Source: Sulfurimonas sp. HSL3-7
Lineage (GTDB): Bacteria > Campylobacterota > Campylobacteria > Campylobacterales > Sulfurimonadaceae
NCBI RefSeq assembly: GCF_039645985.1
Contig: NZ_CP147919.1
Coordinates: forward strand, 1,302,001 to 1,366,000
DNA length: 64,000 nucleotides
Direction: 5' to 3'
The translations under genes and the position numbers were made by a program. The notes beneath the pieces were generated by a model. That model was not told the origin of the DNA, did not search any database, and saw only the letters and a list, made by a program, of their open reading frames with translations. The number at the start of each line of letters is the position of its first letter. Position 1 is the first letter of the stretch. This document shows, one piece after another, positions 1 to 64,000 of the stretch.

Positions 1-538
1 TCCGTTCCGGGGTGCTGAGTATCATCTCTTTTACGGCGGCGATCTCTTCTCTCTTTGTCCGTAACGATTCCGGTGCAAAAAGCTTCTCTATGCTCCCATC
101 GGCATAGGCTTCTATGCCGTTCTCCCGGAGGCTCTCGATCGCCTTTAGCCGGTTCTCTTTACTCTCGGGCGTATCGGCCATGCAGTGGGTATCGCTCAAG
201 ACGAGTGCATTAAAACGGTCCGGATAGTTCACAATGGCGTTCAGGGCGATGTAGCCGCCCATGGAGAAACCGCAGAGCATGGCCCTGCGGATCTTCAAAG
301 CATCCATAAGCGCCAGCAGATCTTGTACGAAAAGCTCAATGGAGAAGGGCTCGTCGCCGGCATCGGATTCGCCGTGCCCCCGGACATCGTATGCGACCAC
401 ACGGCACTCTTCTCTGAGCGCCTCCATCTGTTCGTTCCACATGGACTTGTTGAAAGGGAAGCCGTGTATCATGATAATGGCCGGCGCGTTAACCTCGCCT
501 ATATCACGGTAACCCACCGTATGATTGTTTATTGTCAT
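1..538 (-). CDS. alpha/beta hydrolase, C-terminus beyond the window edge
   Basis: The first 179 codons of an alpha/beta-hydrolase-fold enzyme are present; the gene runs off the left edge. An oxyanion-hole HGFP sits at residues 25-28, a Y-D-V-R-G-H-G-x-S block follows at about 50-58, and the nucleophile elbow G-F-S-M-G-G has its serine at residue 92. The substrate cannot be told; the family includes esterases, lactonases and C-C bond hydrolases. The start is the ATG at 538, with an AAGGAG-type ribosome site about 12 bases upstream. It is transcribed away from the membrane protein at 866. The catalytic acid and histidine would lie outside or near the cut end. Confidence 0.85.
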   Translation of the reverse strand, partial: MTINNHTVGYRDIGEVNAPAIIMIHGFPFNKSMWNEQMEALREECRVVAYDVRGHGESDAGDEPFSIELFVQDLLALMDALKIRRAMLCGFSMGGYIALNAIVNYPDRFNALVLSDTHCMADTPESKENRLKAIESLRENGIEAYADGSIEKLFAPESLRTKREEIAAVKEMILSTPER

Positions 539-662
539 CGTTATCTTCTCTCCTTGATCAGGCGCCGCACAGAGAAGGGCTGCCTTTGTTGGTATCAGCG
601 CTGTTGTCTGCTGAAAAGGTATTTGAAAAAGAGATTGAACGTTTTTCCGCGCACTACCTTTA

Positions 663-668
663 ATTATA
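663..668 (-). promoter_or_regulatory. possible -10 element for the hydrolase
   Basis: A perfect TATAAT reads on the minus strand about 125 bases upstream of the hydrolase start. It is the only strong -10-like match on that strand in the 327-base intergenic stretch 539-865. No gene was seen in that stretch. Confidence 0.35.
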
Positions 669-753
669 GTCCGATCAATATTTATTGTCAGTTAATACCG
701 GTTTCTATATGGTCGGTTTTACTTGCGCTTCAGTGCACAAGCGCTCTTTTTCG

Positions 754-777
754 CGTGTTATATAATATATTCCATAG
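754..777 (+). promoter_or_regulatory. promoter-like repeat, copy 1
   Basis: A 24-base block containing GTTATATAATAT occurs here and again at 1392-1415, with 23 of 24 bases identical. The embedded TATAAT is a good sigma-70 -10 hexamer, about 100 bases upstream of the membrane-protein start at 866. Promoter function is inferred. Confidence 0.5.
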
Positions 778-865
778 CCGCTATGCAGCCATCGTGTTCT
801 GTCGGGTTGTTTATTGTTAAGTTTAGATGCTGTAAACTCCCTGAAATGAAAATCAAAGGTGACAG

Positions 866-1369
866 ATGACAGAGACAGCGGCATTGATTCAAAGCAAACT
901 GAAGGCGTATCGCATCATACATCTGGCGATGGTCATGGGAAGTGTGGTCTACGGGGTGGTGGTCGTCTATATCCATCAGTACGCCCCCATCCCGCCCACG
1001 ATCACGGATGTCCAGACGGTGACGATGATCGAATTCGCCCTGATCTTCTACATCGTGGGTCTGCTGGCCGCCGCAGCGGTGACGCGCAAAAAAATGCTCA
1101 ACTCCGATGCGATATTCAAACGGCGCGAAACAGCAAAAGAGCCTTTAGACCAGCCGCCGTTCATCGCCAACTACCTCTCCTCCCTTTTTGTCGTATGGGC
1201 TCTCATCGAGGCGATCACGATCGGCGGGATCGTGCTTTTTCTGACAAGCGGGAAAGTGATGATCCCTCTGATCATGATTTCGATCGCCGTCCTCTCCAAA
1301 CTCGCCAACGGACCCCGCCGTGAGGAGCTGAGGCAGCTTGCCGCAGCAGACAATTCCGCTGCGCAATGA
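866..1369 (+). CDS. hypothetical four-helix membrane protein
   Basis: A 167-residue protein with four predicted membrane segments at about 17-36, 53-72, 103-127 and 130-147. A charged loop (RKKM...FKRRE) lies between helices 2 and 3, and the tail after helix 4 is charged. I recognise no family. The ATG at 866 is preceded by AAAGGTGAC, a good ribosome site; an overlapping ATG-initiated frame at 859 is a shadow. The gene is flanked by two copies of the same promoter-like 24-base block and stands between the hydrolase and sbcD, with no sign of being in either operon. Confidence 0.7.
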   Translation: MTETAALIQSKLKAYRIIHLAMVMGSVVYGVVVVYIHQYAPIPPTITDVQTVTMIEFALIFYIVGLLAAAAVTRKKMLNSDAIFKRRETAKEPLDQPPFIANYLSSLFVVWALIEAITIGGIVLFLTSGKVMIPLIMISIAVLSKLANGPRREELRQLAAADNSAAQ

Positions 1370-1391
1370 CCCGAACCCTCTCTGCTTTCCC

Positions 1392-1415
1392 CGTGTTATA
1401 TAATATCTTCCATAG
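1392..1415 (+). promoter_or_regulatory. promoter-like repeat, copy 2
   Basis: Second copy of the 24-base block found at 754-777, differing at one position. It contains TATAAT and lies about 115-140 bases upstream of sbcD, so it may drive sbcDC transcription. This is inferred from position and the -10-like core. Confidence 0.5.
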
Positions 1416-1528
1416 TGCAGGCGGGTGTCGCTGTAGCACCTGCAACGCAATGGCACGGTTCGGGAAGAAAACAGGCCGATTTTTAGTATTTTAAAGTAGA
1501 ATCAACCATTACAAAAGAAGACAGCCAT

Positions 1529-2650
1529 TTGAAAATAATCCATTTTTCCGACACCCACCTCGGCTTCAGCGACCTGGATGTCGTGAATGAAGCCGGTATC
1601 AACCAACGTGAAGCGGACTTTTACAAGGCCTTCAGTGATGTCATTGATGCCATTGTAGAGACCCGACCCGACTATGTGATGCATACGGGTGACCTGTTTC
1701 ACAGAGCCAGCCCTTCAAACAGAGCGATCACCTTTGCCCTGACGCAGCTCAAACGCCTTGAAGAGGCCAAAATTCCTTTTATCATCATTGCCGGAAACCA
1801 CTCTACACCGCGCACCTCCACCTCTTCACCGATCCTGCAGGCGCTGCGAACGCTTGACAACATCCATCCCGTTTTTGAACAGCACTACGAGAAGGTGGAA
1901 TTCGACGATGTCATCTTTCATGCACTGCCGCATGTCAATGACGAGCGGATAATCCCGGACGAGCTGGAACAGGTCGAGGCCAGCATCGATGCGGGCAGGA
2001 AGAACATCCTGATGATGCACTGTTCGGTCGGCGCGCACTACCTTATGCATGAGTTCGGCGAGTGGGTCTTTCCCAAAGAGAAAGAGTATCTTTTCGAAAA
2101 GATGGATTATGTCGCACTGGGGCACTGGCACGGTTTCGGCGCCGTCGGCAAACATAAAAATGTCTTTTACAGCGGTTCGACAGAGCGGACAAGCAGCAGT
2201 GACAAGCGGGAAGAGAAGGGGTATGTACTGCTCGATTTCGAGAACGGACCCTCTGTTGAACTCAACACCATCAACCTGCGCAGGACGCGCAGTTTTACGA
2301 TCGACACCGAACATTACGAAGAGGCGGTAGCAGGCCTGGACCTGAGCGGGATAGAAGATGCCCTGGTCGAGGTGGTGCTGACAAACCTTACCACTGCCAC
2401 CTCTATAGACATTACCAACAAAGAGATCGCTGCGATCTTTGGCACGGCGCTTCATGTCAAGGTGAAACGGGAGTTTAAAGCGGCGGAGGGCAGTGCAAGC
2501 CCTGATGATATCGAGTCCGTCTCTCTGGAGTCCTGTTTTGTCTCGCACATTGTCGAGAGTGTCGAGAGCAGAGAGGAGCAGGAGAGATTGGCGGGCAAGG
2601 CCAAAGCACTTTTTGCACGTTACGAGGAGAGTGATGATGACGCTCTCTAG
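1529..2650 (+). CDS. sbcD: exonuclease SbcD/Mre11-type subunit
   Basis: A 373-residue calcineurin-like metallophosphoesterase, the nuclease half of the SbcCD (Mre11-Rad50) complex. That complex cuts DNA hairpins and processes protein-blocked ends in the cytoplasm. Metal-binding motifs are visible: D8-x-H10 in FSDTHLGF, G-D-L-F-H at about 54-58 (D55), A-G-N-H at 88-91, and a later G-H-W-H near residue 198. The start is a TTG at 1529 with AGAAG about ten bases upstream; MKIIHFSDTH is the usual N-terminus. The 3' end overlaps the sbcC start by 14 bases, which indicates translational coupling. The length is normal for the family. Confidence 0.93.
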   Translation: MKIIHFSDTHLGFSDLDVVNEAGINQREADFYKAFSDVIDAIVETRPDYVMHTGDLFHRASPSNRAITFALTQLKRLEEAKIPFIIIAGNHSTPRTSTSSPILQALRTLDNIHPVFEQHYEKVEFDDVIFHALPHVNDERIIPDELEQVEASIDAGRKNILMMHCSVGAHYLMHEFGEWVFPKEKEYLFEKMDYVALGHWHGFGAVGKHKNVFYSGSTERTSSSDKREEKGYVLLDFENGPSVELNTINLRRTRSFTIDTEHYEEAVAGLDLSGIEDALVEVVLTNLTTATSIDITNKEIAAIFGTALHVKVKREFKAAEGSASPDDIESVSLESCFVSHIVESVESREEQERLAGKAKALFARYEESDDDAL

Positions 2651-5003
2651 CATTACGCTTGAAAACTATAAAAAATATCAGCGTTTCACGCTTGAGTTCG
2701 AGGAGGGTCTGACGGGTATCATCGGGCGCAACGGAAGCGGCAAGTCCACCATCTTCGATGCGATCATCTTTGCGCTCTACGGCGAAGTCAGAGGGCAGAA
2801 AGAGAACCTCAAGTGCGCCAAAGCGGATGAGAAAGAGAACGTCAGTGTCGCGCTGGAGTTTGAGATAGACGCTAGGCGTTATAAAGTCGTCAGAGAGCTC
2901 AGAGGCAAGTCGCAGGTTGCCAAGGCCTACCTCTACGATGATGACGATGCCCTGTTGAGCGAGGGTGTCAAAGAGGTCACGAAGCGTGTCTCGCAGATCG
3001 TCGGTATGAGCAGGGATGCGTTTATGCATACCGTCTTTGCCTCGCAGAAAGAGCTGACGGCGCTGAGCGGTCTTAAAAACGAGGATCGCAAGAAGATCAT
3101 CCGTAAGCTCCTGGGCCTGGAGAAGATCGACAAGATAGAGATAGAGATCCGTTCCATGCTGACCGATCTCAACAGAGACATAAAGAGTTTCAGTGAGATA
3201 CTGCTTACCGAATCTGCCAAAAAAGAGATACTGGATCAGCAAGAAGGTTTGACCAGGAGTCTGGAAGAGCAGAGCAGAGAGGTTGCCTTAATTGCCAAAC
3301 AGTATGAAGCAAAACAAAAAGAGTTGGCGTTACTGACTAAAGAGCTGGAACAACTGCAAAAGCAGAAAGATGAATACAGAGGTCTGCAGAGTGAGCTGAC
3401 GCTGTTGACACAAAACAAAACGCATCAGACGCAGAACCTGAGTGTCGCAACGGCAAAACTTCAAAGACTGAACTCTCTCTCGGCGCAGTATGAGAAAGAG
3501 AAACCGCTCATCGCGGAGTATAAAGCGTTGGAAGAGAAGATCAAGACGTTCCAGGCGCAAAAAGAGAAGATCCTTGTCAGAGAGGGACTTGAAAAAGAGC
3601 AGGTCGTTCTAAGAGAGCAGTACAAGCAGTTTCAAAGTGAGATCAAAGAGTTAGAAGCAAAACTGCAGACAAAGCCCGAGCTTCTGCTAAAAGAGCAGGG
3701 GTTGAAAGTTCAACACGGAGCGTTGCAGGAAGAGCTTGAACAGATTCAACTGCAAGAGCAGACACTGCGCTCAGAGATCTCGAAACTTCAAGGTGCTGTT
3801 GCCGAGATAGAGAAAAAAGTCGCCAACATACAGCGTATGGGTAGAGGTTCCGTCTGTCCTACCTGTACCCGTCCGCTTTTAGATGAGTACGACAATGTCA
3901 TCAACGCGCTGCGATCTGAGATAAACGGCAGTTACGCCATACAGATAAACAGGCATAAGGACGAACTGAAAACAGTGCTCGCAACGAAGCAGAAGCTCTC
4001 GGACGAGAAGTCAGTCATAGAGAAGTCAGCCAATGAGACAGCAACCGCACTCAAGATACTTCTTTCAGATGAACAGAGCCTTTTGAAGAAGAACGAAGCC
4101 TTCAAGGGTGTCACGGAGAAAGGCAAGGCAAACAACGAAGCCTTGGAGGCGCTCAAAGCAGCTTTCTACGACGAGAAGGCACACAAAGAGGCGGAACTGT
4201 CTCAACAAGGTCTTGAAGCCAAGTATAGAGAGCTTATAGGTACGGAGAGTGTCATTAAAGAGATTCCGACACTTCAAGATGAGGTGAGGAAGACAGAAGC
4301 GCTTATAAAAGAGAACGATGTGCAGATAAAAGAGAAAGAGGCTGTTATTAAAAGCCATGTGTATGATGAAAAACTGCATATGACGAAAGCCAAACGCTCG
4401 GAAGAGGAGCAGCTCATCCGAGAGGCGATAAACAAAAGCCTCAGAGAGGGTGAGAAGATCGTCGAGAATATCAAGGGCGACATCAAGACACTGCAAAGCA
4501 GGATCGACACTGACACTAGGCAGCGAACACAGCTGCAGGCCAAACTGGACGACAAGAACGACTACGAGAAACTGAAGCTTTTTATGGGTGAGTTCAAAAA
4601 CAAGATCAATGCCAAGATCTCACCGCGCATCAGCCAGCTCGCCAGTGAGATGTACGCGACCATAACCAAAGGCAGGTACCAGCACATCGAGGTGAGCAAC
4701 GAGTTCGACTTCTTCATCTATGATGAGGGTGAACGCTATCCTATCGAACGTTTCAGCGGCGGCGAAGTTGACCTCGCCAACCTTGTCCTTCGCATTGCCA
4801 TCTCCAAGACGCTCAGTGAGCTTAGCGGCAGCGGCGGCGTGGGTTTTCTTGCCTTCGATGAGGTCTTCGGCTCGCAGGACGAAGAGCGCCGCCTCGAGAT
4901 CATGGAAGCCTTCCACACCATCAAAGAACAGTACCGGCAGATCTTCCTGATCTCGCACGAGAGCGAGATCAAGGAGATGTTCGAGCGGGTTGTGGAGCTG
5001 TAG
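2637..5003 (+). CDS. sbcC: exonuclease SbcC/Rad50-type ATPase subunit
   Basis: A 788-residue SMC-like ATPase that partners SbcD. Walker A G-R-N-G-S-G-K-S-T lies at residues 30-38. Two long coiled-coil arms flank a zinc hook CPTC at 407-410. The ABC signature F-S-G-G-E starts at residue 706, and Walker B with D741-E742 follows. The start chosen is the second ATG of GTG-ATG-ATG at 2631-2639, because GAGGAG at 2624-2629 is then spaced seven bases away; 2634 is possible. The gene overlaps sbcD by 14 bases. A decayed copy of its signature region lies at 10706-10772. Confidence 0.93.
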   Translation: MTLSSITLENYKKYQRFTLEFEEGLTGIIGRNGSGKSTIFDAIIFALYGEVRGQKENLKCAKADEKENVSVALEFEIDARRYKVVRELRGKSQVAKAYLYDDDDALLSEGVKEVTKRVSQIVGMSRDAFMHTVFASQKELTALSGLKNEDRKKIIRKLLGLEKIDKIEIEIRSMLTDLNRDIKSFSEILLTESAKKEILDQQEGLTRSLEEQSREVALIAKQYEAKQKELALLTKELEQLQKQKDEYRGLQSELTLLTQNKTHQTQNLSVATAKLQRLNSLSAQYEKEKPLIAEYKALEEKIKTFQAQKEKILVREGLEKEQVVLREQYKQFQSEIKELEAKLQTKPELLLKEQGLKVQHGALQEELEQIQLQEQTLRSEISKLQGAVAEIEKKVANIQRMGRGSVCPTCTRPLLDEYDNVINALRSEINGSYAIQINRHKDELKTVLATKQKLSDEKSVIEKSANETATALKILLSDEQSLLKKNEAFKGVTEKGKANNEALEALKAAFYDEKAHKEAELSQQGLEAKYRELIGTESVIKEIPTLQDEVRKTEALIKENDVQIKEKEAVIKSHVYDEKLHMTKAKRSEEEQLIREAINKSLREGEKIVENIKGDIKTLQSRIDTDTRQRTQLQAKLDDKNDYEKLKLFMGEFKNKINAKISPRISQLASEMYATITKGRYQHIEVSNEFDFFIYDEGERYPIERFSGGEVDLANLVLRIAISKTLSELSGSGGVGFLAFDEVFGSQDEERRLEIMEAFHTIKEQYRQIFLISHESEIKEMFERVVEL

Positions 5004-5030
5004 CGAAATGACGGTACAAAAAGGAGAGAG

Positions 5031-5496
5031 ATGAAAACAGTAAAATGCGGAGATGCCGTGATGACCCCTTCGAAGGTGGTCTGCATAGGCCGCAACTATG
5101 TCGAGCACATCGAGGAGCTGGGCAACGAGGTCCCCTCGTCGATGGTGGTCTTTAACAAGCCCAACTCGGCCGTCAGCGATACGCTGCACTACATCAGCGC
5201 AGATTGCCGTTTCGAGGGGGAGATCTGCTTTCTCGTCAAGGCGGGGCGGCTCTATGGGGTGGGGTTCGGCCTCGACCTCACCAAGGCAAACATACAGAAC
5301 CATCTCAAGGCGAAGGGGCTGCCGTGGGAGCGGGCCAAAGGGTTCGACCGCTCGGCGGTGCTCAGCGACTTTGTCCTCCTCGATGCGCCCCTCGAAAGCC
5401 TCCGCATGACCCTCCACATCAACGGCACTCTGGTTTGTCGGGCGGGTCTACGCCGGTGACAGGCTGCTTGTCGAAAAAGAGTGGACGGCGCAGTAA
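5031..5496 (+). pseudogene. fumarylacetoacetate hydrolase family gene, internally deleted and frameshifted
   Basis: The first 133 or so codons match the FAH (2-hydroxyhepta-2,4-diene-1,7-dioate isomerase-like) family: PSKVVCIGRNYVEHIEEL, the metal-ligand segment F-E-G-E-I-C, and GFGLDLT. After the codons for NGTLV the reading frame runs into an unrelated end and stops at 5459. One base over, the other frame reads F-V-G-R-V-Y-A-G-D-R-L-L-V-E-K-E-W and stops at 5496, which is the normal C-terminus. About 60 codons are therefore missing, including the usual T-G-T-P segment, and the frame is broken at the junction. AAAGGAGAG precedes the ATG. The gene sits between sbcC and the cassette array. Confidence 0.8.
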
Positions 5497-5536
5497 AAAT
5501 AGAAGCACACTTTGCATACTATTGCCTGAATCTTCC

Positions 5537-5746
5537 AAATAGTCATACAAAGTGTTCGGATATTGTCGATTCCGTTCTAAAATGAACATCTTTATCAAGC
5601 CAGTTTTTTATGCATATTGCAAAAAAGGACATTTTTCTTTCAATTAGATATATTTTGTTAAATAGTAATACAAAATATGTGTCAAACTATTGAGCCGATT
5701 TAAGGTAACCACTATAAAATGTGCACTAATAAATAGTTATACAAAG
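5537..5746 (+). repeat. three direct repeats forming an attI-like array border
   Basis: The 16-base unit AAATAGTNATACAAAG occurs at 5537-5552, 5660-5675 (last base A) and 5731-5746. Only the third copy carries a cassette-type core, GTTATAC at 5736-5742, and the first cassette starts there. Integron attI sites consist of a recombination core preceded by direct repeats bound by the integrase, so this looks like an attI or its relic. No intI gene lies next to it. The rest of the gene-free stretch 5497-5759 shows nothing else. Confidence 0.5.
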
Positions 5747-5759
5747 AAGGATTTGTAAT

Positions 5760-6155
5760 TTGAACACACTATGGAAAATCTATTTTTGGTTGATTGCAGG
5801 CTTGTACATGCTCGTTATAATTTTTGTTCCTTTCTTGATTTTCAATGATGCAACTTTATTTGAGACAAAGATAAATATTTTTTCTAACGGATATGATGCA
5901 CTTGTATTCTTGATTTCTTTGTTTGGCTTAGTTGGCTTTTATGGCTACGTTTTCAGAAAAAAGTTTCTTTCACAAGATATTTGGAAATTTATATTCTTAC
6001 TCATTCTCATCGAAACCCTTGGAGAAACAGTGAATATCTTGCTAGAAAGAAATTACTTCACTTTGGTCGCAACTATAGTTTTTTTACCAATGATGTATGG
6101 ACTTTATTCATATGCCTTTAAAGCTGAAACCTCGAAGGTAGCTGCTAATGGATAG
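5760..6155 (+). CDS. cassette-borne membrane protein of unknown function
   Basis: A 131-residue protein with four predicted membrane segments at about 7-28, 46-65, 74-92 and 100-119 and short polar loops; no family recognised. The start is a TTG at 5760, eight bases after AAGGA. It is the first gene of the first cassette, only 18 bases after the cassette boundary, and overlaps the next gene by eight bases. The base composition is clearly more AT-rich than in sbcC upstream. Confidence 0.65.
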   Translation: MNTLWKIYFWLIAGLYMLVIIFVPFLIFNDATLFETKINIFSNGYDALVFLISLFGLVGFYGYVFRKKFLSQDIWKFIFLLILIETLGETVNILLERNYFTLVATIVFLPMMYGLYSYAFKAETSKVAANG

Positions 6156-6465
6156 AAAGACAAAAATATCATCCGTCTTGGGAATATTCATGTTAGGTAC
6201 TGTAGCAGGTCATCACATAGATGATTTGGTAGAAAAATACAATTTAGAAATTGACAGATATCCAATTAAATTAGAATACGAAATTATAGAAAATTGCATT
6301 TCAGCATATGAAGAACCTTTAAGGCGTTCTCATCTAAGAAACAAAAAAGATATATGTATTTGTGCTTTGGACAAAACAGAGTTAGAGTATGAATATGAAA
6401 GTTTCCAACTCGACCAGGATGGGTTTTTGGATATTTTTGAGAAGAAGGCTGACAAATGCATGTAA
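6148..6465 (+). CDS. cassette-borne hypothetical protein
   Basis: A 105-residue protein with a short hydrophobic stretch near the N-terminus (SVLGIFMLGTVAG, about 9-21), which could be an anchor or signal. An acidic, charged remainder follows with four cysteines, C49, C72, C74 and C104. I recognise no family. It overlaps the preceding membrane-protein gene by eight bases, so the two are probably translated together. A short inverted repeat (AAGACG at 6464-6469, CGTCTT at 6481-6486) follows, between this gene and the minus-strand pair. Confidence 0.55.
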   Translation: MDRKTKISSVLGIFMLGTVAGHHIDDLVEKYNLEIDRYPIKLEYEIIENCISAYEEPLRRSHLRNKKDICICALDKTELEYEYESFQLDQDGFLDIFEKKADKCM

Positions 6466-6496
6466 GACGATCAATAAGACCGTCTTCATGCTCTGA

Positions 6497-6592
6497 TTAT
6501 CTCCGTGGAGGGCAATTGCCTCTACCTCCGCCTGATGGGTTGCCTGTTGTACTTGGTCCATTTGGTGATGTACACCCGCCTGATTTTGCCAT
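6497..6592 (-). CDS. 31-residue Gly/Pro-rich small protein
   Basis: A tiny protein starting MAKSGGCTSPNGPS and containing TTGNPSGGGRGNCPP near the C-terminus; two cysteines, no hydrophobic segment. Its ATG at 6592 follows AAAGGAGG, which lies in the end of the upstream small gene, two bases from that gene's stop, so the two form a coupled pair. Small proteins ending in a GNPSGGGRGN-type motif recur in bacterial genomes to my knowledge, but I know of no assigned function. It is oriented against all the plus-strand cassette genes. Confidence 0.6.
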   Translation of the reverse strand: MAKSGGCTSPNGPSTTGNPSGGGRGNCPPRR

Positions 6593-6593
6593 T

Positions 6594-6740
6594 TTAGTTA
6601 CCTCCTTTGGACGAGTTTTTGTCAGCTGCACTTTGTGCTCTACTTTTGAAGTGTCCTTTCGGTGCACCGCCTCCAAATTTTCTATCTTCAGCAGATTGGA
6701 TTCGAGCTGCATCAGATTTTGTCATTGGTTTTTTAGCCAT
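6594..6740 (-). CDS. 48-residue protein resembling the short SMP (seed-maturation-like) motif
   Basis: The protein reads MAKKPMTKSDAARIQSAEDR, then a glycine run, GHFKSRAQSAADKN and a Lys/Gly-rich tail. The D-A-A-R-I-Q-S...G-G...F-x-x-R-A-Q-S-A-A pattern is that of small proteins assigned to the seed maturation protein motif; this is from memory, not a search. AAAGGAGCC lies five to twelve bases before the ATG at 6740. It is followed two bases later by the 31-residue gene. A seven-base-stem hairpin (CCTAAAC/GTTTAGG, 6765-6782) lies just upstream. Confidence 0.6.
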   Translation of the reverse strand: MAKKPMTKSDAARIQSAEDRKFGGGAPKGHFKSRAQSAADKNSSKGGN

Positions 6741-6764
6741 TTTGGCTCCTTTAAAAAGATTTTT

Positions 6765-6782
6765 CCTAAACAACCGTTTAGG
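6765..6782. other. hairpin between divergent cassette genes
   Basis: CCTAAAC, a four-base loop, then GTTTAGG form a perfect seven-base stem. It lies between the minus-strand small gene (start 6740) and the plus-strand gene (start 6831). No T-tract follows in either direction, so it is not an obvious terminator; it could be an operator or a decayed attC. Confidence 0.35.
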
Positions 6783-6830
6783 TTAAGAGAATGATAAAAT
6801 AACCTCGAGGGACATTTAGGGACAATAACT

Positions 6831-7199
6831 ATGGATGAGTTGCAAAAGAAAAAGAACGAGCTTAAATACTGGATTGATCGAATAGGTTACGACCAAGTCA
6901 AATTTGCAAAAATGTTTTTTGTATTTCACAATGAAATTGATGCGGATAATGAAGATGAAATTAGAAAATTTGTATCAAGATTCAAAAAAGATATAACAAG
7001 AGGGAAAAAAATCGAGGTAATAGAAACCTATCTTAAATTTCTATTTGAAATGCCTGAGTTTGAAAAACACGGGTTTGTTAAGCCGAGTTTTTATTACGAG
7101 GATGAGTTCAACGAAAATTTTAACCGGCGTATGAAAAATATTTCTAAAAACATAACTGAAAGAATTATCTCTCAGGAAAGAGATAATGATAGTGTATAA
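6831..7199 (+). CDS. cassette-borne hypothetical protein, possible helix-turn-helix
   Basis: A 122-residue, highly charged protein without membrane segments. The N-terminal part (W-I-D-R-I-G-Y-D-Q-V-K-F-A-K-M) has the spacing of a weak helix-turn-helix, as in XRE-type regulators, but the match is not convincing. The stop codon at 7197-7199 lies inside the attC R'' box, which is common in gene cassettes. It is the last gene of the first cassette. Function unknown. Confidence 0.6.
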   Translation: MDELQKKKNELKYWIDRIGYDQVKFAKMFFVFHNEIDADNEDEIRKFVSRFKKDITRGKKIEVIETYLKFLFEMPEFEKHGFVKPSFYYEDEFNENFNRRMKNISKNITERIISQERDNDSV

Positions 7200-7265
7200 C
7201 AAATCATTGGAGACCAATCAAAAACCCGCGGGCGGCTTTTTGATTGCTCATTTTAAACGTTAGGC
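7194..7265 (+). repeat. attC site 1
   Basis: A 72-base imperfect palindrome with outer boxes GTATAAC and GTTAGGC and an inner stem CAATCAAAAA/TTTTTGATTG around a GC-rich loop. GAG/CTC pair just outside that stem, with two bases (AC) left unpaired, as in the L box of folded attC sites. Cleavage would fall after the G at 7259. Confidence 0.9.
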
Positions 7266-7270
7266 TAAAA

Positions 7271-7660
7271 ATGATTGCTATAAAAATTTCAACATGGTTT
7301 ATACTTTCTATAATCGCTTCTGCTTGTATGGCAGTAGTCTTTTTATGGCTGAATGGATACGCAAATTACATCGAAAATCAATATTATCACTCTGAAGGTA
7401 TCAACATCGCTTACGTAATTGCATTGCCGATATTACCTGCCTTTCTTGGGGCAAAACTAGCAAATGATTGGGGCCCTTCAACACTTAAAAGAAAAATGGA
7501 ATGGTTTACGTTAGTGAATGTAATCACTAACACTATTCTTTTTTTAACCATCCAATCTTTGTATACATTTGATTTAGTTATATCGTTGTATCTTATTATG
7601 GTTTGGATTTGTACTTTTGTTGTTTTTCAAGTCGAAAAAGAGGAGCGTTCTCGTGCCTAA
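7271..7660 (+). CDS. cassette-borne four-helix membrane protein
   Basis: A 129-residue protein with membrane segments at about 8-29, 43-62, 79-96 and 100-120 and a charged C-terminal tail (VEKEERSRA). No family recognised. The ATG at 7271 lies five bases after the attC R' box. The longer TTG-started frame would begin inside the attC and is rejected. There is no clear ribosome site, which is not unusual for cassette genes. The stop codon TAA is part of the R'' box of the next attC. Confidence 0.6.
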   Translation: MIAIKISTWFILSIIASACMAVVFLWLNGYANYIENQYYHSEGINIAYVIALPILPAFLGAKLANDWGPSTLKRKMEWFTLVNVITNTILFLTIQSLYTFDLVISLYLIMVWICTFVVFQVEKEERSRA

Positions 7661-7726
7661 CAAATCAGAGGAGACCAATCAAAAACCCGCGGGCGGCTTT
7701 TTGATTGCTCATTTTAAACGTTATAT
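7655..7726 (+). repeat. attC site 2
   Basis: A 72-base attC, nearly identical to sites 1, 3 and 4. The R'' box is GCCTAAC, the exact reverse complement of GTTAGGC at the start of the same cassette (7259-7265). The R' box is GTTATAT. Confidence 0.9.
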
Positions 7727-7744
7727 CTAAAAAAAGGATATCTT

Positions 7745-8362
7745 TTGGACACGCAAGTTAATTCAAGAACCATTGAATATGCAAAACATATGACAAGAAT
7801 GAAGATGGGCATACAACCTGCTCATAAAATATTCTATTACTATTCGATCCTCTATACAGCTGAATGTTCTGTCCGTGCTTTTGAATTTTATGAGTACCTC
7901 TTAGCCCATGATAATGTAGATTCAATTCAATTAGTTGGTGCTGTTCAAGAAGCCATAGGACATGCAGGAGCATTGGCATTTTATTTTTGGAACAATGGAA
8001 GTTCGAGACAGCCAAAAGAAATCAAAGATTACATCAAACAAAGAAGTGAGAATTTAAAAAATGAATTTGATTTGGATGACGATTCAGCTTTAAAAAATAG
8101 ATCAATTCGTAATACATTTGAACATTTTGATGAAAAAATAGATGTTGCACTTTTAAATACGTTGGCTGGTGTTTTTTATCCTATGCCAATTATTCAAAGT
8201 CATAAAACTATTGAAGAAGAACAAGTAGGGAAATATTTCAAACTACTTGATATAGAAGAAAAGTGTTTAGTCCTTTTAAATCAAAAATTCTTTTTTGAAA
8301 ATATTCAAAAAGAAGTCAATAAGATTTATCAAATTGCGAAAGAGAAAGTAGCACATGGGTGA
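7745..8362 (+). CDS. cassette-borne HEPN-like protein
   Basis: A 205-residue, mainly helical soluble protein. Residues 122-127 read R-N-T-F-E-H, an R-x4-H motif like the catalytic motif of HEPN ribonucleases, in the context RSIRNTFEHFDEKID. HEPN proteins act in toxin-antitoxin, abortive-infection and other RNA-cleaving defence systems; this assignment rests on the motif alone. The start is a TTG at 7745, six bases after AAGGA; no antitoxin-like gene is in the same cassette. It fills its cassette alone. Confidence 0.55.
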   Translation: MDTQVNSRTIEYAKHMTRMKMGIQPAHKIFYYYSILYTAECSVRAFEFYEYLLAHDNVDSIQLVGAVQEAIGHAGALAFYFWNNGSSRQPKEIKDYIKQRSENLKNEFDLDDDSALKNRSIRNTFEHFDEKIDVALLNTLAGVFYPMPIIQSHKTIEEEQVGKYFKLLDIEEKCLVLLNQKFFFENIQKEVNKIYQIAKEKVAHG

Positions 8363-8433
8363 TATAACAAATCAAAGGAGACCAATCAAAAACCCGCGAG
8401 CGGCTTTTTGATTGCTCATTTTAAACGTTATAC
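8362..8433 (+). repeat. attC site 3
   Basis: A 72-base attC with R'' ATATAAC, the exact reverse complement of GTTATAT at the start of its cassette (7720-7726), and R' GTTATAC. The GC loop differs by one base (GCGAG instead of GCGGG). Confidence 0.9.
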
Positions 8434-8453
8434 AAAAATAAAAAGGTCGTAAA

Positions 8454-9077
8454 ATGCATAAAATAGTACCTCCATCTTTTAACGCAAAAAGTTTTAATTG
8501 TCCTCATTGTCATGCTTATTCACATCAAATTTGGCGAGATATATGGGATAGCACTAACACTTATGTTAATGGTTTAAATATCGTATATTGTTCTCACTGT
8601 AAAAAATACTCTCTTTGGTTAAATGAAAAAATGATTTATCCTGAAACTACAGGAATACAACCACCCAATACTGATTTAGAACAAGAAATCATTGACGACT
8701 ATTTAGAAGCATCTAGTATTGTCAATAAATCACCTAGAGGAGCCGTGGCTCTTTTAAGACTAGCTATTCAAAAACTCTGTAAGCAACTTGGAGAAGAAGG
8801 TAAGAATATCAATAATGATATTGCGAGCTTGGTAAAAAAAGGTTTACCCGTGACCATACAAAAAGCCCTTGATATAGTACGAGTAGTTGGAAACGATGCT
8901 GTTCATCCCGGACAAATTGACTTAAAAGATGACCAAGAAATAGCAAATAAATTATTTGATTTAATCAATATCATAGCACATACAATGATCACGCAACCAA
9001 AAGAAATTGCAGCCCTATATGAAACACTTCCCGAAGCTAAAAAAGAGGGAATAGAAAAAAGAGACAATGGCAATTAA
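8454..9077 (+). CDS. DUF4145 protein with N-terminal zinc ribbon
   Basis: A 207-residue protein. An N-terminal zinc ribbon uses C16-x2-C19 and C46-x2-C49. A helical domain from about 75 to 175 fits DUF4145: S-P-R-G-A-V-A-L-L-R-L-A-I-Q-K-L-C, then G-L-P-V-x-I-Q-K-A-L-D and V-G-N-D-A-V-H-P-G. DUF4145 is often found alone or fused to restriction-type proteins and is thought to be HEPN-related, so a role in defence is plausible but unproven. The ATG at 8454 follows AAAGGTC. It is the only gene of its cassette. Confidence 0.8.
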   Translation: MHKIVPPSFNAKSFNCPHCHAYSHQIWRDIWDSTNTYVNGLNIVYCSHCKKYSLWLNEKMIYPETTGIQPPNTDLEQEIIDDYLEASSIVNKSPRGAVALLRLAIQKLCKQLGEEGKNINNDIASLVKKGLPVTIQKALDIVRVVGNDAVHPGQIDLKDDQEIANKLFDLINIIAHTMITQPKEIAALYETLPEAKKEGIEKRDNGN

Positions 9078-9087
9078 TGCTAAAAGT

Positions 9088-9159
9088 GTATAACAACCCA
9101 AAGGAGACCAATCAAAAACCCGCGGGCGGCTTTTTGATTGCTCATTTTAAACGTTAGAT
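9088..9159 (+). repeat. attC site 4
   Basis: A 72-base attC. R'' GTATAAC is the exact reverse complement of GTTATAC at the start of its cassette (8427-8433); R' is GTTAGAT. The stretch between R'' and the inner stem (AACCCAAAGG) is the most divergent of the four. Confidence 0.9.
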
Positions 9160-9173
9160 TTTAGGAAAGTTCA

Positions 9174-10583
9174 ATGAGAATAAAAAAAGAATTTAGAAAA
9201 TCAGGTTACTTCTGGCTTCCTAATAATCCAGAGAAACAGATACCTGGTACACTCATTGTGACAGATGGCGGAAACATTAAACTTGAAGTTGTTGGCCTGT
9301 TTGAAGACACAGACGATAGTATAGGAAGAATCCATCAAGCTTTCAATGGCAACGACACGCTAGAAAGAATTATTGGACATATTGAAGAACATGGACTAGT
9401 TACGCTAGATGATTGCTTCTATACGAATAAGAATATTTCTTTTGGAGGAATTTCTAAATCTACTATTGTTGCTAACAAAGCTTTCATTGGTGTTGCATAT
9501 GATGAAAACGAACTAGTACAATTCAACAAATTCAAATTCTCAGTTGAAGGTATCGACGAGTGGGTTGGATTGAGTGGAATAAAAGTTGATCGACAATATG
9601 AAAAGCGAACAGCAGAAATAACATATATACCACCCGAAGATATTACGATCAACTTAAACTGCGGAATGAAATTTATTATTACGTTTTCATGGACCCTCCC
9701 AGGTGTTCCAAGTACAAAAGAAGCAAAGATTACTCAAAAAATATATTTTGAACTTCGTTCAGAAGATGAACGTCCTTTAAATGATTTTATATCAGTAAGT
9801 TATAAGATTACTAACTTGCTTGGCTTTGCTATAGATGAGACAGTGTGTATTGATCATGTATCAGCAACTTCCAATTCAATTCAAAAAGATATTGGAGAAG
9901 GGAAAAGGGTACCAGTTTCTATACTTCTGTATTATGCAAGCCGGCCATACACGAAAATCGAGTCGAAAATTATGTGGCACAAAATGCTATTCAGATTTGG
10001 GCAAATTTGCGACGATGCTGAGCGTATAGTAAATAATTGGCTTGATGCCTATGAAGAAATTGATCCGGCTTTAAATTTGTATTTCTCCACAAAGACCGGA
10101 GCTCATAAATATTTAGAAGGGGAATTCTTATCTCTAGCTCAAGGTCTAGAAACTTATCATCGCAGAATCTCAGATGAGAAATTAATGGACGAAGTAATTT
10201 TTGAAGACCTAAAAGAAACTCTAATTGAACATTGCCCGGAAGAGCATCAAGACTGGTTATCTGGAAGATTGCGATATGGCAATGAAGTAAATCTTAGCCG
10301 AAGAATCAAAAGTATAATAGAGCCATTTAAAGAATTTCTTGGAACAAGTAAAGAACGTAGAAAGCTAATTAGAGCCATCGTGGATACAAGGAATTACCTT
10401 ACTCATTACGATCAGTCTTTAGAGGAAACAGCTACAAGTGGTAGAGACTTATGGTTTCTCTGCCAAAGAATGGAAGCAATTTTCCAACTCCATTTACTTC
10501 AGCTTCTTGGCTTTACCCACTCAGAGGTTAAAGCAGTTTTGGATAACAGCTATGAACTTCAACAGAAAATCAAAGAAACCTAA
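9174..10583 (+). CDS. ApeA-like anti-phage HEPN protein
   Basis: A 469-residue protein. The N-terminal half is beta-rich and begins RKSGYFWLP...IPGTLIVTDGGNI, as in ApeA N-terminal domains. The C-terminal third is helical and carries R-N-Y-L-T-H at 406-411, a HEPN R-x4-H motif, within DTRNYLTHYD. ApeA proteins are single-gene anti-phage systems thought to cut RNA on infection. Here the protein is the only gene of a 1.47-kb cassette. The ATG at 9174 follows TAGGAAAG. The stop TAA is inside the R'' box of the final attC-like site. The family call is from remembered motifs. Confidence 0.75.
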   Translation: MRIKKEFRKSGYFWLPNNPEKQIPGTLIVTDGGNIKLEVVGLFEDTDDSIGRIHQAFNGNDTLERIIGHIEEHGLVTLDDCFYTNKNISFGGISKSTIVANKAFIGVAYDENELVQFNKFKFSVEGIDEWVGLSGIKVDRQYEKRTAEITYIPPEDITINLNCGMKFIITFSWTLPGVPSTKEAKITQKIYFELRSEDERPLNDFISVSYKITNLLGFAIDETVCIDHVSATSNSIQKDIGEGKRVPVSILLYYASRPYTKIESKIMWHKMLFRFGQICDDAERIVNNWLDAYEEIDPALNLYFSTKTGAHKYLEGEFLSLAQGLETYHRRISDEKLMDEVIFEDLKETLIEHCPEEHQDWLSGRLRYGNEVNLSRRIKSIIEPFKEFLGTSKERRKLIRAIVDTRNYLTHYDQSLEETATSGRDLWFLCQRMEAIFQLHLLQLLGFTHSEVKAVLDNSYELQQKIKET

Positions 10584-10628
10584 CAAGGCTCTGTACACCA
10601 ATATGGTGTTACACCTCTGGGGTTGAAT
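10578..10628 (+). repeat. divergent terminal attC-like site
   Basis: R'' ACCTAAC (one mismatch to the complement of the cassette start GTTAGAT) and R' GTTGAAT, which fits GTTRRRY, flank a stem GTACACCA/TGGTGTTAC with a single bulged T. At 51 bases it is shorter than the other four and shares no sequence with them. It may be a different attC type or the remnant of one. Confidence 0.45.
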
Positions 10629-10705
10629 CTCCACTTTCGAATAAAAAAGGGAGAGTCAAATTTTAAGATCCGGTGATAGTGTAGTACTATCATTTTACCT
10701 CTGCA

Positions 10706-10772
10706 TTCGCCAACCTCGTGCTGCGCATCGCCATCTTCAAGACGCTGGGCGAACTGAGCGGCGGCGGGAACA
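10706..10772 (+). pseudogene. remnant of an sbcC-like 3' region
   Basis: About 65 bases match the signature region of the intact sbcC (4774-4838) at roughly four of five positions, and the translation A-N-L-V-L-R-I-A-I-F-K-T-L-G-E-L-S-G parallels A-N-L-V-L-R-I-A-I-S-K-T-L-S-E-L-S-G. Sequence on either side does not match. It is a short GC-rich relic. The rest of the gene-free stretch 10629-11020 holds a weak hairpin (GATAGT/ACTATC near 10675-10691) and nothing else I could identify. Confidence 0.7.
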
Positions 10773-11020
10773 TCGACTTGGCACATCACCATTATTCACT
10801 ACAATGTCTCCAAATATATATCCATCTGTCCGTAAAATGGGCGATCAGGAGATGCGTCATATTTGCAGGCGGCTTTGTGTTGTCTCATCTTCTTCCACTT
10901 GTCAATGATGTACATTATGCATTAAATATTTTACTATATTGACCTCTATTGAATTTTGATGTATATTTGTTTGCAGTGAGTTGTTTTAAAACTTGAAAAA
11001 GAACATGCAAGGAGTCCAAG

Positions 11021-11608
11021 ATGATTTTCCCAAATGAATCAGAGTCTCGCATTGCCCCCTTGTCCACCAAGGATTTGAGCCCCCAAAGTTTGAAGATTAT
11101 GGCGCGGCTTCCCGGGAAGGGCCTCCAGGGAGAGGGCTTCCCGTACAATGTCCTCGGCATTCTGATGCATAACCCGGACACATTGGAGCCGTTTCTCGAC
11201 TACTGGGTGACGTCAAAAGCAAAGATGGGGCTGTCGGTTCGCGAGCAGGAGCTGGTCATCCTGCGCATGGCTGTTCTCTATCGCAGCGAGTATGTCTGGA
11301 AACACCACGTCAAGGTCGGGAGGGAGTTTAGCGTCAGCGATACAGAACTCGACGCTATTCGACACGGTTCCTATGCAGCGTTCTCTGCCACGCGGGAGCG
11401 CGCCTTTCTTGAACTGACTGACGCCTTTATGAACGAGCGGTCTCTCCCGCCGAAATTATGGAACCAGACCAAGGAGATTCTCGGTAAAAAGGACTTCGTC
11501 GATATAATCTCCCTGGTTTCCCAGTACGTTCTTTTCGCACTTAACAATGTCTGCCTGCAGGTCCAGCTCGAGCCCGGAGTAGCGGATCTGCCGGGCATCG
11601 AGGATTAG
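11021..11608 (+). CDS. carboxymuconolactone decarboxylase (CMD/AhpD-like) family protein
   Basis: A 195-residue helical protein of the CMD fold: L-S-V-R-E-Q-E-L-V-I-L-R near residue 72, then Y-R-S-E-Y-V-W-K-H-H. The C-x2-C of the peroxidase-type AhpD proteins is absent from that site, leaving S-E-Y-V-W-K-H-H, as in the non-peroxidase branch; the substrate is unknown. The ATG at 11021 has AAGGAG ten bases upstream. It stands alone, followed at 11693-11714 by a hairpin with a seven-base stem. Confidence 0.8.
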   Translation: MIFPNESESRIAPLSTKDLSPQSLKIMARLPGKGLQGEGFPYNVLGILMHNPDTLEPFLDYWVTSKAKMGLSVREQELVILRMAVLYRSEYVWKHHVKVGREFSVSDTELDAIRHGSYAAFSATRERAFLELTDAFMNERSLPPKLWNQTKEILGKKDFVDIISLVSQYVLFALNNVCLQVQLEPGVADLPGIED

Positions 11609-11692
11609 GGGCTGGTAAGAATCGACAGGCCCGGTTCCGGGTTGTGTCCGGCACTTTCCTGTCGACATAGCCGTTAGAACCATTCAGCGACG

Positions 11693-11714
11693 GCGTGCAA
11701 TTTAAACTGCACGC
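11693..11714. other. GC-rich hairpin between two single genes
   Basis: GCGTGCA, an eight-base AT loop and TGCACGC form a perfect seven-base stem, followed by ACATAATC and not by a T-tract. It lies 24 bases upstream of the next start codon, so it could be an operator or a weak terminator of the CMD gene. Confidence 0.35.
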
Positions 11715-11737
11715 ACATAATCAAAAAAGGAACTGTT

Positions 11738-12010
11738 ATGAACGACAGGGAACTCTATCGACAAGAAAAGCAGGCTATCTTAGATGAGTATGTAGAACAA
11801 CTGCAGGAGCTGAAAGAGATGGCGTCTGCATCCGGTGCGGACGCTAAGAACGAATTCGACAAACAAATCAAAACCGTAGAGTTGAAGATCGAAGAGGCTA
11901 AGGCGGCATTAGAAGCGGTTGCTAAAGCCAGCGATGAAGAAATCGAGGCTCACAAAAAAGCTATTGACGAAACTTTTAGGGCAATATATACTCATATGTC
12001 AATGAGCTAG
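11738..12010 (+). CDS. small coiled-coil protein
   Basis: A 90-residue protein made almost entirely of charged heptads: E-Y-V-E-Q-L-Q-E-L-K-E-M, then D-K-Q-I-K-T-V-E-L-K-I-E-E-A-K-A-A-L-E. It is predicted to be one long helix, with no signal peptide or membrane segment. AAAAAGGAAC precedes the ATG at 11738 at good spacing. No family recognised; the composition recalls small stress or nucleoid-associated helical proteins, but that is only a resemblance. Confidence 0.65.
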   Translation: MNDRELYRQEKQAILDEYVEQLQELKEMASASGADAKNEFDKQIKTVELKIEEAKAALEAVAKASDEEIEAHKKAIDETFRAIYTHMSMS

Positions 12011-12118
12011 TATTGTGCTTGCTTTATCCGCCAAACCAGATTGGATTTTAGTGTAATTTAACAAAGAGAAAGGGGCCGGGTTATTGATCTTAAATTTTAT
12101 TATATTAGGCTGTAACAC

Positions 12119-13609
12119 ATGATGTCCCTTTCCAAATCCCTCTACACCCGCGGCATCCAGTGCCCCAAATCACTCTGGCTGAAAAAGTACAAGCCTGACA
12201 TTTTAACCCCTCCCGATGCGGCGGCGCTGGCGCGGTTCGAGACGGGGAACATCGTCGGTGATCTTGCGTGCAATCTCTTCCCCGGCGGGCGGGAGGTTGC
12301 CTACGATGCTTCCGGTTTCAAGAAGATGGCCGGGACGACGAAGCGGTGGCTTGACGAGGGGCTGGAGTACATCTACGAGGCGACCTTCATCTATGAGGGG
12401 ATCGTCATCATGGCCGACATTTTGTGCAATACCCCCGAAGGGGTGGAGATCTATGAGGTCAAAAGCTCCACCGATGTCAAAGAGATCTATCTGCATGACG
12501 TCTCCATACAGCGCTACGTCCTCGAACGTCTGGGGTACAGCGTCAAAAACTGCCATGTGGTGCACATCGACAGCTCCTACGTTCGGGGTGAGGAGCTTGA
12601 CCTGAACGGCCTTTTCACGATCGTCGATGTCAGCGATGAGGTCGATGCCTTGATGGAGGGTGTGCCGGTGAAGCTGGCCGAGTTCGAAGCCTGTCTGGGC
12701 GACCGCGAGAACGAGCCCGGCATCGAGATCGGAAAGCAGTGCAAAAACCCCTACGACTGCGATGCGTTGCACTACTGCTGGAAGGTGCAGAGGGAGATCC
12801 CCGACTACTCCGTTTTCAACATCTTCAACCTCGGCAGCAGGAAGCAGGTCGAGCTGTACGGGCAGGGGATCGTGAGGATCGAAGATATCCCCGACGACTA
12901 CCCGATGACGGCGGCGCAGAGACAAAAAGTGGCGAACTGGAAAAGCCGGGCGAGCCGGATCGACAAAGAGAAGATCAACGCCTTTTTGGAGACGTTGAGG
13001 TACCCTCTCTACCATCTCGACTTCGAGAGCTTTCAGCAGGCGGTCCCCGAGTGGAGAGGGGTCAGCCCCTATCAGCAGATACCGTTCCAGTATTCGCTGC
13101 ATATAGAACGCGCAGACGGCACTTTGGAGCACAGAGAGTATTTGGCAGAAGAGGGGAGTGACCCGCGGCACGGGCTCGCAGAGAGGCTGATCGAAGACAT
13201 CCCGGACAATGTGACGGTGCTGGCCTACAACATGAGCTTCGAGAAGGGGGTCATCGAAAAGCTGGCGGCCGACTATGAAGAACTGGCAGACCATCTGCGC
13301 CGCATCAACGAAAACATGCGCGACCTGATGCTCCCTTTCCAAAAGCAGTACTACGTCACGCCGCAGATGCAGGGGAGCTACTCCATCAAGTACGTCCTGC
13401 CCGCACTGGTGCCGGAGATGGCACGCGCCTATAAAGAGCTCGACGGCGTGCAGAACGGCAGCGAAGCGATGAACGCCTTTGCCAAGCTTTCAGGCATGGA
13501 GCCGGAAGAGAAAGAGAAGACCCGTCATGCTCTGCTGGCGTACTGTAAGCTTGACACACTGGCGATGGTAAAAGTGTTGGAGAAACTGAAAGCAAGTGTA
13601 CTCAGATGA
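12119..13609 (+). CDS. DUF2779 protein: Cas4-like nuclease plus DEDD-type exonuclease domain
   Basis: A 496-residue protein with two predicted nuclease parts. The N-terminal half looks like a PD-(D/E)XK domain of the Cas4/AddB type: D100, E113-x-K115 in I-Y-E-V-K-S-S-T, and Q131. Cysteines C15, C208, C214 and C220 are placed to hold an iron-sulfur cluster. The C-terminal half has the acidic pattern of a DEDDy exonuclease: D301-x-E303 in YHLDFESF, a middle motif Y-N-M-S-F-E (370-375), D402, and Y475-C-K-L-D479. A role in DNA repair or defence is inferred. The ATG at 12119 lacks a strong ribosome site; a second ATG follows directly. No partner gene is adjacent. Confidence 0.75.
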   Translation: MMSLSKSLYTRGIQCPKSLWLKKYKPDILTPPDAAALARFETGNIVGDLACNLFPGGREVAYDASGFKKMAGTTKRWLDEGLEYIYEATFIYEGIVIMADILCNTPEGVEIYEVKSSTDVKEIYLHDVSIQRYVLERLGYSVKNCHVVHIDSSYVRGEELDLNGLFTIVDVSDEVDALMEGVPVKLAEFEACLGDRENEPGIEIGKQCKNPYDCDALHYCWKVQREIPDYSVFNIFNLGSRKQVELYGQGIVRIEDIPDDYPMTAAQRQKVANWKSRASRIDKEKINAFLETLRYPLYHLDFESFQQAVPEWRGVSPYQQIPFQYSLHIERADGTLEHREYLAEEGSDPRHGLAERLIEDIPDNVTVLAYNMSFEKGVIEKLAADYEELADHLRRINENMRDLMLPFQKQYYVTPQMQGSYSIKYVLPALVPEMARAYKELDGVQNGSEAMNAFAKLSGMEPEEKEKTRHALLAYCKLDTLAMVKVLEKLKASVLR

Positions 13610-13742
13610 AATCGAAATCGAATTGTTGCGGAGACGATGGGTTTGAAGGTCTGTATTGGAGGATAATTTTTTTGTTTCAGGGGGAGCCGGTGCTCTCTTG
13701 CGAGGGCACCATATTTAAGGAGTAGTCAATTTAGAAAATGGC

Positions 13743-13877
13743 CTAGAAAACCATATCTAAATGCGGTGAGAATTCAGGGATGTAGATACCCGCGTCCTCG
13801 TAAGCCGCCATGTGGTGTGCAGATGCGCTTACCGCCATAGCTCCGGCGATCAGTAGTGCTGTAATCAACTTTTTCAT
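13743..13877 (-). CDS. 44-residue exported peptide, paralogue A
   Basis: The signal peptide MKKLITALLIAGAMAVSASA (residues 1-20) ends in an A-x-A site. It leaves a predicted 24-residue mature peptide that starts H-H-M-A-A-Y-E-D-A-G-I-Y-I and ends SPHLDMVF. AAAGGAT lies about six bases before the ATG at 13877. A paralogue lies at 15439-15576. The N-terminal His-His-Met could bind copper or another metal; this is inferred from composition and from the MerT/HMA genes nearby. No family known to me. Of the stretch 13610-14060, the rest on either side holds no further gene. Confidence 0.75.
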   Translation of the reverse strand: MKKLITALLIAGAMAVSASAHHMAAYEDAGIYIPEFSPHLDMVF

Positions 13878-13918
13878 GTTGTATCCTTTTTTTTTGAGAT
13901 GCGGTATTGTGACAGAGT

Positions 13919-13936
13919 AGTGTTAGCGCAGTATAA
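13919..13936 (-). promoter_or_regulatory. tandem-repeat operator upstream of peptide A
   Basis: On the minus strand TTATACT-GCGC-TAACACT is a 7-4-7 direct repeat, the layout of OmpR/PhoB-family response-regulator boxes. It starts 42 bases upstream of the ATG, exactly as the copy before peptide B does. A -10-like CACAAT follows the box about seven bases downstream, so the box would cover the -35 region. Confidence 0.5.
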
Positions 13937-14060
13937 GTATGGATGATTGTTCAGATGACGTGCAGACAGGTTGTTTTATTGTTATATAGGTCACAATACC
14001 GGAAATACAGAGAGACGAGGGCGGTGATGTTGCTGCTGTTGTTCACAAAGGTCCATAGCC

Positions 14061-14618
14061 ATGATAAGCCGTTTAAAGATCGTACAGCTGCATATGCTGT
14101 TGTCAAGTTTTGTACTGCCTGCCGTACTGCTCTATATCGTCAGCGGGGCGCTCTATACTCTGGGCGTCAAAGGGCATGTCGCGAAGCAGACCTTTACCGT
14201 TGCGCTGGAAAAACCGTTTGCACCGGATCTTGCGCTGCTTTCGGGGGTTGCGGAAAAGGCACTTGTTGAGAGAGTGCTTCCTGTCCCCGAGGGCGATCCG
14301 TATCTTAAAAAGTCAAAAGGCGGCTATAAGTTCCGTTGGGACGATCTGCACTACGCCGTGACGCTGGTTGCCAACAAAGATAACCGTTCGGTAGAGCTGA
14401 CCTACCGGGAACGGAGTGTTCTTACACAGGTCATGCGCATACACCGTGCCGAAGCCGGCATGACATTCAAGATCGTCTCTATACTGGCGGTAGCGGGGCT
14501 GTTCCTGGTTTTTGCGTCGGGGCTTTACATGGCCTACACGGTGCCGAAGTTCCGCAATCCGAGTCTCCTGGCCACCGGCCTGGGTCTGTTAATGCTTCTG
14601 GTCATCGTGCTTGCGTAG
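14061..14618 (+). CDS. PepSY-type membrane protein
   Basis: A 185-residue protein with a membrane segment at about 11-31, an extracytoplasmic middle part containing a single PepSY-like unit (DPYLKKSKGGYKFRWDD and following beta strands), and two C-terminal segments at about 134-156 and 167-185. PepSY-associated membrane proteins often accompany iron or copper reductases and transporters; the role here is not known. The ATG at 14061 has only a weak ribosome site. It lies between the two exported-peptide genes, transcribed divergently from peptide A. Confidence 0.65.
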   Translation: MISRLKIVQLHMLLSSFVLPAVLLYIVSGALYTLGVKGHVAKQTFTVALEKPFAPDLALLSGVAEKALVERVLPVPEGDPYLKKSKGGYKFRWDDLHYAVTLVANKDNRSVELTYRERSVLTQVMRIHRAEAGMTFKIVSILAVAGLFLVFASGLYMAYTVPKFRNPSLLATGLGLLMLLVIVLA

Positions 14619-14677
14619 AAAGGAAGAATGTTTTTGACAAGAGGCCTGCGCACGAAAGTGCTGCAGGCAGAAGTGTT

Positions 14678-15064
14678 TTAGCCGTTAAGCTTCTTAAGCA
14701 TATGGTCCATAACCATACTGTGTTCGTGCTGCGGGCTGAAGAGCACCAGTTCGGTGTCGTTGTCGGCGCGGACAGTGTGCCCCGGCGGCCAGTAGAACAT
14801 GTCGCCTGTCTTGACGATCTCTTTGGAGTCGTCGGCGTAGGTCACCGTCAGTTGGCCTTCGAGTATGTGGCCCCAGTGCGGGCATTGGCAGAGGTCGCCT
14901 TCCAGCCCTTTCAACAGCGGTTCAATGTCCGCCCCTGCACCCAGGGAGAAGTACTCCCCGCTGATCTTCCCGTACCCCGTAGCGTCGCCGAAGTCGACCT
15001 GCTGCCTGGCTTTTGCACCCGGTATGTCGATCTTGACGGGGATATCGTTTTTGTTCATTCGCAT
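14678..15064 (-). CDS. cupin-domain protein
   Basis: A 128-residue single-domain cupin. Motif 1 is recognisable as C-P-H-W-G-H-I-L-E-G-Q-L and motif 2 as G-D-M-F-Y-W-P-P-G-H-T, with histidines able to hold a metal. No enzyme activity can be assigned. GAGAGG lies about seven bases before the ATG at 15064. It converges with the PepSY gene and is followed upstream by the MITE-like element at 15082. Confidence 0.75.
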   Translation of the reverse strand: MRMNKNDIPVKIDIPGAKARQQVDFGDATGYGKISGEYFSLGAGADIEPLLKGLEGDLCQCPHWGHILEGQLTVTYADDSKEIVKTGDMFYWPPGHTVRADNDTELVLFSPQHEHSMVMDHMLKKLNG

Positions 15065-15081
15065 TGTACACCTCTCGTATT

Positions 15082-15191
15082 AGGGCACCTCTGAAAACCC
15101 TAGCTGATGCCAGGGAAAAAAGAGGCGAAACGGAGTGTGATTTTTTCTCTTTCTTCTCTCTGAGACTAACTAGGGTTTTTAGAAGTGCCCT
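15082..15191. mobile_element. 110-bp MITE-like element
   Basis: Two 22-base inverted repeats (15082-15103 and 15170-15191) match at 20 of 22 positions and begin AGGGCACCTCT. They enclose 66 bases with no reading frame. Size and structure fit a miniature inverted-repeat element. The ends recall IS5-type termini, from memory. I see no clean target duplication. The rest of the gene-free stretch to 15438 shows nothing. Confidence 0.6.
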
Positions 15192-15438
15192 TGAGTAACT
15201 AAACACAAAAGAAAGTAACACTTTCCACGTAATCCTACCTACAAATTAGCATAGCAAGTGTTCTATAGCGATTAAGTATTTCGGTTAATTATAAAAGATA
15301 ATTATTTTATGATTGGCAATGGTTTGTATCGGAAGGGGTGGTTTTAGATGATCTGCATGGAAGAAGGGGGTGTCAAAGGCGAAAGATGCTTTCGAATGAA
15401 AGCATCCTGCCTCCGGCAAATCGGATCTGGAAAAAGGC

Positions 15439-15576
15439 CTAGTAGAAGACCATGTCCAAATGCGGGGAATCTTCATCGATGTAGATACCCGCATCATCAT
15501 ATGCTGCCATGTGGTGCGCGAACGCGCTTGATGCCAGAGCCGCTGCCATCAGTAGTGTTGTAATAAACTTTTTCAT
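15439..15576 (-). CDS. 45-residue exported peptide, paralogue B
   Basis: Paralogue of the peptide at 13743-13877. The signal peptide MKKFITTLLMAAALASSAFA (1-20) is followed by a predicted 25-residue mature part starting H-H-M-A-A-Y-D-D-A-G-I-Y-I and ending SPHLDMVFY. The mature parts match at 21 of 24 aligned positions, more than the signal peptides do, so the mature peptide is under selection. AAAAGGAAA precedes the ATG at 15576. The upstream regions of the two genes are also similar. Metal binding is an inference from H-H-M. Confidence 0.75.
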   Translation of the reverse strand: MKKFITTLLMAAALASSAFAHHMAAYDDAGIYIDEDSPHLDMVFY

Positions 15577-15617
15577 GTTGTTTCCTTTTCTTTTTGGATG
15601 CGGTAGTATGACAGTTA

Positions 15618-15635
15618 AGTGTTAGCGCAGTGTAA
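15618..15635 (-). promoter_or_regulatory. tandem-repeat operator upstream of peptide B
   Basis: On the minus strand TTACACT-GCGC-TAACACT, the same 7-4-7 box as at 13919-13936 and at the same 42-base distance from the start codon. A -10-like CATACT lies seven bases beyond it. Confidence 0.55.
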
Positions 15636-15661
15636 GTATGCAGGAGAGAGAGTAGAGGGCC

Positions 15662-15940
15662 TTAAGGTGCTTCGATCGGTTCCCGGGAGACGAGAATACC
15701 CTCGTAGCCCGTTTTTGAAATCGCCTCGGAGAGGGCCGCATTGCTCAGGGCGTCGTCGTGCCACACCCTGGCCTCTTTGGTGTTGAGGCGCACTTCGGCC
15801 CTGTGGACGCCGTCGAGCGCTTTGAGGCTCTTCTTGACGGCGACGGTGCAGAGCGGGCAGTGCATCTTCGGCACCTCGTAGAGGCTCAGGGTCTCGCCCC
15901 AGAGCCACAGCGGCAGTCCGAGCAGCAGCAGGGGTCTCAT
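15662..15940 (-). CDS. exported heavy-metal-associated (HMA) protein, MerP-like
   Basis: A 92-residue protein. A hydrophobic N-terminus (about 1-15) looks like a signal peptide. An HMA fold follows with M-H-C28-P-L-C31 as metal-binding site and K-T-G-Y-E-G near the end. MerP-type proteins carry metal ions to a MerT-type membrane transporter. The start chosen is the ATG at 15940, which overlaps the stop of the MerT-like gene by four bases (ATGA); the longer open frame upstream is a shadow of that gene. The metal may be mercury, copper or another soft metal. Confidence 0.8.
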   Translation of the reverse strand: MRPLLLLGLPLWLWGETLSLYEVPKMHCPLCTVAVKKSLKALDGVHRAEVRLNTKEARVWHDDALSNAALSEAISKTGYEGILVSREPIEAP

Positions 15941-16245
15941 GCGGCGAACTCGATGTAGGGGACGGCCAGCAGGGCGATGAGCGCGGCGGAGATGGCCGAG
16001 AGCAGCCAGATGGTGCGTCTGTTGTTCAGCACGCAGGCGCGGCGGCGGTAGAGGCGGACCCAGGCGAGCAGCAGCAGGGTGACGCTGAGGCCCTGGAACC
16101 AGACCTGGTAGGGCGCAAGCAGGTCGAGGAAGCCGAAAGAGGCCATCGAGACCCCGAAGAGCAGAAAGAGCAGGGCGCTGCCGCAGCACGACAGAGCCAG
16201 AAGAGCCGACGCAAGCGCCCCAAGTCCCAGAAATTCGACTCTCAC
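15937..16245 (-). CDS. MerT-like metal transport membrane protein
   Basis: A 102-residue protein with three predicted membrane segments (about 6-32, 45-64 and 78-97). A vicinal pair C20-C21 lies in the first helix (A-L-S-C-C-G-S-A), as in MerT, and a third cysteine, C71, lies after the second helix. MerT passes metal from the periplasmic carrier into the cell. It overlaps both neighbours by four bases (ATGA), so transglutaminase-like, MerT-like and HMA genes form one tight operon. No MerA or MerR is present, so mercury resistance is not implied. Confidence 0.7.
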   Translation of the reverse strand: MRVEFLGLGALASALLALSCCGSALLFLLFGVSMASFGFLDLLAPYQVWFQGLSVTLLLLAWVRLYRRRACVLNNRRTIWLLSAISAALIALLAVPYIEFAA

Positions 16246-17276
16246 GGAAGCTCCTTTACCGTGATAGTGTAGGTAAAGTTTTTCGGGCTGTAGTAGTCCA
16301 GCGGCTCATCGCCCCGTTCGGCATAGGGATAGGAGAAGATGCTCAGCGGGAACTGCACCGGTGCGGGGGTGAGTACGAAGTCGCGCGCGCTGTTGTAGGC
16401 GAACCAGTTCATCTCCCAGTTGCCGAACTGCCGCTCGGCCTCCGCCTTGACCCGTTCGCTGTCACGATCGAGCCCCTCGACGAGGATCAGCTTGGTCACG
16501 TCCGCCGGGTCGGCGGGAATCCATCCGGTCCCCTCGATGTAGAACTCCGCGCGGCAGTGCTGGGCGGTGGTGATGTCGGCGCTCTTGACGCCGTAGGCTT
16601 TGGAGTACTTCGACTTGGCAACACGGATGCCGAAGACCTCCCGCGCCGGGATGCCCGCGGCGCGCAGCAGGGCGACGAAGACGGCGCTCACGTCGGCGCA
16701 TTTGCCCCCGAGGTAGCCCGATTCGAGGCTCTGGTAGGCGTCACCCAGCCCGCAGCCCCGCGTTTTGGGGTCGCGGAACATGTTCTGCACCGTCCAGTCG
16801 TAGATGCGGCGCGCCTTCTGCAGGTCGTCTGTTTCCCCGGTGGTGATCCTCTCGGCGTACGCTTTGACCACGCCGTCGATGCGGATATGCTCGCTTCCGG
16901 CACGGTAGGGGGCCAGCTCTTCGGTGCTCGCCTTCACACCGCTGCGGTTGAAGTCGGCCTTGCGGTCATGCACCTCGACGGTAAAGCGGACCGTCGCCGT
17001 GTTGTGCTTCTGTTGCGGCGCAAAGGCGAGGTGGAGCATCTGCGCGCCGTACGTGCTGTCGGCGTTGACCGCTTTGCGTTCGAAGTTTCCCTCGACGGCA
17101 AGGTCCGAGGCCTTCTGGTAACCGCTCTCGAGCGGCAGCGGCACCCAGAGCTTGAGTCCGGGCCCGTCGATCACGAACTGCTGGGTCACAAGGTAGCGGT
17201 GGCTTCCTTCGGCGCCGTAGAGAGCGCAGCCGCCGAGTAGAAGAGAGAAGAGGAGTGCGCAGACGCGTCGCATCAT
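16242..17276 (-). CDS. transglutaminase-like lipoprotein
   Basis: A 344-residue protein with a lipoprotein signal L-L-L-G-G-C17, beta-rich N-terminal part, and a transglutaminase-like catalytic core: C193 in G-G-K-C-A-D-V-S, H240 in A-Q-H-C-R-A-E-F, and D256 in P-A-D-P-A-D. Bacterial members are mostly proteases or amidases of unknown substrate in the envelope. The start is one of two adjacent ATGs at 17276/17273. The operon is visibly richer in GC than its surroundings. Placement before MerT/HMA genes is unusual. The gene-free stretch 17277-17564 holds only the promoter listed next. Confidence 0.8.
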   Translation of the reverse strand: MMRRVCALLFSLLLGGCALYGAEGSHRYLVTQQFVIDGPGLKLWVPLPLESGYQKASDLAVEGNFERKAVNADSTYGAQMLHLAFAPQQKHNTATVRFTVEVHDRKADFNRSGVKASTEELAPYRAGSEHIRIDGVVKAYAERITTGETDDLQKARRIYDWTVQNMFRDPKTRGCGLGDAYQSLESGYLGGKCADVSAVFVALLRAAGIPAREVFGIRVAKSKYSKAYGVKSADITTAQHCRAEFYIEGTGWIPADPADVTKLILVEGLDRDSERVKAEAERQFGNWEMNWFAYNSARDFVLTPAPVQFPLSIFSYPYAERGDEPLDYYSPKNFTYTITVKELP

Positions 17277-17506
17277 GATAAACCTTTGGAATATTGATTT
17301 AAAACCTTATTATAGCCAAGCGCAGTCGCCCTTATGCAGACTAGTACCGTATTGCCTTCTTGCTGTTTGCGCAAGACTCACTGTAACATCGGCGGGATGG
17401 CTGAAAAGTCGGCTGGAGACGCGACCCTACTGTCCCGCGACAACGCATTGGAAACCGAAATATTCCCTATCACCGCCATCGTCTGCATTCACGTCGATCT
17501 ATCTGC

Positions 17507-17512
17507 TATAAT
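17507..17512 (+). promoter_or_regulatory. -10 element for the PAS-GGDEF gene
   Basis: TATAAT in the context CTGCTATAATGGGA, 53 bases upstream of the start codon at 17565. It is the only strong -10 match between the divergent genes. Confidence 0.5.
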
Positions 17513-17564
17513 GGGATCGAAAATATACACGAGCAGTAAATATCAATTAATATGAGCAGTATTT

Positions 17565-18971
17565 ATGTGGAAACGGTTTGTCACCAACGGCTTCAGGTTC
17601 ACCTCCAACGACGCGGAGTACCGTCGCGTCTATATCATCAATGTCTCCATACTTTTAATCAGCTTGACGCTTCTGTTTTTCAGCATCTACAATGCTATTG
17701 TTATTGACTATCAGGTACTTGCGGCCGTTGAACTGGCCGCTTTTATCCTGCTGATGGGACTGCTCTGCTATTTTCATAAAACGTCCAATATCAAAGTCAC
17801 GGCCTACGGTGTTCTGCTGCTGGCCTTTCTTGTGCTCGCCGCTCTAATGGTGATCGTCGAAAACCGCGAATACGCCCTCTACTGGCTGATCGTTTTCTCT
17901 CCGATCGCTATCTTTTTGCTGGGGTATAAGATGGGGGTCGTGGTGAACATGCTTTTTCTGGCATATTTTCTGGCATTTATGCTGCAAGGCTACGGGGAGT
18001 GGAAACCCGCGGTATTTGACGTGACATCGATCATCAATGTGGTTTTTGCATTTCTCTTCCTTGTCTCGTTCATCGCCTATTTTGACCTGAGCCGCGAAGA
18101 GGCGGGCCGCGCCCTGCAGCGGCAGAGCCGAAAGCTTGAGGAGGAGCACGCCATGCTTGATCGGTATGCCATTGTCTGCACCTTTGATCTTGACGGCAAT
18201 ATAAGCTATGTGAGCAGGGCTTTTACCGAGCTCTCAGGCTACAGCAATAAGGAGCTGATCGGGCGGAAGCATCTCATCGACCACTGCGGTATGGACAAGG
18301 CGACCTTTAACGAGATGTGGTCGACCGTCGGCAATAAAGAGGTATGGAGCGGAGAGCTCCGAAACAGGAACAAAGAGGGCGGGATGTACTGGATGCACGC
18401 TACGGTCGAGCCGGTCTTCGATGATAGCGACGGCAAACCGATCGGTTACCGTCTGATCGGCGAGGATGTCACCGATAAAAAACGGGTGGAGGAACTGGCT
18501 ATCTCGGACTATCTGACCAGGCTCTACAACCGCGTCAAGCTTGACGAGGAGCTCTCAAAAGAGATCTTGCGGTCGGTGCGCTACAAGACCCCTTTTTGCG
18601 TCATTCTTCTCGATATCGACCACTTTAAAAGTGTCAACGACAGCCACGGTCACCAGATGGGCGACACCGTGCTCAAAGAGATCGCACAGATACTGAAAGA
18701 AAATACCCGTAAGGTCGATACTGCGGGACGCTGGGGCGGCGAAGAATTTTTGGTCATAACCCCCTTTGCCGGCATCGACGAGGGTGTGCAGACCGCTGAA
18801 AAACTGCGCACCGAGATCGAGAGCCGGGAATTCGAGAGAATAGGTACCCAGACCGCCAGTTTCGGCATAGCCGAGTACCGTGAAGGCGATACGATGGAGA
18901 GCCTGACGGAACGTGTCGACAAGGCACTTTACCGTGCAAAGAGCAAGGGGCGCAACCGGGTTGAAAGCTAG
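17565..18971 (+). CDS. membrane PAS-GGDEF diguanylate cyclase
   Basis: A 468-residue signalling protein. About five to six membrane helices fill residues 22-172, a PAS domain with PAC-like end (I-G-E-D-V-T-D-K-K-R) follows at about 195-308, then a GGDEF domain with active site G-G-E-E-F at 391-395. An R-K-V-D lies five residues before the active site, which is an intact inhibitory (I) site, so product inhibition by c-di-GMP is expected. The ATG at 17565 has a weak ribosome site. No EAL domain. The signal sensed is unknown. Confidence 0.9.
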   Translation: MWKRFVTNGFRFTSNDAEYRRVYIINVSILLISLTLLFFSIYNAIVIDYQVLAAVELAAFILLMGLLCYFHKTSNIKVTAYGVLLLAFLVLAALMVIVENREYALYWLIVFSPIAIFLLGYKMGVVVNMLFLAYFLAFMLQGYGEWKPAVFDVTSIINVVFAFLFLVSFIAYFDLSREEAGRALQRQSRKLEEEHAMLDRYAIVCTFDLDGNISYVSRAFTELSGYSNKELIGRKHLIDHCGMDKATFNEMWSTVGNKEVWSGELRNRNKEGGMYWMHATVEPVFDDSDGKPIGYRLIGEDVTDKKRVEELAISDYLTRLYNRVKLDEELSKEILRSVRYKTPFCVILLDIDHFKSVNDSHGHQMGDTVLKEIAQILKENTRKVDTAGRWGGEEFLVITPFAGIDEGVQTAEKLRTEIESREFERIGTQTASFGIAEYREGDTMESLTERVDKALYRAKSKGRNRVES

Positions 18972-19024
18972 CTCCTTTGCATTTGAACCTTCCGGTATTT
19001 AAACCGCTTTCCGTCTAATAAAGT

Positions 19025-19600
19025 TTATGCAGAGGTTTCTTTCTCTTGAAGGAAATGAAGCGAAGAAGAAGCGATACGCTCAAACATCCTGATCTTGTTA
19101 CGGTGAGGGATCCAGTCGATGAGGAAGGTGGCTGTCGCTTCCCAGAAAGAGACCCAGCCTGCGACGATGAGCCCTTCGGCAAAGACCTTCTGCAGGACCG
19201 TCATGTGCTCGTCGTAGAGGGTATTGACCCAGATGGAAGCGGTGATGAAGGCGAGGCCGATAAGAAAGAGGTAGAAGGACTTGCGCGCCATGCTTTTGAG
19301 CCGGTCAATCTCGAGTTCTCTCAGGTAGCGGAAATAGTTTCCCACGCTGCTCTGGAGTCTTGAGGTCAGCTTGGGTTCGAGCGGGGAGCTCAGGCGGAAG
19401 CGGATGATGAAGGGCGTATGCCCGATCTCTTTGACCGAGTCGATGATGTAGTCGACAAGATCCTGGTCGAGCTCTTTTTTGACGTAGGGGGCATACTTGT
19501 CGAAGTCGTTATAGAGGTCTTCGACCTTTTCCGCACTGATGTCGATGATGATGTTACCGTTGTCGCTGTGAGCATACCGCTCGAAAATCTCTTTTTTCAT
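19025..19600 (-). CDS. hypothetical two-helix membrane protein
   Basis: A 191-residue protein. A soluble, acidic N-terminal part of about 100 residues is followed by two membrane helices (about 107-128 and 135-160) and a basic tail. I recognise no family. The N-terminal part includes D-L-V-D-Y-I-I-D-S-V-K-E-I-G and T-P-F-I-I-R-F-R-L. The start is the ATG at 19600; ribosome site weak. It converges with the PAS-GGDEF gene and is followed upstream by ppk2 on the same strand. Confidence 0.6.
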   Translation of the reverse strand: MKKEIFERYAHSDNGNIIIDISAEKVEDLYNDFDKYAPYVKKELDQDLVDYIIDSVKEIGHTPFIIRFRLSSPLEPKLTSRLQSSVGNYFRYLRELEIDRLKSMARKSFYLFLIGLAFITASIWVNTLYDEHMTVLQKVFAEGLIVAGWVSFWEATATFLIDWIPHRNKIRMFERIASSSLHFLQEKETSA

Positions 19601-19654
19601 GGACCGCTTTTTTAAATTATTTTAGCACATAAAAAGGGGACAGCGCACTGTTGT

Positions 19655-20584
19655 CTATGCTCTTTTTACAAATTTGGACTTCTCTGCATGCGTACGTTTG
19701 TGATAGCGTTCAACGATCTCGGGATTGTGGTGAAGATCGATTCCGGCATCCTCTTTTCCGTCATAAGGGATCTTGGAGAGCACGTAGCGTATGGATTCGA
19801 GCCGTGCCCTTTTTTTGTTATTGCTGTCGACAATGATCCACGGGGCGAAACCGGTATGGGTACGGCTGAACATCTCCTCTTTGTAATAGGTGATCTTGTC
19901 CCACATTTCCTGCGCTTTTTCGTCAACGGGGCTCAGTTTCCAGTGTTTAAGCGGGTTGGTCATACGCTCTTTGAACCGTTTTTGCTGGTTCTTTTTCGAG
20001 ATAGAGAACCAGAACTTGATCACGATGATGCCGTCGTCGATAATGGCATGTTCGATCTCGGGGACTTCGCGCATGAACTTTTCGTACTGTTCGGGTGTAC
20101 AGAAGTCAAAGACCGGTTCGACGATGGCGCGGTTGTACCAGCTTCGGTCAAAAAAGGTGATTTCACCCGGATTCGGCAGGTGCTGGAAATAGCGTTGAAA
20201 ATAGAACTGCCCCGTTTCGACTTCGGTCGGTTTCTGCAGGGCCACGACCCTGAACTTTCTCGGATTGAGGTACTGGGTAAAGCGTTTAATCGCGCCCCCT
20301 TTGCCTGCGGCGTCGCGCCCTTCGAAAATGATCATCACCCGTTTTTTGTTTTTGTAGACCCAGTTCTGGAGCTTGATCAGTTCGACCTGCAGCTCTCTGA
20401 GCTCCTGCTCGTATTTGATGTCGCGTACGATTTTGGCGCTCTTCTTCTTGCGCATTAGCTGTTTGAGACCCTCTTTTGTTCTGAGCAGATGAAAGTTCTG
20501 TTCCAGCTCTTTAAGAATCTTTCTGCCCTCTTTGCCCTTTACGTGTCTGTTGAGATCATCCAGATCCTGAAATATCGTTTTCAT
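19655..20584 (-). CDS. ppk2: polyphosphate kinase 2 (PPK2 class I)
   Basis: A 309-residue cytoplasmic kinase that transfers phosphate between polyphosphate and nucleoside diphosphates. Walker A reads E-G-R-D-A-A-G-K-G-G, the lid and Walker B region F-F-D-R-S-W-Y-N-R-A, and the C-terminal block F-A-P-W-I-I-V-D-S-N-N-K is typical. Length and single domain fit class I. The start chosen is the ATG at 20584 (MKTIFQD), with GGGGAA just upstream, not the ATG 21 bases further out. The gene-free stretch 20606-20990 contains no gene I could support and only the promoter listed next. Confidence 0.92.
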   Translation of the reverse strand: MKTIFQDLDDLNRHVKGKEGRKILKELEQNFHLLRTKEGLKQLMRKKKSAKIVRDIKYEQELRELQVELIKLQNWVYKNKKRVMIIFEGRDAAGKGGAIKRFTQYLNPRKFRVVALQKPTEVETGQFYFQRYFQHLPNPGEITFFDRSWYNRAIVEPVFDFCTPEQYEKFMREVPEIEHAIIDDGIIVIKFWFSISKKNQQKRFKERMTNPLKHWKLSPVDEKAQEMWDKITYYKEEMFSRTHTGFAPWIIVDSNNKKRARLESIRYVLSKIPYDGKEDAGIDLHHNPEIVERYHKRTHAEKSKFVKRA

Positions 20585-20961
20585 CGTTCCCCTTTTGTGA
20601 TACAAAGACTTTTATACACGTCATATATTTTCATTATATTCCTGCTCCGCCTTAAGAAGAGTGAAAAATGTTCAATTTGTCAAAAAAAACGGCTCTTTCT
20701 GTCACTTTTTGACGGCGGCCTGGAAATCGGTTGTAGTTATGATGAACCCGACAAGCCAATGGCCAACCCGCTGCCGGGCGAAGCGCTGAACACAAGGTCT
20801 GTATGTTTCCTCTTTGGATGCTCTTTATGGACGGATCGTAAACAGAAAACAGTGCTTCGATCGTTTCACATGCGCTGCACCACCGGACACCGGTCCTATG
20901 CAACAGGCTCCGACCTTATGGAAAACAGCCTTGTTTAAGCGCTGTTCTATGCGTGCTCCAT

Positions 20962-20967
20962 TATAAT
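20962..20967 (+). promoter_or_regulatory. -10 element for the second GGDEF gene
   Basis: TATAAT in CCATTATAATGAAG, 25 bases before the GTG start at 20992, which leaves a leader of about 18 bases. This position also argues against the upstream GTG at 20953 as the start. Confidence 0.55.
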
Positions 20968-20991
20968 GAAGCCTTATTTTGGGAGCCGCCC

Positions 20992-22425
20992 GTGAACTTA
21001 AATTACCGTACCGTCTTGATCATTACTTTCTTACTGGTGACCTTGTCGGTGAGCCTGTCCGTCATCAACTACATCATCTCGCTGCAGTCGATGCAGAAAC
21101 AGCTTACCGAACGCTCCCTCCCGCTGACGGTTGACAATATCTACACGGAGATCCAGAAGCACATCATCGAGCCCAACCTGGTCTCATCGATGATGGCGCA
21201 TGACACCTTTTTGAAAGAGTGGCTGATCAACAACGAAGTCGATGTCGGGAGAATTACGAAGTACCTCGAGACCATCAAGAACAAATACGGCATGTTTACG
21301 ACCTTTCTGGTCTCGGAACAAACGGGCAACTACTATACCTCGGACGGCCTTATTGAAAAGGTGAAAAAGGAGAACCCGAACAACGCCTGGTACTTCTCCT
21401 TTAAGAAGCTTCAGAACACCCACGAGATCAACCTCGATTTTAACGCGCATATCGATGCCGCCATGATCATGTTCATCAACCATAAGATCATGGACGATCA
21501 GTTCCACATGATCGGGGCCACGGGCATCGGGCTGAAGATCTCCTACATCAACGATATGCTCAAGTGGTTCCGCCAGCAGTATCACTTCAAGGTACTTTTT
21601 CTCAACGAGGAAGGCAAGATCGTGCTCAACGAACGGGGTGTGGATGCGATCAAACATCTTAAAGAGGTGCCGGAACTCTATGCCCTTAAAAAAGATATCA
21701 TAAGCAAGACGGGGAGCATGCTCAAATACGAGATTGACGGTGAACCGTACCTGCTCAATACCAAGTATATCCCGGAACTCGATCTCTACCTTCTGGTCGA
21801 GGCGAAGGTGACGCAGTTTACCGAGGAGGTGACGCAGACCTTCTATCTGAATCTCATCCTGTCGCTGCTGGTGACCGCATTGATCACCGTTATCATTCTT
21901 TTGACGGTCAAAGGGCATCACCGGGAGCTGGAGTATCACGCCAATAACGATATTTTGACGCGACTCCCGAATCGCCGTGCCTTTAACGAAGCGTTCCAGC
22001 GTTTTTTTCTGCTGTACAAGCGCAAAGCAAACCCCATAACGCTGCTCTTTTTCGATCTGGATGATTTTAAACAGGTCAATGACACCCTTGGGCACAATGT
22101 TGGCGACAGGGTGCTGGTGCGTGTTGCAGAGATTCTTCGGATTAACGTCCGTGAGACGGACCTCATGGCACGATGGGGCGGGGAAGAGTTTATCGTCGCG
22201 CTGATCGATACCGGGATCGAAGACGCCTACATTATTGCAGAGAAGATCAAGGAGCACATCGAGAATGATGTTCAGTTGCATGAGACGGCAAACCGGCGGG
22301 TCACCGCGAGTTTCGGTCTGACGGGCGTTAACGAACACGACACGATTGATTCGCTGCTCAAACGGGTCGATGATGCGTTGTATGAAGCGAAGAAACAAGG
22401 AAAGAACACGATCGTCGTGCGATAG
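20992..22425 (+). CDS. membrane-bound Cache-like sensor diguanylate cyclase
   Basis: A 477-residue protein. The first membrane helix is at about 8-28, a roughly 240-residue extracytoplasmic sensing part follows (likely Cache type), then a second helix (about 287-310) and a GGDEF domain with G-G-E-E-F. R-E-T-D five residues before it is an intact inhibitory site. It makes c-di-GMP in response to an unknown external ligand. The start is the GTG at 20992 with GGGAG six bases upstream, directly after the TATAAT promoter. Confidence 0.88.
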   Translation: MNLNYRTVLIITFLLVTLSVSLSVINYIISLQSMQKQLTERSLPLTVDNIYTEIQKHIIEPNLVSSMMAHDTFLKEWLINNEVDVGRITKYLETIKNKYGMFTTFLVSEQTGNYYTSDGLIEKVKKENPNNAWYFSFKKLQNTHEINLDFNAHIDAAMIMFINHKIMDDQFHMIGATGIGLKISYINDMLKWFRQQYHFKVLFLNEEGKIVLNERGVDAIKHLKEVPELYALKKDIISKTGSMLKYEIDGEPYLLNTKYIPELDLYLLVEAKVTQFTEEVTQTFYLNLILSLLVTALITVIILLTVKGHHRELEYHANNDILTRLPNRRAFNEAFQRFFLLYKRKANPITLLFFDLDDFKQVNDTLGHNVGDRVLVRVAEILRINVRETDLMARWGGEEFIVALIDTGIEDAYIIAEKIKEHIENDVQLHETANRRVTASFGLTGVNEHDTIDSLLKRVDDALYEAKKQGKNTIVVR

Positions 22426-22604
22426 GAAAGGGGTGATGTGCATCAAAACGCTCTGCACACCCTTCGTCATACCTCTTCTTCCATCTGCTTCGTGTACAAT
22501 ACGCCGATAAAACGTATTGTCACCAGTAAGGATAAACTATCAAACCATCTGCAAACAACAGAAAAACACCATCCAAGAAGAGAGGCGGACTATCGCCGCA
22601 GGAA

Positions 22605-22880
22605 ATGAAACGAAGAGCCTCAAAGAAGAACGCCTTGGAGACTGTCTATAAAGAAGAGGTCAAAGAGATGTTTGTCAAATGGTTTAAAAAACAGAACGCG
22701 GTTGCAGGGCACATCATGACCAAGACGGACGTGCTTAAGAACATCATTAAAAACCTGGATAAAAAACAGGATGATGTCCTGGAAGCGGCGATGAACGAGT
22801 TGATCTCGAGCGGTTTCATGACGACGCTCGAAGACGGCTTTTCGCTGATGCTGACAGAAAAAGGCGCCGAGAGCCTTTAA
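22605..22880 (+). CDS. small winged-helix-like hypothetical protein
   Basis: A 91-residue basic protein. After a lysine-rich N-terminus, residues 15-90 form a helix-rich unit ending in a two-strand wing (G-F-M-T-T-L-E-D-G-F-S-L-M-L-T-E-K-G), like an MarR/PadR-type DNA-binding fold. This is inferred from pattern. CAGGAA precedes the ATG at 22605. It converges with the acetyltransferase gene; a nine-base inverted repeat (22870-22878 and 22906-22914) covers the junction. Confidence 0.6.
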   Translation: MKRRASKKNALETVYKEEVKEMFVKWFKKQNAVAGHIMTKTDVLKNIIKNLDKKQDDVLEAAMNELISSGFMTTLEDGFSLMLTEKGAESL

Positions 22881-22914
22881 AATGGCGAAGGGATGACCGG
22901 AGTGTAAAGGCTCT
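22870..22914. terminator. possible bidirectional terminator
   Basis: AGAGCCTTT and AAAGGCTCT form a perfect nine-base stem with a 27-base loop between two convergent genes. The long loop and lack of a clear T-tract keep this tentative. Confidence 0.3.
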
Positions 22915-22920
22915 GCGGTG

Positions 22921-23199
22921 TTATAGGAGCTTTTCGCACTCCGGGTGTCTTTTGACGTAGGCGACGATGTAGGAGCAGCACGGCTTCATCTTTAGTGCTC
23001 TCTTTTCAATATCGTCCATCACAGCCTTGACCAGTGCTCCTGCGATCCCTCGTCCGCCCAGCTCTTTGGGTACGAAGGTGTGTGTCAGGTGCAGAACACC
23101 GTTCTCCTCTTCATAGGTGACACGCGCCAGATGACCTTCGATGTGGTATTCGTATTGGCATTCCGTTGCGTTGTGTACCAGTTCGTAGTTGTTTTCCAT
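22921..23199 (-). CDS. small GNAT-type N-acetyltransferase (YjdJ-like)
   Basis: A 92-residue minimal GNAT. The E-G-H-L-A-R-V-T-Y strand, L-T-H-T-F-V-P-K-E-L-G-G-R-G-I-A-G-A-L acetyl-CoA loop, and the C-terminal C-S-Y-I-V-A-Y-V-K-R-H-P-E are all typical of the short YjdJ/Gtn10 group. The substrate is unknown. A good AAGGAGC lies before the ATG at 23199. It is followed 24 bases upstream by the DUF2237 gene on the same strand, probably co-transcribed. Confidence 0.88.
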   Translation of the reverse strand: MENNYELVHNATECQYEYHIEGHLARVTYEEENGVLHLTHTFVPKELGGRGIAGALVKAVMDDIEKRALKMKPCCSYIVAYVKRHPECEKLL

Positions 23200-23222
23200 C
23201 AGTTGCTCCTTTCGTCTGTCCT

Positions 23223-23591
23223 TTATAGATCAAGCGCATGTTTTTTCAGCGTTTCGAGGTCGATGAGCTGCAGCATCGCCTGGTGGGTCGAGTGGATGAA
23301 GATGCCGGGTGCATGGCCGTCTTTGACGGCCTGCACGAAACGCGGACCCGAGAGGCACCAGCTCTGGCCCGGCTTGACGCCGGCGAAGTTGTACTGCGGC
23401 AGCGGCGTGGAGAGGTCGTTACCGACCGCTTTGGAGTACTCCAGGAACTCTTTCGTCGCGTAGATGCATACGGCATGCACGCCGGGATTGTCTTTGCCTG
23501 TCTGGCATGAGCCGTCCCTGTAAAATCCTGTCAGCGGTTTTGTACTGCAGGGTTCCAGCGGGCCGCCAAGCGCATTGATCGGTTCGAACAT
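23223..23591 (-). CDS. DUF2237 family protein
   Basis: A 122-residue protein of the DUF2237 family: N-A-L-G-G-P-L-E-P-C, T-G-F-Y-R-D-G-S-C-Q-T-G, H-A-V-C-I-Y-A-T-K-E-F-L, G-N-D-L-S-T-P and P-G-Q-S-W-C-L. Four of its cysteines are conserved. The function is unknown. The start is the ATG at 23591 (MFEPINALGG); the longer frame begins in the leader. Confidence 0.88.
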   Translation of the reverse strand: MFEPINALGGPLEPCSTKPLTGFYRDGSCQTGKDNPGVHAVCIYATKEFLEYSKAVGNDLSTPLPQYNFAGVKPGQSWCLSGPRFVQAVKDGHAPGIFIHSTHQAMLQLIDLETLKKHALDL

Positions 23592-23700
23592 AGATAAGCC
23601 TTTACATAAATTGCGAGATTGTAACAAAGCTCTTTTGTATTAGAGGCCAATGCAGGGACTGGCCCGAATTTTTAATTTTATGCTTAGTTTACGCAGGCCG

Positions 23701-24480
23701 TCAGCGTTCAAAAAGGAGATCGGTGCGGATGATGTACTTGACACCCGAAAGTACCGGTTCCGAACTGTGCAGGCAGTGCAGGGGATGTGAGCCGTGCGGA
23801 AAACAGAGCGCACCGCCTGCGGGCGTTCTTATCTCGGTAATTTTGACATCTTCGGACCTTTTGGCGGGTCTGGACGGGTCGTTTTTGTCGACATAGAAGG
23901 CTGTTTCACCGCCTGTGAAGTCGTCATTGAGAAGGATCAGAAAGGTCATCTGGCTGTAGCGGTCCGGGTAGGCATTGGCGATGAGTTTGTTCTCAACCAC
24001 GCGGCTTCCCGGCCAGCTGCCGTCCGTGTGGGGCTTGAAAAAGTCGCCTTCGGCGTACTTGTAGAAACGGAAACGTTTGTTGAGCCCCAGCGGCATTTTA
24101 TTGTTAAAGATACCGATGGTGTCGTACATAAGGCGTTTGCACCGCTCCCAGATGATGTCATGGGTCGTCTCGTCCACTACCCATACAAGGTTTTCGTTAT
24201 GGCGTACGCTTCTGGGCAGTGATACGGAAGCATCTTCCGTATAGCCTAGCCTCTCCGTCGTCTCGATGAAACGGCGGCACTCCTCCTGCGTCAGCAGATT
24301 TTCAAGCCGGAAGGCCCCCGGCACGCTCTCTATGTCGACCCTCTGCACCGTGTTGCCGATGTCCGGGTCCAGGGCGAGAGGGTTCTCTCTTTTAGTGGCC
24401 CATGTCGGCACGGGTGTCTGCTCGGCGCCCGCTTCATAGGCAACGATAAAAAAATTGTTCACTGTCGCTTGATTATCCAT
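23701..24480 (-). CDS. 2-oxoglutarate/Fe(II)-dependent oxygenase
   Basis: A 259-residue prolyl-4-hydroxylase-type oxygenase. The iron ligands are H151-x-D153 in F-K-P-H-T-D-G and a distal histidine in G-S-H-P-L-H; R252 in Y-I-I-R-T-D-L-L would bind 2-oxoglutarate. F-T-G-G-E-T precedes the second motif as usual. The substrate, protein or small molecule, cannot be told. The ATG at 24480 is divergent from the RNase H gene. No ribosome site stands out. Confidence 0.85.
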   Translation of the reverse strand: MDNQATVNNFFIVAYEAGAEQTPVPTWATKRENPLALDPDIGNTVQRVDIESVPGAFRLENLLTQEECRRFIETTERLGYTEDASVSLPRSVRHNENLVWVVDETTHDIIWERCKRLMYDTIGIFNNKMPLGLNKRFRFYKYAEGDFFKPHTDGSWPGSRVVENKLIANAYPDRYSQMTFLILLNDDFTGGETAFYVDKNDPSRPAKRSEDVKITEIRTPAGGALCFPHGSHPLHCLHSSEPVLSGVKYIIRTDLLFER

Positions 24481-24578
24481 GTGATATAGTACCGAAATCT
24501 GTAGGCTCCTGCAGCGACTATGCCCCTCTGCACGACAGTGATATGCTACAATTGCGCCAAAATAAAAGAAGGATATCC

Positions 24579-25388
24579 ATGCAGAGAGTAGACGAGGATT
24601 TTTTATCGTTAGGCGTCGATGACCCTTCTGACATAAGCGAGAACCAGCTCCTGCTGCTTGACATCGATGTCAGCCAGAAAGCACTGTGGCAGGAACTTGC
24701 CCTCGGTAAAGAGATATCCGACGCGCGGGCTGAGCTTTTTGTGCTGCTCAAAGGCATCACGACGAAGGTCAATCAGGAAAAGATCATCAAAAACTACAAG
24801 GCCCTGCAGGCGTTCAGAAAAGCGCCTCCGGTTCAGCAGAGCAGAAAAGAGGAGAAGCAGGCGCCAATGACAGGCGAGGTGACCATCTACTGTGACGGCG
24901 GCTGTTCGCCCAACCCCGGTGAATCGGGCTCTGGCGTGGCTCTTTACCGGGAAGGCAGGGTCGATGCACTCTGGTACGGGCTTTACGAGCGAAGAGGGAC
25001 GAACAATACGGCCGAACTCAACGCCCTTTACCAATCCCTTCTTATCGCGCAAAACGAGAGTGAAGCGGGGAACAGGGTCGAGATAAGGTGCGACTCCATG
25101 TACTCGATCAACTGCATCAAGACCTGGGCCGTCGGCTGGGAGAAGAACGGCTGGACAAAAAAAGGGGGCGAGATCAAGAACCTGGAGATCATCAAGAGCG
25201 CGTATGCCCTCTACAACCGCCTCAAACACGAGGTATCGCTTTCGCACATCAAGGCGCATGCCGGCCTCGAAGGCAATGAGCTGGCCGACAGGATGACCGT
25301 CTATGCCCGCGAGCAGAAACACGAGGGGTTTGTCCGCTATGAGGGCGACATCGATGTGGCAGAGATCCTGAGCATGCGCGCCGGCTGA
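24579..25388 (+). CDS. ribonuclease HI with N-terminal extension
   Basis: A 269-residue protein. The C-terminal part from about residue 98 is an RNase HI domain with the catalytic residues D106 (Y-C-D-G-G), E146 (T-A-E-L), D172 (R-C-D-S) and D237 (E-L-A-D); H227 in K-A-H-A-G is also present. It would cut RNA in RNA-DNA hybrids. The first 95 residues are an acidic helical extension, not the usual short hybrid-binding domain. The start is the ATG at 24579, with AGAAGGA seven bases upstream. Confidence 0.88.
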   Translation: MQRVDEDFLSLGVDDPSDISENQLLLLDIDVSQKALWQELALGKEISDARAELFVLLKGITTKVNQEKIIKNYKALQAFRKAPPVQQSRKEEKQAPMTGEVTIYCDGGCSPNPGESGSGVALYREGRVDALWYGLYERRGTNNTAELNALYQSLLIAQNESEAGNRVEIRCDSMYSINCIKTWAVGWEKNGWTKKGGEIKNLEIIKSAYALYNRLKHEVSLSHIKAHAGLEGNELADRMTVYAREQKHEGFVRYEGDIDVAEILSMRAG

Positions 25389-25430
25389 GACTGCTGATTC
25401 CGGGCACCCGCTCAGCGTTTTCTTTACCCC

Positions 25431-26411
25431 TTACAGTTTGTCGAGAGCAAAACGGGCTGCTCCGAGCAGCGCCGTATCGGGATCCAGGGCGACCTTGACC
25501 TGCATGCTGCGAAGCATCTCCTCAAATCGCCCTTTGGCTGCGAAACTGTTCATAAAGTGTTCGGTGATGAAGGGGAGGATCTTCGGGGCGATCCCGCCGC
25601 CGATATAGACCCCGCCGAGTGACATGCTTTTTAAGGCAAGGTTTCCCGCTTCGGCGCCGTATATCTCTGCGAAGAGGCGCAGTGTCTCCGTGCAGAGCGG
25701 GTCGTTGTGCTCGAGCGCGCATTTGCTTACCATCGCACTGCGGTCTATGCCTTCGGGGATCTCCAGCATGCTAGAGGGCTGCGGCGCAAAACCGCTCTCA
25801 TTCAAAAACTGATAGAGGGTATAGATGCCCGGGCCCGAAAGGACCCGCTCAAAACTGACGTGGTCCGTATAGCGGTTGCGCAGCCATTGTAAGAGGGCGT
25901 CCTGCTGCGGCGTTACGGGCGCGAAGTCGCTGTGGCCGCCTTCGGAGCCGATGGGGTGGTAATGCGTGCCGTCGTGAAGGAGCATGGCTTCTCCCAGCCC
26001 TGTCCCGGCCGCGATGACGGCTCGGTTGCCGTTGAGGGGACGTCCTGCCGGGTTTAGCTCCGCAAACTGGCTATCAGGAAGGTAGAGCATGCCGTAGGCC
26101 GTCGCTTCAAGATCGTTTATCAGACGTACTTTGTCGATGCCGAGGTGCTGCTGAAGCCCCGAAGCGGTTATCTCCCAAGGCAGGTTGGTCGTACGGCAGC
26201 AGCCGTTGATCACCGGACCGGCGATGCCGAAACAGGCCGCATCGACCGGCGGCATGGCGTTCTGGCGTATAAATGCGGAAATGACCTCATTAAGACTCGA
26301 AAAATTACGGCTGGCGAACTGCTGCTGCGCTTTGACCGCCAGGGTGTCATCAACCCATTCGAAGAGTGCCAGGTTTGTCTTGGTGCCGCCTATATCGCCC
26401 GCTAGTATCAT
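25431..26411 (-). CDS. glk: glucokinase
   Basis: A 326-residue ROK-independent glucokinase (Glk family) that phosphorylates glucose to glucose 6-phosphate. The phosphate loop D-I-G-G-T-K-T-N starts at residue 6. The glucose-site block L-I-N-D-L-E-A-T-A-Y, A-G-T-G-L-G-E-A, and S-E-G-G-H-S-D-F-A-P follow in order. AAAGGGGAA lies before the ATG at 26411. It sits 41 bases downstream of the large phosphorylase-kinase-like gene on the same strand, so both may serve glucan metabolism. Confidence 0.93.
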   Translation of the reverse strand: MILAGDIGGTKTNLALFEWVDDTLAVKAQQQFASRNFSSLNEVISAFIRQNAMPPVDAACFGIAGPVINGCCRTTNLPWEITASGLQQHLGIDKVRLINDLEATAYGMLYLPDSQFAELNPAGRPLNGNRAVIAAGTGLGEAMLLHDGTHYHPIGSEGGHSDFAPVTPQQDALLQWLRNRYTDHVSFERVLSGPGIYTLYQFLNESGFAPQPSSMLEIPEGIDRSAMVSKCALEHNDPLCTETLRLFAEIYGAEAGNLALKSMSLGGVYIGGGIAPKILPFITEHFMNSFAAKGRFEEMLRSMQVKVALDPDTALLGAARFALDKL

Positions 26412-26452
26412 ACTGCTTCCCCTTTGTTAATGAAAGAAGTTTATCTAAATGT

Positions 26453-29400
26453 TTAGGCCGTACGCTGATGCGGTGTCAGCAGATACATAAATGCCTCGAT
26501 AAAGACCGTGTCCGTCTCCTGCGGAGAGAGCCTGTAAAACGTTTCCCAGGCCTGTCCGCGTTTTTCATCGTAATGTTCTGCCCCATAGTGCTTTTCCCAG
26601 GCTATTCTTACCGCATGCCCTATGAGGACATCAAGGATGATATCATCGTCGACGTTGATGTCCGGATTTTGTTTGAGGAGTCTCGAGAGACTCTCAAGCG
26701 CTTCGATATTCAACTGACGGTAATCCGGCGTGTCAATACTCTGCAGCAGTGCCTCGATCTGACGTTCAAAGTTTTGCTCGCCTGCAGTTGACGCCAGCGT
26801 ATGTTCCGACCCGATGCGGCTTTGCACATTGTATTTGTCGCCGATAACGAGTCCCCTGCATTGCTGCAGCATGTGCCATATGTCCTGATAGAAGAGCGGG
26901 GAGAGACGGCTTATCATCCCCGCAGAGTGGCGCCAGAGGCCCCAGTCATCGGACTTGGAAAGTTCGTTCGAAGGCGGGACCGATCGAATGGCATCAAGAC
27001 TATCTACGCCCGAAACATGAAGGTTCTCCTGGTCGCCCAGGCGGGTGACCTCCCGTGCAAAAGAGCTGAGTATGGAGCGGAGGTGATCGTAAATATCATG
27101 CGGAGCCAAACCCAGAAGCAGTTCGTAGGCATCGCCCATGGATAGATTTCTCTTGCGGTTGATCTGACCCACCAGCAGCTGAACGAAATACCAGATGCGA
27201 AGCGTCAGCATGTTCGTAAAGAGTTCAGGTTCGGTTCGGATAAGATGGCCCAGATGCAGTATGATCTCCTGCGTCAGCACGCTCTCGGAGACATTGTGAC
27301 CGCAGTATGCATCTATGGTCTTGACGATATAAGCGCTGTCATGAGGTTTGGAAAAGGTGGCTTTTTCGGAATATGCCCGTCCGACCGCCAGACGCTTTTG
27401 GCGGATAACGATATCAAGCAGGGCATCCTCCAGCCTGTCATCGTACTTTCCGGTAATATTCGCTATATGACGCACCACAGCCCAATCATGGCAGGCCGCC
27501 GCCGCCTCATATTGATGCTGCGCAATAGTGGAGAGCGTTTTGTTTGTCTCTGCGGATGGGATCGTAAAGTCGCTACCGTTACGCTGCCATAACAGGCCGA
27601 GTGCGTTCGCGCTGCGTTGACGATTATCGCTCTCTTGCAGCACCCGGATCAAGGCATTATCGTCTTTGCTCTCAAGCTGCTGGATCTGCTGCGGTGTCAA
27701 CGGCACATCCAGACTACCTGCTTCGAAAGAGGTGAAAACTGACCGGCTGGCGGATTGCGGTTGGAACGCCTTGAGTTCGAAATCGTGAAGATAGTCGATA
27801 CGTTCGGCATCCGCCGTCCGCAGTAAATGCCGCATCCGACCGGTTTTGACCGGTACCGAACCGCAGGTACCGTTCTGAATATCGTGCAATAGGGGGAGTA
27901 TGACATCACGTTCACTCTCCGTGAGCATATCTTCACGTACAAGAAACGGCATAATGGGCCGGCCCGGCTGGTCCCAATGGCTTGCAAGGAATTTTAAAGA
28001 GGTGTGAAACTGTTCAGCCAGCAGTTTGTTGTCGTAGCTGAAATAAAATCCCTGCGGATTGAAATAGTAGGGGAGAAAAACGGTCTCTTCGCCTTCGAGC
28101 AGGTGAAAACGTGCCGTTGTGACGGTACGCGTAACCAGCAGGGGGCGGCCGCTTAATGCAAGTTTTTCGTTTTTACCCAACAGCGTATGCACCCTGGAAA
28201 GCTCGGAGGCATGCATGATCCTCACCGGTTGGACCTCTTCGATTGTTTCGCTGTTGATCCCGAGGTCAAGCAGTCGCTGTTTGACCGTATCGTTCTCTGC
28301 CAGCAAAGAGACCAGAGGACGGGTGGTGCGTTTGTGGCCGATGCGTTTACGGCGGTGAAGCGGATCAATGTCGTTGGGATGGAGCAGTCCTTCAAGGATC
28401 ATCTCGGAGAGCATATAAAGACTCTGTGCCCAGACCAGCGGCAGGTTTTCATTGGGGATCCGCGTCTGGCTTCCCGGATCCAGTTTTTCTGCCTCAATCT
28501 GCTCTTTGGGAACGATGTAGAGCTCCGGAAGAAGCTGCTCGCCATCCTGTTCGACAAACAGGGGTTTAAGCCTTTCCTGCCACTGTATGATCTCCTCGGA
28601 CTCTTCGCGCATCAGGGCATCGAGCAGCAGGTAGGTGAAAAAGAGCGGCCACTCCGATTCGATATGTTCAAACTCGCGCAGTTCCGAAGCTTCGTAATGC
28701 AGGCGCGTACTGTCTTCGATGCTGCTCTGGTGACCGTCGAGCAAAAAGCGTTTGCAGCCGTAACGCCCGGCAAGTTTCTTGATGATCTTGTTTCTAGTCC
28801 GCGCTACCAGTTTTTCATCTTCGACCGCATAGCCCGGGTAGCCGATGATGCTCAGAAGCGCTGCATCGGTCTCTTTGGAGTTGGATTCACGCGGCAGGAG
28901 CCCCTGCAGTGTAAAACGCGACCGGGCTATATCGCTGGAAACGACATGGATCACCGCTTTCTGGCTTGCCACACTGCCAAAGAGGTTAAAACCGTCCATG
29001 GCCTCAAGCGCCGCTTTTGCCATACCTACCGAGCTGCTGTTGATCTCCGTCGTACCGTGGTTGATCTTGTTTCCCCGCTCCCAGATACCGAAGTCGGGCG
29101 TACAGTAGGTGCGGCTGATGTAGTGCACCAGGTTCTGTACAAAATCGACCTCATCCATGGTGTAGATGAGACGCAGACCCGAAGCGGTCATCTGCGCGAT
29201 CATCAGCAGATAGAGCGAGGTGGCATCGAGCTGCAGATGGCCCCACTCATCATCGCCGACCACGGCCAGACCGGTACCGGTACCGTATTTTGCATGCAGG
29301 GCATCAGTAGGATCGAGCGAAACTTTAAAGGCTTCGATGCGGTCCGCCTGGCGCATCATGGCATTGAGCAGTCCCCGCATCAGTTTGACAACACTTTGAG

Positions 29401-29635
29401 AGAGCAGATAGCTGCGATAATGATCGGGGTTGTGTCTGCGGTACGCCAATGCCAGGCCCCAGACACTCAGTATGCTGTAGACATTGTCTCTGACCCAGGC
29501 ATCGGTATAGTCGCCATGGGCATTGACAGCCGTGCTTGCAGGCAGCAGTCCTGTTACGGGGTCCTGTCGGGAGAGGATGATCTTGTCAACCGAACGAAAA
29601 TGGTGTTCAAGCGAAGCGTGTCGTTCTTGATTCAT
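26453..29635 (-). CDS. phosphorylase-kinase-alpha-like / GH15-related protein
   Basis: A 1060-residue protein. The N-terminal half is an (alpha/alpha)6 glucoamylase-like domain as in phosphorylase b kinase alpha/beta subunits: D-P-V-T-G-L-L-P-A-S, D-A-W-V-R-D-N-V-Y-S, W-G-H-L-Q-L-D-A-T-S, and I-N-S-S-S-V-G-M-A-K-A-A-L-E. The C-terminal half is helical and unassigned. Whether it hydrolyses, binds glucan, or regulates glycogen phosphorylase is not known for bacterial members. It is followed by glucokinase. Promoter region 29636-29876 holds no gene. Confidence 0.8.
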   Translation of the reverse strand: MNQERHASLEHHFRSVDKIILSRQDPVTGLLPASTAVNAHGDYTDAWVRDNVYSILSVWGLALAYRRHNPDHYRSYLLSQSVVKLMRGLLNAMMRQADRIEAFKVSLDPTDALHAKYGTGTGLAVVGDDEWGHLQLDATSLYLLMIAQMTASGLRLIYTMDEVDFVQNLVHYISRTYCTPDFGIWERGNKINHGTTEINSSSVGMAKAALEAMDGFNLFGSVASQKAVIHVVSSDIARSRFTLQGLLPRESNSKETDAALLSIIGYPGYAVEDEKLVARTRNKIIKKLAGRYGCKRFLLDGHQSSIEDSTRLHYEASELREFEHIESEWPLFFTYLLLDALMREESEEIIQWQERLKPLFVEQDGEQLLPELYIVPKEQIEAEKLDPGSQTRIPNENLPLVWAQSLYMLSEMILEGLLHPNDIDPLHRRKRIGHKRTTRPLVSLLAENDTVKQRLLDLGINSETIEEVQPVRIMHASELSRVHTLLGKNEKLALSGRPLLVTRTVTTARFHLLEGEETVFLPYYFNPQGFYFSYDNKLLAEQFHTSLKFLASHWDQPGRPIMPFLVREDMLTESERDVILPLLHDIQNGTCGSVPVKTGRMRHLLRTADAERIDYLHDFELKAFQPQSASRSVFTSFEAGSLDVPLTPQQIQQLESKDDNALIRVLQESDNRQRSANALGLLWQRNGSDFTIPSAETNKTLSTIAQHQYEAAAACHDWAVVRHIANITGKYDDRLEDALLDIVIRQKRLAVGRAYSEKATFSKPHDSAYIVKTIDAYCGHNVSESVLTQEIILHLGHLIRTEPELFTNMLTLRIWYFVQLLVGQINRKRNLSMGDAYELLLGLAPHDIYDHLRSILSSFAREVTRLGDQENLHVSGVDSLDAIRSVPPSNELSKSDDWGLWRHSAGMISRLSPLFYQDIWHMLQQCRGLVIGDKYNVQSRIGSEHTLASTAGEQNFERQIEALLQSIDTPDYRQLNIEALESLSRLLKQNPDINVDDDIILDVLIGHAVRIAWEKHYGAEHYDEKRGQAWETFYRLSPQETDTVFIEAFMYLLTPHQRTA

Positions 29636-29876
29636 CTGTTTGTGCCTTTACAGCTGCCTGTTTTTGAGAACAGGAATATAACGGGAACACTTTTACAAAG
29701 AGTATCGATACTACATCAAACGTTTTATACTATTTTACAGGGAAAATCGGCAAATTTTAACGCGCAATGTCTAAAATTCAATCAATTTGTCTCTGTTGCG
29801 TTCGTTGTTCATAATGCAACATGTTTTGGCCCGGATTATACAGCCAGAATTATTTAGAGAGGCAGCTCTATTAGGC

Positions 29877-29882
29877 TATAAT
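29877..29882 (+). promoter_or_regulatory. -10 element for the DUF234 gene
   Basis: TATAAT in TAGGCTATAATG. It overlaps an ATG at 29881 that would be an alternative start; transcription would begin after that ATG, so the ATG at 29911 is preferred. Confidence 0.5.
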
Positions 29883-29910
29883 GTTGAAAATAAAGCAAGG
29901 TCTTATCTTC

Positions 29911-30825
29911 ATGTCAAAATACCCGACACTTCTCGAACAATTCCGCTCTTTCTGTTTTCAAAACAATGCTGCCGATCTTGAACAGGCCATCGAATATTTT
30001 GCTGTATTCGGCGGTATGGGTTGGAGTGTCGATCTCAGCAGGCCTTTGGAGGAGCTGATCGAAGAGAAGGTGTTGAACAACTACCGCTATATCCACGGCG
30101 ACCTTGCGAAGATCACGCAGAGCAACAAGACGCATCACGCGGTGCTCAGCGCGCTAGCCGTCGGCGACCGGCGCGAATTCTCCGCCTTCAAACGGGCCGG
30201 TGTTGAGAGAGAAGAAGGTGAAGCGTCCATAAAGTTCCTGGTCGACAACGGCCTGCTTGTGCGCGAGAGATCGCAGGAACAGCCGATTGACGAGCAGGAG
30301 GTGGTCGCAGACAAATTTCTATTTACCCTACCTTTCATGCGTTTCTGGTTCTCTGCCGTCTCGCCGTATTACAAGGGTGTCAGAGAGGGAGACTTCAGCG
30401 AGGTCAAAGAGCGCTGGAGCCACCTGCAGCATGAGTTCTCCGACCATATTTATGCGCGTCTTGTGATGGAGCTTGTCAAAAAGAGTTTCAAAGAGGACCC
30501 GATAGAGAAGATCGGCTCCTACTGGGACAAAAACGGCGAGATCGATATCCTGGCAAGGACAAAGTCGGGCAGGATCGTTGCGGGTAGCTGCAGGTACGCC
30601 AAATCAAAGGCCAAAAAGAGCGAACTGACAAAGCTCAGGGAACAGTGTTCCAAAGCGGAGCTGCACCCCGACATCTATCTCATCTTCTCCAAAAGCGGCT
30701 TTTCAAACGAGCTGAAAAAAGAGAAGGGTGAGGGGGTCAGACTCTTTACGCTGAAAAACCTGCGGATCCTTGTCGAAGAGCTGGGCAAAAAAGACCTTCT
30801 GGTCAATACCAACAAGAAGTACTAG
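29911..30825 (+). CDS. DUF234 protein (C-terminal part of archaeal-type ATPases)
   Basis: A 304-residue protein that begins S-K-Y-P-T-L-L-E-Q-F-R. A winged-helix-like middle part is followed by a DUF234 domain with a degenerate PD-(D/E)XK core: G-E-I-D-I-L-A-R-T at about 217, then G-S-C-R-Y. DUF234 usually follows an AAA ATPase module; that module is absent here, as in Campylobacterota relatives I recall. The start is the ATG at 29911. It is followed nine bases later by the ribbon-helix-helix gene. Confidence 0.7.
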   Translation: MSKYPTLLEQFRSFCFQNNAADLEQAIEYFAVFGGMGWSVDLSRPLEELIEEKVLNNYRYIHGDLAKITQSNKTHHAVLSALAVGDRREFSAFKRAGVEREEGEASIKFLVDNGLLVRERSQEQPIDEQEVVADKFLFTLPFMRFWFSAVSPYYKGVREGDFSEVKERWSHLQHEFSDHIYARLVMELVKKSFKEDPIEKIGSYWDKNGEIDILARTKSGRIVAGSCRYAKSKAKKSELTKLREQCSKAELHPDIYLIFSKSGFSNELKKEKGEGVRLFTLKNLRILVEELGKKDLLVNTNKKY

Positions 30826-30833
30826 AGGCAGCT

Positions 30834-31052
30834 GTGAACAACGATATTACTTTTGTGCTGGACAGCGAGACCGTCGAAAAGCTTAACGCCTACGGCGAGC
30901 TTTTGCAGAAAGACCCGTCGACAATGCTGCGCGAAGCGCTCAACGACTATTTCGAAAAAGAGGAGAAGAAGCTGCTCGAACAGAAGCTCTCCGAAAAAGA
31001 TCCGATGACCGATCTCGGATTTGACGAGTTCTGGGACGGGGTCGACCTCTGA
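30834..31052 (+). CDS. ribbon-helix-helix (CopG-like) small protein
   Basis: A 72-residue protein with a GTG start at 30834. The first 45 residues (I-T-F-V-L-D-S-E-T-V-E-K-L-N-A-Y and following helix) have the strand-helix-helix pattern of CopG-type DNA-binding proteins; the rest is acidic. Such proteins are often antitoxins. The next frame (31054-31116) is too short for a toxin, so none is seen. It is probably co-transcribed with the DUF234 gene. Confidence 0.6.
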   Translation: MNNDITFVLDSETVEKLNAYGELLQKDPSTMLREALNDYFEKEEKKLLEQKLSEKDPMTDLGFDEFWDGVDL

Positions 31053-31053
31053 G

Positions 31054-31116
31054 ATGAACAGATATTACTTTACCCACGACAAGGAATCGGATGGCTGCCA
31101 ACGCAACAATATATAA
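31054..31116 (+). other. 20-codon frame between RHH gene and yaeQ
   Basis: MNRYYFTHDKESDGCQRNNI, an ATG two bases after the preceding stop, overlapping the yaeQ start by 26 bases. It may be a coupling leader, a remnant, or chance. Nothing supports it as a functional peptide. Confidence 0.2.
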
Positions 31117-31627
31117 GGCTTCGCTCAACATTGCCGATATGGACAGGCACTATTACGCCGAGCATGAGCTGACTCTGGCCAAGCACCCCTCTGAAAACGA
31201 CCTGCGTCTGATGGTCCGGCTGGCAGCTTTCGTGCTCAATGCCGACGAGGGGCTGACCTTCTGCAAGGGGATCGCGCAGGAGGACGAGCCTGACCTCTGG
31301 CTCAAGGCGCTGGACGGTGCGATAGATCTCTGGATCGACCTCGGCCAGCCTGACGAGAAACGCATCCGAAAAGCGTGCGGGCGTTCCGAAAAGGTGGTGA
31401 TCTATACCTATCAGGAGGGGAGCGCTCTGGCGTGGTGGAAACAGGCGGAGAAGGCACTCAGACGCTTTAAGAACCTTTCGGTCATCCATCTGGCTATCGA
31501 AGGCGACATCGAGGCTCTTTCACAGCGGACCATGCGGCTGCAGTGCAATATCAGCGACGGCGAGCTGACGCTGATGGACGATGAAAACTGTGTGACAGTC
31601 AGAGAAGAGGTCTGGAAAGAGGCCTAG
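31091..31627 (+). CDS. yaeQ: YaeQ family protein
   Basis: A 178-residue protein of the YaeQ family: A-T-I-Y-K-A-S-L-N-I-A-D-M-D-R-H-Y-Y, H-P-S-E-N-D-L-R-L-M-V-R-L, and D-L-W-I-D-L-G-Q-P. The fold is a PD-(D/E)XK variant; the function remains unsettled, with old claims about haemolysin expression. The length is normal. The ATG at 31091 follows AAGGAATCGG at acceptable distance. Confidence 0.9.
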   Translation: MAANATIYKASLNIADMDRHYYAEHELTLAKHPSENDLRLMVRLAAFVLNADEGLTFCKGIAQEDEPDLWLKALDGAIDLWIDLGQPDEKRIRKACGRSEKVVIYTYQEGSALAWWKQAEKALRRFKNLSVIHLAIEGDIEALSQRTMRLQCNISDGELTLMDDENCVTVREEVWKEA

Positions 31628-31639
31628 GCTTTATAGGCG

Positions 31640-32536
31640 CTAGTGTTTTTGTACCGAGACCTTCTGTGTGATCATACAGGATTCGCCGGGCTGCAGGCTC
31701 TTCGCATCGGAGAGGGCATTGGTCGTCTCGATGCAGAGGAACTTCCTGTAGGCGTCGCCCGGCAGATCATGAATGCCGCTCTCCTGCCATGGGTTCCAGA
31801 TCGTGGTGGAGTCGCTCCCCTCTTTTTCGATGATGATCGTGCGTTTAAGCAGCGGATCAATGATCCTGCAGGTGGCTTGGGTCGGGATGTAGACGCGGTT
31901 GACCGTGCGGCTGACGTGAAGCGAGGCTGTTTCTGTCTTCTCTTTTCTGCCATCGACGTAGTCCACAAAAGGGGTCCCCTCGACGCCTCTTACCTCGGCC
32001 GACTCGATGTCACCGATAAAGAAGTAGCTGTGGAGTGCCTGCGTAAGCGTGAACGGCAATTTCGAGGTGTTGGTTGTCTTGTGCGAGACGCTAAGGTTTC
32101 TGCCGATGGTGAAGGTGAGTTCAAGCTCGAAAGAGTGGGGCCATAACTCCAGGCTCTGTGCATTCTCTATAAGAGTGAGGACGACCTCCGTCTCCCCGCT
32201 CCCGAGCACGCGAGTATTTTTGAGCTGCCAGAGCATGTCACGGGCAAAGCCGTGTTGGGGTTTGGTACTCTCCGTCGGGTGTGGGCCAAACCAAGGCCAG
32301 CAGATCGGTATGCCGGCATGAACCGTTTTGGAGGCAGCGAAGATCGTCTTCTTACCGTTAAAGATGACCGCCTCTTCGCCTTTGGGCTGAAAATGGGTCA
32401 AATTCGCACCGTGCAGATAGATCTCAGCTTCAGCATATTCATTGTCGATAACGATCTTGATCAGCCCGTTCTCTGTCTTATAAAAGTAGAGGTTATCAGG
32501 GATCTCATGCAGACGGTACTCTTTCGATATTGGCAT
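31640..32536 (-). CDS. D-hexose-6-phosphate mutarotase (YeaD-like)
   Basis: A 298-residue aldose-1-epimerase-fold protein. H-G-A-N-L-T-H-F, G-I-P-I-C-W-P-W-F-G-P-H, P-Q-H-G-F-A-R and T-Q-A-L-H-S-Y-F are the conserved blocks of the glucose-6-phosphate epimerase group, with the catalytic histidines and a glutamate (N-P-W-Q-E region) near the end. It would balance the anomers of hexose 6-phosphates, which fits with glucokinase 5 kb away. AAAAGGAG lies before the ATG at 32536. It converges with yaeQ. Confidence 0.88.
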   Translation of the reverse strand: MPISKEYRLHEIPDNLYFYKTENGLIKIVIDNEYAEAEIYLHGANLTHFQPKGEEAVIFNGKKTIFAASKTVHAGIPICWPWFGPHPTESTKPQHGFARDMLWQLKNTRVLGSGETEVVLTLIENAQSLELWPHSFELELTFTIGRNLSVSHKTTNTSKLPFTLTQALHSYFFIGDIESAEVRGVEGTPFVDYVDGRKEKTETASLHVSRTVNRVYIPTQATCRIIDPLLKRTIIIEKEGSDSTTIWNPWQESGIHDLPGDAYRKFLCIETTNALSDAKSLQPGESCMITQKVSVQKH

Positions 32537-32749
32537 AGGCACTCCTTTTATAAAAATTGTAGTCTTTTTCATAATAAGATGTGCTTATGAATAAGAGAAG
32601 AGACAATGAAAGAAGATATAATAACCCGGATTATAGAGACAGAGATCACAGTGAATTGTCAAGAAGTATCACTTTTGTTTGATATTTTATTTCACAATGC
32701 CTCCCTATAAGCAAACAACGATATTCAGAGATGAGAAACAAGGTATACG

Positions 32750-33658
32750 ATGAAACAAAAAACAGTCTCGCTGGTCTTGGGGAGCGGCGGTGCAAGAGGT
32801 ATGGCACATATCGGCGTGATCAAATGTCTTGAAGAGCACGGTTATAAGATCGAATCGGTTTCGGGCTGTTCGATGGGGGCACTGGTCGGCGGTTTTTATG
32901 CTGCCGGCAAGCTGGACAACTACACCGAATGGCTGCGCAAGATCGACACCCTGGACATGCTAAAACTGCTTGACCTCAAGGGATCGGGCGGCCTGGTTTC
33001 GGGTGAGACCCTGATGGAGAAGATGAGAGAGCTTGTCGGTGATCCGTTGATCGAGGAGCTTCCGATCAAGTTCACGGCGGTTGCTTCGGACGTCAAAGAG
33101 GAGAAAGAGATCTGGATCAACAGAGGTTCGCTGATGCATGCCGTCCGCGCCTCTATCTCGATACCGCTTTTCTTTACCCCGCATCAGCATATCGGACGGC
33201 TGTTGATCGACGGCGGGGTGCTCAATCCTGTCCCCATCGCCCCTACCTTTGACGACAACACCGACCTGACGATCGCCGTCAACCTTGGGGGTGATATAGA
33301 GCCGAATCTCTTTCCGCCGAAGAAAGAGATAGACCGCTCGGTTTCAGCCCGTATCAAAGAGTATTTGCAGAACATAGCGATACCCGATACGATTATGCAG
33401 GAGTACGGCATGTATGAGATCGTCAGCCAGTCGATAGAAGCGATGCAGGGGACGATAGCCCGCATGAAACTCGCTGCCTATCCGCCGGATATGGTGATCG
33501 AGATTCCGCGCAACCTTTGCGGTATGATGGAGTTCAACCGCGCAAACGAGATCATCGAATACGGCTACCGGATCTGCGGCAAGAGGTTGAACGGCGGGAC
33601 GGCAGGATCGGGTGTAAAAGCACTTGTGCTGACAGATCAGTTGCCGGATGTAGTATAA
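32750..33658 (+). CDS. patatin-like phospholipase (RssA type)
   Basis: A 302-residue protein. The oxyanion loop G-S-G-G-A-R-G is at residues 11-17, the nucleophile serine 41 lies in G-C-S-M-G, and the aspartate is in D-G-G-V-L-N-P. That is a complete Ser-Asp dyad of the patatin fold. Substrates are probably lipids or acyl esters. The ATG at 32750 follows AAGGTATACG. A TATAAT at 32617-32622 may be the promoter. A small membrane gene pair follows 26 bases later. Confidence 0.88.
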   Translation: MKQKTVSLVLGSGGARGMAHIGVIKCLEEHGYKIESVSGCSMGALVGGFYAAGKLDNYTEWLRKIDTLDMLKLLDLKGSGGLVSGETLMEKMRELVGDPLIEELPIKFTAVASDVKEEKEIWINRGSLMHAVRASISIPLFFTPHQHIGRLLIDGGVLNPVPIAPTFDDNTDLTIAVNLGGDIEPNLFPPKKEIDRSVSARIKEYLQNIAIPDTIMQEYGMYEIVSQSIEAMQGTIARMKLAAYPPDMVIEIPRNLCGMMEFNRANEIIEYGYRICGKRLNGGTAGSGVKALVLTDQLPDVV

Positions 33659-33684
33659 TAAAATTGGAGCAGGAGGAAAAAAGT

Positions 33685-33963
33685 ATGGCAAAGATGAGCA
33701 TGGAAGAGGAGATCAAATATCTCCGTGAAGAGGTCGAACGCCTCAAAAAAGAGGACGCTCAAAACAATCAGCAAGAGTTGGAAGAAGATGAAACACTTGA
33801 TGCTCTGGTTGACGGGGTGCACAAGATCGAAGATGAGCTTAATGACAAAATGCATGAGATAACGGAGCGGATCAAAGAGGATTATGAGAACATGTCGCCG
33901 GTAACGGCTGTCGCGATATTCGCTGCGGGTGCGCTTTTCGGGCGCATCTTTCTATCGAAGTAG
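33685..33963 (+). CDS. small coiled-coil protein with C-terminal membrane anchor
   Basis: A 92-residue protein. The first 65 residues are acidic coiled coil (M-E-E-E-I-K-Y-L-R-E-E-V-E-R-L-K-K). A C-terminal helix S-P-V-T-A-V-A-I-F-A-A-G-A-L-F-G-R-I resembles the anchor of ElaB/YqjD/DUF883 proteins. The ATG at 33685 has AGGAGG upstream. It is followed nine bases later by a two-helix membrane protein, the same pairing as YqjD-YqjE. The assignment is by layout and pattern. Confidence 0.7.
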   Translation: MAKMSMEEEIKYLREEVERLKKEDAQNNQQELEEDETLDALVDGVHKIEDELNDKMHEITERIKEDYENMSPVTAVAIFAAGALFGRIFLSK

Positions 33964-33972
33964 GGTAGTCGG

Positions 33973-34461
33973 ATGAACAAAGATGTAACGAAGAAGATCA
34001 ACCTTCTGGTACGCAGCGAAAAGGCACTCTTAAAGCTTGAGATGCGTCGTACAGGACGTCAGGTGCTCCTGGTAACGGTCGCCGTACTCGCCATTTTGGC
34101 GACGCTGGTAATGGTCAATATAGCTGCCTATTTCTATCTGACGGAGACACAGTCGCCTTTTCATGCCGCCTTGATACTGTCGGGTGTTGATCTGGTCATT
34201 GCCATTCTCTTTTTGGTTTTTGCATCGCGACAGGAGATCGGCGCCGAAGCTGATGCGATCAATGAGATCCGTGATTACGCCTTGAGCGAGCTGTCCGAAG
34301 ATTTTGAAGAGATCAGGCTAGAGGCTTTGGAGATACGAAACAGCTTTTCAAAAGTGAGCAGCGGTATCAGCTCTGTTTTTAACAGGGACTTCTCAGCACT
34401 TAAGTCGATTTTCCCAATTGTCGAGATGGTCTTTGAAGCACGAAAAAAAAATAAGCAATAA
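33973..34461 (+). CDS. two-helix membrane protein (YqjE/holin-superfamily-like)
   Basis: A 162-residue protein with membrane helices at about 30-55 and 65-83 and a long charged C-terminal coil. The N-terminus L-V-R-S-E-K-A-L-L-K-L-E fits YqjE-type proteins, which are often paired with an anchored YqjD-like protein as here. Function unknown. The ATG at 33973 has only a weak ribosome site. No gene is seen in 34462-34616. Confidence 0.6.
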   Translation: MNKDVTKKINLLVRSEKALLKLEMRRTGRQVLLVTVAVLAILATLVMVNIAAYFYLTETQSPFHAALILSGVDLVIAILFLVFASRQEIGAEADAINEIRDYALSELSEDFEEIRLEALEIRNSFSKVSSGISSVFNRDFSALKSIFPIVEMVFEARKKNKQ

Positions 34462-34616
34462 AGCTGTCAAGCAGTTTGATACTGACGGCTGCGTCGGCCG
34501 ACAGGCGTAACGCAGAGACCTTCTGTGCACTTTTGCCCGGATGCCGCTTTGGCGATCGCATTTGACTTTTGGATGCCGGGCCTTGAGATATAAAGTCGAA
34601 AGATAGCAGTTAGGCC

Positions 34617-36011
34617 CTACTTAATAACGGTTACAAAGATACGTCCGCCGCGATTGATATAGAGGCGCTTGTATTTGTCTTTGTATTTTTTAAGTACCTT
34701 GCTTAGCGCCGCGATGTCAGGGGTGAGATGTTTCTCGATCTGGACGATGACATCGCCGCGGCGTAGATTTTGATCATACGCTTCACTCGATACGTCGACC
34801 TCTGTGATCAAGACCCCTTCTATATCATCTGCGATACGGTAGCTGTAACGCGTTTGCGCATCAAGGTTGCTCAACTGTACCCCCTCAAGAAGTGATGTGT
34901 CTGCCTGGGCATATAGCTGATCTGTACTGAGATCGCCCAGTTTGAGCTCGAGTGTTTTGACCTTTCCATCTCTTTCAAATACAACAGTTATCGTCGTGTC
35001 CGGTTTATATTCTCCTATGATATTTTTCAAGGCGGCTGCACTTTCAACGCTCTTCTGGTCGATTTCAGTGATCAGATCGCCACGCTGCAAACCGGCTTTT
35101 TCTGCCGGTGAGTCAGGCGATATCTGTACGATCATTGCCCCTTTGGAACTTTTGTAGAGTTTGCGCAACTCTTTATTGAGGTTGGCGATAGAGACACCGA
35201 GATACCCTCTGGCTATTGAGCCGCTCTCTATCAGCTGTTTGGTGATGTTTCGCACCATATCGACCTCGATGGCAAAACCGATGCCGTTGTTGCCGCCGCT
35301 TCTGGTCATGATGGCAGAGTTGATGCCGATGAGAGCGCCCCGGCTGTCTACCAAAGCGCCACCGGAGTTTCCGGGATTGATGGGCGCATCGGTCTGGATG
35401 AAGTTCTCATACTCATTAATACCGACACTGTCCTTATGCTGGGCAGAGATGATCCCCTGTGTCACACTCTGTCCGACACCGAAAGGGTTGCCGATCGCAA
35501 AGACGACATCGCCGATCTCAAGCGTGTCGGAGTGGCCCATCAAGATGGCATGAAGCTCTTTTTTTGTCTCTATCTTGATGACGGCAAGGTCGGATTTCGG
35601 GTCTTTGCCAATGACCTTTGCCGCATACTCGGTCGAGTCGCCGCTGATACTTACCGAAATCTCATCAGCGTTGTCGATGACATGATTGTTGGTAACAATG
35701 TAGCCGTCACTCGAGATAATGACGCCGGAACCCAGTCCCTGACGCGGCTGGAACTCTCTTGGAATTCTACCTTGCCCGAAGAACTGCTCAAAAAAAGGGT
35801 GTATTTGCGGGCTTTGGCTTGCCGTATTTTCTTTGGTCGAGATAAAGACGATAGAGGCCGTTGCTTCTTTGATCGCGTCATTGTAAGACAGAATAGTTTG
35901 TTTGCTTGCAGGCATCGTACGCACCGTCACCTCAGGCGCGTCGTTAAAAGTGATGGATGATGCACTCAGTGCCAGTGTTAAAACAGTTGAAAGTAATATA
36001 CTTTTTTTCAT
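34617..36011 (-). CDS. degQ: periplasmic serine protease DegQ/HtrA
   Basis: A 464-residue Do-type protease and chaperone of the periplasm. Signal peptide 1-20, a trypsin-like domain with H110 (T-N-N-H-V-I-D), D141 (K-S-D-L-A-V) and S216 (G-N-S-G-G), then two PDZ domains at about 255-345 and 370-460. Regions such as G-L-G-S-G-V-I-I are typical. It degrades or refolds damaged envelope proteins. DegP and DegQ cannot be separated by sequence here. The ATG at 36011 follows AAAGGTTTACT. Stands alone. Confidence 0.9.
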   Translation of the reverse strand: MKKSILLSTVLTLALSASSITFNDAPEVTVRTMPASKQTILSYNDAIKEATASIVFISTKENTASQSPQIHPFFEQFFGQGRIPREFQPRQGLGSGVIISSDGYIVTNNHVIDNADEISVSISGDSTEYAAKVIGKDPKSDLAVIKIETKKELHAILMGHSDTLEIGDVVFAIGNPFGVGQSVTQGIISAQHKDSVGINEYENFIQTDAPINPGNSGGALVDSRGALIGINSAIMTRSGGNNGIGFAIEVDMVRNITKQLIESGSIARGYLGVSIANLNKELRKLYKSSKGAMIVQISPDSPAEKAGLQRGDLITEIDQKSVESAAALKNIIGEYKPDTTITVVFERDGKVKTLELKLGDLSTDQLYAQADTSLLEGVQLSNLDAQTRYSYRIADDIEGVLITEVDVSSEAYDQNLRRGDVIVQIEKHLTPDIAALSKVLKKYKDKYKRLYINRGGRIFVTVIK

Positions 36012-36152
36012 AGTAAACCTTTAATGTTTTATTATACGTACAAAGTATAAATCTTCTAGGTAAATAAGACGTAAATTGATGTTAAACGGAGGGTTAACAG
36101 ACAGTCAAGAGAGATAAAACGTGCAGAGCAAACGAGCAGAAAAGGAGATCTT

Positions 36153-36365
36153 TTAGCTATAACTTTCCCAGGGCTCTTCGAATATATTGTTCATCGGCTC
36201 AATATGTTTTTCTATCTTTCCGTTCATCGAATTCGCAAGATTCATGGCTTTGTCAAAATCGGTGCACTGCGCGATGATTTCGTCGTAACAGCACTCTTTG
36301 TTGTTGATCAAAACAGAATGTTGCACTTTAACCAGATAGGTTACGCACTCCAGTGTATTGTGCAT
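36153..36365 (-). CDS. small hypothetical protein
   Basis: A 70-residue soluble protein with four cysteines (two adjacent in K-E-C-C-Y-D). The region D-F-D-K-A-M-N-L-A-N-S-M-N-G may be a helix of a small alpha/beta fold. No family recognised. The start is the ATG at 36365, because TAGGAA is then seven bases away; a TTG six bases upstream is less likely. It stands between degQ and pdxA on the same strand. Confidence 0.55.
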   Translation of the reverse strand: MHNTLECVTYLVKVQHSVLINNKECCYDEIIAQCTDFDKAMNLANSMNGKIEKHIEPMNNIFEEPWESYS

Positions 36366-36471
36366 CGTCAATTCCTAAAGATAATATTTATTTATACTAT
36401 TATAGAGCAAAGACGTCACATAGATATCACAAAATATAATATCTATAAGGCGGTGTGGAAGAGGCGGAAGA

Positions 36472-37385
36472 CTACTTTAAAAGTCCGACGGCAGCGTTGA
36501 TAGCATTGATATAGCTGAGGGTATTGGCGTGGTTTTGATAGGCAATGTCAAATGCAGTGCCGTGATCGACCGATGTACGGATGATCGGAAGGTTGAGTGA
36601 AATATTGACACTTTCGTCAAAGTAGAGCGCCTTGAGCGGGGCCAGACCCTGGTCGTGGTACATCGCTATAAAGTAGGTGTACTGTGCTCTGGAATGCGGT
36701 GTAAATGCAATGTCCGGAACGAGAGGGCCGATGAAGAGCTCTTTTCCCAATGCGACATTGATCGTTTTGATAGCTTCGGAGATGATCGTCTCTTCGCTGC
36801 CCAAAACGCCGTTGTCACCTGCATGGGGATTAAGACCGAGTACGGCCACTTTTTGATCGCCTATGGCGCGATGAAAATCTTCCAGGAAAGTGACGAGACG
36901 CTCAAGTGTCACTGAACTGGCAACCGCTTGCAGCGGGATGTGCTCGGTGAAAAGAGCGACATAGAGTTTGGAACAGCCCAGCATCATGATGGCATCGCGA
37001 TCAAAGATATCGCGAAGCATATCGGTGTGGCCTTTGTACTTGATACCGGCGAGTGACCACGCCTCTTTATGGATAGGAAGGGTGACGACAGCGTCCACTT
37101 TTTTCTCTTTGGCAAGATCAACGGCCTTGAGGAACGAGTGGTAGCTGAACTCGCCGGAACGCTCGGAGACAACACCGGGTTCAATATCGATATCCCCGCC
37201 CACCTCTTCGAGTTCAAAATCATCCGGTATGGTCATGTTTAAAAGTTTTGCGGCTTTTAAAAGCAAGGCTCTGTTGATACAGTAGATCGGTTGAACTGTT
37301 TTTGAGATCTCTTCATGCGCTTTGAGTGCAATCTCGATGCCGACACCGTTGATGTCTCCCACACTGACAGCGATGCGAGGTCTTG

Positions 37386-37398
<13 letters not shown>
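36472..37398 (-). CDS. pdxA: 4-hydroxythreonine-4-phosphate dehydrogenase
   Basis: A 308-residue enzyme of vitamin B6 synthesis that oxidises 4-phosphohydroxy-L-threonine for PdxJ. The start I-A-V-S-V-G-D-I-N-G-V-G-I-E, the K-G-H-T-D-M-L metal-site histidine, G-L-N-P-H-A-G-D-N-G and the metal-binding M-Y-H-D-Q-G-L-A-P-L-K are clear. It overlaps the end of pdxJ by 13 bases, so the two are coupled. The length is close to other Campylobacterota PdxA proteins. Confidence 0.95.
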
Positions 37399-39369
<1,971 letters not shown>

Positions 39370-39394
39370 TCAGAAAAAAAAGGGCACGGTGCGC

Positions 39395-40801
39395 ATGAAA
39401 AAGATCTTGATAATCAGCGACAGTACGATTGGACGCCATTTTATCCAGCGGGCTATTGATACGTTTACCAAAGACAATATCTACTATGTCATTCAGCCTA
39501 AAGCGGTAGTGTTTGAAAATGCGCCGGTATCCCGTTTTAAATTTTTTGAATTTGATCCGACAAGTCTCTACAAACTCTCGAATGTGTTGAAAATGGAGTT
39601 CAGCCAGGTCTTCATCGCGATGAAAAACCCTACGGACATCGAGAACACCATCGCCAATATCCGCATCTCCAAGAAACAGCTGCGCATCATTGTCATCGAT
39701 CACTGGGCCTTGAAACTCGAAGACTCCAATATTGTCCAGGTCAACACCAACGAGATCCTTGCCTCGCATATGTTCGACTACCTGCCTAATGTACCGGTCA
39801 TCGCACAGAATGTCGGTCTAGGTGAAGGGGAGATCATGGAGGTGCTGGTACCGTTTGGCAGCTCTTTCGTCTACCGTCATATCGGTGTCATTGAACAGAA
39901 CAACTGGCGCATCGTCGGCATCTACCGAGACGGAAAACTGCTGTTGCCTGAAGAACGGCGTATGATCCATCCCAACGATCAGCTTCTTCTGGTCGGTGAT
40001 CCGGCTGTATTGAATTCGGTCTACCGTGCGATCAAACGTGAAATTGGACAGTTCCCTCAACCCTTCGGAACGAATCTCTATCTTTTTGTCGACATGCTTA
40101 AAGAGGACAAAAAAGAGATACTTCATCTGGTGGAGAAAGCGATTGCAGTCCATGCATACTTTAAAAACCGTCTTGTCATCAAGGTCTGCAATCCGGGTGA
40201 TATCGGGATTTTGACAAAGATTAAAGAGAAACGTGATGAACGCGTGATTGTTGATGTGGATTATAAAGAGAGCTATATCGACGATGTCGTTTTAAACGAT
40301 GTCAAAAACTATGATATCGGTTTGATCATGGTCTCATCGAAGATGTTTGCGAAAGATAAAATGCGGGAGATCCTTTTTGATGCCAATGTGCCGATCCTCT
40401 CATTGGCAAAACGTTCCGTTGCCAAGATCCGTGATACGGTGCTGATCCTAAATGACAATAAGGACCTTGAAAAGATATCAACAACCGTTTTTGACCTCTC
40501 CTCGCAGATGGGGTACAACCTTGAACTGCTGAAAAATGAAAGTGAAGAGAGCAGTGAACAAGATGAGATCGTCGAGCATTATCGCAATCTTTCGGCTATC
40601 TTCTCCAAAAATATTCATGTCAATTTCCATCACGACAATCCGATACGAAAGCTCTCCAGACGGGAGAACTTTTTGCACTGTATCCCTTTCACCGAGAATG
40701 TATTGCAGGCGAAAGGTTCGACACTTTTCTCTACGGACATCGAGTCGCTTTATCACAAGCTCAACAGCTATCATCAGCTTTTTATTCCGATCAAGATCTA
40801 A
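39395..40801 (+). CDS. TrkA-domain protein (COG3400 type)
   Basis: A 468-residue cytoplasmic protein. An N-terminal Rossmann-like TrkA-N unit begins M-K-K-I-L-I-I-S-D-S-T-I-G-R, and an RCK-C-like unit at about 150-220 includes L-L-P-E-E-R-R-M-I-H-P-N-D-Q-L-L-L-V-G. The C-terminal half is a second alpha/beta region. COG3400 proteins are thought to gate potassium or other ion transport but have no settled role. The ATG at 39395 is preferred; a GTG at 39389 is possible. Located between tgt and aroB, a Campylobacterota-like order. Confidence 0.75.
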   Translation: MKKILIISDSTIGRHFIQRAIDTFTKDNIYYVIQPKAVVFENAPVSRFKFFEFDPTSLYKLSNVLKMEFSQVFIAMKNPTDIENTIANIRISKKQLRIIVIDHWALKLEDSNIVQVNTNEILASHMFDYLPNVPVIAQNVGLGEGEIMEVLVPFGSSFVYRHIGVIEQNNWRIVGIYRDGKLLLPEERRMIHPNDQLLLVGDPAVLNSVYRAIKREIGQFPQPFGTNLYLFVDMLKEDKKEILHLVEKAIAVHAYFKNRLVIKVCNPGDIGILTKIKEKRDERVIVDVDYKESYIDDVVLNDVKNYDIGLIMVSSKMFAKDKMREILFDANVPILSLAKRSVAKIRDTVLILNDNKDLEKISTTVFDLSSQMGYNLELLKNESEESSEQDEIVEHYRNLSAIFSKNIHVNFHHDNPIRKLSRRENFLHCIPFTENVLQAKGSTLFSTDIESLYHKLNSYHQLFIPIKI

Positions 40802-40925
40802 GGCCTTGCCTCCACATTGCTTCACTTTAGGAAAAAGCTTTTTTCAGAGGCCGTTTATTCACTGTTTTTTAAGTTGGTGTAAAGTATTATCTTTATTATA
40901 ATTTATAAAGATAATGGACCATTAA

Positions 40926-41975
40926 ATGACCATCGATATCAACCTCAAAAAAGAGATCGATCTCTCCTATCAAGTGATCATTGACCCGCTTTCTCAGCTC
41001 AGTTTTGACACCAAAGTTGCTGTTGTGACAAACCCGACCGTCTCCGCGTTTCATCTGGAATATTTAACCTCAAAGATCAATGCAAAAGAGCTGCACATCA
41101 TCACTGTGCCTGACGGTGAACAGTACAAAAACTGGCAGAGCATCGAGATGATCCTGGATGGGATGTTTGAAGCGCGTTTTAACCGGAACTCGCTTCTGAT
41201 CGCCTTTGGCGGAGGAGTGATCGGAGACATGACCGGCTTCGCCGCCAGTATCTACCAGCGCGGTATCGATTTTATTCAGATACCGACGACACTGTTGGCT
41301 CAGGTCGATGCAAGTGTCGGCGGCAAGACAGGTTTCAACAACAAATACGGGAAGAACCTGGTGGGGGCTTTCCATCAGCCCAAAGCGGTGTACGCCGATG
41401 CCTCGTTTTTGAAGACTCTGCCAAAGCGTGAGTTTGCCGCGGGTGTTGCTGAAGTCATCAAGATGGCTGTCTGCTTCGATGCCGACTTTTTTGCATGGTT
41501 GGAGTCCGCGGACCTGGGTGATGAGAAACAGTTGGCTGAAGCTGTCGCAAAGTCGGTTATGACCAAAGCCCGGGTTGTGGCCAAGGATGAAAAAGAGAGA
41601 GGGCTTCGTGCCGCGCTGAACTATGGTCATACCTTCGGGCATGTGATCGAAAACGAGACCGACTACACCGGTTTCCTGCATGGTGAAGCTGTCGCGATCG
41701 GGATGGTCATGGCCAATGATACGGCTGTTGAACTCGGATGGATGAGCAGCGACGAAGCACAGCGTGTCAAAACATTGTTGGAGCGTTATGATCTGCCGGT
41801 CAGCTATACGATCAAAGATGTTGACCGTTTTTACGAGACATTTTATCTGGATAAAAAGAGTGCGGATTCGGCGATAACGTTCATTATTCCAAGATCTCTG
41901 GGCGGGGTAGAGATCACCGATGCCATCGATGCGTCAACGATTAAAAAGGTACTGGAGCGTTATGCGGTTAATTAA
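40926..41975 (+). CDS. aroB: 3-dehydroquinate synthase
   Basis: A 349-residue enzyme of the shikimate pathway that cyclises DAHP to 3-dehydroquinate with NAD and a metal. F-G-G-G-V-I-G-D-M-T-G-F-A-A, Q-I-P-T-T-L-L-A-Q-V-D-A-S-V-G-G-K-T, and N-Y-G-H-T-F-G-H-V-I-E are complete. The ATG at 40926 is the first gene of an operon with five more genes that overlap in steps of 1-14 bases. The substrate is supplied by the DAHP synthase at 59540. Confidence 0.95.
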   Translation: MTIDINLKKEIDLSYQVIIDPLSQLSFDTKVAVVTNPTVSAFHLEYLTSKINAKELHIITVPDGEQYKNWQSIEMILDGMFEARFNRNSLLIAFGGGVIGDMTGFAASIYQRGIDFIQIPTTLLAQVDASVGGKTGFNNKYGKNLVGAFHQPKAVYADASFLKTLPKREFAAGVAEVIKMAVCFDADFFAWLESADLGDEKQLAEAVAKSVMTKARVVAKDEKERGLRAALNYGHTFGHVIENETDYTGFLHGEAVAIGMVMANDTAVELGWMSSDEAQRVKTLLERYDLPVSYTIKDVDRFYETFYLDKKSADSAITFIIPRSLGGVEITDAIDASTIKKVLERYAVN

Positions 41976-43668
41976 TCTACGACTTTGTTTTGCTGTTCTC
42001 TTGCTGCAGACAGCACTTTTGGCAGCGCCCGAAGCAGTGGAGGTTGACAGCAACAGCAGCGATGACGACAGCGTTGCCCAGGAGCTGCTGATCCAATCAT
42101 CGATTGCCGAGAACGAACGTCTTATCCAAGAAAAGAGGCTCGAGAGCATCGCCGAACAGTCGGAAGAGCTCAGGAGAGTCGATGACCTTTTAGCAAAAGA
42201 CAACATCTGGGTAAAGAGCTACAGTTCTCATATCGCTTACGCACAGGTGCGTGAAGACCTCATTAACCTCCAAGACGAGATCAAGGAACTGACAGGCAAG
42301 CGTCATAAAAGTGCGCATGACGAAGAGCTACTGGAAGACCTTAACAGCAAAGAGAAGATTCTCTCACAGCAGTTTGAGCTGCTGAAGAAACAACAGGGTG
42401 AAAGTGCTTTTGCAGCGCTGCTGCAGCCCGAAGAGATCGAAGAGATTCCGGTACTTTCGAATCCTGTCGATATTTTTACGGCCGTTTCTTTTATCAAACA
42501 TCTCGAGGAGATCTATGCCGACTACAACAAGCGCGGCACAGAACTCAATGAGGTTATCTCCCTGCTGGAGAAGAAAAAAGAGATCTTGAACAGTCTCATC
42601 GCTATACACGAAAACGGCGATTATGCAAGTGCCCTGAGCGACACGATCAAGCGTCTTGACAAATTTACGAACGCAAGAGAGATCTTGGAGATCACCGCGA
42701 ACATCTATGATAAACGCATCGACGAGATCGAAGTCAAGGTGAACAAACAGATCGAGATGCAGCTTTACAAACTCACCAAGATCGGTCTGATCATCCTTTT
42801 CTTGTTCGGGCTCTCTATCTTCCTGAAGATGATGAGTAAAAAGTACATTACGGAAAACGACCGTTTTTACATGGCCAACAAGGTGATCAATTTCGGTAAC
42901 TTTATACTTATCATGATCATTCTGCTCTTTAACTACATCGAGAATGTCTCCTACCTCGTCACCGTGCTCGGGTTTGCCTCTGCGGGTATCGCCATTGCGA
43001 TGAAGGACTGGTTTATGTCGATGCTCGGATGGCTGGTGATCGTCCTTGGCGGATCGATCCATGTCGGCGACAGGATCCGTGTCGATATGGACGGAATGCA
43101 GTATGTGGGTGATGTCATGGATATCTCCCTGCTAAGAATGACACTGCTCGAAGATATTACCTTGACGACGTATGATGTCAACAGACGGGCAGGGCGGATC
43201 ATCTTCGTACCGAACAACTATGTCTTTACCCGGATGATCGCCAGTTATTCGCATGATTCGCTCAAGACGGTCTGGGACGGGATCGATATTACGATCACCT
43301 TTGATTCCAACCACAGAAAAGCGATGCAGATCGCTAAAGAGGCGGCGCGCAAGTATTCCAAAGGCTACACGGACATCACCCGTAAACAGCTCAATAAACT
43401 GCGCCATAAATACAGCCTTAAAAATACCAATGTCGAGCCGCGTATCTTTTCGTTTATCGAGCCTAACGGGCTTAACGTCAGTGTCTGGTACCTTACCAAC
43501 GCCTATGCGACGCTGACACTGCGCAGTACGATCTCTACCGAGATCATCGATATGTTCAACCAGGAAGATGACATTACGATCGCCTACCCTACGCAACAGC
43601 TCAATCTTACGATGAACAAGCGAAAAATGCCACAGCTGCCGGGCAGCAATGAAAATGAGGTTATCTGA
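41962..43668 (+). CDS. MscS-type mechanosensitive channel with long N-terminal coiled coil
   Basis: A 568-residue protein. A signal peptide (about 1-21) is followed by about 240 residues of coiled-coil periplasmic part, two membrane helices (about 275-295 and 310-330), a pore-lining third helix (about 335-365, A-S-A-G-I-A-I-A-M-K-D), and the MscS beta domain with G-G-S-I-H-V-G-D-R-I. It should release solutes on osmotic down-shock. The ATG at 41962 overlaps aroB by 14 bases with GGAG upstream. The 3' end overlaps mtaB by one base. Confidence 0.88.
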   Translation: MRLINLRLCFAVLLLQTALLAAPEAVEVDSNSSDDDSVAQELLIQSSIAENERLIQEKRLESIAEQSEELRRVDDLLAKDNIWVKSYSSHIAYAQVREDLINLQDEIKELTGKRHKSAHDEELLEDLNSKEKILSQQFELLKKQQGESAFAALLQPEEIEEIPVLSNPVDIFTAVSFIKHLEEIYADYNKRGTELNEVISLLEKKKEILNSLIAIHENGDYASALSDTIKRLDKFTNAREILEITANIYDKRIDEIEVKVNKQIEMQLYKLTKIGLIILFLFGLSIFLKMMSKKYITENDRFYMANKVINFGNFILIMIILLFNYIENVSYLVTVLGFASAGIAIAMKDWFMSMLGWLVIVLGGSIHVGDRIRVDMDGMQYVGDVMDISLLRMTLLEDITLTTYDVNRRAGRIIFVPNNYVFTRMIASYSHDSLKTVWDGIDITITFDSNHRKAMQIAKEAARKYSKGYTDITRKQLNKLRHKYSLKNTNVEPRIFSFIEPNGLNVSVWYLTNAYATLTLRSTISTEIIDMFNQEDDITIAYPTQQLNLTMNKRKMPQLPGSNENEVI

Positions 43669-44918
43669 TGAAGAAAAAAGTTTATGTAAAGACCTTCGGC
43701 TGCCGTACCAATCTTTTTGATTCCCAGGTAATGATGAGCAATCTGGAAGATTTTGATATTACGGAGAACGAGGCGGAAGCCGATATTATTATCGTCAACT
43801 CCTGTACGGTGACCAACAGTGCCGATGTCGGTGTGCGCGGCTACATCAACAGTATTGAAAAGAGCTCCAGAGCAGAGGTCTATCTGACAGGATGCGGTGC
43901 GCATACCAAAGGGGAGTCGCTTTTCGAGAACAAAAAGGTCTTCGGTGTTTTCGGCCAGTCGGAGAAGACCAGGATCAACACATTGCTAAAAGAGAAAGAG
44001 CGCTTCTACGAACTCGGCGATCTGAACTTTGTCGATGATACGATCGTCGAGGAGTTTGTGGGCAAGTCCAGAGCTTTTATCAAGATACAGGAAGGGTGTG
44101 ATTTCCGCTGCTCGTACTGTATTATTCCTTATGTACGCGGGGATTCGCGCTCGATGGATGAGGCCAAGATACTGGAACAGGTCACAACGCTGGCGATCAA
44201 CGGTTTCGGGGAGTTTATCCTGACGGGGACCAATGTCGGTTCATACGGCCACAGAGAAGAGCGCTCCTTGGCCTCGCTGCTTAAAAAGATGAGTCAGATA
44301 CGGGGTGTACGCCGTATCCGCCTGGGTTCGCTTGAACCGATACAGATCACCGATGCCTTTGAAGAGCTTTTGGATGAGCCATGGCTTGAAAAGCACCTTC
44401 ATATTGCACTGCAGCACACGTCGCCGGCCATGCTCAAGATCATGAACCGCCGTAACAAATTTGAAAGCGATATAGCCCTTTTTCAGCGTCTGCGGGAAAA
44501 AGGGTATGCGTTGGGGACTGACTTTATTGTCGGTCATCCCGGTGAAACGGAGGCCCTTTGGCAGGAGGCGATGCAAAACCTTAAACGTCTCCCGCTTACC
44601 CATGTCCATGCCTTTACCTACTCCAAACGTGACGGGACACCGTCTGCGACGATGAAAGGCGAAGTCAACGGCGCGGTGGCCAAGAAACGTCTAAAAGAGT
44701 TGACAGATCTGGTTGACGCAAACAACCTTGCCTTCAGAAAAGAGTTTGCACATCTGCCGCTGGAGGTACTGATTGAGAGTGAGAAAGAGGGCCGCTTCCA
44801 CGGGCTTGACCAGTTTTTTAACAAGGTAATCATCGAGTCGACGCAGGATCTTGTCGGCAATTGGCTGAATGTAGAGGAGTATCGGGTCGAAAAGGATGGG
44901 AACTATGCTCGATTCTAA
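43668..44918 (+). CDS. mtaB: tRNA t6A37 methylthiotransferase
   Basis: A 416-residue radical-SAM enzyme that adds a methylthio group to t6A at position 37 of tRNA. The N-terminal UPF0004 domain has three cluster cysteines, C12, C46 and C76. The radical-SAM cluster uses C144-x3-C148-x2-C151, and a TRAM-like end follows. V-K-T-F-G-C-R-T-N is the MtaB form of the start motif. The ATG overlaps the mscS stop by one base. The end overlaps the FtsH-like gene by 14 bases. Confidence 0.92.
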   Translation: MKKKVYVKTFGCRTNLFDSQVMMSNLEDFDITENEAEADIIIVNSCTVTNSADVGVRGYINSIEKSSRAEVYLTGCGAHTKGESLFENKKVFGVFGQSEKTRINTLLKEKERFYELGDLNFVDDTIVEEFVGKSRAFIKIQEGCDFRCSYCIIPYVRGDSRSMDEAKILEQVTTLAINGFGEFILTGTNVGSYGHREERSLASLLKKMSQIRGVRRIRLGSLEPIQITDAFEELLDEPWLEKHLHIALQHTSPAMLKIMNRRNKFESDIALFQRLREKGYALGTDFIVGHPGETEALWQEAMQNLKRLPLTHVHAFTYSKRDGTPSATMKGEVNGAVAKKRLKELTDLVDANNLAFRKEFAHLPLEVLIESEKEGRFHGLDQFFNKVIIESTQDLVGNWLNVEEYRVEKDGNYARF

Positions 44919-46551
44919 AAAAAACCGTATAATTCTGATTGCCTCTGCCGCTATTATCATTATACTGGTCGCTTTCGCGGTTTTGCGTGACACGTCGCAG
45001 GAAGCCTCTCTGCAACAGGTCAAATCGCTGATTGCAGAGCAGAAGATAGAGCATATCGTTCAGAGTGACGGTTATTTTTACATCAAGACACCGACAGGCC
45101 TCTACCGTATTGCATTGACGCAGGTTTCGCCGGAATTGCTGGAAAGCTATGCTGTCGAAGTGGACAAAGAGAGCTCTTATCTTGTATACATCGTTTTTGT
45201 TCTTATCGTTCTGGGACTGCTTTCGTATGCCGGACGCTATTGGATGAAACAACAGCACGGCGAAGAGGGCGAAGCCATGCCGTTCGCATCACTTCAGAAC
45301 AAGGATGAGAGCAGCCAGGTCATCACACCGGTAGAGTCGGATGTCACCTTTGACGATATAGGTGGTATAGCTGATGTCAAACAGGAACTCCAGGAGATCA
45401 TCGAGTTTCTGCGCAATCCGTCACGGTTTAAATCCTTCGGTGCGCGTATGCCGAGAGGGGTACTGTTGGTCGGTCCTCCCGGTGTCGGCAAAACGATGAT
45501 TGCCAAAGCGGTTGCCGCGGAGGCGGGGGTGCCCTTCTATTACCAGAGTGCGGCCTCTTTTGTACAGATCTATGTCGGCATGGGAGCAAAACGCGTGCAT
45601 GAACTTTTCAGCGCAGCCAAAAACAACTCCCCCTCTATCATCTTTATCGATGAGATCGATGCTGTCGGCAAAGAACGCGACGGCAACCGTTCCGATGAGC
45701 GCGAAGCGACATTGAACCAGCTGCTCACCGAGATGGACGGTTTTGAAGACAGCAGCGGCGTGATCGTTGTCGCTGCCACCAATAAGATCGATGTTCTGGA
45801 TGCGGCACTCCTTCGTGCCGGACGTTTCGACAGACGCATATTTGTGGAACTGCCGACACCGGTAGAGCGTAAAGCGATCATCAATACCTACCTCTCGAAA
45901 GTGCCGCACAGTCTCAATGTGGATGAGATCGTTCAAATGAGTGTCGGTTTTAACGGCGCTTCGCTTGCTGCACTTGTCAATGAGGCTGCGTTGATGGCAC
46001 TTCGCGAGCATGAAATGCAGGTGAAGATGGATCATTTCTATGCCGTCAAGGACAAGGTGGCTTACGGGAAAAAGAAGCTCTCCATTCTATCAAAGCAGCA
46101 AAAACAGTTCAGAGCCCGCTATTTAGCAGGTAAAGCAGCTTTGGCGTATGCATACGGACTGCCTTTTGAGAAAGTGATGCTCTCCTCGGAGACGATCAAA
46201 CCGCAGATAGACGCACCGATGATACAAAGCGAGATCGAGGCACATATCAAAGTTCTGCTTGGCGGTATGGCTGCCTGTGATATTCATTTTAATGAGCATG
46301 CCAGCAATGTGCAGAATGACCTCAAGCAGGCAAAAAAAATGGCATTGGAGATGGTCGACCTATACGGCATGGGAAATGGTGTTGTCGCTTCGGAACAAGA
46401 AGATGTCGCGATTCTCGACAGCCTGTATCAGGATGCAAAAAGCCGTCTCTCCCAGTTTGAGCCTGCTCTGATCTCGATCGAAGAGGTGCTGATGCGTAAA
46501 GAGTCCATTACAAAAGATCAAATCGGTGAGTTGATGGCAGATGTACTATAA
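44905..46551 (+). CDS. FtsH-like AAA protein without the zinc-protease motif
   Basis: A 548-residue membrane AAA protein. Two membrane helices (about 8-27 and 90-112) frame a small periplasmic part. The AAA module has Walker A G-P-P-G-V-G-K-T, Walker B I-I-F-I-D-E-I-D, and the second region of homology ending L-R-A-G-R-F-D-R-R. In FtsH an H-E-A-G-H follows; here residues 406-410 read Y-L-A-G-K, so zinc cannot be bound and the protease is inactive. It may act as an unfoldase or a partner of a true FtsH. The start at 44905 is chosen because AAAGGA is eight bases upstream; 44896 is possible. Confidence 0.88.
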   Translation: MLDSKKNRIILIASAAIIIILVAFAVLRDTSQEASLQQVKSLIAEQKIEHIVQSDGYFYIKTPTGLYRIALTQVSPELLESYAVEVDKESSYLVYIVFVLIVLGLLSYAGRYWMKQQHGEEGEAMPFASLQNKDESSQVITPVESDVTFDDIGGIADVKQELQEIIEFLRNPSRFKSFGARMPRGVLLVGPPGVGKTMIAKAVAAEAGVPFYYQSAASFVQIYVGMGAKRVHELFSAAKNNSPSIIFIDEIDAVGKERDGNRSDEREATLNQLLTEMDGFEDSSGVIVVAATNKIDVLDAALLRAGRFDRRIFVELPTPVERKAIINTYLSKVPHSLNVDEIVQMSVGFNGASLAALVNEAALMALREHEMQVKMDHFYAVKDKVAYGKKKLSILSKQQKQFRARYLAGKAALAYAYGLPFEKVMLSSETIKPQIDAPMIQSEIEAHIKVLLGGMAACDIHFNEHASNVQNDLKQAKKMALEMVDLYGMGNGVVASEQEDVAILDSLYQDAKSRLSQFEPALISIEEVLMRKESITKDQIGELMADVL

Positions 46552-47059
46552 CGGTTTCGCACTTCAGGGGGAGTCGCATTTTTTTGATGCGTTTTTGGCT
46601 GAGGGCCCCTATGCACGCAGCGGTTTCAGCTACGGTGCGATCAAAGCGTTCAAGGAGACCTTGAAAAGCGAGAAACGCATCGATACCCTGCAGCTCATCT
46701 CGCCAGCATTTTTTCAAAGCAAAAGCGAGAAGTTCAAACGCTTACAGCGCATGGGCTATCAAAAGAGCAGTGATGCCTACATCGCCAATTTTACAAAGAA
46801 CTGTTTTCTACCGCATGGCGTGCAGGATGTCCTCTTTTCACAGCACTGTTATGAGGAGCTTGACGAACTGTTGAGTTATGAGTGGAAACATGATGAACTG
46901 CGCTCTGTTGCCGCCAGAGGGACAAAAATAGAGGTCTACCTGGGCAGTGAAGACAGAATAACCGATGTTGAGGCAGCCTATGCCTTTTTTGTGCCCTTTG
47001 CGACGGTCTATCTGATCAAAGGTGCGAACCATTTTTTACAAGGAGAAGAGTATGAGTGA
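46541..47059 (+). CDS. bioV: BioV-like pimeloyl-ACP methyl ester esterase
   Basis: A 172-residue small alpha/beta hydrolase. It has G-F-S-Y-G-A-I-K-A as nucleophile elbow, L-I-S-P-A-F-F after it, and a histidine in G-A-N-H-F near the end. Helicobacter-type BioV frees pimeloyl-ACP for biotin synthesis and has this size and these motifs; the call is from memory. It overlaps the FtsH-like gene by 11 bases and mog by eight. No other bio gene is in the window. A generic esterase remains possible. Confidence 0.65.
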   Translation: MYYNGFALQGESHFFDAFLAEGPYARSGFSYGAIKAFKETLKSEKRIDTLQLISPAFFQSKSEKFKRLQRMGYQKSSDAYIANFTKNCFLPHGVQDVLFSQHCYEELDELLSYEWKHDELRSVAARGTKIEVYLGSEDRITDVEAAYAFFVPFATVYLIKGANHFLQGEEYE

Positions 47060-47585
47060 GATTAAGATCGGTGTTATTACCGCTTCAGACAGAGCCAGCG
47101 CCGGCATCTATGAGGATATTTCGGGGATGGCGATTCAGGAAACGATGAAAGCGTATCTAAGCAGTGAATTTGAGATCGAATACCGATGCATTCCCGATGA
47201 ACAGAGCAAGATTGAAGAGACGATGAAAGAGCTGTGCGATGCAGCAGGCTGCTGCCTTGTCGTAACGACAGGCGGAACAGGCCCGGCCCTGCGTGACGTT
47301 ACACCGGAGGCAACGGAGAATGTCTGTGAAAAGATGATGCCGGGCTTCGGCGAATTGATGCGCCAGGTCTCACTGCAGTATGTCCCGACGGCGATTCTTT
47401 CGCGTCAGACAGCTGGTATACGCGGTAAATCGCTCATCATCAACCTGCCGGGTAAACCGAAATCGATCCGTGAGTGTCTGGATGCTGTTTTTCCGGCTGT
47501 GCCGTACTGCATCGACTTGATCGAAGGTCCTTACCTTGAGTGCAATGAGAACGTCATCAAGGCCTTCCGTCCAAAAAACAAATGA
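47052..47585 (+). CDS. mog: molybdopterin adenylyltransferase (Mog type)
   Basis: A 177-residue cytoplasmic enzyme that adenylylates molybdopterin before molybdenum insertion. K-I-G-V-I-T-A-S-D-R-A-S-A-G, the catalytic block T-T-G-G-T-G-P-A-L-R-D-V-T-P-E-A, and N-L-P-G-K-P-K-S-I are clear. The start is the ATG at 47052, with AAGGAGA upstream, not the longer frame. It is the last gene of the aroB operon and is followed at once by a terminator hairpin. Confidence 0.9.
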   Translation: MSEIKIGVITASDRASAGIYEDISGMAIQETMKAYLSSEFEIEYRCIPDEQSKIEETMKELCDAAGCCLVVTTGGTGPALRDVTPEATENVCEKMMPGFGELMRQVSLQYVPTAILSRQTAGIRGKSLIINLPGKPKSIRECLDAVFPAVPYCIDLIEGPYLECNENVIKAFRPKNK

Positions 47586-47594
47586 TTTCCCCTT

Positions 47595-47616
47595 TAATCT
47601 CTCCCGCGAGAGATTA
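47595..47616 (+). terminator. terminator of the aroB-mog operon
   Basis: TAATCTCTC, a four-base loop CCGC, and GAGAGATTA make a perfect nine-base stem. It starts 10 bases after the mog stop codon. ATTCCCTCTTTT follows, so the T-tract is weak but present. Confidence 0.6.
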
Positions 47617-47699
47617 ATTCCCTCTTTTATAACAATTTATAATTTTTTTAGACGCTTTCTATTGTATACTTGTTGTATTAACCATAAAGGTCTTTTTGT

Positions 47700-49076
47700 A
47701 TGCACACTGTCGAGACATCAGCAAAGTTTCAATCGTTAGAATATTATCCAGAGCTTATCTATATGATGACAGGTGGGATGAAAAAGGGTGTGCCGTTAGG
47801 AAATTTTCTGAGTTTTACTCTTTTTTGTGCAGTCATGTACCACTATATTCCGATGCCAATTCTTCTTTTGTGGTATGTCGCCCAATCGATAGTGATGATA
47901 ACCCGTATCCTGTTGGCGCAGAAACTTGAGTTTTATACGAAAAAAAATGACCCATTGAAAGCAAGGTTTCTTAAATACTATATTCTTTCATTATTCATGA
48001 CAGCATTTTTTTGGGGGTTGACCAGCTGGTTGACACTTATCTACGCACCGGTTCTCTACAGCTTTTTTACCATGGCTGTTTTATTGACCTTGTCAGGGGG
48101 AGCCACGTTACCCCTTGGATCGGTCTTTCATGCTTTTTTTACTTATAGCGTAACGATCCTGCTGATGTTAAGCAGTTCATTTCTCTACTACGGGGGTGAA
48201 GTGCACACCATTATCGCCTTTGTGACGATTGTTGCAATGATCATATTGGTTTTAAGCGGTCACACCTACTTTAGAAAAATAAAGAGGATGATTGAACTTA
48301 GTATAGAACTTAAAGAGTTTAACCGCGCATTGGAAGAACGGGTAAAAAGCGAAGTGGCAAAAAATATTGAAAAAGATACACAGCTCATGCACCAGGCCCG
48401 TCTGGCACAGGTTGGTGAAATGGTCGGCATGATCGCGCATCAGTGGCGTCAGCCGCTGCATATTATGTCTACAGCAGCAACCGAGATGGATCTTAAGATC
48501 CATCTTGACACGATAGACTACAGTTCATGTCAAAAGAACCTTGATACTATCAATACGATGACACAGCACCTCTCCGCAACTATTGATGACTTTAGAGACT
48601 TTTTTAAAATAACAAGGGCAAAGGAACGTACCTCATTTGACGAGGTGGTCACGGCAACGCTAAGGATCATAAAAGAGCATATTGAAGACAACAATATCAC
48701 GCTCCATACCAATCTTCAAAGCAGTGAACTTTTTTACAGTTATCCTAATGAACTTAAGCAGGTACTATTGAACTTGTTGAAAAATGCGGAAGATGTTATC
48801 GCTGAAAAAGCTGTAAGCACTCCTCAGATCAGGATTCATACATTTAACGATGAGATGAACATCTTTCTAGAGGTATGCGACAACGGCGGTGGGGTCCCGG
48901 CAGAGCTGACGGAATACATATTTGATGCCTACTTCAGTTCAAAACCGCAGGATAAAGGAACCGGCTTGGGGCTTTATATGAGCAAGAAGATCATTGAAGA
49001 ACATTGTGGCGGCGAGTTGAGCTTTAGAAATGACGACGAAGGGGCATGCTTTCGTATCAGGCTACCGAAAAGCTAG
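47700..49076 (+). CDS. membrane sensor histidine kinase
   Basis: A 458-residue kinase. About five to six membrane helices fill residues 30-195; the sensing part is thus membrane-embedded with no periplasmic domain. A coiled coil follows, then the phospho-acceptor box M-I-A-H-Q-W-R-Q-P-L (H about 247), N box L-L-K-N-A-E-D, and G boxes D-N-G-G-G-V-P and G-T-G-L-G-L-Y-M-S-K-K. H-Q-W-R-Q-P is the common form in Campylobacterota. No response regulator is adjacent, so it is an orphan. The ATG at 47700 has AAAGG upstream. Confidence 0.9.
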   Translation: MHTVETSAKFQSLEYYPELIYMMTGGMKKGVPLGNFLSFTLFCAVMYHYIPMPILLLWYVAQSIVMITRILLAQKLEFYTKKNDPLKARFLKYYILSLFMTAFFWGLTSWLTLIYAPVLYSFFTMAVLLTLSGGATLPLGSVFHAFFTYSVTILLMLSSSFLYYGGEVHTIIAFVTIVAMIILVLSGHTYFRKIKRMIELSIELKEFNRALEERVKSEVAKNIEKDTQLMHQARLAQVGEMVGMIAHQWRQPLHIMSTAATEMDLKIHLDTIDYSSCQKNLDTINTMTQHLSATIDDFRDFFKITRAKERTSFDEVVTATLRIIKEHIEDNNITLHTNLQSSELFYSYPNELKQVLLNLLKNAEDVIAEKAVSTPQIRIHTFNDEMNIFLEVCDNGGGVPAELTEYIFDAYFSSKPQDKGTGLGLYMSKKIIEEHCGGELSFRNDDEGACFRIRLPKS

Positions 49077-49102
49077 GAATTATTCCCAGATTATATAAAA
49101 AA

Positions 49103-49879
49103 TTATAGGGCCAGACGGATACCGACAGGGCAGTGATCGGAGCCGGTGATCTCCTGAAGTATGAAGGCGTCTTCCAGGAGTTCGGCCAGATCATCCGATA
49201 TAAAGAAGTAGTCGATGCGCCATCCCACATTTTTGGTTCGTGCGCCTGAACGGTATGACCACCAGCTGTACTCATCCTCTTTATCGCCGTGGACGTAGCG
49301 GAATGTATCGATGTAGCCGTTGTCGATCAGCCTGTCGATCCAGGCACGCTCTTGAGGAAGGAATCCCGAAGTTTTTGCATTTGCCTTGGGATTTTTAAGG
49401 TCGATCTCTCTGTGCGCGGTGTTGACATCGCCGCAGATGATGACCGATTTTCCTTCGTCGCGTAGCGCATTGCAGTGCGCCAGAAAGTCGTCATAAAACT
49501 TCATCTTCAGTGCAAGACGCTCTTCGTCTTTCTGCCCGTTTGGAAAGTAGACATTAAAAAGCACAAAATCGCCATAGTCCTGCTCGACGATGCGTCCTTC
49601 ACGTTCAAGATCGATATTATGCCTGTTATGCGTATATTCGGGTTCCATGAGTGAGAAGGTCGCTGTACCCGAGTACCCTTTTCTTTCGGCGCTGTTGACA
49701 TTCAGTGCCGTGTATTCTAGTTCAAAAAGATCGCTTGGAATCTGTTCCGGAAGTGCTTTGATCTCTTGGAGACATAAGATGTCAGGCTGACGTTCATCGA
49801 TCCACTTGAGTGCATCCTTGTTTGCAACGGCACGTATTCCGTTTACGTTCCATGATATGATCTCGATACTCTCTGCCAT
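49103..49879 (-). CDS. xth: exodeoxyribonuclease III
   Basis: A 258-residue AP endonuclease and 3' exonuclease of base-excision repair. Motifs are I-I-S-W-N-V-N-G-I-R, the metal-site glutamate E39 in C-L-Q-E-I-K, G-D-V-N-T-A-H-R-E-I-D, and the catalytic G-S-D-H-C-P-V near the C-terminus. The length is normal. The ATG at 49879 faces a 118-base gene-free stretch. The next gene on the same strand is alkD-like, so two repair genes are neighbours. Confidence 0.94.
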   Translation of the reverse strand: MAESIEIISWNVNGIRAVANKDALKWIDERQPDILCLQEIKALPEQIPSDLFELEYTALNVNSAERKGYSGTATFSLMEPEYTHNRHNIDLEREGRIVEQDYGDFVLFNVYFPNGQKDEERLALKMKFYDDFLAHCNALRDEGKSVIICGDVNTAHREIDLKNPKANAKTSGFLPQERAWIDRLIDNGYIDTFRYVHGDKEDEYSWWSYRSGARTKNVGWRIDYFFISDDLAELLEDAFILQEITGSDHCPVGIRLAL

Positions 49880-49997
49880 AGGTCGTCCTGATGTTTTGTT
49901 AGGCGTATTTTACACTCTGAAACTATCATCAATCTTATTCGAACAGTTACCTCTGTTGTTACTGCTGTTTTAAAGATATATGCGGGCACTTTAACGC

Positions 49998-50702
49998 TTA
50001 TATCTTTCCCTGCATATAGTTTGAGCGTTCTTCAATGCTGAACTTTTCGATGGCGTAGCGCAGCATTGTTCTGGGCATCTTATGATAGTTCTCTTGCAAA
50101 AATGCGGTTTCGGCGGCCAGATCCCTTTTCCCGACCTCTCTAAGCATCCAGCCGACAGCTTTGTGGATCAGCTCTTCGGGGTCGTTGAGCAACAGCTTGG
50201 CGATTCGAAGTGTATCGGTGAACTGATCATGTTGGATGAAGTGGAAGGTGGCCATAATTGCTATCCTGCGTTCCCAAAGCAGGTCGGACCGTGCAAGTTC
50301 GTATAAGACGGCTCTCTCCCTGGTATACAGAAAAACACCGACAATGTAAGGGGCCGAACTGTCGACCAGATCCCAGCTGTTTACGTAGCGCGTGTTGTTA
50401 AGATAGAGATGATAGATCGCTTCCTGTTCAGCTGCACTGCTTTTCGAAAAGCGAAAGACCAGCAGGAGTAATGCAAAGAGGCGGACCTCATGATACGCCG
50501 ACATTAAAAGTTTTTCTATAGTATGAAACGGTGCCGTTTCATACTTCTTGACCGCTTGACGGATGAGAGGGACCCGTATTCCAAGGAACTTGTCACCGAA
50601 GCCGTACTCGCCCTCTGCGGTTTTAAAGAACCGTTGAGACTGCTCGGCTGTTTTGGGATCCGCCAAACGATACAGATGGTCGATTATCTCCTGGTATTCC
50701 AT
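49998..50702 (-). CDS. DNA alkylation repair protein (AlkD-like)
   Basis: A 234-residue helical HEAT-like-repeat glycosylase. G-I-R-V-P-L-I-R-Q-A-V-K, Y-V-N-S-W-D-L-V-D and I-H-K-A-V-G-W-M-L-R-E-V-G-K-R-D are AlkD-family blocks; the conserved W and D of the active site are in the middle block. It removes bulky or positively charged alkylated bases. The ATG at 50702 follows AGGTAAGAT. A WecA/MraY-type gene lies upstream. Confidence 0.9.
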   Translation of the reverse strand: MEYQEIIDHLYRLADPKTAEQSQRFFKTAEGEYGFGDKFLGIRVPLIRQAVKKYETAPFHTIEKLLMSAYHEVRLFALLLLVFRFSKSSAAEQEAIYHLYLNNTRYVNSWDLVDSSAPYIVGVFLYTRERAVLYELARSDLLWERRIAIMATFHFIQHDQFTDTLRIAKLLLNDPEELIHKAVGWMLREVGKRDLAAETAFLQENYHKMPRTMLRYAIEKFSIEERSNYMQGKI

Positions 50703-50747
50703 ATCTTACCTCTCAACAGCGATGCAGATTTACCAGTAATGGTGTGT

Positions 50748-51749
50748 TTAACTTTTATGGCGGTGCTTGATCCGCTGGTCCAGAAGGTTTAAAAAGATAT
50801 AAAAAAGTATGCCGAAAAGTATAAGGTTCAAGAAGTTATCCGTCTGGTTCAACTGATACCCGATAATCGAAAAAGCGATTTGAACATAGACGATCAAAAT
50901 AACCGTAAACTTGACATCCATCTTGGCTTTATAGAGAAAATGGTGCATGTGGTTCCTGTCTGCATGGAAGGGTGATATCCCACGTTGGATCCTGCGTGTC
51001 ATGACAATGAAGGTGTCCAATATCGGCAAGGCGATGATAAAGAGGACGGCTGCCGGAGTCAGATAGGAGAGGGATTGGATACTCAGTATTGAGATAACAA
51101 ACCCAAGTGTCAATGAACCGCTGTCGCCCATAAATATCATCGCCGGATGCCAGTTAAAAAGCAAAAAAGTAAAAACAGCGATGATAAATAATGAAGAGAG
51201 CGTAATTATCAACGTGTCATGGTGAAGAAGGCCGATGGCCAAAAAAGCGCCCAGCATGACCAAGCCGACAGCCCCTGCGAGGCCATCCAGGCCGTCAAGA
51301 AGGTTAAAAGCATTCGTAAACCCTGCGATCGCAAAAAAAGTAAACGGCAGTATTAATATAAGGGGAAGCATGACCTCATACCCAAGATAACTACCCAGCG
51401 ACGATACCTGGATATCGTTCAGATAGAGAATAGTTGTCGCAAAAAAAATGAAGAGGAACTTTATTTTCGGTGTAACGCCCCGCTTGTCATCAATTGCACC
51501 GACGATAAAAATGATGAATATAGAGAGATAGATATAATAGTATTCGACGAAATGCGAAAAATTAAAAACCAGAGAGGCGATAAGAACGGCTGAGACAAAA
51601 CCGATTCCCGCTCCTCTCGGTATGGGGTTTTGATGAACACTGCGTTCATTAGGGATATCCAATAGTCCCAATTTTTCAGCATTGCGCATCAGAAGATAGA
51701 TGAATAGCAGAGTGAGCAAAAATGTTGCCGCATATACAGTTAAACTCAT
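50748..51749 (-). CDS. WecA/MraY-type glycosyl-1-phosphate transferase
   Basis: A 333-residue integral membrane protein with about ten helices. A cytoplasmic D-D (G-A-I-D-D-K-R-G), N-A-F-N-L-L-D-G-L-D-G-L, G-D-S-G-S-L-T-L-G, and H-A-D-R-N-H-M-H-H mark the UDP-HexNAc:undecaprenyl-phosphate transferase group. It should start a lipid-linked glycan such as O-antigen, glycoprotein glycan or capsule. The sugar cannot be told, and no other glycan genes are near. The N-terminus is N-R-x-x-H-Q-N-P-I-P-R-G-A-G, as in WecA. Confidence 0.88.
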   Translation of the reverse strand: MSLTVYAATFLLTLLFIYLLMRNAEKLGLLDIPNERSVHQNPIPRGAGIGFVSAVLIASLVFNFSHFVEYYYIYLSIFIIFIVGAIDDKRGVTPKIKFLFIFFATTILYLNDIQVSSLGSYLGYEVMLPLILILPFTFFAIAGFTNAFNLLDGLDGLAGAVGLVMLGAFLAIGLLHHDTLIITLSSLFIIAVFTFLLFNWHPAMIFMGDSGSLTLGFVISILSIQSLSYLTPAAVLFIIALPILDTFIVMTRRIQRGISPFHADRNHMHHFLYKAKMDVKFTVILIVYVQIAFSIIGYQLNQTDNFLNLILFGILFYIFLNLLDQRIKHRHKS

Positions 51750-51815
51750 AATATTGATTATATCTTATTCATATAAATTAATTCTAACTTGGTACGGTAA
51801 TAAAAAGAGAAACGA

Positions 51816-52607
51816 CTAAAAGAGAAAGCTCTCTTTCATGTAGTGTTCGATCGCTTCGAGATCATAGAGGCCCTCTGTAAAGAAGTTGTTGGCAAGTACA
51901 CCTTGTCCCAGCAGCATATCGGCGCCGTCTTTGGTGGTGATGCCCAGCTCTTTGGACAGCTTAAGGAAGGGGGTCTCCTTCCCGTAGATGGCATCGGCTG
52001 AGAATGAGGCTTGCTGGAGCAGGGGCTTTAATATTTCTATCGGGGCAGGAAGATTGTCGTCTTCCAGTCCGGCAGAAGTGGTGTTAACAATGAGATCATA
52101 CGGCTTGATCTCGATGCTGTCCCATGTCGCCGTGTTAAAACCGTGTGCTTTAAACTCTTCGAGACGGCCTGCAGAGCGGTTGAGCACCGTCACCTTCATG
52201 CCTTCGTCTTTGAAACGTGTTGAGAGCGCTTTGGAGGTGCCCCCCGCACCCAGAACCAGAACGCTGTTGATCTTGCCGAAGGGCTTTATGGCGTAGATGA
52301 AGCCGTCGGCATCGGTGTTGTAGCCGATCAGCCTGCCGTTTTCATTGACAATGGTGTTGACGACACCGACCTTGCCGGCGAAACCGCGTATCTCGTCACA
52401 TGCCTTGTAGGCCGCCTCTTTGTGCGGAACCGTAATATTGGCACCACTCAGCCCCAAAGCGAAAAAGGTCTCTTTGAGCTTGCTGCCATCTTTAAGATGC
52501 ACTCTTGTGTAACATCCCTTAAAACCCAGGGAGTTGAAAACATGGTTATGCATAAGCGGCGAACGCGAATGCGCTACCGGATCGCCGAAGATGGCAAAGA
52601 GCTTCAC
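51816..52607 (-). CDS. aroE: shikimate dehydrogenase
   Basis: A 263-residue NADPH-dependent enzyme that reduces 3-dehydroshikimate to shikimate. G-D-P-V-A-H-S-R-S-P-L-M-H-N, N-I-T-V-P-H-K (catalytic lysine), and G-A-G-G-T-S-K-A-L are complete. It overlaps the upstream trpE by four bases (ATGA), so the two are translated together. It is the last gene of the fur-lysS-glyA run on the minus strand. Confidence 0.95.
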   Translation of the reverse strand: MKLFAIFGDPVAHSRSPLMHNHVFNSLGFKGCYTRVHLKDGSKLKETFFALGLSGANITVPHKEAAYKACDEIRGFAGKVGVVNTIVNENGRLIGYNTDADGFIYAIKPFGKINSVLVLGAGGTSKALSTRFKDEGMKVTVLNRSAGRLEEFKAHGFNTATWDSIEIKPYDLIVNTTSAGLEDDNLPAPIEILKPLLQQASFSADAIYGKETPFLKLSKELGITTKDGADMLLGQGVLANNFFTEGLYDLEAIEHYMKESFLF

Positions 52608-54016
52608 TGCGGATCTCTCAGGTCTCTCAGCGAACTTACCAGTGCACCCAGCTTGTTATGGACCTCCAGATACTCCATTTCAGCAACAGAGTCGGCAACT
52701 ATACCGGCACCTGCCTGCAGGATCACCTGCCCAGGCTTGACGAGTGCGGTGCGGATCGTAATAGCGGTGTCCATATTGCCGTCAAATCCAAAGTAACCGA
52801 TGGCACCGCTGTAAAAACCGCGTTTTAACCCTTCGAATTCAGCGATAAGCTCCATGGCACGGATCTTTGGTGCGCCGGTCATTGTTCCTGCGGTAAAAGT
52901 GGCGGCAAATAGATCGAACATGTCCTTATCGTCACGCAGTTGGGCAACCACATCGGTAACGATGTGCATAACATGCGAATAGCGTTCGATATGCATCATA
53001 TCCTCAACCTTGACGCTGCCGGTTTTTGCAACACGGCCGACGTCGTTGCGTCCAAGGTCGATCAGCATGAGGTGTTCAGCCAGCTCTTTTGGATCGGCAA
53101 GCAGTTCGTCCTCCATCGCTTTGTCAAGCTCTTTTGTCCTGCCGCGCTTTCGCGTACCCGCAATAGGCCGAAGCAGCAACTCCCCTTCAGTAAGACGGAC
53201 CATCACTTCCGGAGAGGAACCGACAATGCTGAACGCTTCAAACTCCATCAGAAACATATAGGGAGAAGGGTTTTTGGTTCTCAAGATCCGGTAAAACGAG
53301 AAGGGATCAACCTTCACGTTCTGTGTAAAACGGTTGGTCATCAGAATTTGAAAAACATCACCGCTTTTGATCATCTCTTTGGATTTTGCGACCATATTGA
53401 AAAACTGTTCTTTGTCGAAAGCGAAGCTGCCTTCATCGTTTCCTTCCAAAGGCTTTAGCGGCGTATAGTGATACAATGATTTCAGATCAGCCTCAATCTC
53501 ATCAAAGTGCTTGTCAAATCCATCAACCATGCTCAAGAGGGTGATCTGATGGGTCTTATGCGAATAGACGGCTACCATTTTCGGCAGAACCAGGTCAAGA
53601 TCCGGTATATGCATGGTATCTTCAAGCGCATCCATATAGCTGGCGAGAACAGGTTCGAAAACCTTGACCATATCGTAGCCGATGTACCCTATAAAACCGT
53701 CTACGTAACCGATTCCAAGCTCTTTTACATACTGTTTGTATTGCTCGGTATCGATTTTCTTATAGTATGCTTTTAAAAACTCGAAAGGGGTCTCCGCAAC
53801 AATTTCGGCTGAACCTGTCGCATCAGTGTACATTGTTATATTGTCTTTGTACTGCAGACGTTCACGAGCGCCAATGATGATGATAGAGTAATTTCCTTCG
53901 GAACCGCCGGCACTCTCGAAGAGAAAACTGATCTCATCGCTGAAACGTTCTTTAAGTTTTTCATACACCGCGATAGGTGCAAACTGATCGATCATGAAAT
54001 GTTGTGTTTTGATCAC
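52604..54016 (-). CDS. trpE: anthranilate synthase component I
   Basis: A 470-residue chorismate-using enzyme that makes anthranilate with TrpG. The N-terminal tryptophan-feedback region has L-F-E-S-A. The catalytic half has P-I-A-G-T-R-K-R-G, D-L-G-R-N-D-V-G-R, and F-T-A-G-T-M-T-G-A-P-K. The extra N-terminal domain supports TrpE over PabB. No trpG or other trp gene is here. It overlaps aroE and is ten bases from the SPOR gene. Confidence 0.9.
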   Translation of the reverse strand: MIKTQHFMIDQFAPIAVYEKLKERFSDEISFLFESAGGSEGNYSIIIIGARERLQYKDNITMYTDATGSAEIVAETPFEFLKAYYKKIDTEQYKQYVKELGIGYVDGFIGYIGYDMVKVFEPVLASYMDALEDTMHIPDLDLVLPKMVAVYSHKTHQITLLSMVDGFDKHFDEIEADLKSLYHYTPLKPLEGNDEGSFAFDKEQFFNMVAKSKEMIKSGDVFQILMTNRFTQNVKVDPFSFYRILRTKNPSPYMFLMEFEAFSIVGSSPEVMVRLTEGELLLRPIAGTRKRGRTKELDKAMEDELLADPKELAEHLMLIDLGRNDVGRVAKTGSVKVEDMMHIERYSHVMHIVTDVVAQLRDDKDMFDLFAATFTAGTMTGAPKIRAMELIAEFEGLKRGFYSGAIGYFGFDGNMDTAITIRTALVKPGQVILQAGAGIVADSVAEMEYLEVHNKLGALVSSLRDLRDPQ

Positions 54017-54025
54017 AATAACCCT

Positions 54026-54838
54026 TTAGAGTTTGATTAAAAATGCCGTTGGCATCACACGTTTTCTTATGACAGGCAATGCTTCACGTGCCGCTGCTTC
54101 GGTCTTAAACGGTCCAATAAGGACCTTGGTCAGGGTTTTGCCGTTACTGCTCGATTGATGGAACATATTGTAGGTGTAACCGCGATTTGTTATCTTGTCT
54201 AGAAATGCTTGTGATGGTGAAGATTTGGCAAAAGAACCTACCTGGATGAAATAGCTGCCCGTCTCAGCGGCTGCGGCTTGTTTTGTCTTGAGAACACGTT
54301 TGCTTTTCGGGTCATACTTCCCGGAAGGACGTTTTTCGGCTGCGGTCGGCTCTTTTTTTGTCTGAACGACTTTTGTTACTCGTTTGGCTGCCGGTTTTGT
54401 CTCTGTTTTTGGCGAAGCGCTTTTGACATATTCAGGCTCTTTAATGATCTGCGGTTCTTCAAAGACTTCGACGCTTTGCACCTCTTTTTGTTTCACAGGT
54501 ACTGTTTCCTGACTGAGAAGTGCTTGGTCAGCCGTCTGCTGCGTTACTGTCTCATCCTCAGCTGACGGCGCTTCGGCAGTTGCATTCTCTTCATCTGGGG
54601 TAGGCGCTTCATAGACCGGTTCTACAATAACATCTTCTGCAGCCACTTGAGCCACTTTGGCAGTTTCTGGCGCATGCGGCAGTGACATCTCTGTTTTGGC
54701 TGTAAAACGATTCATAATGACCACAACAATGATCAAGACAATAGAGAAAGTCGCAATGGTAAGCAGAACCTTTTTTGTACGGTTGCTCTTACTGCTTTTG
54801 TTAAGAATAATGTCGTTGAGCTCGTTTTTTTCTTCCAT
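54026..54838 (-). CDS. SPOR-domain membrane protein
   Basis: A 270-residue protein with one membrane helix (about 23-43) after a short cytoplasmic part, a low-complexity acidic/Pro/Lys-rich periplasmic linker (about 60-190), and a SPOR domain from about 193. The SPOR domain reads T-G-S-Y-F-I-Q-V-G-S-F-A, then Y-T-Y-N-M-F and L-I-G-P-F-K-T-E-A-A-A. SPOR domains bind denuded septal peptidoglycan, so a division or cell-wall role is likely. The same gene order next to DUF1882 is seen in Campylobacter, from memory. Confidence 0.88.
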   Translation of the reverse strand: MEEKNELNDIILNKSSKSNRTKKVLLTIATFSIVLIIVVVIMNRFTAKTEMSLPHAPETAKVAQVAAEDVIVEPVYEAPTPDEENATAEAPSAEDETVTQQTADQALLSQETVPVKQKEVQSVEVFEEPQIIKEPEYVKSASPKTETKPAAKRVTKVVQTKKEPTAAEKRPSGKYDPKSKRVLKTKQAAAAETGSYFIQVGSFAKSSPSQAFLDKITNRGYTYNMFHQSSSNGKTLTKVLIGPFKTEAAAREALPVIRKRVMPTAFLIKL

Positions 54839-54841
54839 CAG

Positions 54842-55345
54842 TTAACCTTTAAAGAGATTGTATGGCAAATTTAAAATATTATAGGCTTCCGGCAGGGCGG
54901 AATTTGGAAAGATACGCCACTGCTTTTGGAGCTTTTCTTCCAATTTATCGGAAATTATTTTACCAAGTTCTTCTCTTTTCAGAGCTGAAATGTTGTCACA
55001 AGCGATATAGAGATGGAGATGGGAAGGTGTTTTGCTTTCGTAGGCTGCAAACTCATTGAGCCCTTGACTGCGCAGGATCCTAACGGCCCTGTGGTAAAAA
55101 AGCTCTTTTTCGCTGCCGTTATAATCGATGACAAAATAGTTTGCGTCGCTTGGAATTGTGGTTGCGATCGTGATTTTTCTGTCGAGATGTTTTTGGATCA
55201 GTTCATCGCTGAGATATGCATCGATACGTTCGTACTTGCTTAAGAAGGTGCGGCCTTCAAACGTGATCTTTTCAATGACAATGGGGTGTTTGAGCCAGTA
55301 GTGATCTCGAATCAACGCAAATGACGGCGAGATCACACTGGACAT
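54842..55345 (-). CDS. DUF1882 family protein
   Basis: A 167-residue soluble protein, one of the Campylobacterota-type DUF1882 proteins. It has I-R-D-H-Y-W-L-K-H-P-I-V, T-F-E-G-R-T-F-L-S-K-Y-E, and L-N-I-A-Y-related end blocks. No biochemical role is known. It overlaps the glyA stop by one base and is followed by the SPOR gene after three bases, so it is translated with its neighbours. Recognition is from memory of the glyA neighbourhood. Confidence 0.8.
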   Translation of the reverse strand: MSSVISPSFALIRDHYWLKHPIVIEKITFEGRTFLSKYERIDAYLSDELIQKHLDRKITIATTIPSDANYFVIDYNGSEKELFYHRAVRILRSQGLNEFAAYESKTPSHLHLYIACDNISALKREELGKIISDKLEEKLQKQWRIFPNSALPEAYNILNLPYNLFKG

Positions 55346-56592
55346 TAGTAAGTTGCTTGGTTGTAGATTACGAAGTTTTGTGCCAGCGCTTTAAGCTCTT
55401 CTTTGATCGCTGCATGTTTCGCCGTATCATTGATGTTGTCAAGAACATCGCAGATGCGTTCGGCAATGAGTTCGAACTCTTTCTCTTTCATACCGCGTGA
55501 GGTCAGTGCCGCAGAACCGATACGGATACCCGATGTGACGAACGGCGAGCGGGTTTCACCCGGAACCGTGTTTTTGTTGACAGTGATGCCGGCATTACCG
55601 AGTGCCGCATCCGCATCTTTACCTGAAAACTCTTTGTTTAAAAACGATACGAGGACCAGGTGGTTGTCTGTACCGCCGGAGACGACATCGTAACCGCGTT
55701 TCATAAGGACATCAGCAAGTACTGCCGCATTCTTTTTAACCTGGACAGCATACTCTTTCCATTCCGGTGAAAGATTGTATTTGAAACCGACCGCTTTGGC
55801 CGCCATGACGTGGACAAGCGGACCGCCCTGAAGACCAGGGAAGATTGCAGAGTTGACCTTCTTGGCAATCTCCTCGTCATTGGTCAAAATCATACCGCCG
55901 CGAGGTCCGGCCAATGTTTTGTGCGTCGTTGTTGTCACAACATCCGCATAAGGGAACGGGCTAGGGTGTTCACCGGCAGCGACAAGACCGGCAATGTGTG
56001 CGATATCGGCAAAAAGGATCGCACCGACTTCGTCAGCGATCTCACGGAACTTTTTGAAGTCGATCTCACGAGCGTAAGCAGAAGCACCACAGACAATGAT
56101 CTTTGGCTGCGTGATCTTGGCAATGTCCATAACACGCTCGTAATTGATACGGCCGTCCAGTTCGACACCGTAGGTAAAACTGGAGTAGTTTTTACCCGAG
56201 AATGATGGCTTTGAACCGTGTGTCAGGTGCCCGCCGTGTGAAAGGTCCATACCCAGGATCTTATCACCTGCTTTAAGAAGCGCAGCATAGACGGCACCAT
56301 TGGCCTGTGAACCGGCGTGAGGCTGGACATTCGCAAACTTACAGTTGAAAAGTTTGCAGGCACGGTCGATCGCAAGCTGCTCAACACCGTCAGCATACTC
56401 ACAGCCACCATAGTAGCGTTTTCCCGGGTAACCCTCAGCGTACTTGTTCGTAAAGACCGAACCCATCGCTTCCATTACTGCCGGCAGTGTAAAGTTCTCT
56501 GACGCGATCATCTCAAGGTGATCGGTCTGGCGTTCAAGCTCTTTTTCGCAAAAAGCGTAGATCTCATTGTCAAATTCTTGTAAAAAACTCAT
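55345..56592 (-). CDS. glyA: serine hydroxymethyltransferase
   Basis: A 415-residue PLP enzyme that interconverts serine and glycine and loads tetrahydrofolate. [19 protein letters not shown], and the PLP lysine block [13 protein letters not shown] are complete. The length is normal. The ATG at 56592 has AAAGGAAC upstream. It lies between lysS and DUF1882, a typical Campylobacterota order. Confidence 0.96.
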
Positions 56593-56646
56593 TTTTGTTC
56601 CTTTTTATTGGTTTGTTAGGCGCAAGAAAAATGTCCTTGTTCCGCG

Positions 56647-58167
56647 TTATAACTCGTTTTCTTCTTTTTCCGTTTCTGTTTGAAGTGGTTTCATCGCTGG
56701 GAAGAGCAGAACATCACGGATGGAGTGCTCATTCGTAAGAAGCATCACGAGACGGTCCATACCGATGCCCTGACCTGCAGTCGGCGCCATACCGTAAGAG
56801 AGGGCATTGATAAAGTCTGCATCCATCTCATGGGCTTCTTCATCACCGCCGCTCTCTTTGGCCGCCATCTGCCCTTCGAAACGCGCCAGCTGGTCGAGCG
56901 GATCGTTAAGCTCAGAGAAGGCATTTGCGATCTCGCGGCCGGCGATGAAGAGCTCAAAACGGTCTGTCAATGCCGGGTTTTCATTATTACGGCGTGCAAG
57001 CGGCGAGATTTCGACAGGATACATCGTAATGAAAGTAGGGTTGATCAGTTTCTCTTCAACATACTCATCAAAAAGTTCGCCTTGAAGCTGACCAAGGTTC
57101 ATCGCCTCGTTCACCTCGACATTGTGCTTTTTAAGGTAGGCGATGATCTTCTCTTTGTCATTGACGATCTCTTTTGGAACGCCGCCGATCTCCGAAAGCG
57201 AATCGATCAGAGGTATCTCTCTGAAGTCTGCGTAATCGACTTCGATCTCTCCATACGGAAGGACAGTCGGCAGATTCAGATGGTCAAACAGGTAGGCGAT
57301 GTACTCTTTTGTGACCGCGATAAGGTCTTTGTAGGTTTTATAAGCCCAGTAGAATTCAATAGAGGTGAACTCCGGATTGTGTGTGGCGTCCATCCCTTCG
57401 TTTCTAAAGTTACGGTTGATCTCAAAGACCGCTTCAAAACCGCCGACGATTAGGCGTTTGAGATAGAGTTCCGGAGCAATACGAAGGTACCGGTCGATAC
57501 TGAGTGCATTATGATGCGTCACAAACGGCTTGGCATTGGCCCCGCCTGCGATAGGGTGCATCATCGGCGTTTCGACCTCAAGAAAACCTTTCTCTTCGAA
57601 GAAACGGCGCGTCAGCGAGATGACTTTTGACCGTATATGAAAGGTACGGCGCACTTCGGCATTCATGATCAGGTCAAGGTAGCGCTGACGGTAGCGAAGC
57701 TCTTTATCGGTAATACCGTGAAACTTTTCAGGCAGCGGGGATACCGCTTTGGTCAAGAGTTTAAGCGTCGATACATGCAGAGAGAGTTCGCCCTGATTGG
57801 TCACAAAAGGGTAACCGCTCACTTCGATGATGTCACCGACCTCGAAGTTCTTTTTAAAGACGTTGTTGTAAAAGCCTTCAGGAAGGTTGTCCCGTGCAAC
57901 GTAGATCTGCAGCATACCGCTTTCATCTTCGATCTTTAAAAAGCTGGCTTTACCCATAATACGGAAAAACTTGATGCGCCCGGCCACGGTAAAAGTACGT
58001 TTTTCGTCACGTCGATCTTCCATGTCGGCGACATCGCTGTTGACGTCGATGTATTGCGCCATCGTCGTGTTACGTTTGCTTTCATTGTCATAAGGGTTGA
58101 TGCCGAGTTCACGAAGCGTGTCGGCTTTTTCAATACGCTGCTGTATATATTTGTTTTCTAAATTCAA
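56647..58167 (-). CDS. lysS: lysyl-tRNA synthetase (class II)
   Basis: A 506-residue aminoacyl-tRNA synthetase. An N-terminal OB-fold anticodon-binding domain (about 55-165) precedes the class II core. Motif 2 is [14 protein letters not shown], and motif 3 is [22 protein letters not shown] marks motif 1. The gene is 20 bases downstream of fur and 54 bases upstream of glyA in one operon. Confidence 0.96.
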
Positions 58168-58187
58168 CGAGTTCTCCTGGATCTTCT

Positions 58188-58667
58188 CTATTTATTATCT
58201 GATTTTTCTCGACATTTTTTACAGATACCGTAGATCTGCATGGAGTGGTCTTCCATTTTAAACCCGTGGCTCTCTGCTATTTTATGCTGGCGCTCTTCGA
58301 TCACTTCGTCGACAAATTCGGTGATCTCGCCGCAACGGGTACAGATCATATGGTCATGATGGTCTTTAGCGCCGAGTTCATATTTTTTGCCTTGTACGCC
58401 GAAAGAGAGGGATGAGACGATATTGTTCTCTTCGAGCATGGAAAGGGTTCTATAGATTGTTGCGATACCTGCATTGAGCTCAGGGTATTTTTCTTTAATA
58501 AGCTGATGCAAAGCCTCCGGCGTAAGATGTTCCTGAGAGTAGTAAAGGGTCTCGAGGATTTTTTCGCGCTGATTGGTGAACTTAAGCGCTTTCTCTTTAA
58601 GAAGGGCTTTAAAGTCGGTCAGGAGTTTATCGTACTCAACGGTACGTTCTGTAAATTCAGACGGCAT
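58188..58667 (-). CDS. fur: Fur family ferric uptake regulator
   Basis: A 159-residue metal-dependent repressor. A winged-helix domain with [11 protein letters not shown] and [11 protein letters not shown] is followed by a dimer domain with [11 protein letters not shown] and a final C-K-K-C, which are structural-zinc cysteine pairs. Position before lysS-glyA is the classic place for Fur in this phylum, so Fur is preferred to PerR. The ATG at 58667 overlaps nothing and lies two bases from the cvpA-like stop. Confidence 0.9.
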
Positions 58668-58669
58668 CT

Positions 58670-59335
58670 CTATTCTCCTTTGGAAATATTATCTTCGATA
58701 TGTTGTTTAACGCTCTGTTTGATTTTTTTTGCGCTTTCATCAAGTGTCTCATCGACTTGTTCCGTCACACTCTTTTTGGCTTCATCGATCTGTTCCTGCG
58801 CCGTTTGGACACCCTCGTTTATTGTATCGTTGATGTCGCTGCCGACCTCTGCAGGATCGATATGCATGATAATGCTGCCTGTTGCGACCATGGCAGGAAA
58901 AAGAAGGCTGTTCTTCATCATCGGTTCAAGATTGACGCGGACGGCCTGAATGCTGTAGACGGCATATGCGATGACGGCGCCGATCAGAAAGAATTTACCG
59001 CTGCCGACGATAAATCCGAATACCTTGTCTACAGGACCGAGACCGCTTGCCTTGGAAAGTTTGGTAAAGAGCATGCCTAAAATGATCATCACCGCCCAAA
59101 AAATGATCAAGGTTGTGATGAAGCCTACAAAAGTTATTGCGGCCTGCGATTCGAATTTGAAAATGGTGTCGCTGATCAGCCCGCCGACACTGTCGCCCAA
59201 ACGGGAAGCGACAAAGATCCCGCCTATTATTCCGATAAGACCGAAAAGTTCTTTGAAAAAACCGTTTATGATCCCTTTGAGACCAAGGAGCAAGATGATG
59301 ATGCCGACAACTAAGTCAAAATAATTAAGTTCCAT
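58670..59335 (-). CDS. CvpA family membrane protein
   Basis: A 221-residue protein with four membrane helices in the first 130 residues (L-N-Y-F-D-L-V-V-G-I-I-I-L-L-L-G-L-K-G start) and a long acidic coiled-coil tail. The CvpA family includes the colicin V production protein. Members support envelope stress responses, but the mechanism is unclear. The gene is the first of the fur-lysS-glyA run, with fur two bases downstream. Upstream lies a 204-base gene-free stretch shared with the divergent DAHP synthase. Confidence 0.85.
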   Translation of the reverse strand: MELNYFDLVVGIIILLLGLKGIINGFFKELFGLIGIIGGIFVASRLGDSVGGLISDTIFKFESQAAITFVGFITTLIIFWAVMIILGMLFTKLSKASGLGPVDKVFGFIVGSGKFFLIGAVIAYAVYSIQAVRVNLEPMMKNSLLFPAMVATGSIIMHIDPAEVGSDINDTINEGVQTAQEQIDEAKKSVTEQVDETLDESAKKIKQSVKQHIEDNISKGE

Positions 59336-59539
59336 GGCGATGTGTCTTTTGTAGTTAATTTGCGCGTATTATATCGCTCAAAACTGTAAATTAGATAATG
59401 AGACTGTTTATCAAGCCATAAAAACAGGTTGACTTCACAGAATCAGAGGGTTTTTAGTAACTTTTGAGTAATATAATTCTTTTAAAATTCGAGGCGCTAT
59501 ATTATAGTGTACTAATATATTGAATATCAAGGTTATATT

Positions 59540-60889
59540 ATGAGTATCTGGACACCATCAAGTTGGAGAGAAAAACCAATAACACAACAGCCGATATATC
59601 CTGACTTGGAGGCGCTGAAGCGTGTTGAGAAAGAATTGAGCTCTTATCCTCCGCTTGTATTTGCAGGAGAAGCGCGAAATCTCAAAAAACAGCTGGGAGA
59701 GGTCGCCAACGGCAAGGCGTTCCTGCTTCAGGGCGGCGACTGTGCCGAAAGTTTCTCGGAATTCAGCGCCACAAACATTCGTGATACATTCAAAGTGATG
59801 ATGCAGATGGCGGTTGTGATGACTTTTGCAGGCGGTTTGCCGGTTGTCAAAGTCGGCCGCATGGGCGGTCAGTTCGCGAAACCGCGCTCTTCCGATACCG
59901 AGACAATCGGCGATGTGACCCTGCCGAGCTACCGCGGTGACATCATCAACGGTGTCGAGTTCACAGCCGAAGCACGTGTACCGGATCCAAATCGTATGAT
60001 CCGGGCCTACAACCAGTCGACAGCAACACTGAACCTTCTTCGTGCTTTTGCAAGCGGTGGTCTGGCTGATCTTCATCAGGTACATAAATGGAACCTTGAC
60101 TTTACAAATCAGGGTGAGATGACGTCAAAATATGAAGAGTTGGCATCACGCATTTCGCAATCGTTGGAGTTCATGGAAGCTTGCGGTGTGACATCAAATA
60201 CCTACCGTACACTCAGAGAGACGGATTTCTATACATCGCATGAAGCGCTTCTTCTCCCATATGAAGAGGCATTTACACGTCAGGATTCCCTGACAGGTGA
60301 CTGGTATGATGTCTCCGCACACATGCTATGGATCGGTGACCGTACACGTCAACTTGACGGTGCGCACATCGAATTTATGCGCGGCATCAACAACCCTATC
60401 GGCGTCAAAGCTGGCCCTTCGATGGATCCGGACGAATTGGTCAAGATGATCAGTATCCTCAATCCTGAAAATGAGGCAGGACGTCTCAATGTTATTGTCC
60501 GAATGGGGGCTGATAAAGTTGCGGATCACCTTCCTGCATTGATCCGTGCTGTTGAGAAAGAGGGACAAAAAGTGGTCTGGTCATGTGATCCGATGCATGG
60601 AAATACCATCAAATCTAGCAGTAACTATAAGACGCGTCCTGTCGATGATGTGCTCTCTGAGATGAAACAATTCTTCCAGGTCCATAAAGCCGAGGGAACG
60701 CACGCCGGCGGTGTACACCTTGAGATGACGGGTAAAGATGTTACGGAGTGTATCGGCGGAACGTTCCAGGTGACGGATGAAGACCTCTCTTCACGTTACC
60801 ACACGCATTGTGACCCGCGCCTCAATGCGGACCAGTCGCTTGAGCTTGCTTTCCTGATCGCAGACACAATGAAAGAGGCAACACACTAA
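59540..60889 (+). CDS. aroG: class II 3-deoxy-7-phosphoheptulonate (DAHP) synthase
   Basis: A 449-residue plant-type (class II) DAHP synthase, the first enzyme of the shikimate pathway. [11 protein letters not shown] holds the metal cysteine, [14 protein letters not shown] phosphate binding, W-I-G-D-R-T-R, and C-D-P-M-H-G-N-T near the end. The naming aroF/aroG is arbitrary for class II enzymes. AAGGTTATATT precedes the ATG at 59540. No downstream partner except the broken DUF3293 gene. Confidence 0.95.
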
Positions 60890-61310
60890 TAGCGATACCT
60901 TCTTATGCTGAGATCTATCTTCGTAATGTCTACGAGGTAGAACTCTCCCGTACAATACCTTCTCCTTTTTTCTGATAAATTTCAATGACACTCTTTTATT
61001 TGACAGAGCATTTGCCATTATTACAGCACACAATCCGCACAATCAACAATTGCAAAGAGAAGAGAACAGGCTGCTGAATCAGAAGTTATATAGCGATTTA
61101 TATAGTGATTACGAGATTTTAGATGCCAGGGGGTGTCTGGAGGAACATTGTGAAGAGGGTTACCTGGTATATGACATCACGCTTGAAGATGCCATAGATA
61201 TTGGCAGAAAATACAGCCAGTATTCGATTTTTTATAATTCAGGTTATACACTGAGCTATATATCATGTGAAGAGAAAAATGTGGTTGTTGAGAAAAAGAG
61301 GAAAGGGTAG
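60889..61310 (+). pseudogene. DUF3293-like gene, probably frameshifted
   Basis: The continuous frame from 60927 to 61310 reads F-A-I-I-T-A-H-N-P-H-N, then R-E-E-N-R-L-L-N-Q-K-L, G-C-L-E-E-H-C-E-E-G-Y, as in DUF3293, but it has no usable start. The normal N-terminal part (Y-L-R-N-V-Y-E-V-E-L-S-R-T-I-P-S-P) is encoded just upstream in another frame, and the two meet at a run of six T at 60966-60971. No ATG begins the upstream frame either. A TTG at 61050 would give an 86-residue piece lacking the conserved start. The gene is probably decayed; a sequencing error or ribosomal slip is possible. Confidence 0.55.
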
Positions 61311-61330
61311 GGCCCATGAGCCCTTTGGGT

Positions 61331-62407
61331 TTATAACCCGGAAGATTCAAGAATACGGATAAGCTCATCCGCACGGTTGGAATAAGCGACAGCTATGTTT
61401 CTGGTTACAATCCGTTTCTGTACAAATTCGACAAGTTGCTGCGTCTGTGTCACCATACCGGTCTCTGACTGATTCAATTGCATTTGTGAATAGACCTGGT
61501 GGACCTTGTCTTCACGGATAAGGTTGGCAATTGCAGGGTTTGTCAGCATAAATTCCTGTGAAGCGATACGCCCCCCGCCGATCTTCGGCAGCAGCGCCTG
61601 CGCAATAACGGCAACCAGTGATGTTGAGAGCTGCGCCCGTATTTGTGGCTGCACTTCGCCTGGGAAAACATCGATAATACGGTTGATCGTCTGCGGTGCC
61701 GAGTTGGTGTGAAGTGTCCCAAATACAAGGTGACCTGTCTCCGCTGCGGTCAATGCTGCACCGATTGTCTCCTGGTCACGCATCTCCCCGATGAGGATGA
61801 CATCGGGATCCTGACGCATCGCATATTTGAGAGCTATGGCGAAACTTTTGGTGTCATTACCGACATTACGTTGGGAGAAGAGACTTTTTTTATTGTTATG
61901 AATGAACTCGACCGGGTCTTCAACGGTAATGATGTGTCTGTTCTCCGTCTCATTGATCTCGTTGAGCATCGCCGCCAGTGTGGTCGATTTACCGGAACCG
62001 GTCGGACCAGTGACAAGGATCAGACCTTTTTCGCGTTGAATGATCTTTTTAAATGCAGGATTTGCGTTAAGGTCATCAAGACTCGGAATATCGATAGGAA
62101 TGATACGGAAGGCACAGGCAAGATCTTCTAACGTTTTATAGTAGTTGGCACGGAAACGCCCGATCTCCGGCAGCATGATCGCAAAGTCAAGTTCGCCATG
62201 CTCTTCAAACTCTTTTTTCTGCTTTTCGGTCAACAGTGAGTAGGCCATATCTTCGATCATCTTGCCGTCGAGCGTCGGCAGGTTCAGTGCGACCAAACGG
62301 CCGTCAATACGAATCTGAGGTTCAGAACGCGAGACAAGGTGAAGATCCGATGCTTTATAGGCAACAACACTTTTTAATAATTTTCTAATATCTAATGCTT
62401 GACTCAT
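61331..62407 (-). CDS. pilT: twitching motility ATPase PilT
   Basis: A 358-residue retraction ATPase of type IV pili. Walker A G-P-T-G-S-G-K-S-T, Asp box E-T-E-N-R-H-I-I-T-V-E-D-P-V-E-F, Walker B G-E-M-R-D-Q-E-T-I, and His box G-H-L-V-F-G-T-L-H-T-N are complete. The N-terminal start A-S-D-L-H-L is typical. No other pilus gene is adjacent. Alone, it is hard to tell a pilus retractor from a competence or secretion relative, but the sequence is clearly PilT-like. Confidence 0.92.
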   Translation of the reverse strand: MSQALDIRKLLKSVVAYKASDLHLVSRSEPQIRIDGRLVALNLPTLDGKMIEDMAYSLLTEKQKKEFEEHGELDFAIMLPEIGRFRANYYKTLEDLACAFRIIPIDIPSLDDLNANPAFKKIIQREKGLILVTGPTGSGKSTTLAAMLNEINETENRHIITVEDPVEFIHNNKKSLFSQRNVGNDTKSFAIALKYAMRQDPDVILIGEMRDQETIGAALTAAETGHLVFGTLHTNSAPQTINRIIDVFPGEVQPQIRAQLSTSLVAVIAQALLPKIGGGRIASQEFMLTNPAIANLIREDKVHQVYSQMQLNQSETGMVTQTQQLVEFVQKRIVTRNIAVAYSNRADELIRILESSGL

Positions 62408-62522
62408 AAAGTCACTCCTGATTATGCTAGAGACTGTAGCGGTATTTTTGGGAAACCGGTCTCATCTCTGTATATTGTATTATAAATCTTTATGAAATAA
62501 ATTAATTTCATAGAAAAGTTGC

Positions 62523-62864
62523 TTATGCGAACATCTTTTCATAGCTTTTTTGGTCGAATCCGACCATGATTTTGCCGTCATAATCAAGAACCGGCCGTTT
62601 GATAAGCAGATTCTCTTTGCAGAGCCACATAAGCTGCTCTTCTTCATTTAGGTTCAACTCTTTCAACTTTAGTGTCCGGTAGGTCGTACCTCTGGTGTTG
62701 AACAGTGTTTTCATCTCCACCTGCTCAAGCCAAGGCTTGACAATGGCGCAATCAACAGGATCTGCTTTAAAATCAATGAGCTCATAAGCAATTTCGTTTG
62801 CTTTTAAAAACTTGACCGCCTTTTTGACGCTGTCACAGTTTTTAATCCCATAGAGTTTGACCAT
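62523..62864 (-). CDS. ArsC/Spx-like reductase family protein
   Basis: A 113-residue thioredoxin-fold protein. M-V-K-L-Y-G-I-K-N-C-D-S-V-K-K has the single reactive cysteine C10 in the C-x2-x form, and K-R-P-V-L-D-Y near residue 89 is the ArsC/Spx block. The YffB-like branch is close; arsenate reduction is not certain. Three bases separate it from gatC on the same strand, so they share an operon. Confidence 0.88.
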   Translation of the reverse strand: MVKLYGIKNCDSVKKAVKFLKANEIAYELIDFKADPVDCAIVKPWLEQVEMKTLFNTRGTTYRTLKLKELNLNEEEQLMWLCKENLLIKRPVLDYDGKIMVGFDQKSYEKMFA

Positions 62865-62867
62865 GAT

Positions 62868-63158
62868 CTACTCGATGATCTTCGGCACGACAAAGAAGTG
62901 CTCTTCGCTTTGCGGCGCATGCTCCAAAATGTCGTCATTGATGCTTGCGTCACATGAGGGCTTGTCCACACGTAAGAGCGTACCGTTATTTGTCATCGCA
63001 AAGTTGTCGTCAACATTCTGCGTGTCAAGTTCCGAAAGGTTGTCAACAAAATCAACAATACCGCTAAGCTGGGCGATTATCTCTTCTCGTTTGTCATCTG
63101 CTACCGTTAAAAACGAGAGTTTTTCCAGACGTTTTAATAGTGCGTCATCTACTTGCAT
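62868..63158 (-). CDS. gatC: Asp/Glu-tRNA amidotransferase subunit C
   Basis: A 96-residue subunit of GatCAB, which converts Glu-tRNA(Gln) and Asp-tRNA(Asn) to the amidated forms. L-L-K-R-L-E-K-L-S-F-L, Q-L-S-G-I-V-D-F-V-D and L-R-V-D-K-P are the usual GatC blocks. GatA and GatB are not in the window. The ATG at 63158 has AGGAAAAA upstream. Confidence 0.93.
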   Translation of the reverse strand: MQVDDALLKRLEKLSFLTVADDKREEIIAQLSGIVDFVDNLSELDTQNVDDNFAMTNNGTLLRVDKPSCDASINDDILEHAPQSEEHFFVVPKIIE

Positions 63159-63276
63159 ATTTTTTCCTGAATTGTTTTTCTTTATTCTAACAAAAAAAGC
63201 TTATTTATAGGGCTGATTAGGGCTGTTTAATATAGCATTGGATAATATAACATCAATTTAAACGAGGATGATACTA

Positions 63277-63873
63277 GTGAGTTTAAAAGAAAATATAGAA
63301 ATGGTTAAAAACGAGCTCAACAGTGAAGAGCAGTTTTTTGAAAAAGCGGTTCAGACAGAACGTTTTGTTAAAAAATATAAAAAACCTCTGATCGGCCTTA
63401 TAACGGCTGCAGTTTTGGCCATCGGTACCGGTTCGGCTTATGATATCTACACACAGAACAAGATCGATCAATCCAATGCCGCTTTTAATGTTTTAATGGC
63501 GGATCCCGATGATCAGACGGCGCAAGAGCAGTTAAAAACACTTAATCCAAAATTATTCGATGTATGGTCGTTGTCAAAAGCGATGAAATCAAAAGATAAG
63601 GAAGCGCTCCGTACACTTCAAAGCTCTGATGCGCTTGCGGTCGCCGACCTGGCTTCATATGAACTCGCTGCCATCGAAGAAGACACCGATGGTTTACAGA
63701 ACTATGCGCAAAAGAGCGGTGCACTGCTGAAGGATCTGGCCCTGATCGATGCCGCTGTCTTATTACTGGAAAAAGGGGATGTGACATCAGCTAAAGAAAA
63801 GCTCTCCATGATCGACATCAACTCGCCTCTCTACGAATCAGCACAGTCTCTTGCACATTACGGGGTGAAGTAA
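63277..63873 (+). CDS. TPR-like membrane-anchored protein (YfgM-like)
   Basis: A 198-residue protein with one membrane helix at about 38-57 (P-L-I-G-L-I-T-A-A-V-L-A-I-G-T-G) after a short cytoplasmic part and a helical periplasmic part that resembles the degenerate TPR units of YfgM. YfgM-type proteins assist envelope protein folding. The start is a GTG at 63277 with GAGGA eight bases upstream; an ATG at 63268 overlaps that ribosome site. A lipoprotein gene follows two bases later, as yfgM is followed by bamB elsewhere. Confidence 0.65.
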   Translation: MSLKENIEMVKNELNSEEQFFEKAVQTERFVKKYKKPLIGLITAAVLAIGTGSAYDIYTQNKIDQSNAAFNVLMADPDDQTAQEQLKTLNPKLFDVWSLSKAMKSKDKEALRTLQSSDALAVADLASYELAAIEEDTDGLQNYAQKSGALLKDLALIDAAVLLLEKGDVTSAKEKLSMIDINSPLYESAQSLAHYGVK

Positions 63874-63875
63874 GA

Positions 63876-64000
63876 GTGAAAGCCTATTCTTCTCTTATTT
63901 TTATAGCCCTTGTCATCTTCAGCGGATGCAGCAACAAAGAGTACTATACGCCCGAAGTAGTTAAAGGTGACTGGGAGAAGTCGTCGTTTTTGGAAGAGAC
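63876..64000 (+). CDS. lipoprotein, possibly BamB-like, cut by window edge
   Basis: Starts with GTG at 63876, two bases after the previous stop codon. The first 41 codons encode a lipoprotein signal with F-S-G-C as lipobox and a mature start C-S-N-K-E-Y-Y-T-P-E-V-V-K-G-D-W. The position after a YfgM-like gene suggests the outer-membrane assembly lipoprotein BamB, but the visible part is too short to decide. The gene runs off the right edge. Confidence 0.6.
   Translation, partial: MKAYSSLIFIALVIFSGCSNKEYYTPEVVKGDWEKSSFLEE

Follow-up and report, generated by a model that had tools for sequence, protein, structure and literature searches.

Sulfurimonas sp. HSL3-7 encodes two members of a previously unrecognised family of short, predicted exported peptides that start with His-His, for which the name HHM is coined here. 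The export, selection and co-regulation of HHM are well supported, and its mature sequence suggests that it may bind metal. The two genes lie in a window of 64,000 nucleotides, the whole stretch of DNA that was analysed, in which an initial annotation had described two paralogous reading frames with A-x-A leaders and proposed an undescribed exported family with an N-terminal His-His. Both frames are present as described, on the minus strand and with lengths of 44 and 45 residues; searches of Pfam, NCBIfam and the PDB returned no relative, and 92 gene copies were collected. An apparent promoter site of a two-component regulon, tandem arrays and a second paralogue class (HH[PN]SPS...SGHL) go beyond that annotation.

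Two intact HHM genes in the window

HHM1 (13743-13877, minus strand), identified by ORF calls and homologues, encodes a 44-residue precursor composed of the leader MKKLITALLIAGAMAVSASA and the mature part HHMAAYEDAGIYIPEFSPHLDMVF. Its predicted signal peptide of 20 codons (13818-13877) ends in ASA, in keeping with the leader layout common to all 92 family copies, and is followed by a 24-residue mature peptide (13746-13817) carrying the residues that are invariant in 60/60 distinct mature sequences; a Shine-Dalgarno sequence, AAGGA, is present at 13884-13888. HHM2 (15439-15576, minus strand), recognised in the same way, encodes a 45-residue precursor (MKKFITTLLMAAALASSAFA followed by HHMAAYDDAGIYIDEDSPHLDMVFY) with a predicted 20-codon signal peptide ending in AFA (15517-15576), a 25-residue mature peptide placed by the family alignment (15442-15516), and the Shine-Dalgarno sequence AAGGA at 15583-15587. 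The precursors are 77% identical, and alignment agrees with the annotated identity of the mature parts at 21 of 24 positions, which share the layout HHMAAY..DAGIYI..SPHLDMVF after an AxA cleavage site. No third copy was found in the window's own genome.

HHM1 and HHM2 are confirmed as intact genes, and purifying selection acts on the part that encodes the mature peptide. Between the pair, pN is 0.09 and pS 0.67 in the mature part versus 0.18 and 0.39 in the leader, indicating that selection keeps the peptide sequence. It is almost inconceivable that the reading frames are chance or decayed sequences rather than real genes: they are short and no family model matches them, but 92 copies conserve length, leader, Shine-Dalgarno sequence and promoter, together with the purifying selection. 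The suggestion that such genes are too short for most gene callers was overstated, given that 44 codons exceed the default minimum of common callers, which in Prodigal is 90 nt. Also present are a 39-residue reading frame with a Cys-Cys pair (13606-13725), on the opposite strand just 3' of HHM1 and with no family match, and an imperfect inverted repeat (15082-15191; AGGGCACCTCTGAAAACCCTAG ... CTAGGGTTTTTAGAAGTGCCCT) between the cupin gene and HHM2, which resembles a MITE remnant.

Anatomy and distribution of the family

Among the products of the 92 gene copies, 76 precursors and 60 mature peptides are distinct. Leaders are 20 residues long and end in Ala (position -1) in every copy, and 82/92 copies have Ala at -3; His is the first residue after AxA in 82/92 copies and after xxA in 92/92, and cleavage by signal peptidase at this point would expose His1. 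Mature peptides range from 24 to 34 residues, with H1, H2, A9, G10, S17 and H19 invariant in all 60 distinct sequences and Leu20 retained in 57/60. The family has two main classes, HHMA..(D/E)DAG.xIPxxSPHLxMxF and HH(P/N/L/M)SPSxxAGGN(I/M)SxxSGHL..., alongside a Sulfurovum form, HHPAPVDQAGxGIPDNSGHWD. Met3 and Met22 differ between classes, and the possible metal ligands common to all members are therefore the amino terminus and the three histidines. AlphaFold2, run on the HHM alignment, predicted a helix for the signal peptide and coil for the mature part.

A homologue search had been named beforehand as a check on the family, and relatives were found. With HHM2 as query, homologues matching it in length and layout were present in 24/200 genomes of the window genome's family, and alignment searches recovered HHM in 8 genomes of a 150-genome sample of a Sulfurovum-like family and in 8/63 genomes of Thiomicrospirales, the order that includes Thiomicrorhabdus heinhorstiae. 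Two matches were rejected as unrelated proteins: a ninth match in the Sulfurovum-like sample (G674, 447 residues) and one in G234 (291 residues). HHM was not found in the genomes searched from other families of the order, including Campylobacteraceae, where weak matches had only a leader plus H in common and read like DUF4198 proteins. Elsewhere in the Gammaproteobacteria sample (369 genomes) the seed alone matched, and the plasmids and viral contigs searched held no relatives. Among the samples searched, HHM is confined to Thiomicrospirales and two families of Campylobacterota, one Sulfurimonas/Sulfuricurvum-like and the other Sulfurovum-like, with named records that include Sulfurimonas, Candidatus Sulfurimonas ponti, Sulfuricurvum, Sulfurovum sp. 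AR, and Thiomicrorhabdus heinhorstiae. It is likely that HHM moved between Campylobacterota and Thiomicrospirales by a horizontal route.

Neither Pfam nor NCBIfam profiles recognise HHM. Matches to NCBIfam AimP and Pfam LPAM_1 were confined to the leader and fell far under the cut-offs, and a match in the PDB profile search (E 0.68) likewise covered only the leader; all were rejected. A search of the available literature returned no paper on the HHM peptide and nothing on DUF2202, a domain that recurs below.

A candidate envelope regulon

The upstream regions of Campylobacterota HHM genes share a direct repeat with an 11-bp period, (G)CTAACACT-NN-GCTAACACT or TTCACACT-NNN-TTCACACT, which is followed by a -10-like element and usually lies ~60 bases 5' of the start codon. 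The repeat covers the -35 region, a placement like that of an OmpR-family regulator site. HHM1 is preceded by TTATACT...CTAACACT, with the 11-bp period, and the -10-like CACAAT (13906-13936, minus strand; exact pattern match at G000:C1:1315906-1315936), and HHM2 by TTACACT...CTAACACT and the -10-like CATACT (15605-15635, minus strand; exact match at G000:C1:1317605-1317635). Counted on distinct upstream regions of leading genes, a repeat score of at least 12 was reached by 52/54 Campylobacterota regions versus 44/1620 dinucleotide shuffles, and a score of 13 by 49/54 versus 7/1620, with the template drawn by eye from the same upstream sequences and the shuffles thus gauging strength rather than independence. 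By the same score, the repeat is absent upstream of Thiomicrospirales HHM copies; the regulon is therefore not valid for the whole family, and these copies must be controlled otherwise.

In a pattern search of the 2.87-Mb genome of the window, TNRYACTNNNCTAACANTN8AYAMT, which was written from the five sites themselves, has those five perfect matches and no other. They precede HHM1, HHM2, a DUF2202 gene, a response-regulator/kinase operon, and an adjoining operon for small periplasmic proteins. Allowing two mismatches gave 13 sites versus 0 for a reversed control. The site at G000:C1:2831477 precedes the regulator-kinase operon (G000:C1:2831.5-2833.2 kb), as would be expected of autoregulation, and the DNA-binding domain of the response regulator scores under the Pfam cut-off (18.7 versus 26.2). 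In relatives, which hold orthologous operons, the repeat also precedes response-regulator/kinase operons, DUF2202 proteins, and a small exported LTXXQ-like protein without a family match, accompanied by a TSP3-repeat protein. The HHM genes look like members of a small two-component cell-envelope regulon, of which this response regulator is the presumed regulator.

A variant repeat, TAACACT-NNTG-TAACACT, occurs in the window's own genome at loci L314 (1775), L315 (1467) and L316 (3059), where it precedes two multi-spanning GHCIGMCGGF membrane proteins (a ccoN-like gene comes after one of them) and a TonB-type receptor. These genes probably answer to a paralogous regulator and are possibly tied to copper and cbb3 oxidase.

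The arrangement looks like a DccRS-type envelope regulon in its site and layout. The DccR site was reportedly defined by Wosten as WTTCAC-N6-TTCACW; the HHM repeat has the same 11-bp period and the Sulfurovum HHM promoter TTCACACTAGTTTCACA is an almost letter-for-letter match, whereas the half-site in Sulfurimonas-like genomes is CTAACA. According to PMC7118207 and PMC9449129, DccRS (Cj1223c-Cj1222c) of C. jejuni is an OmpR-family two-component system that is autoregulated and controls a few promoters of putative periplasmic or membrane proteins; the HHM-side system is likewise OmpR-type, autoregulated by its predicted site, and linked to a handful of periplasmic-protein promoters, although the family of C. 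jejuni itself lacks the HHM peptide among the genomes searched. PMC7118207, citing Wosten 2010, gives growth phase and not copper as the activator of DccRS, which counts against a simple copper-resistance story.

Gene neighbourhoods and tandem arrays

The initial annotation had derived a metal role from the neighbours of the pair, and these are as it described: within 3 kb lie genes for a PepSY-TM-like protein (14061-14618, plus strand) and a cupin protein (14678-15064, minus strand), both from ORF calls and domain matches, and for an HMA-domain, MerP-like protein (15669-15940, minus strand) and a MerT-like protein (15937-16245, minus strand), both from domain matches. However, none of them is a conserved neighbour at the other 60 HHM loci, and HHM1 and HHM2 each possess their own promoter, making it very unlikely that HHM is part of a local MerT/HMA/PepSY/cupin metal-trafficking cluster; the neighbourhood comparison largely refutes this reading. 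Across the loci compared, conserved gene neighbourhood was rejected as a clue to function for Campylobacterota.

Thiomicrospirales HHM genes form arrays of up to seven near-identical copies, in 180-200-bp units of 97-99% identity, which suggests selection for dose. Tandem copies, along with the short exported products, the patchy distribution and the likely horizontal transfer between Campylobacterota and Thiomicrospirales, would also suit a secreted signal or a bacteriocin-like antimicrobial. This is improbable: the leader is of the Sec-type AxA form and not double-glycine, no conserved immunity, exporter or receptor gene adjoins HHM at the loci compared, the phage-like contigs and plasmids searched hold no relatives, and HHM hardly varies in sequence between phyla, unlike signals and bacteriocins, which tend to diversify.

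Several other arrangements were observed. At L120 (9512-10835; G141), a unit of two genes, encoding one member of each class, has undergone tandem duplication (period 775 bp). HHM genes lie 3' of a YbiT-type ABC-F ATPase gene in seven Sulfurovum-like loci, in the same direction (L138-L144; L143 10276-11871), and in 8/8 Thiomicrospirales genomes, convergently (L148-L155; L153 10767-12371). The ATPases of the two groups share only ~42% identity, and the adjacency may reflect either a recurrent insertion site or a functional link. At L116 (4173-8493) and L129 (4829-9187), an efflux operon resembling TolC-MacA-MacB lies near HHM genes; in C. jejuni, DccRS targets include the operon of a macrolide-type pump.

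Proposed metal binding and alternative roles

The tentatively preferred explanation, held at somewhat less than even probability, is that HHM peptides are induced by envelope stress and bind a transition metal in the periplasm, with the N-terminal His and His19 as the ligands. In this scheme, an autoregulated response regulator of the OmpR family and its histidine kinase would act at the repeat, bound in place of a -35 element, and switch on their own operon, the small periplasmic-protein operon, the DUF2202 gene and both HHM genes, a step that the promoter evidence supports. Signal peptidase would then cut the 20-residue leader to release a free peptide of 24-25 residues with an N-terminal His-His, as the sequence layout supports. 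Finally, Cu(II), Ni(II) or Zn(II) may be chelated by His1 (N-terminal amine and imidazole) and His19, perhaps joined by His2 or acidic residues, with HHM acting, under envelope stress, as a stoichiometric buffer or scavenger, the dose of which would be raised by tandem amplification in some genomes.

A metal role is plausible because three histidines are invariant, including the new N-terminus, and because in three Thiomicrospirales genomes (G742, G743, G720; L153-L155) the HHM array lies beside an operon encoding a response regulator, a kinase and an efflux pump, in divergent orientation to it. The pump at L155, the only one of the three scanned, scores 1029 bits against the CusA/CzcA heavy-metal family, for which the cut-off is 701. 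Its best solved relative is the zinc pump ZneA, which weighs against assigning HHM a particular metal. Also against a metal role, no obvious metal transporter was found among the co-regulated genes in Campylobacterota.

Small metal-buffering proteins include metallothioneins, Helicobacter Hpn and bufferins, and gene amplification is known from yeast CUP1. HHM is similarly small, a putative metal ligand possibly made at high dose, and amplified in the manner of CUP1, but unlike these proteins it is exported, has no Cys and no His-rich tract, and conserves only three His. Proteins with an N-terminal His that were found purely by signal peptide and His bind Ni or Cu, and in DUF4198 Ni(II) is held by His1 and His18 (PMC12537917). 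The protocol of that study drops candidates whose second ligand is residue 2; His19, conserved in 60/60 distinct mature HHM peptides, is a candidate second ligand at a permitted distance. HHM resembles histidine-brace and other N-terminal-His metalloproteins (CopC, LPMO, DUF4198, Ang-1/2; PMC12537917) in its predicted exposed N-terminal His and second conserved His (His19 in HHM, His18 in DUF4198). Those proteins, however, are folded beta-sandwich domains of at least 100 residues, whereas HHM consists of 24-34 residues as a free peptide, unrelated to them in sequence and predicted by AlphaFold2 as coil rather than an Ig-like or beta-sandwich fold, with no PDB relative and no match to the DUF4198 domain (~250 residues) in Pfam or NCBIfam.

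The invariance of A9, G10 and S17 equals that of the histidines and would be needless for a plain chelator, which suggests a partner or a defined fold. These non-ligand residues, the control that HHM shares with the kinase operon and with other small periplasmic proteins, and the putative periplasmic or membrane proteins that make up the DccRS regulon according to PMC7118207 and PMC9449129 would all fit a modulator within the envelope regulon. Such a peptide would bind the sensor kinase or a periplasmic partner, as CpxP-like feedback or a small chaperone, with HH, AG and SxH as contacts and not ligands. This alternative is unlikely, though it carries appreciable weight: the kinase and its operon are present in G234, a genome without HHM, feedback does not need seven near-identical copies, and Thiomicrospirales retain HHM without this promoter site.

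Significance of the HHM family

HHM was missed by the domain libraries searched, yet it is strictly conserved and regulated. It is possible, although doubtful, that HHM is the first family of gene-encoded, unmodified, free periplasmic metallopeptides, in which signal-peptidase cleavage would create a 24-residue His1/His19 site on demand from an envelope-stress two-component system, tandem-amplified in sulfur oxidisers and moved between two phyla. If the metal site is real, HHM would be the smallest natural N-terminal-His metal ligand system known to us and a periplasmic buffer of adjustable dose. Should no metal be involved, HHM would still provide a simple, testable entry to a DccRS-like envelope regulon, the signal and outputs of which are poorly understood, in free-living, non-pathogenic sulfur oxidisers.
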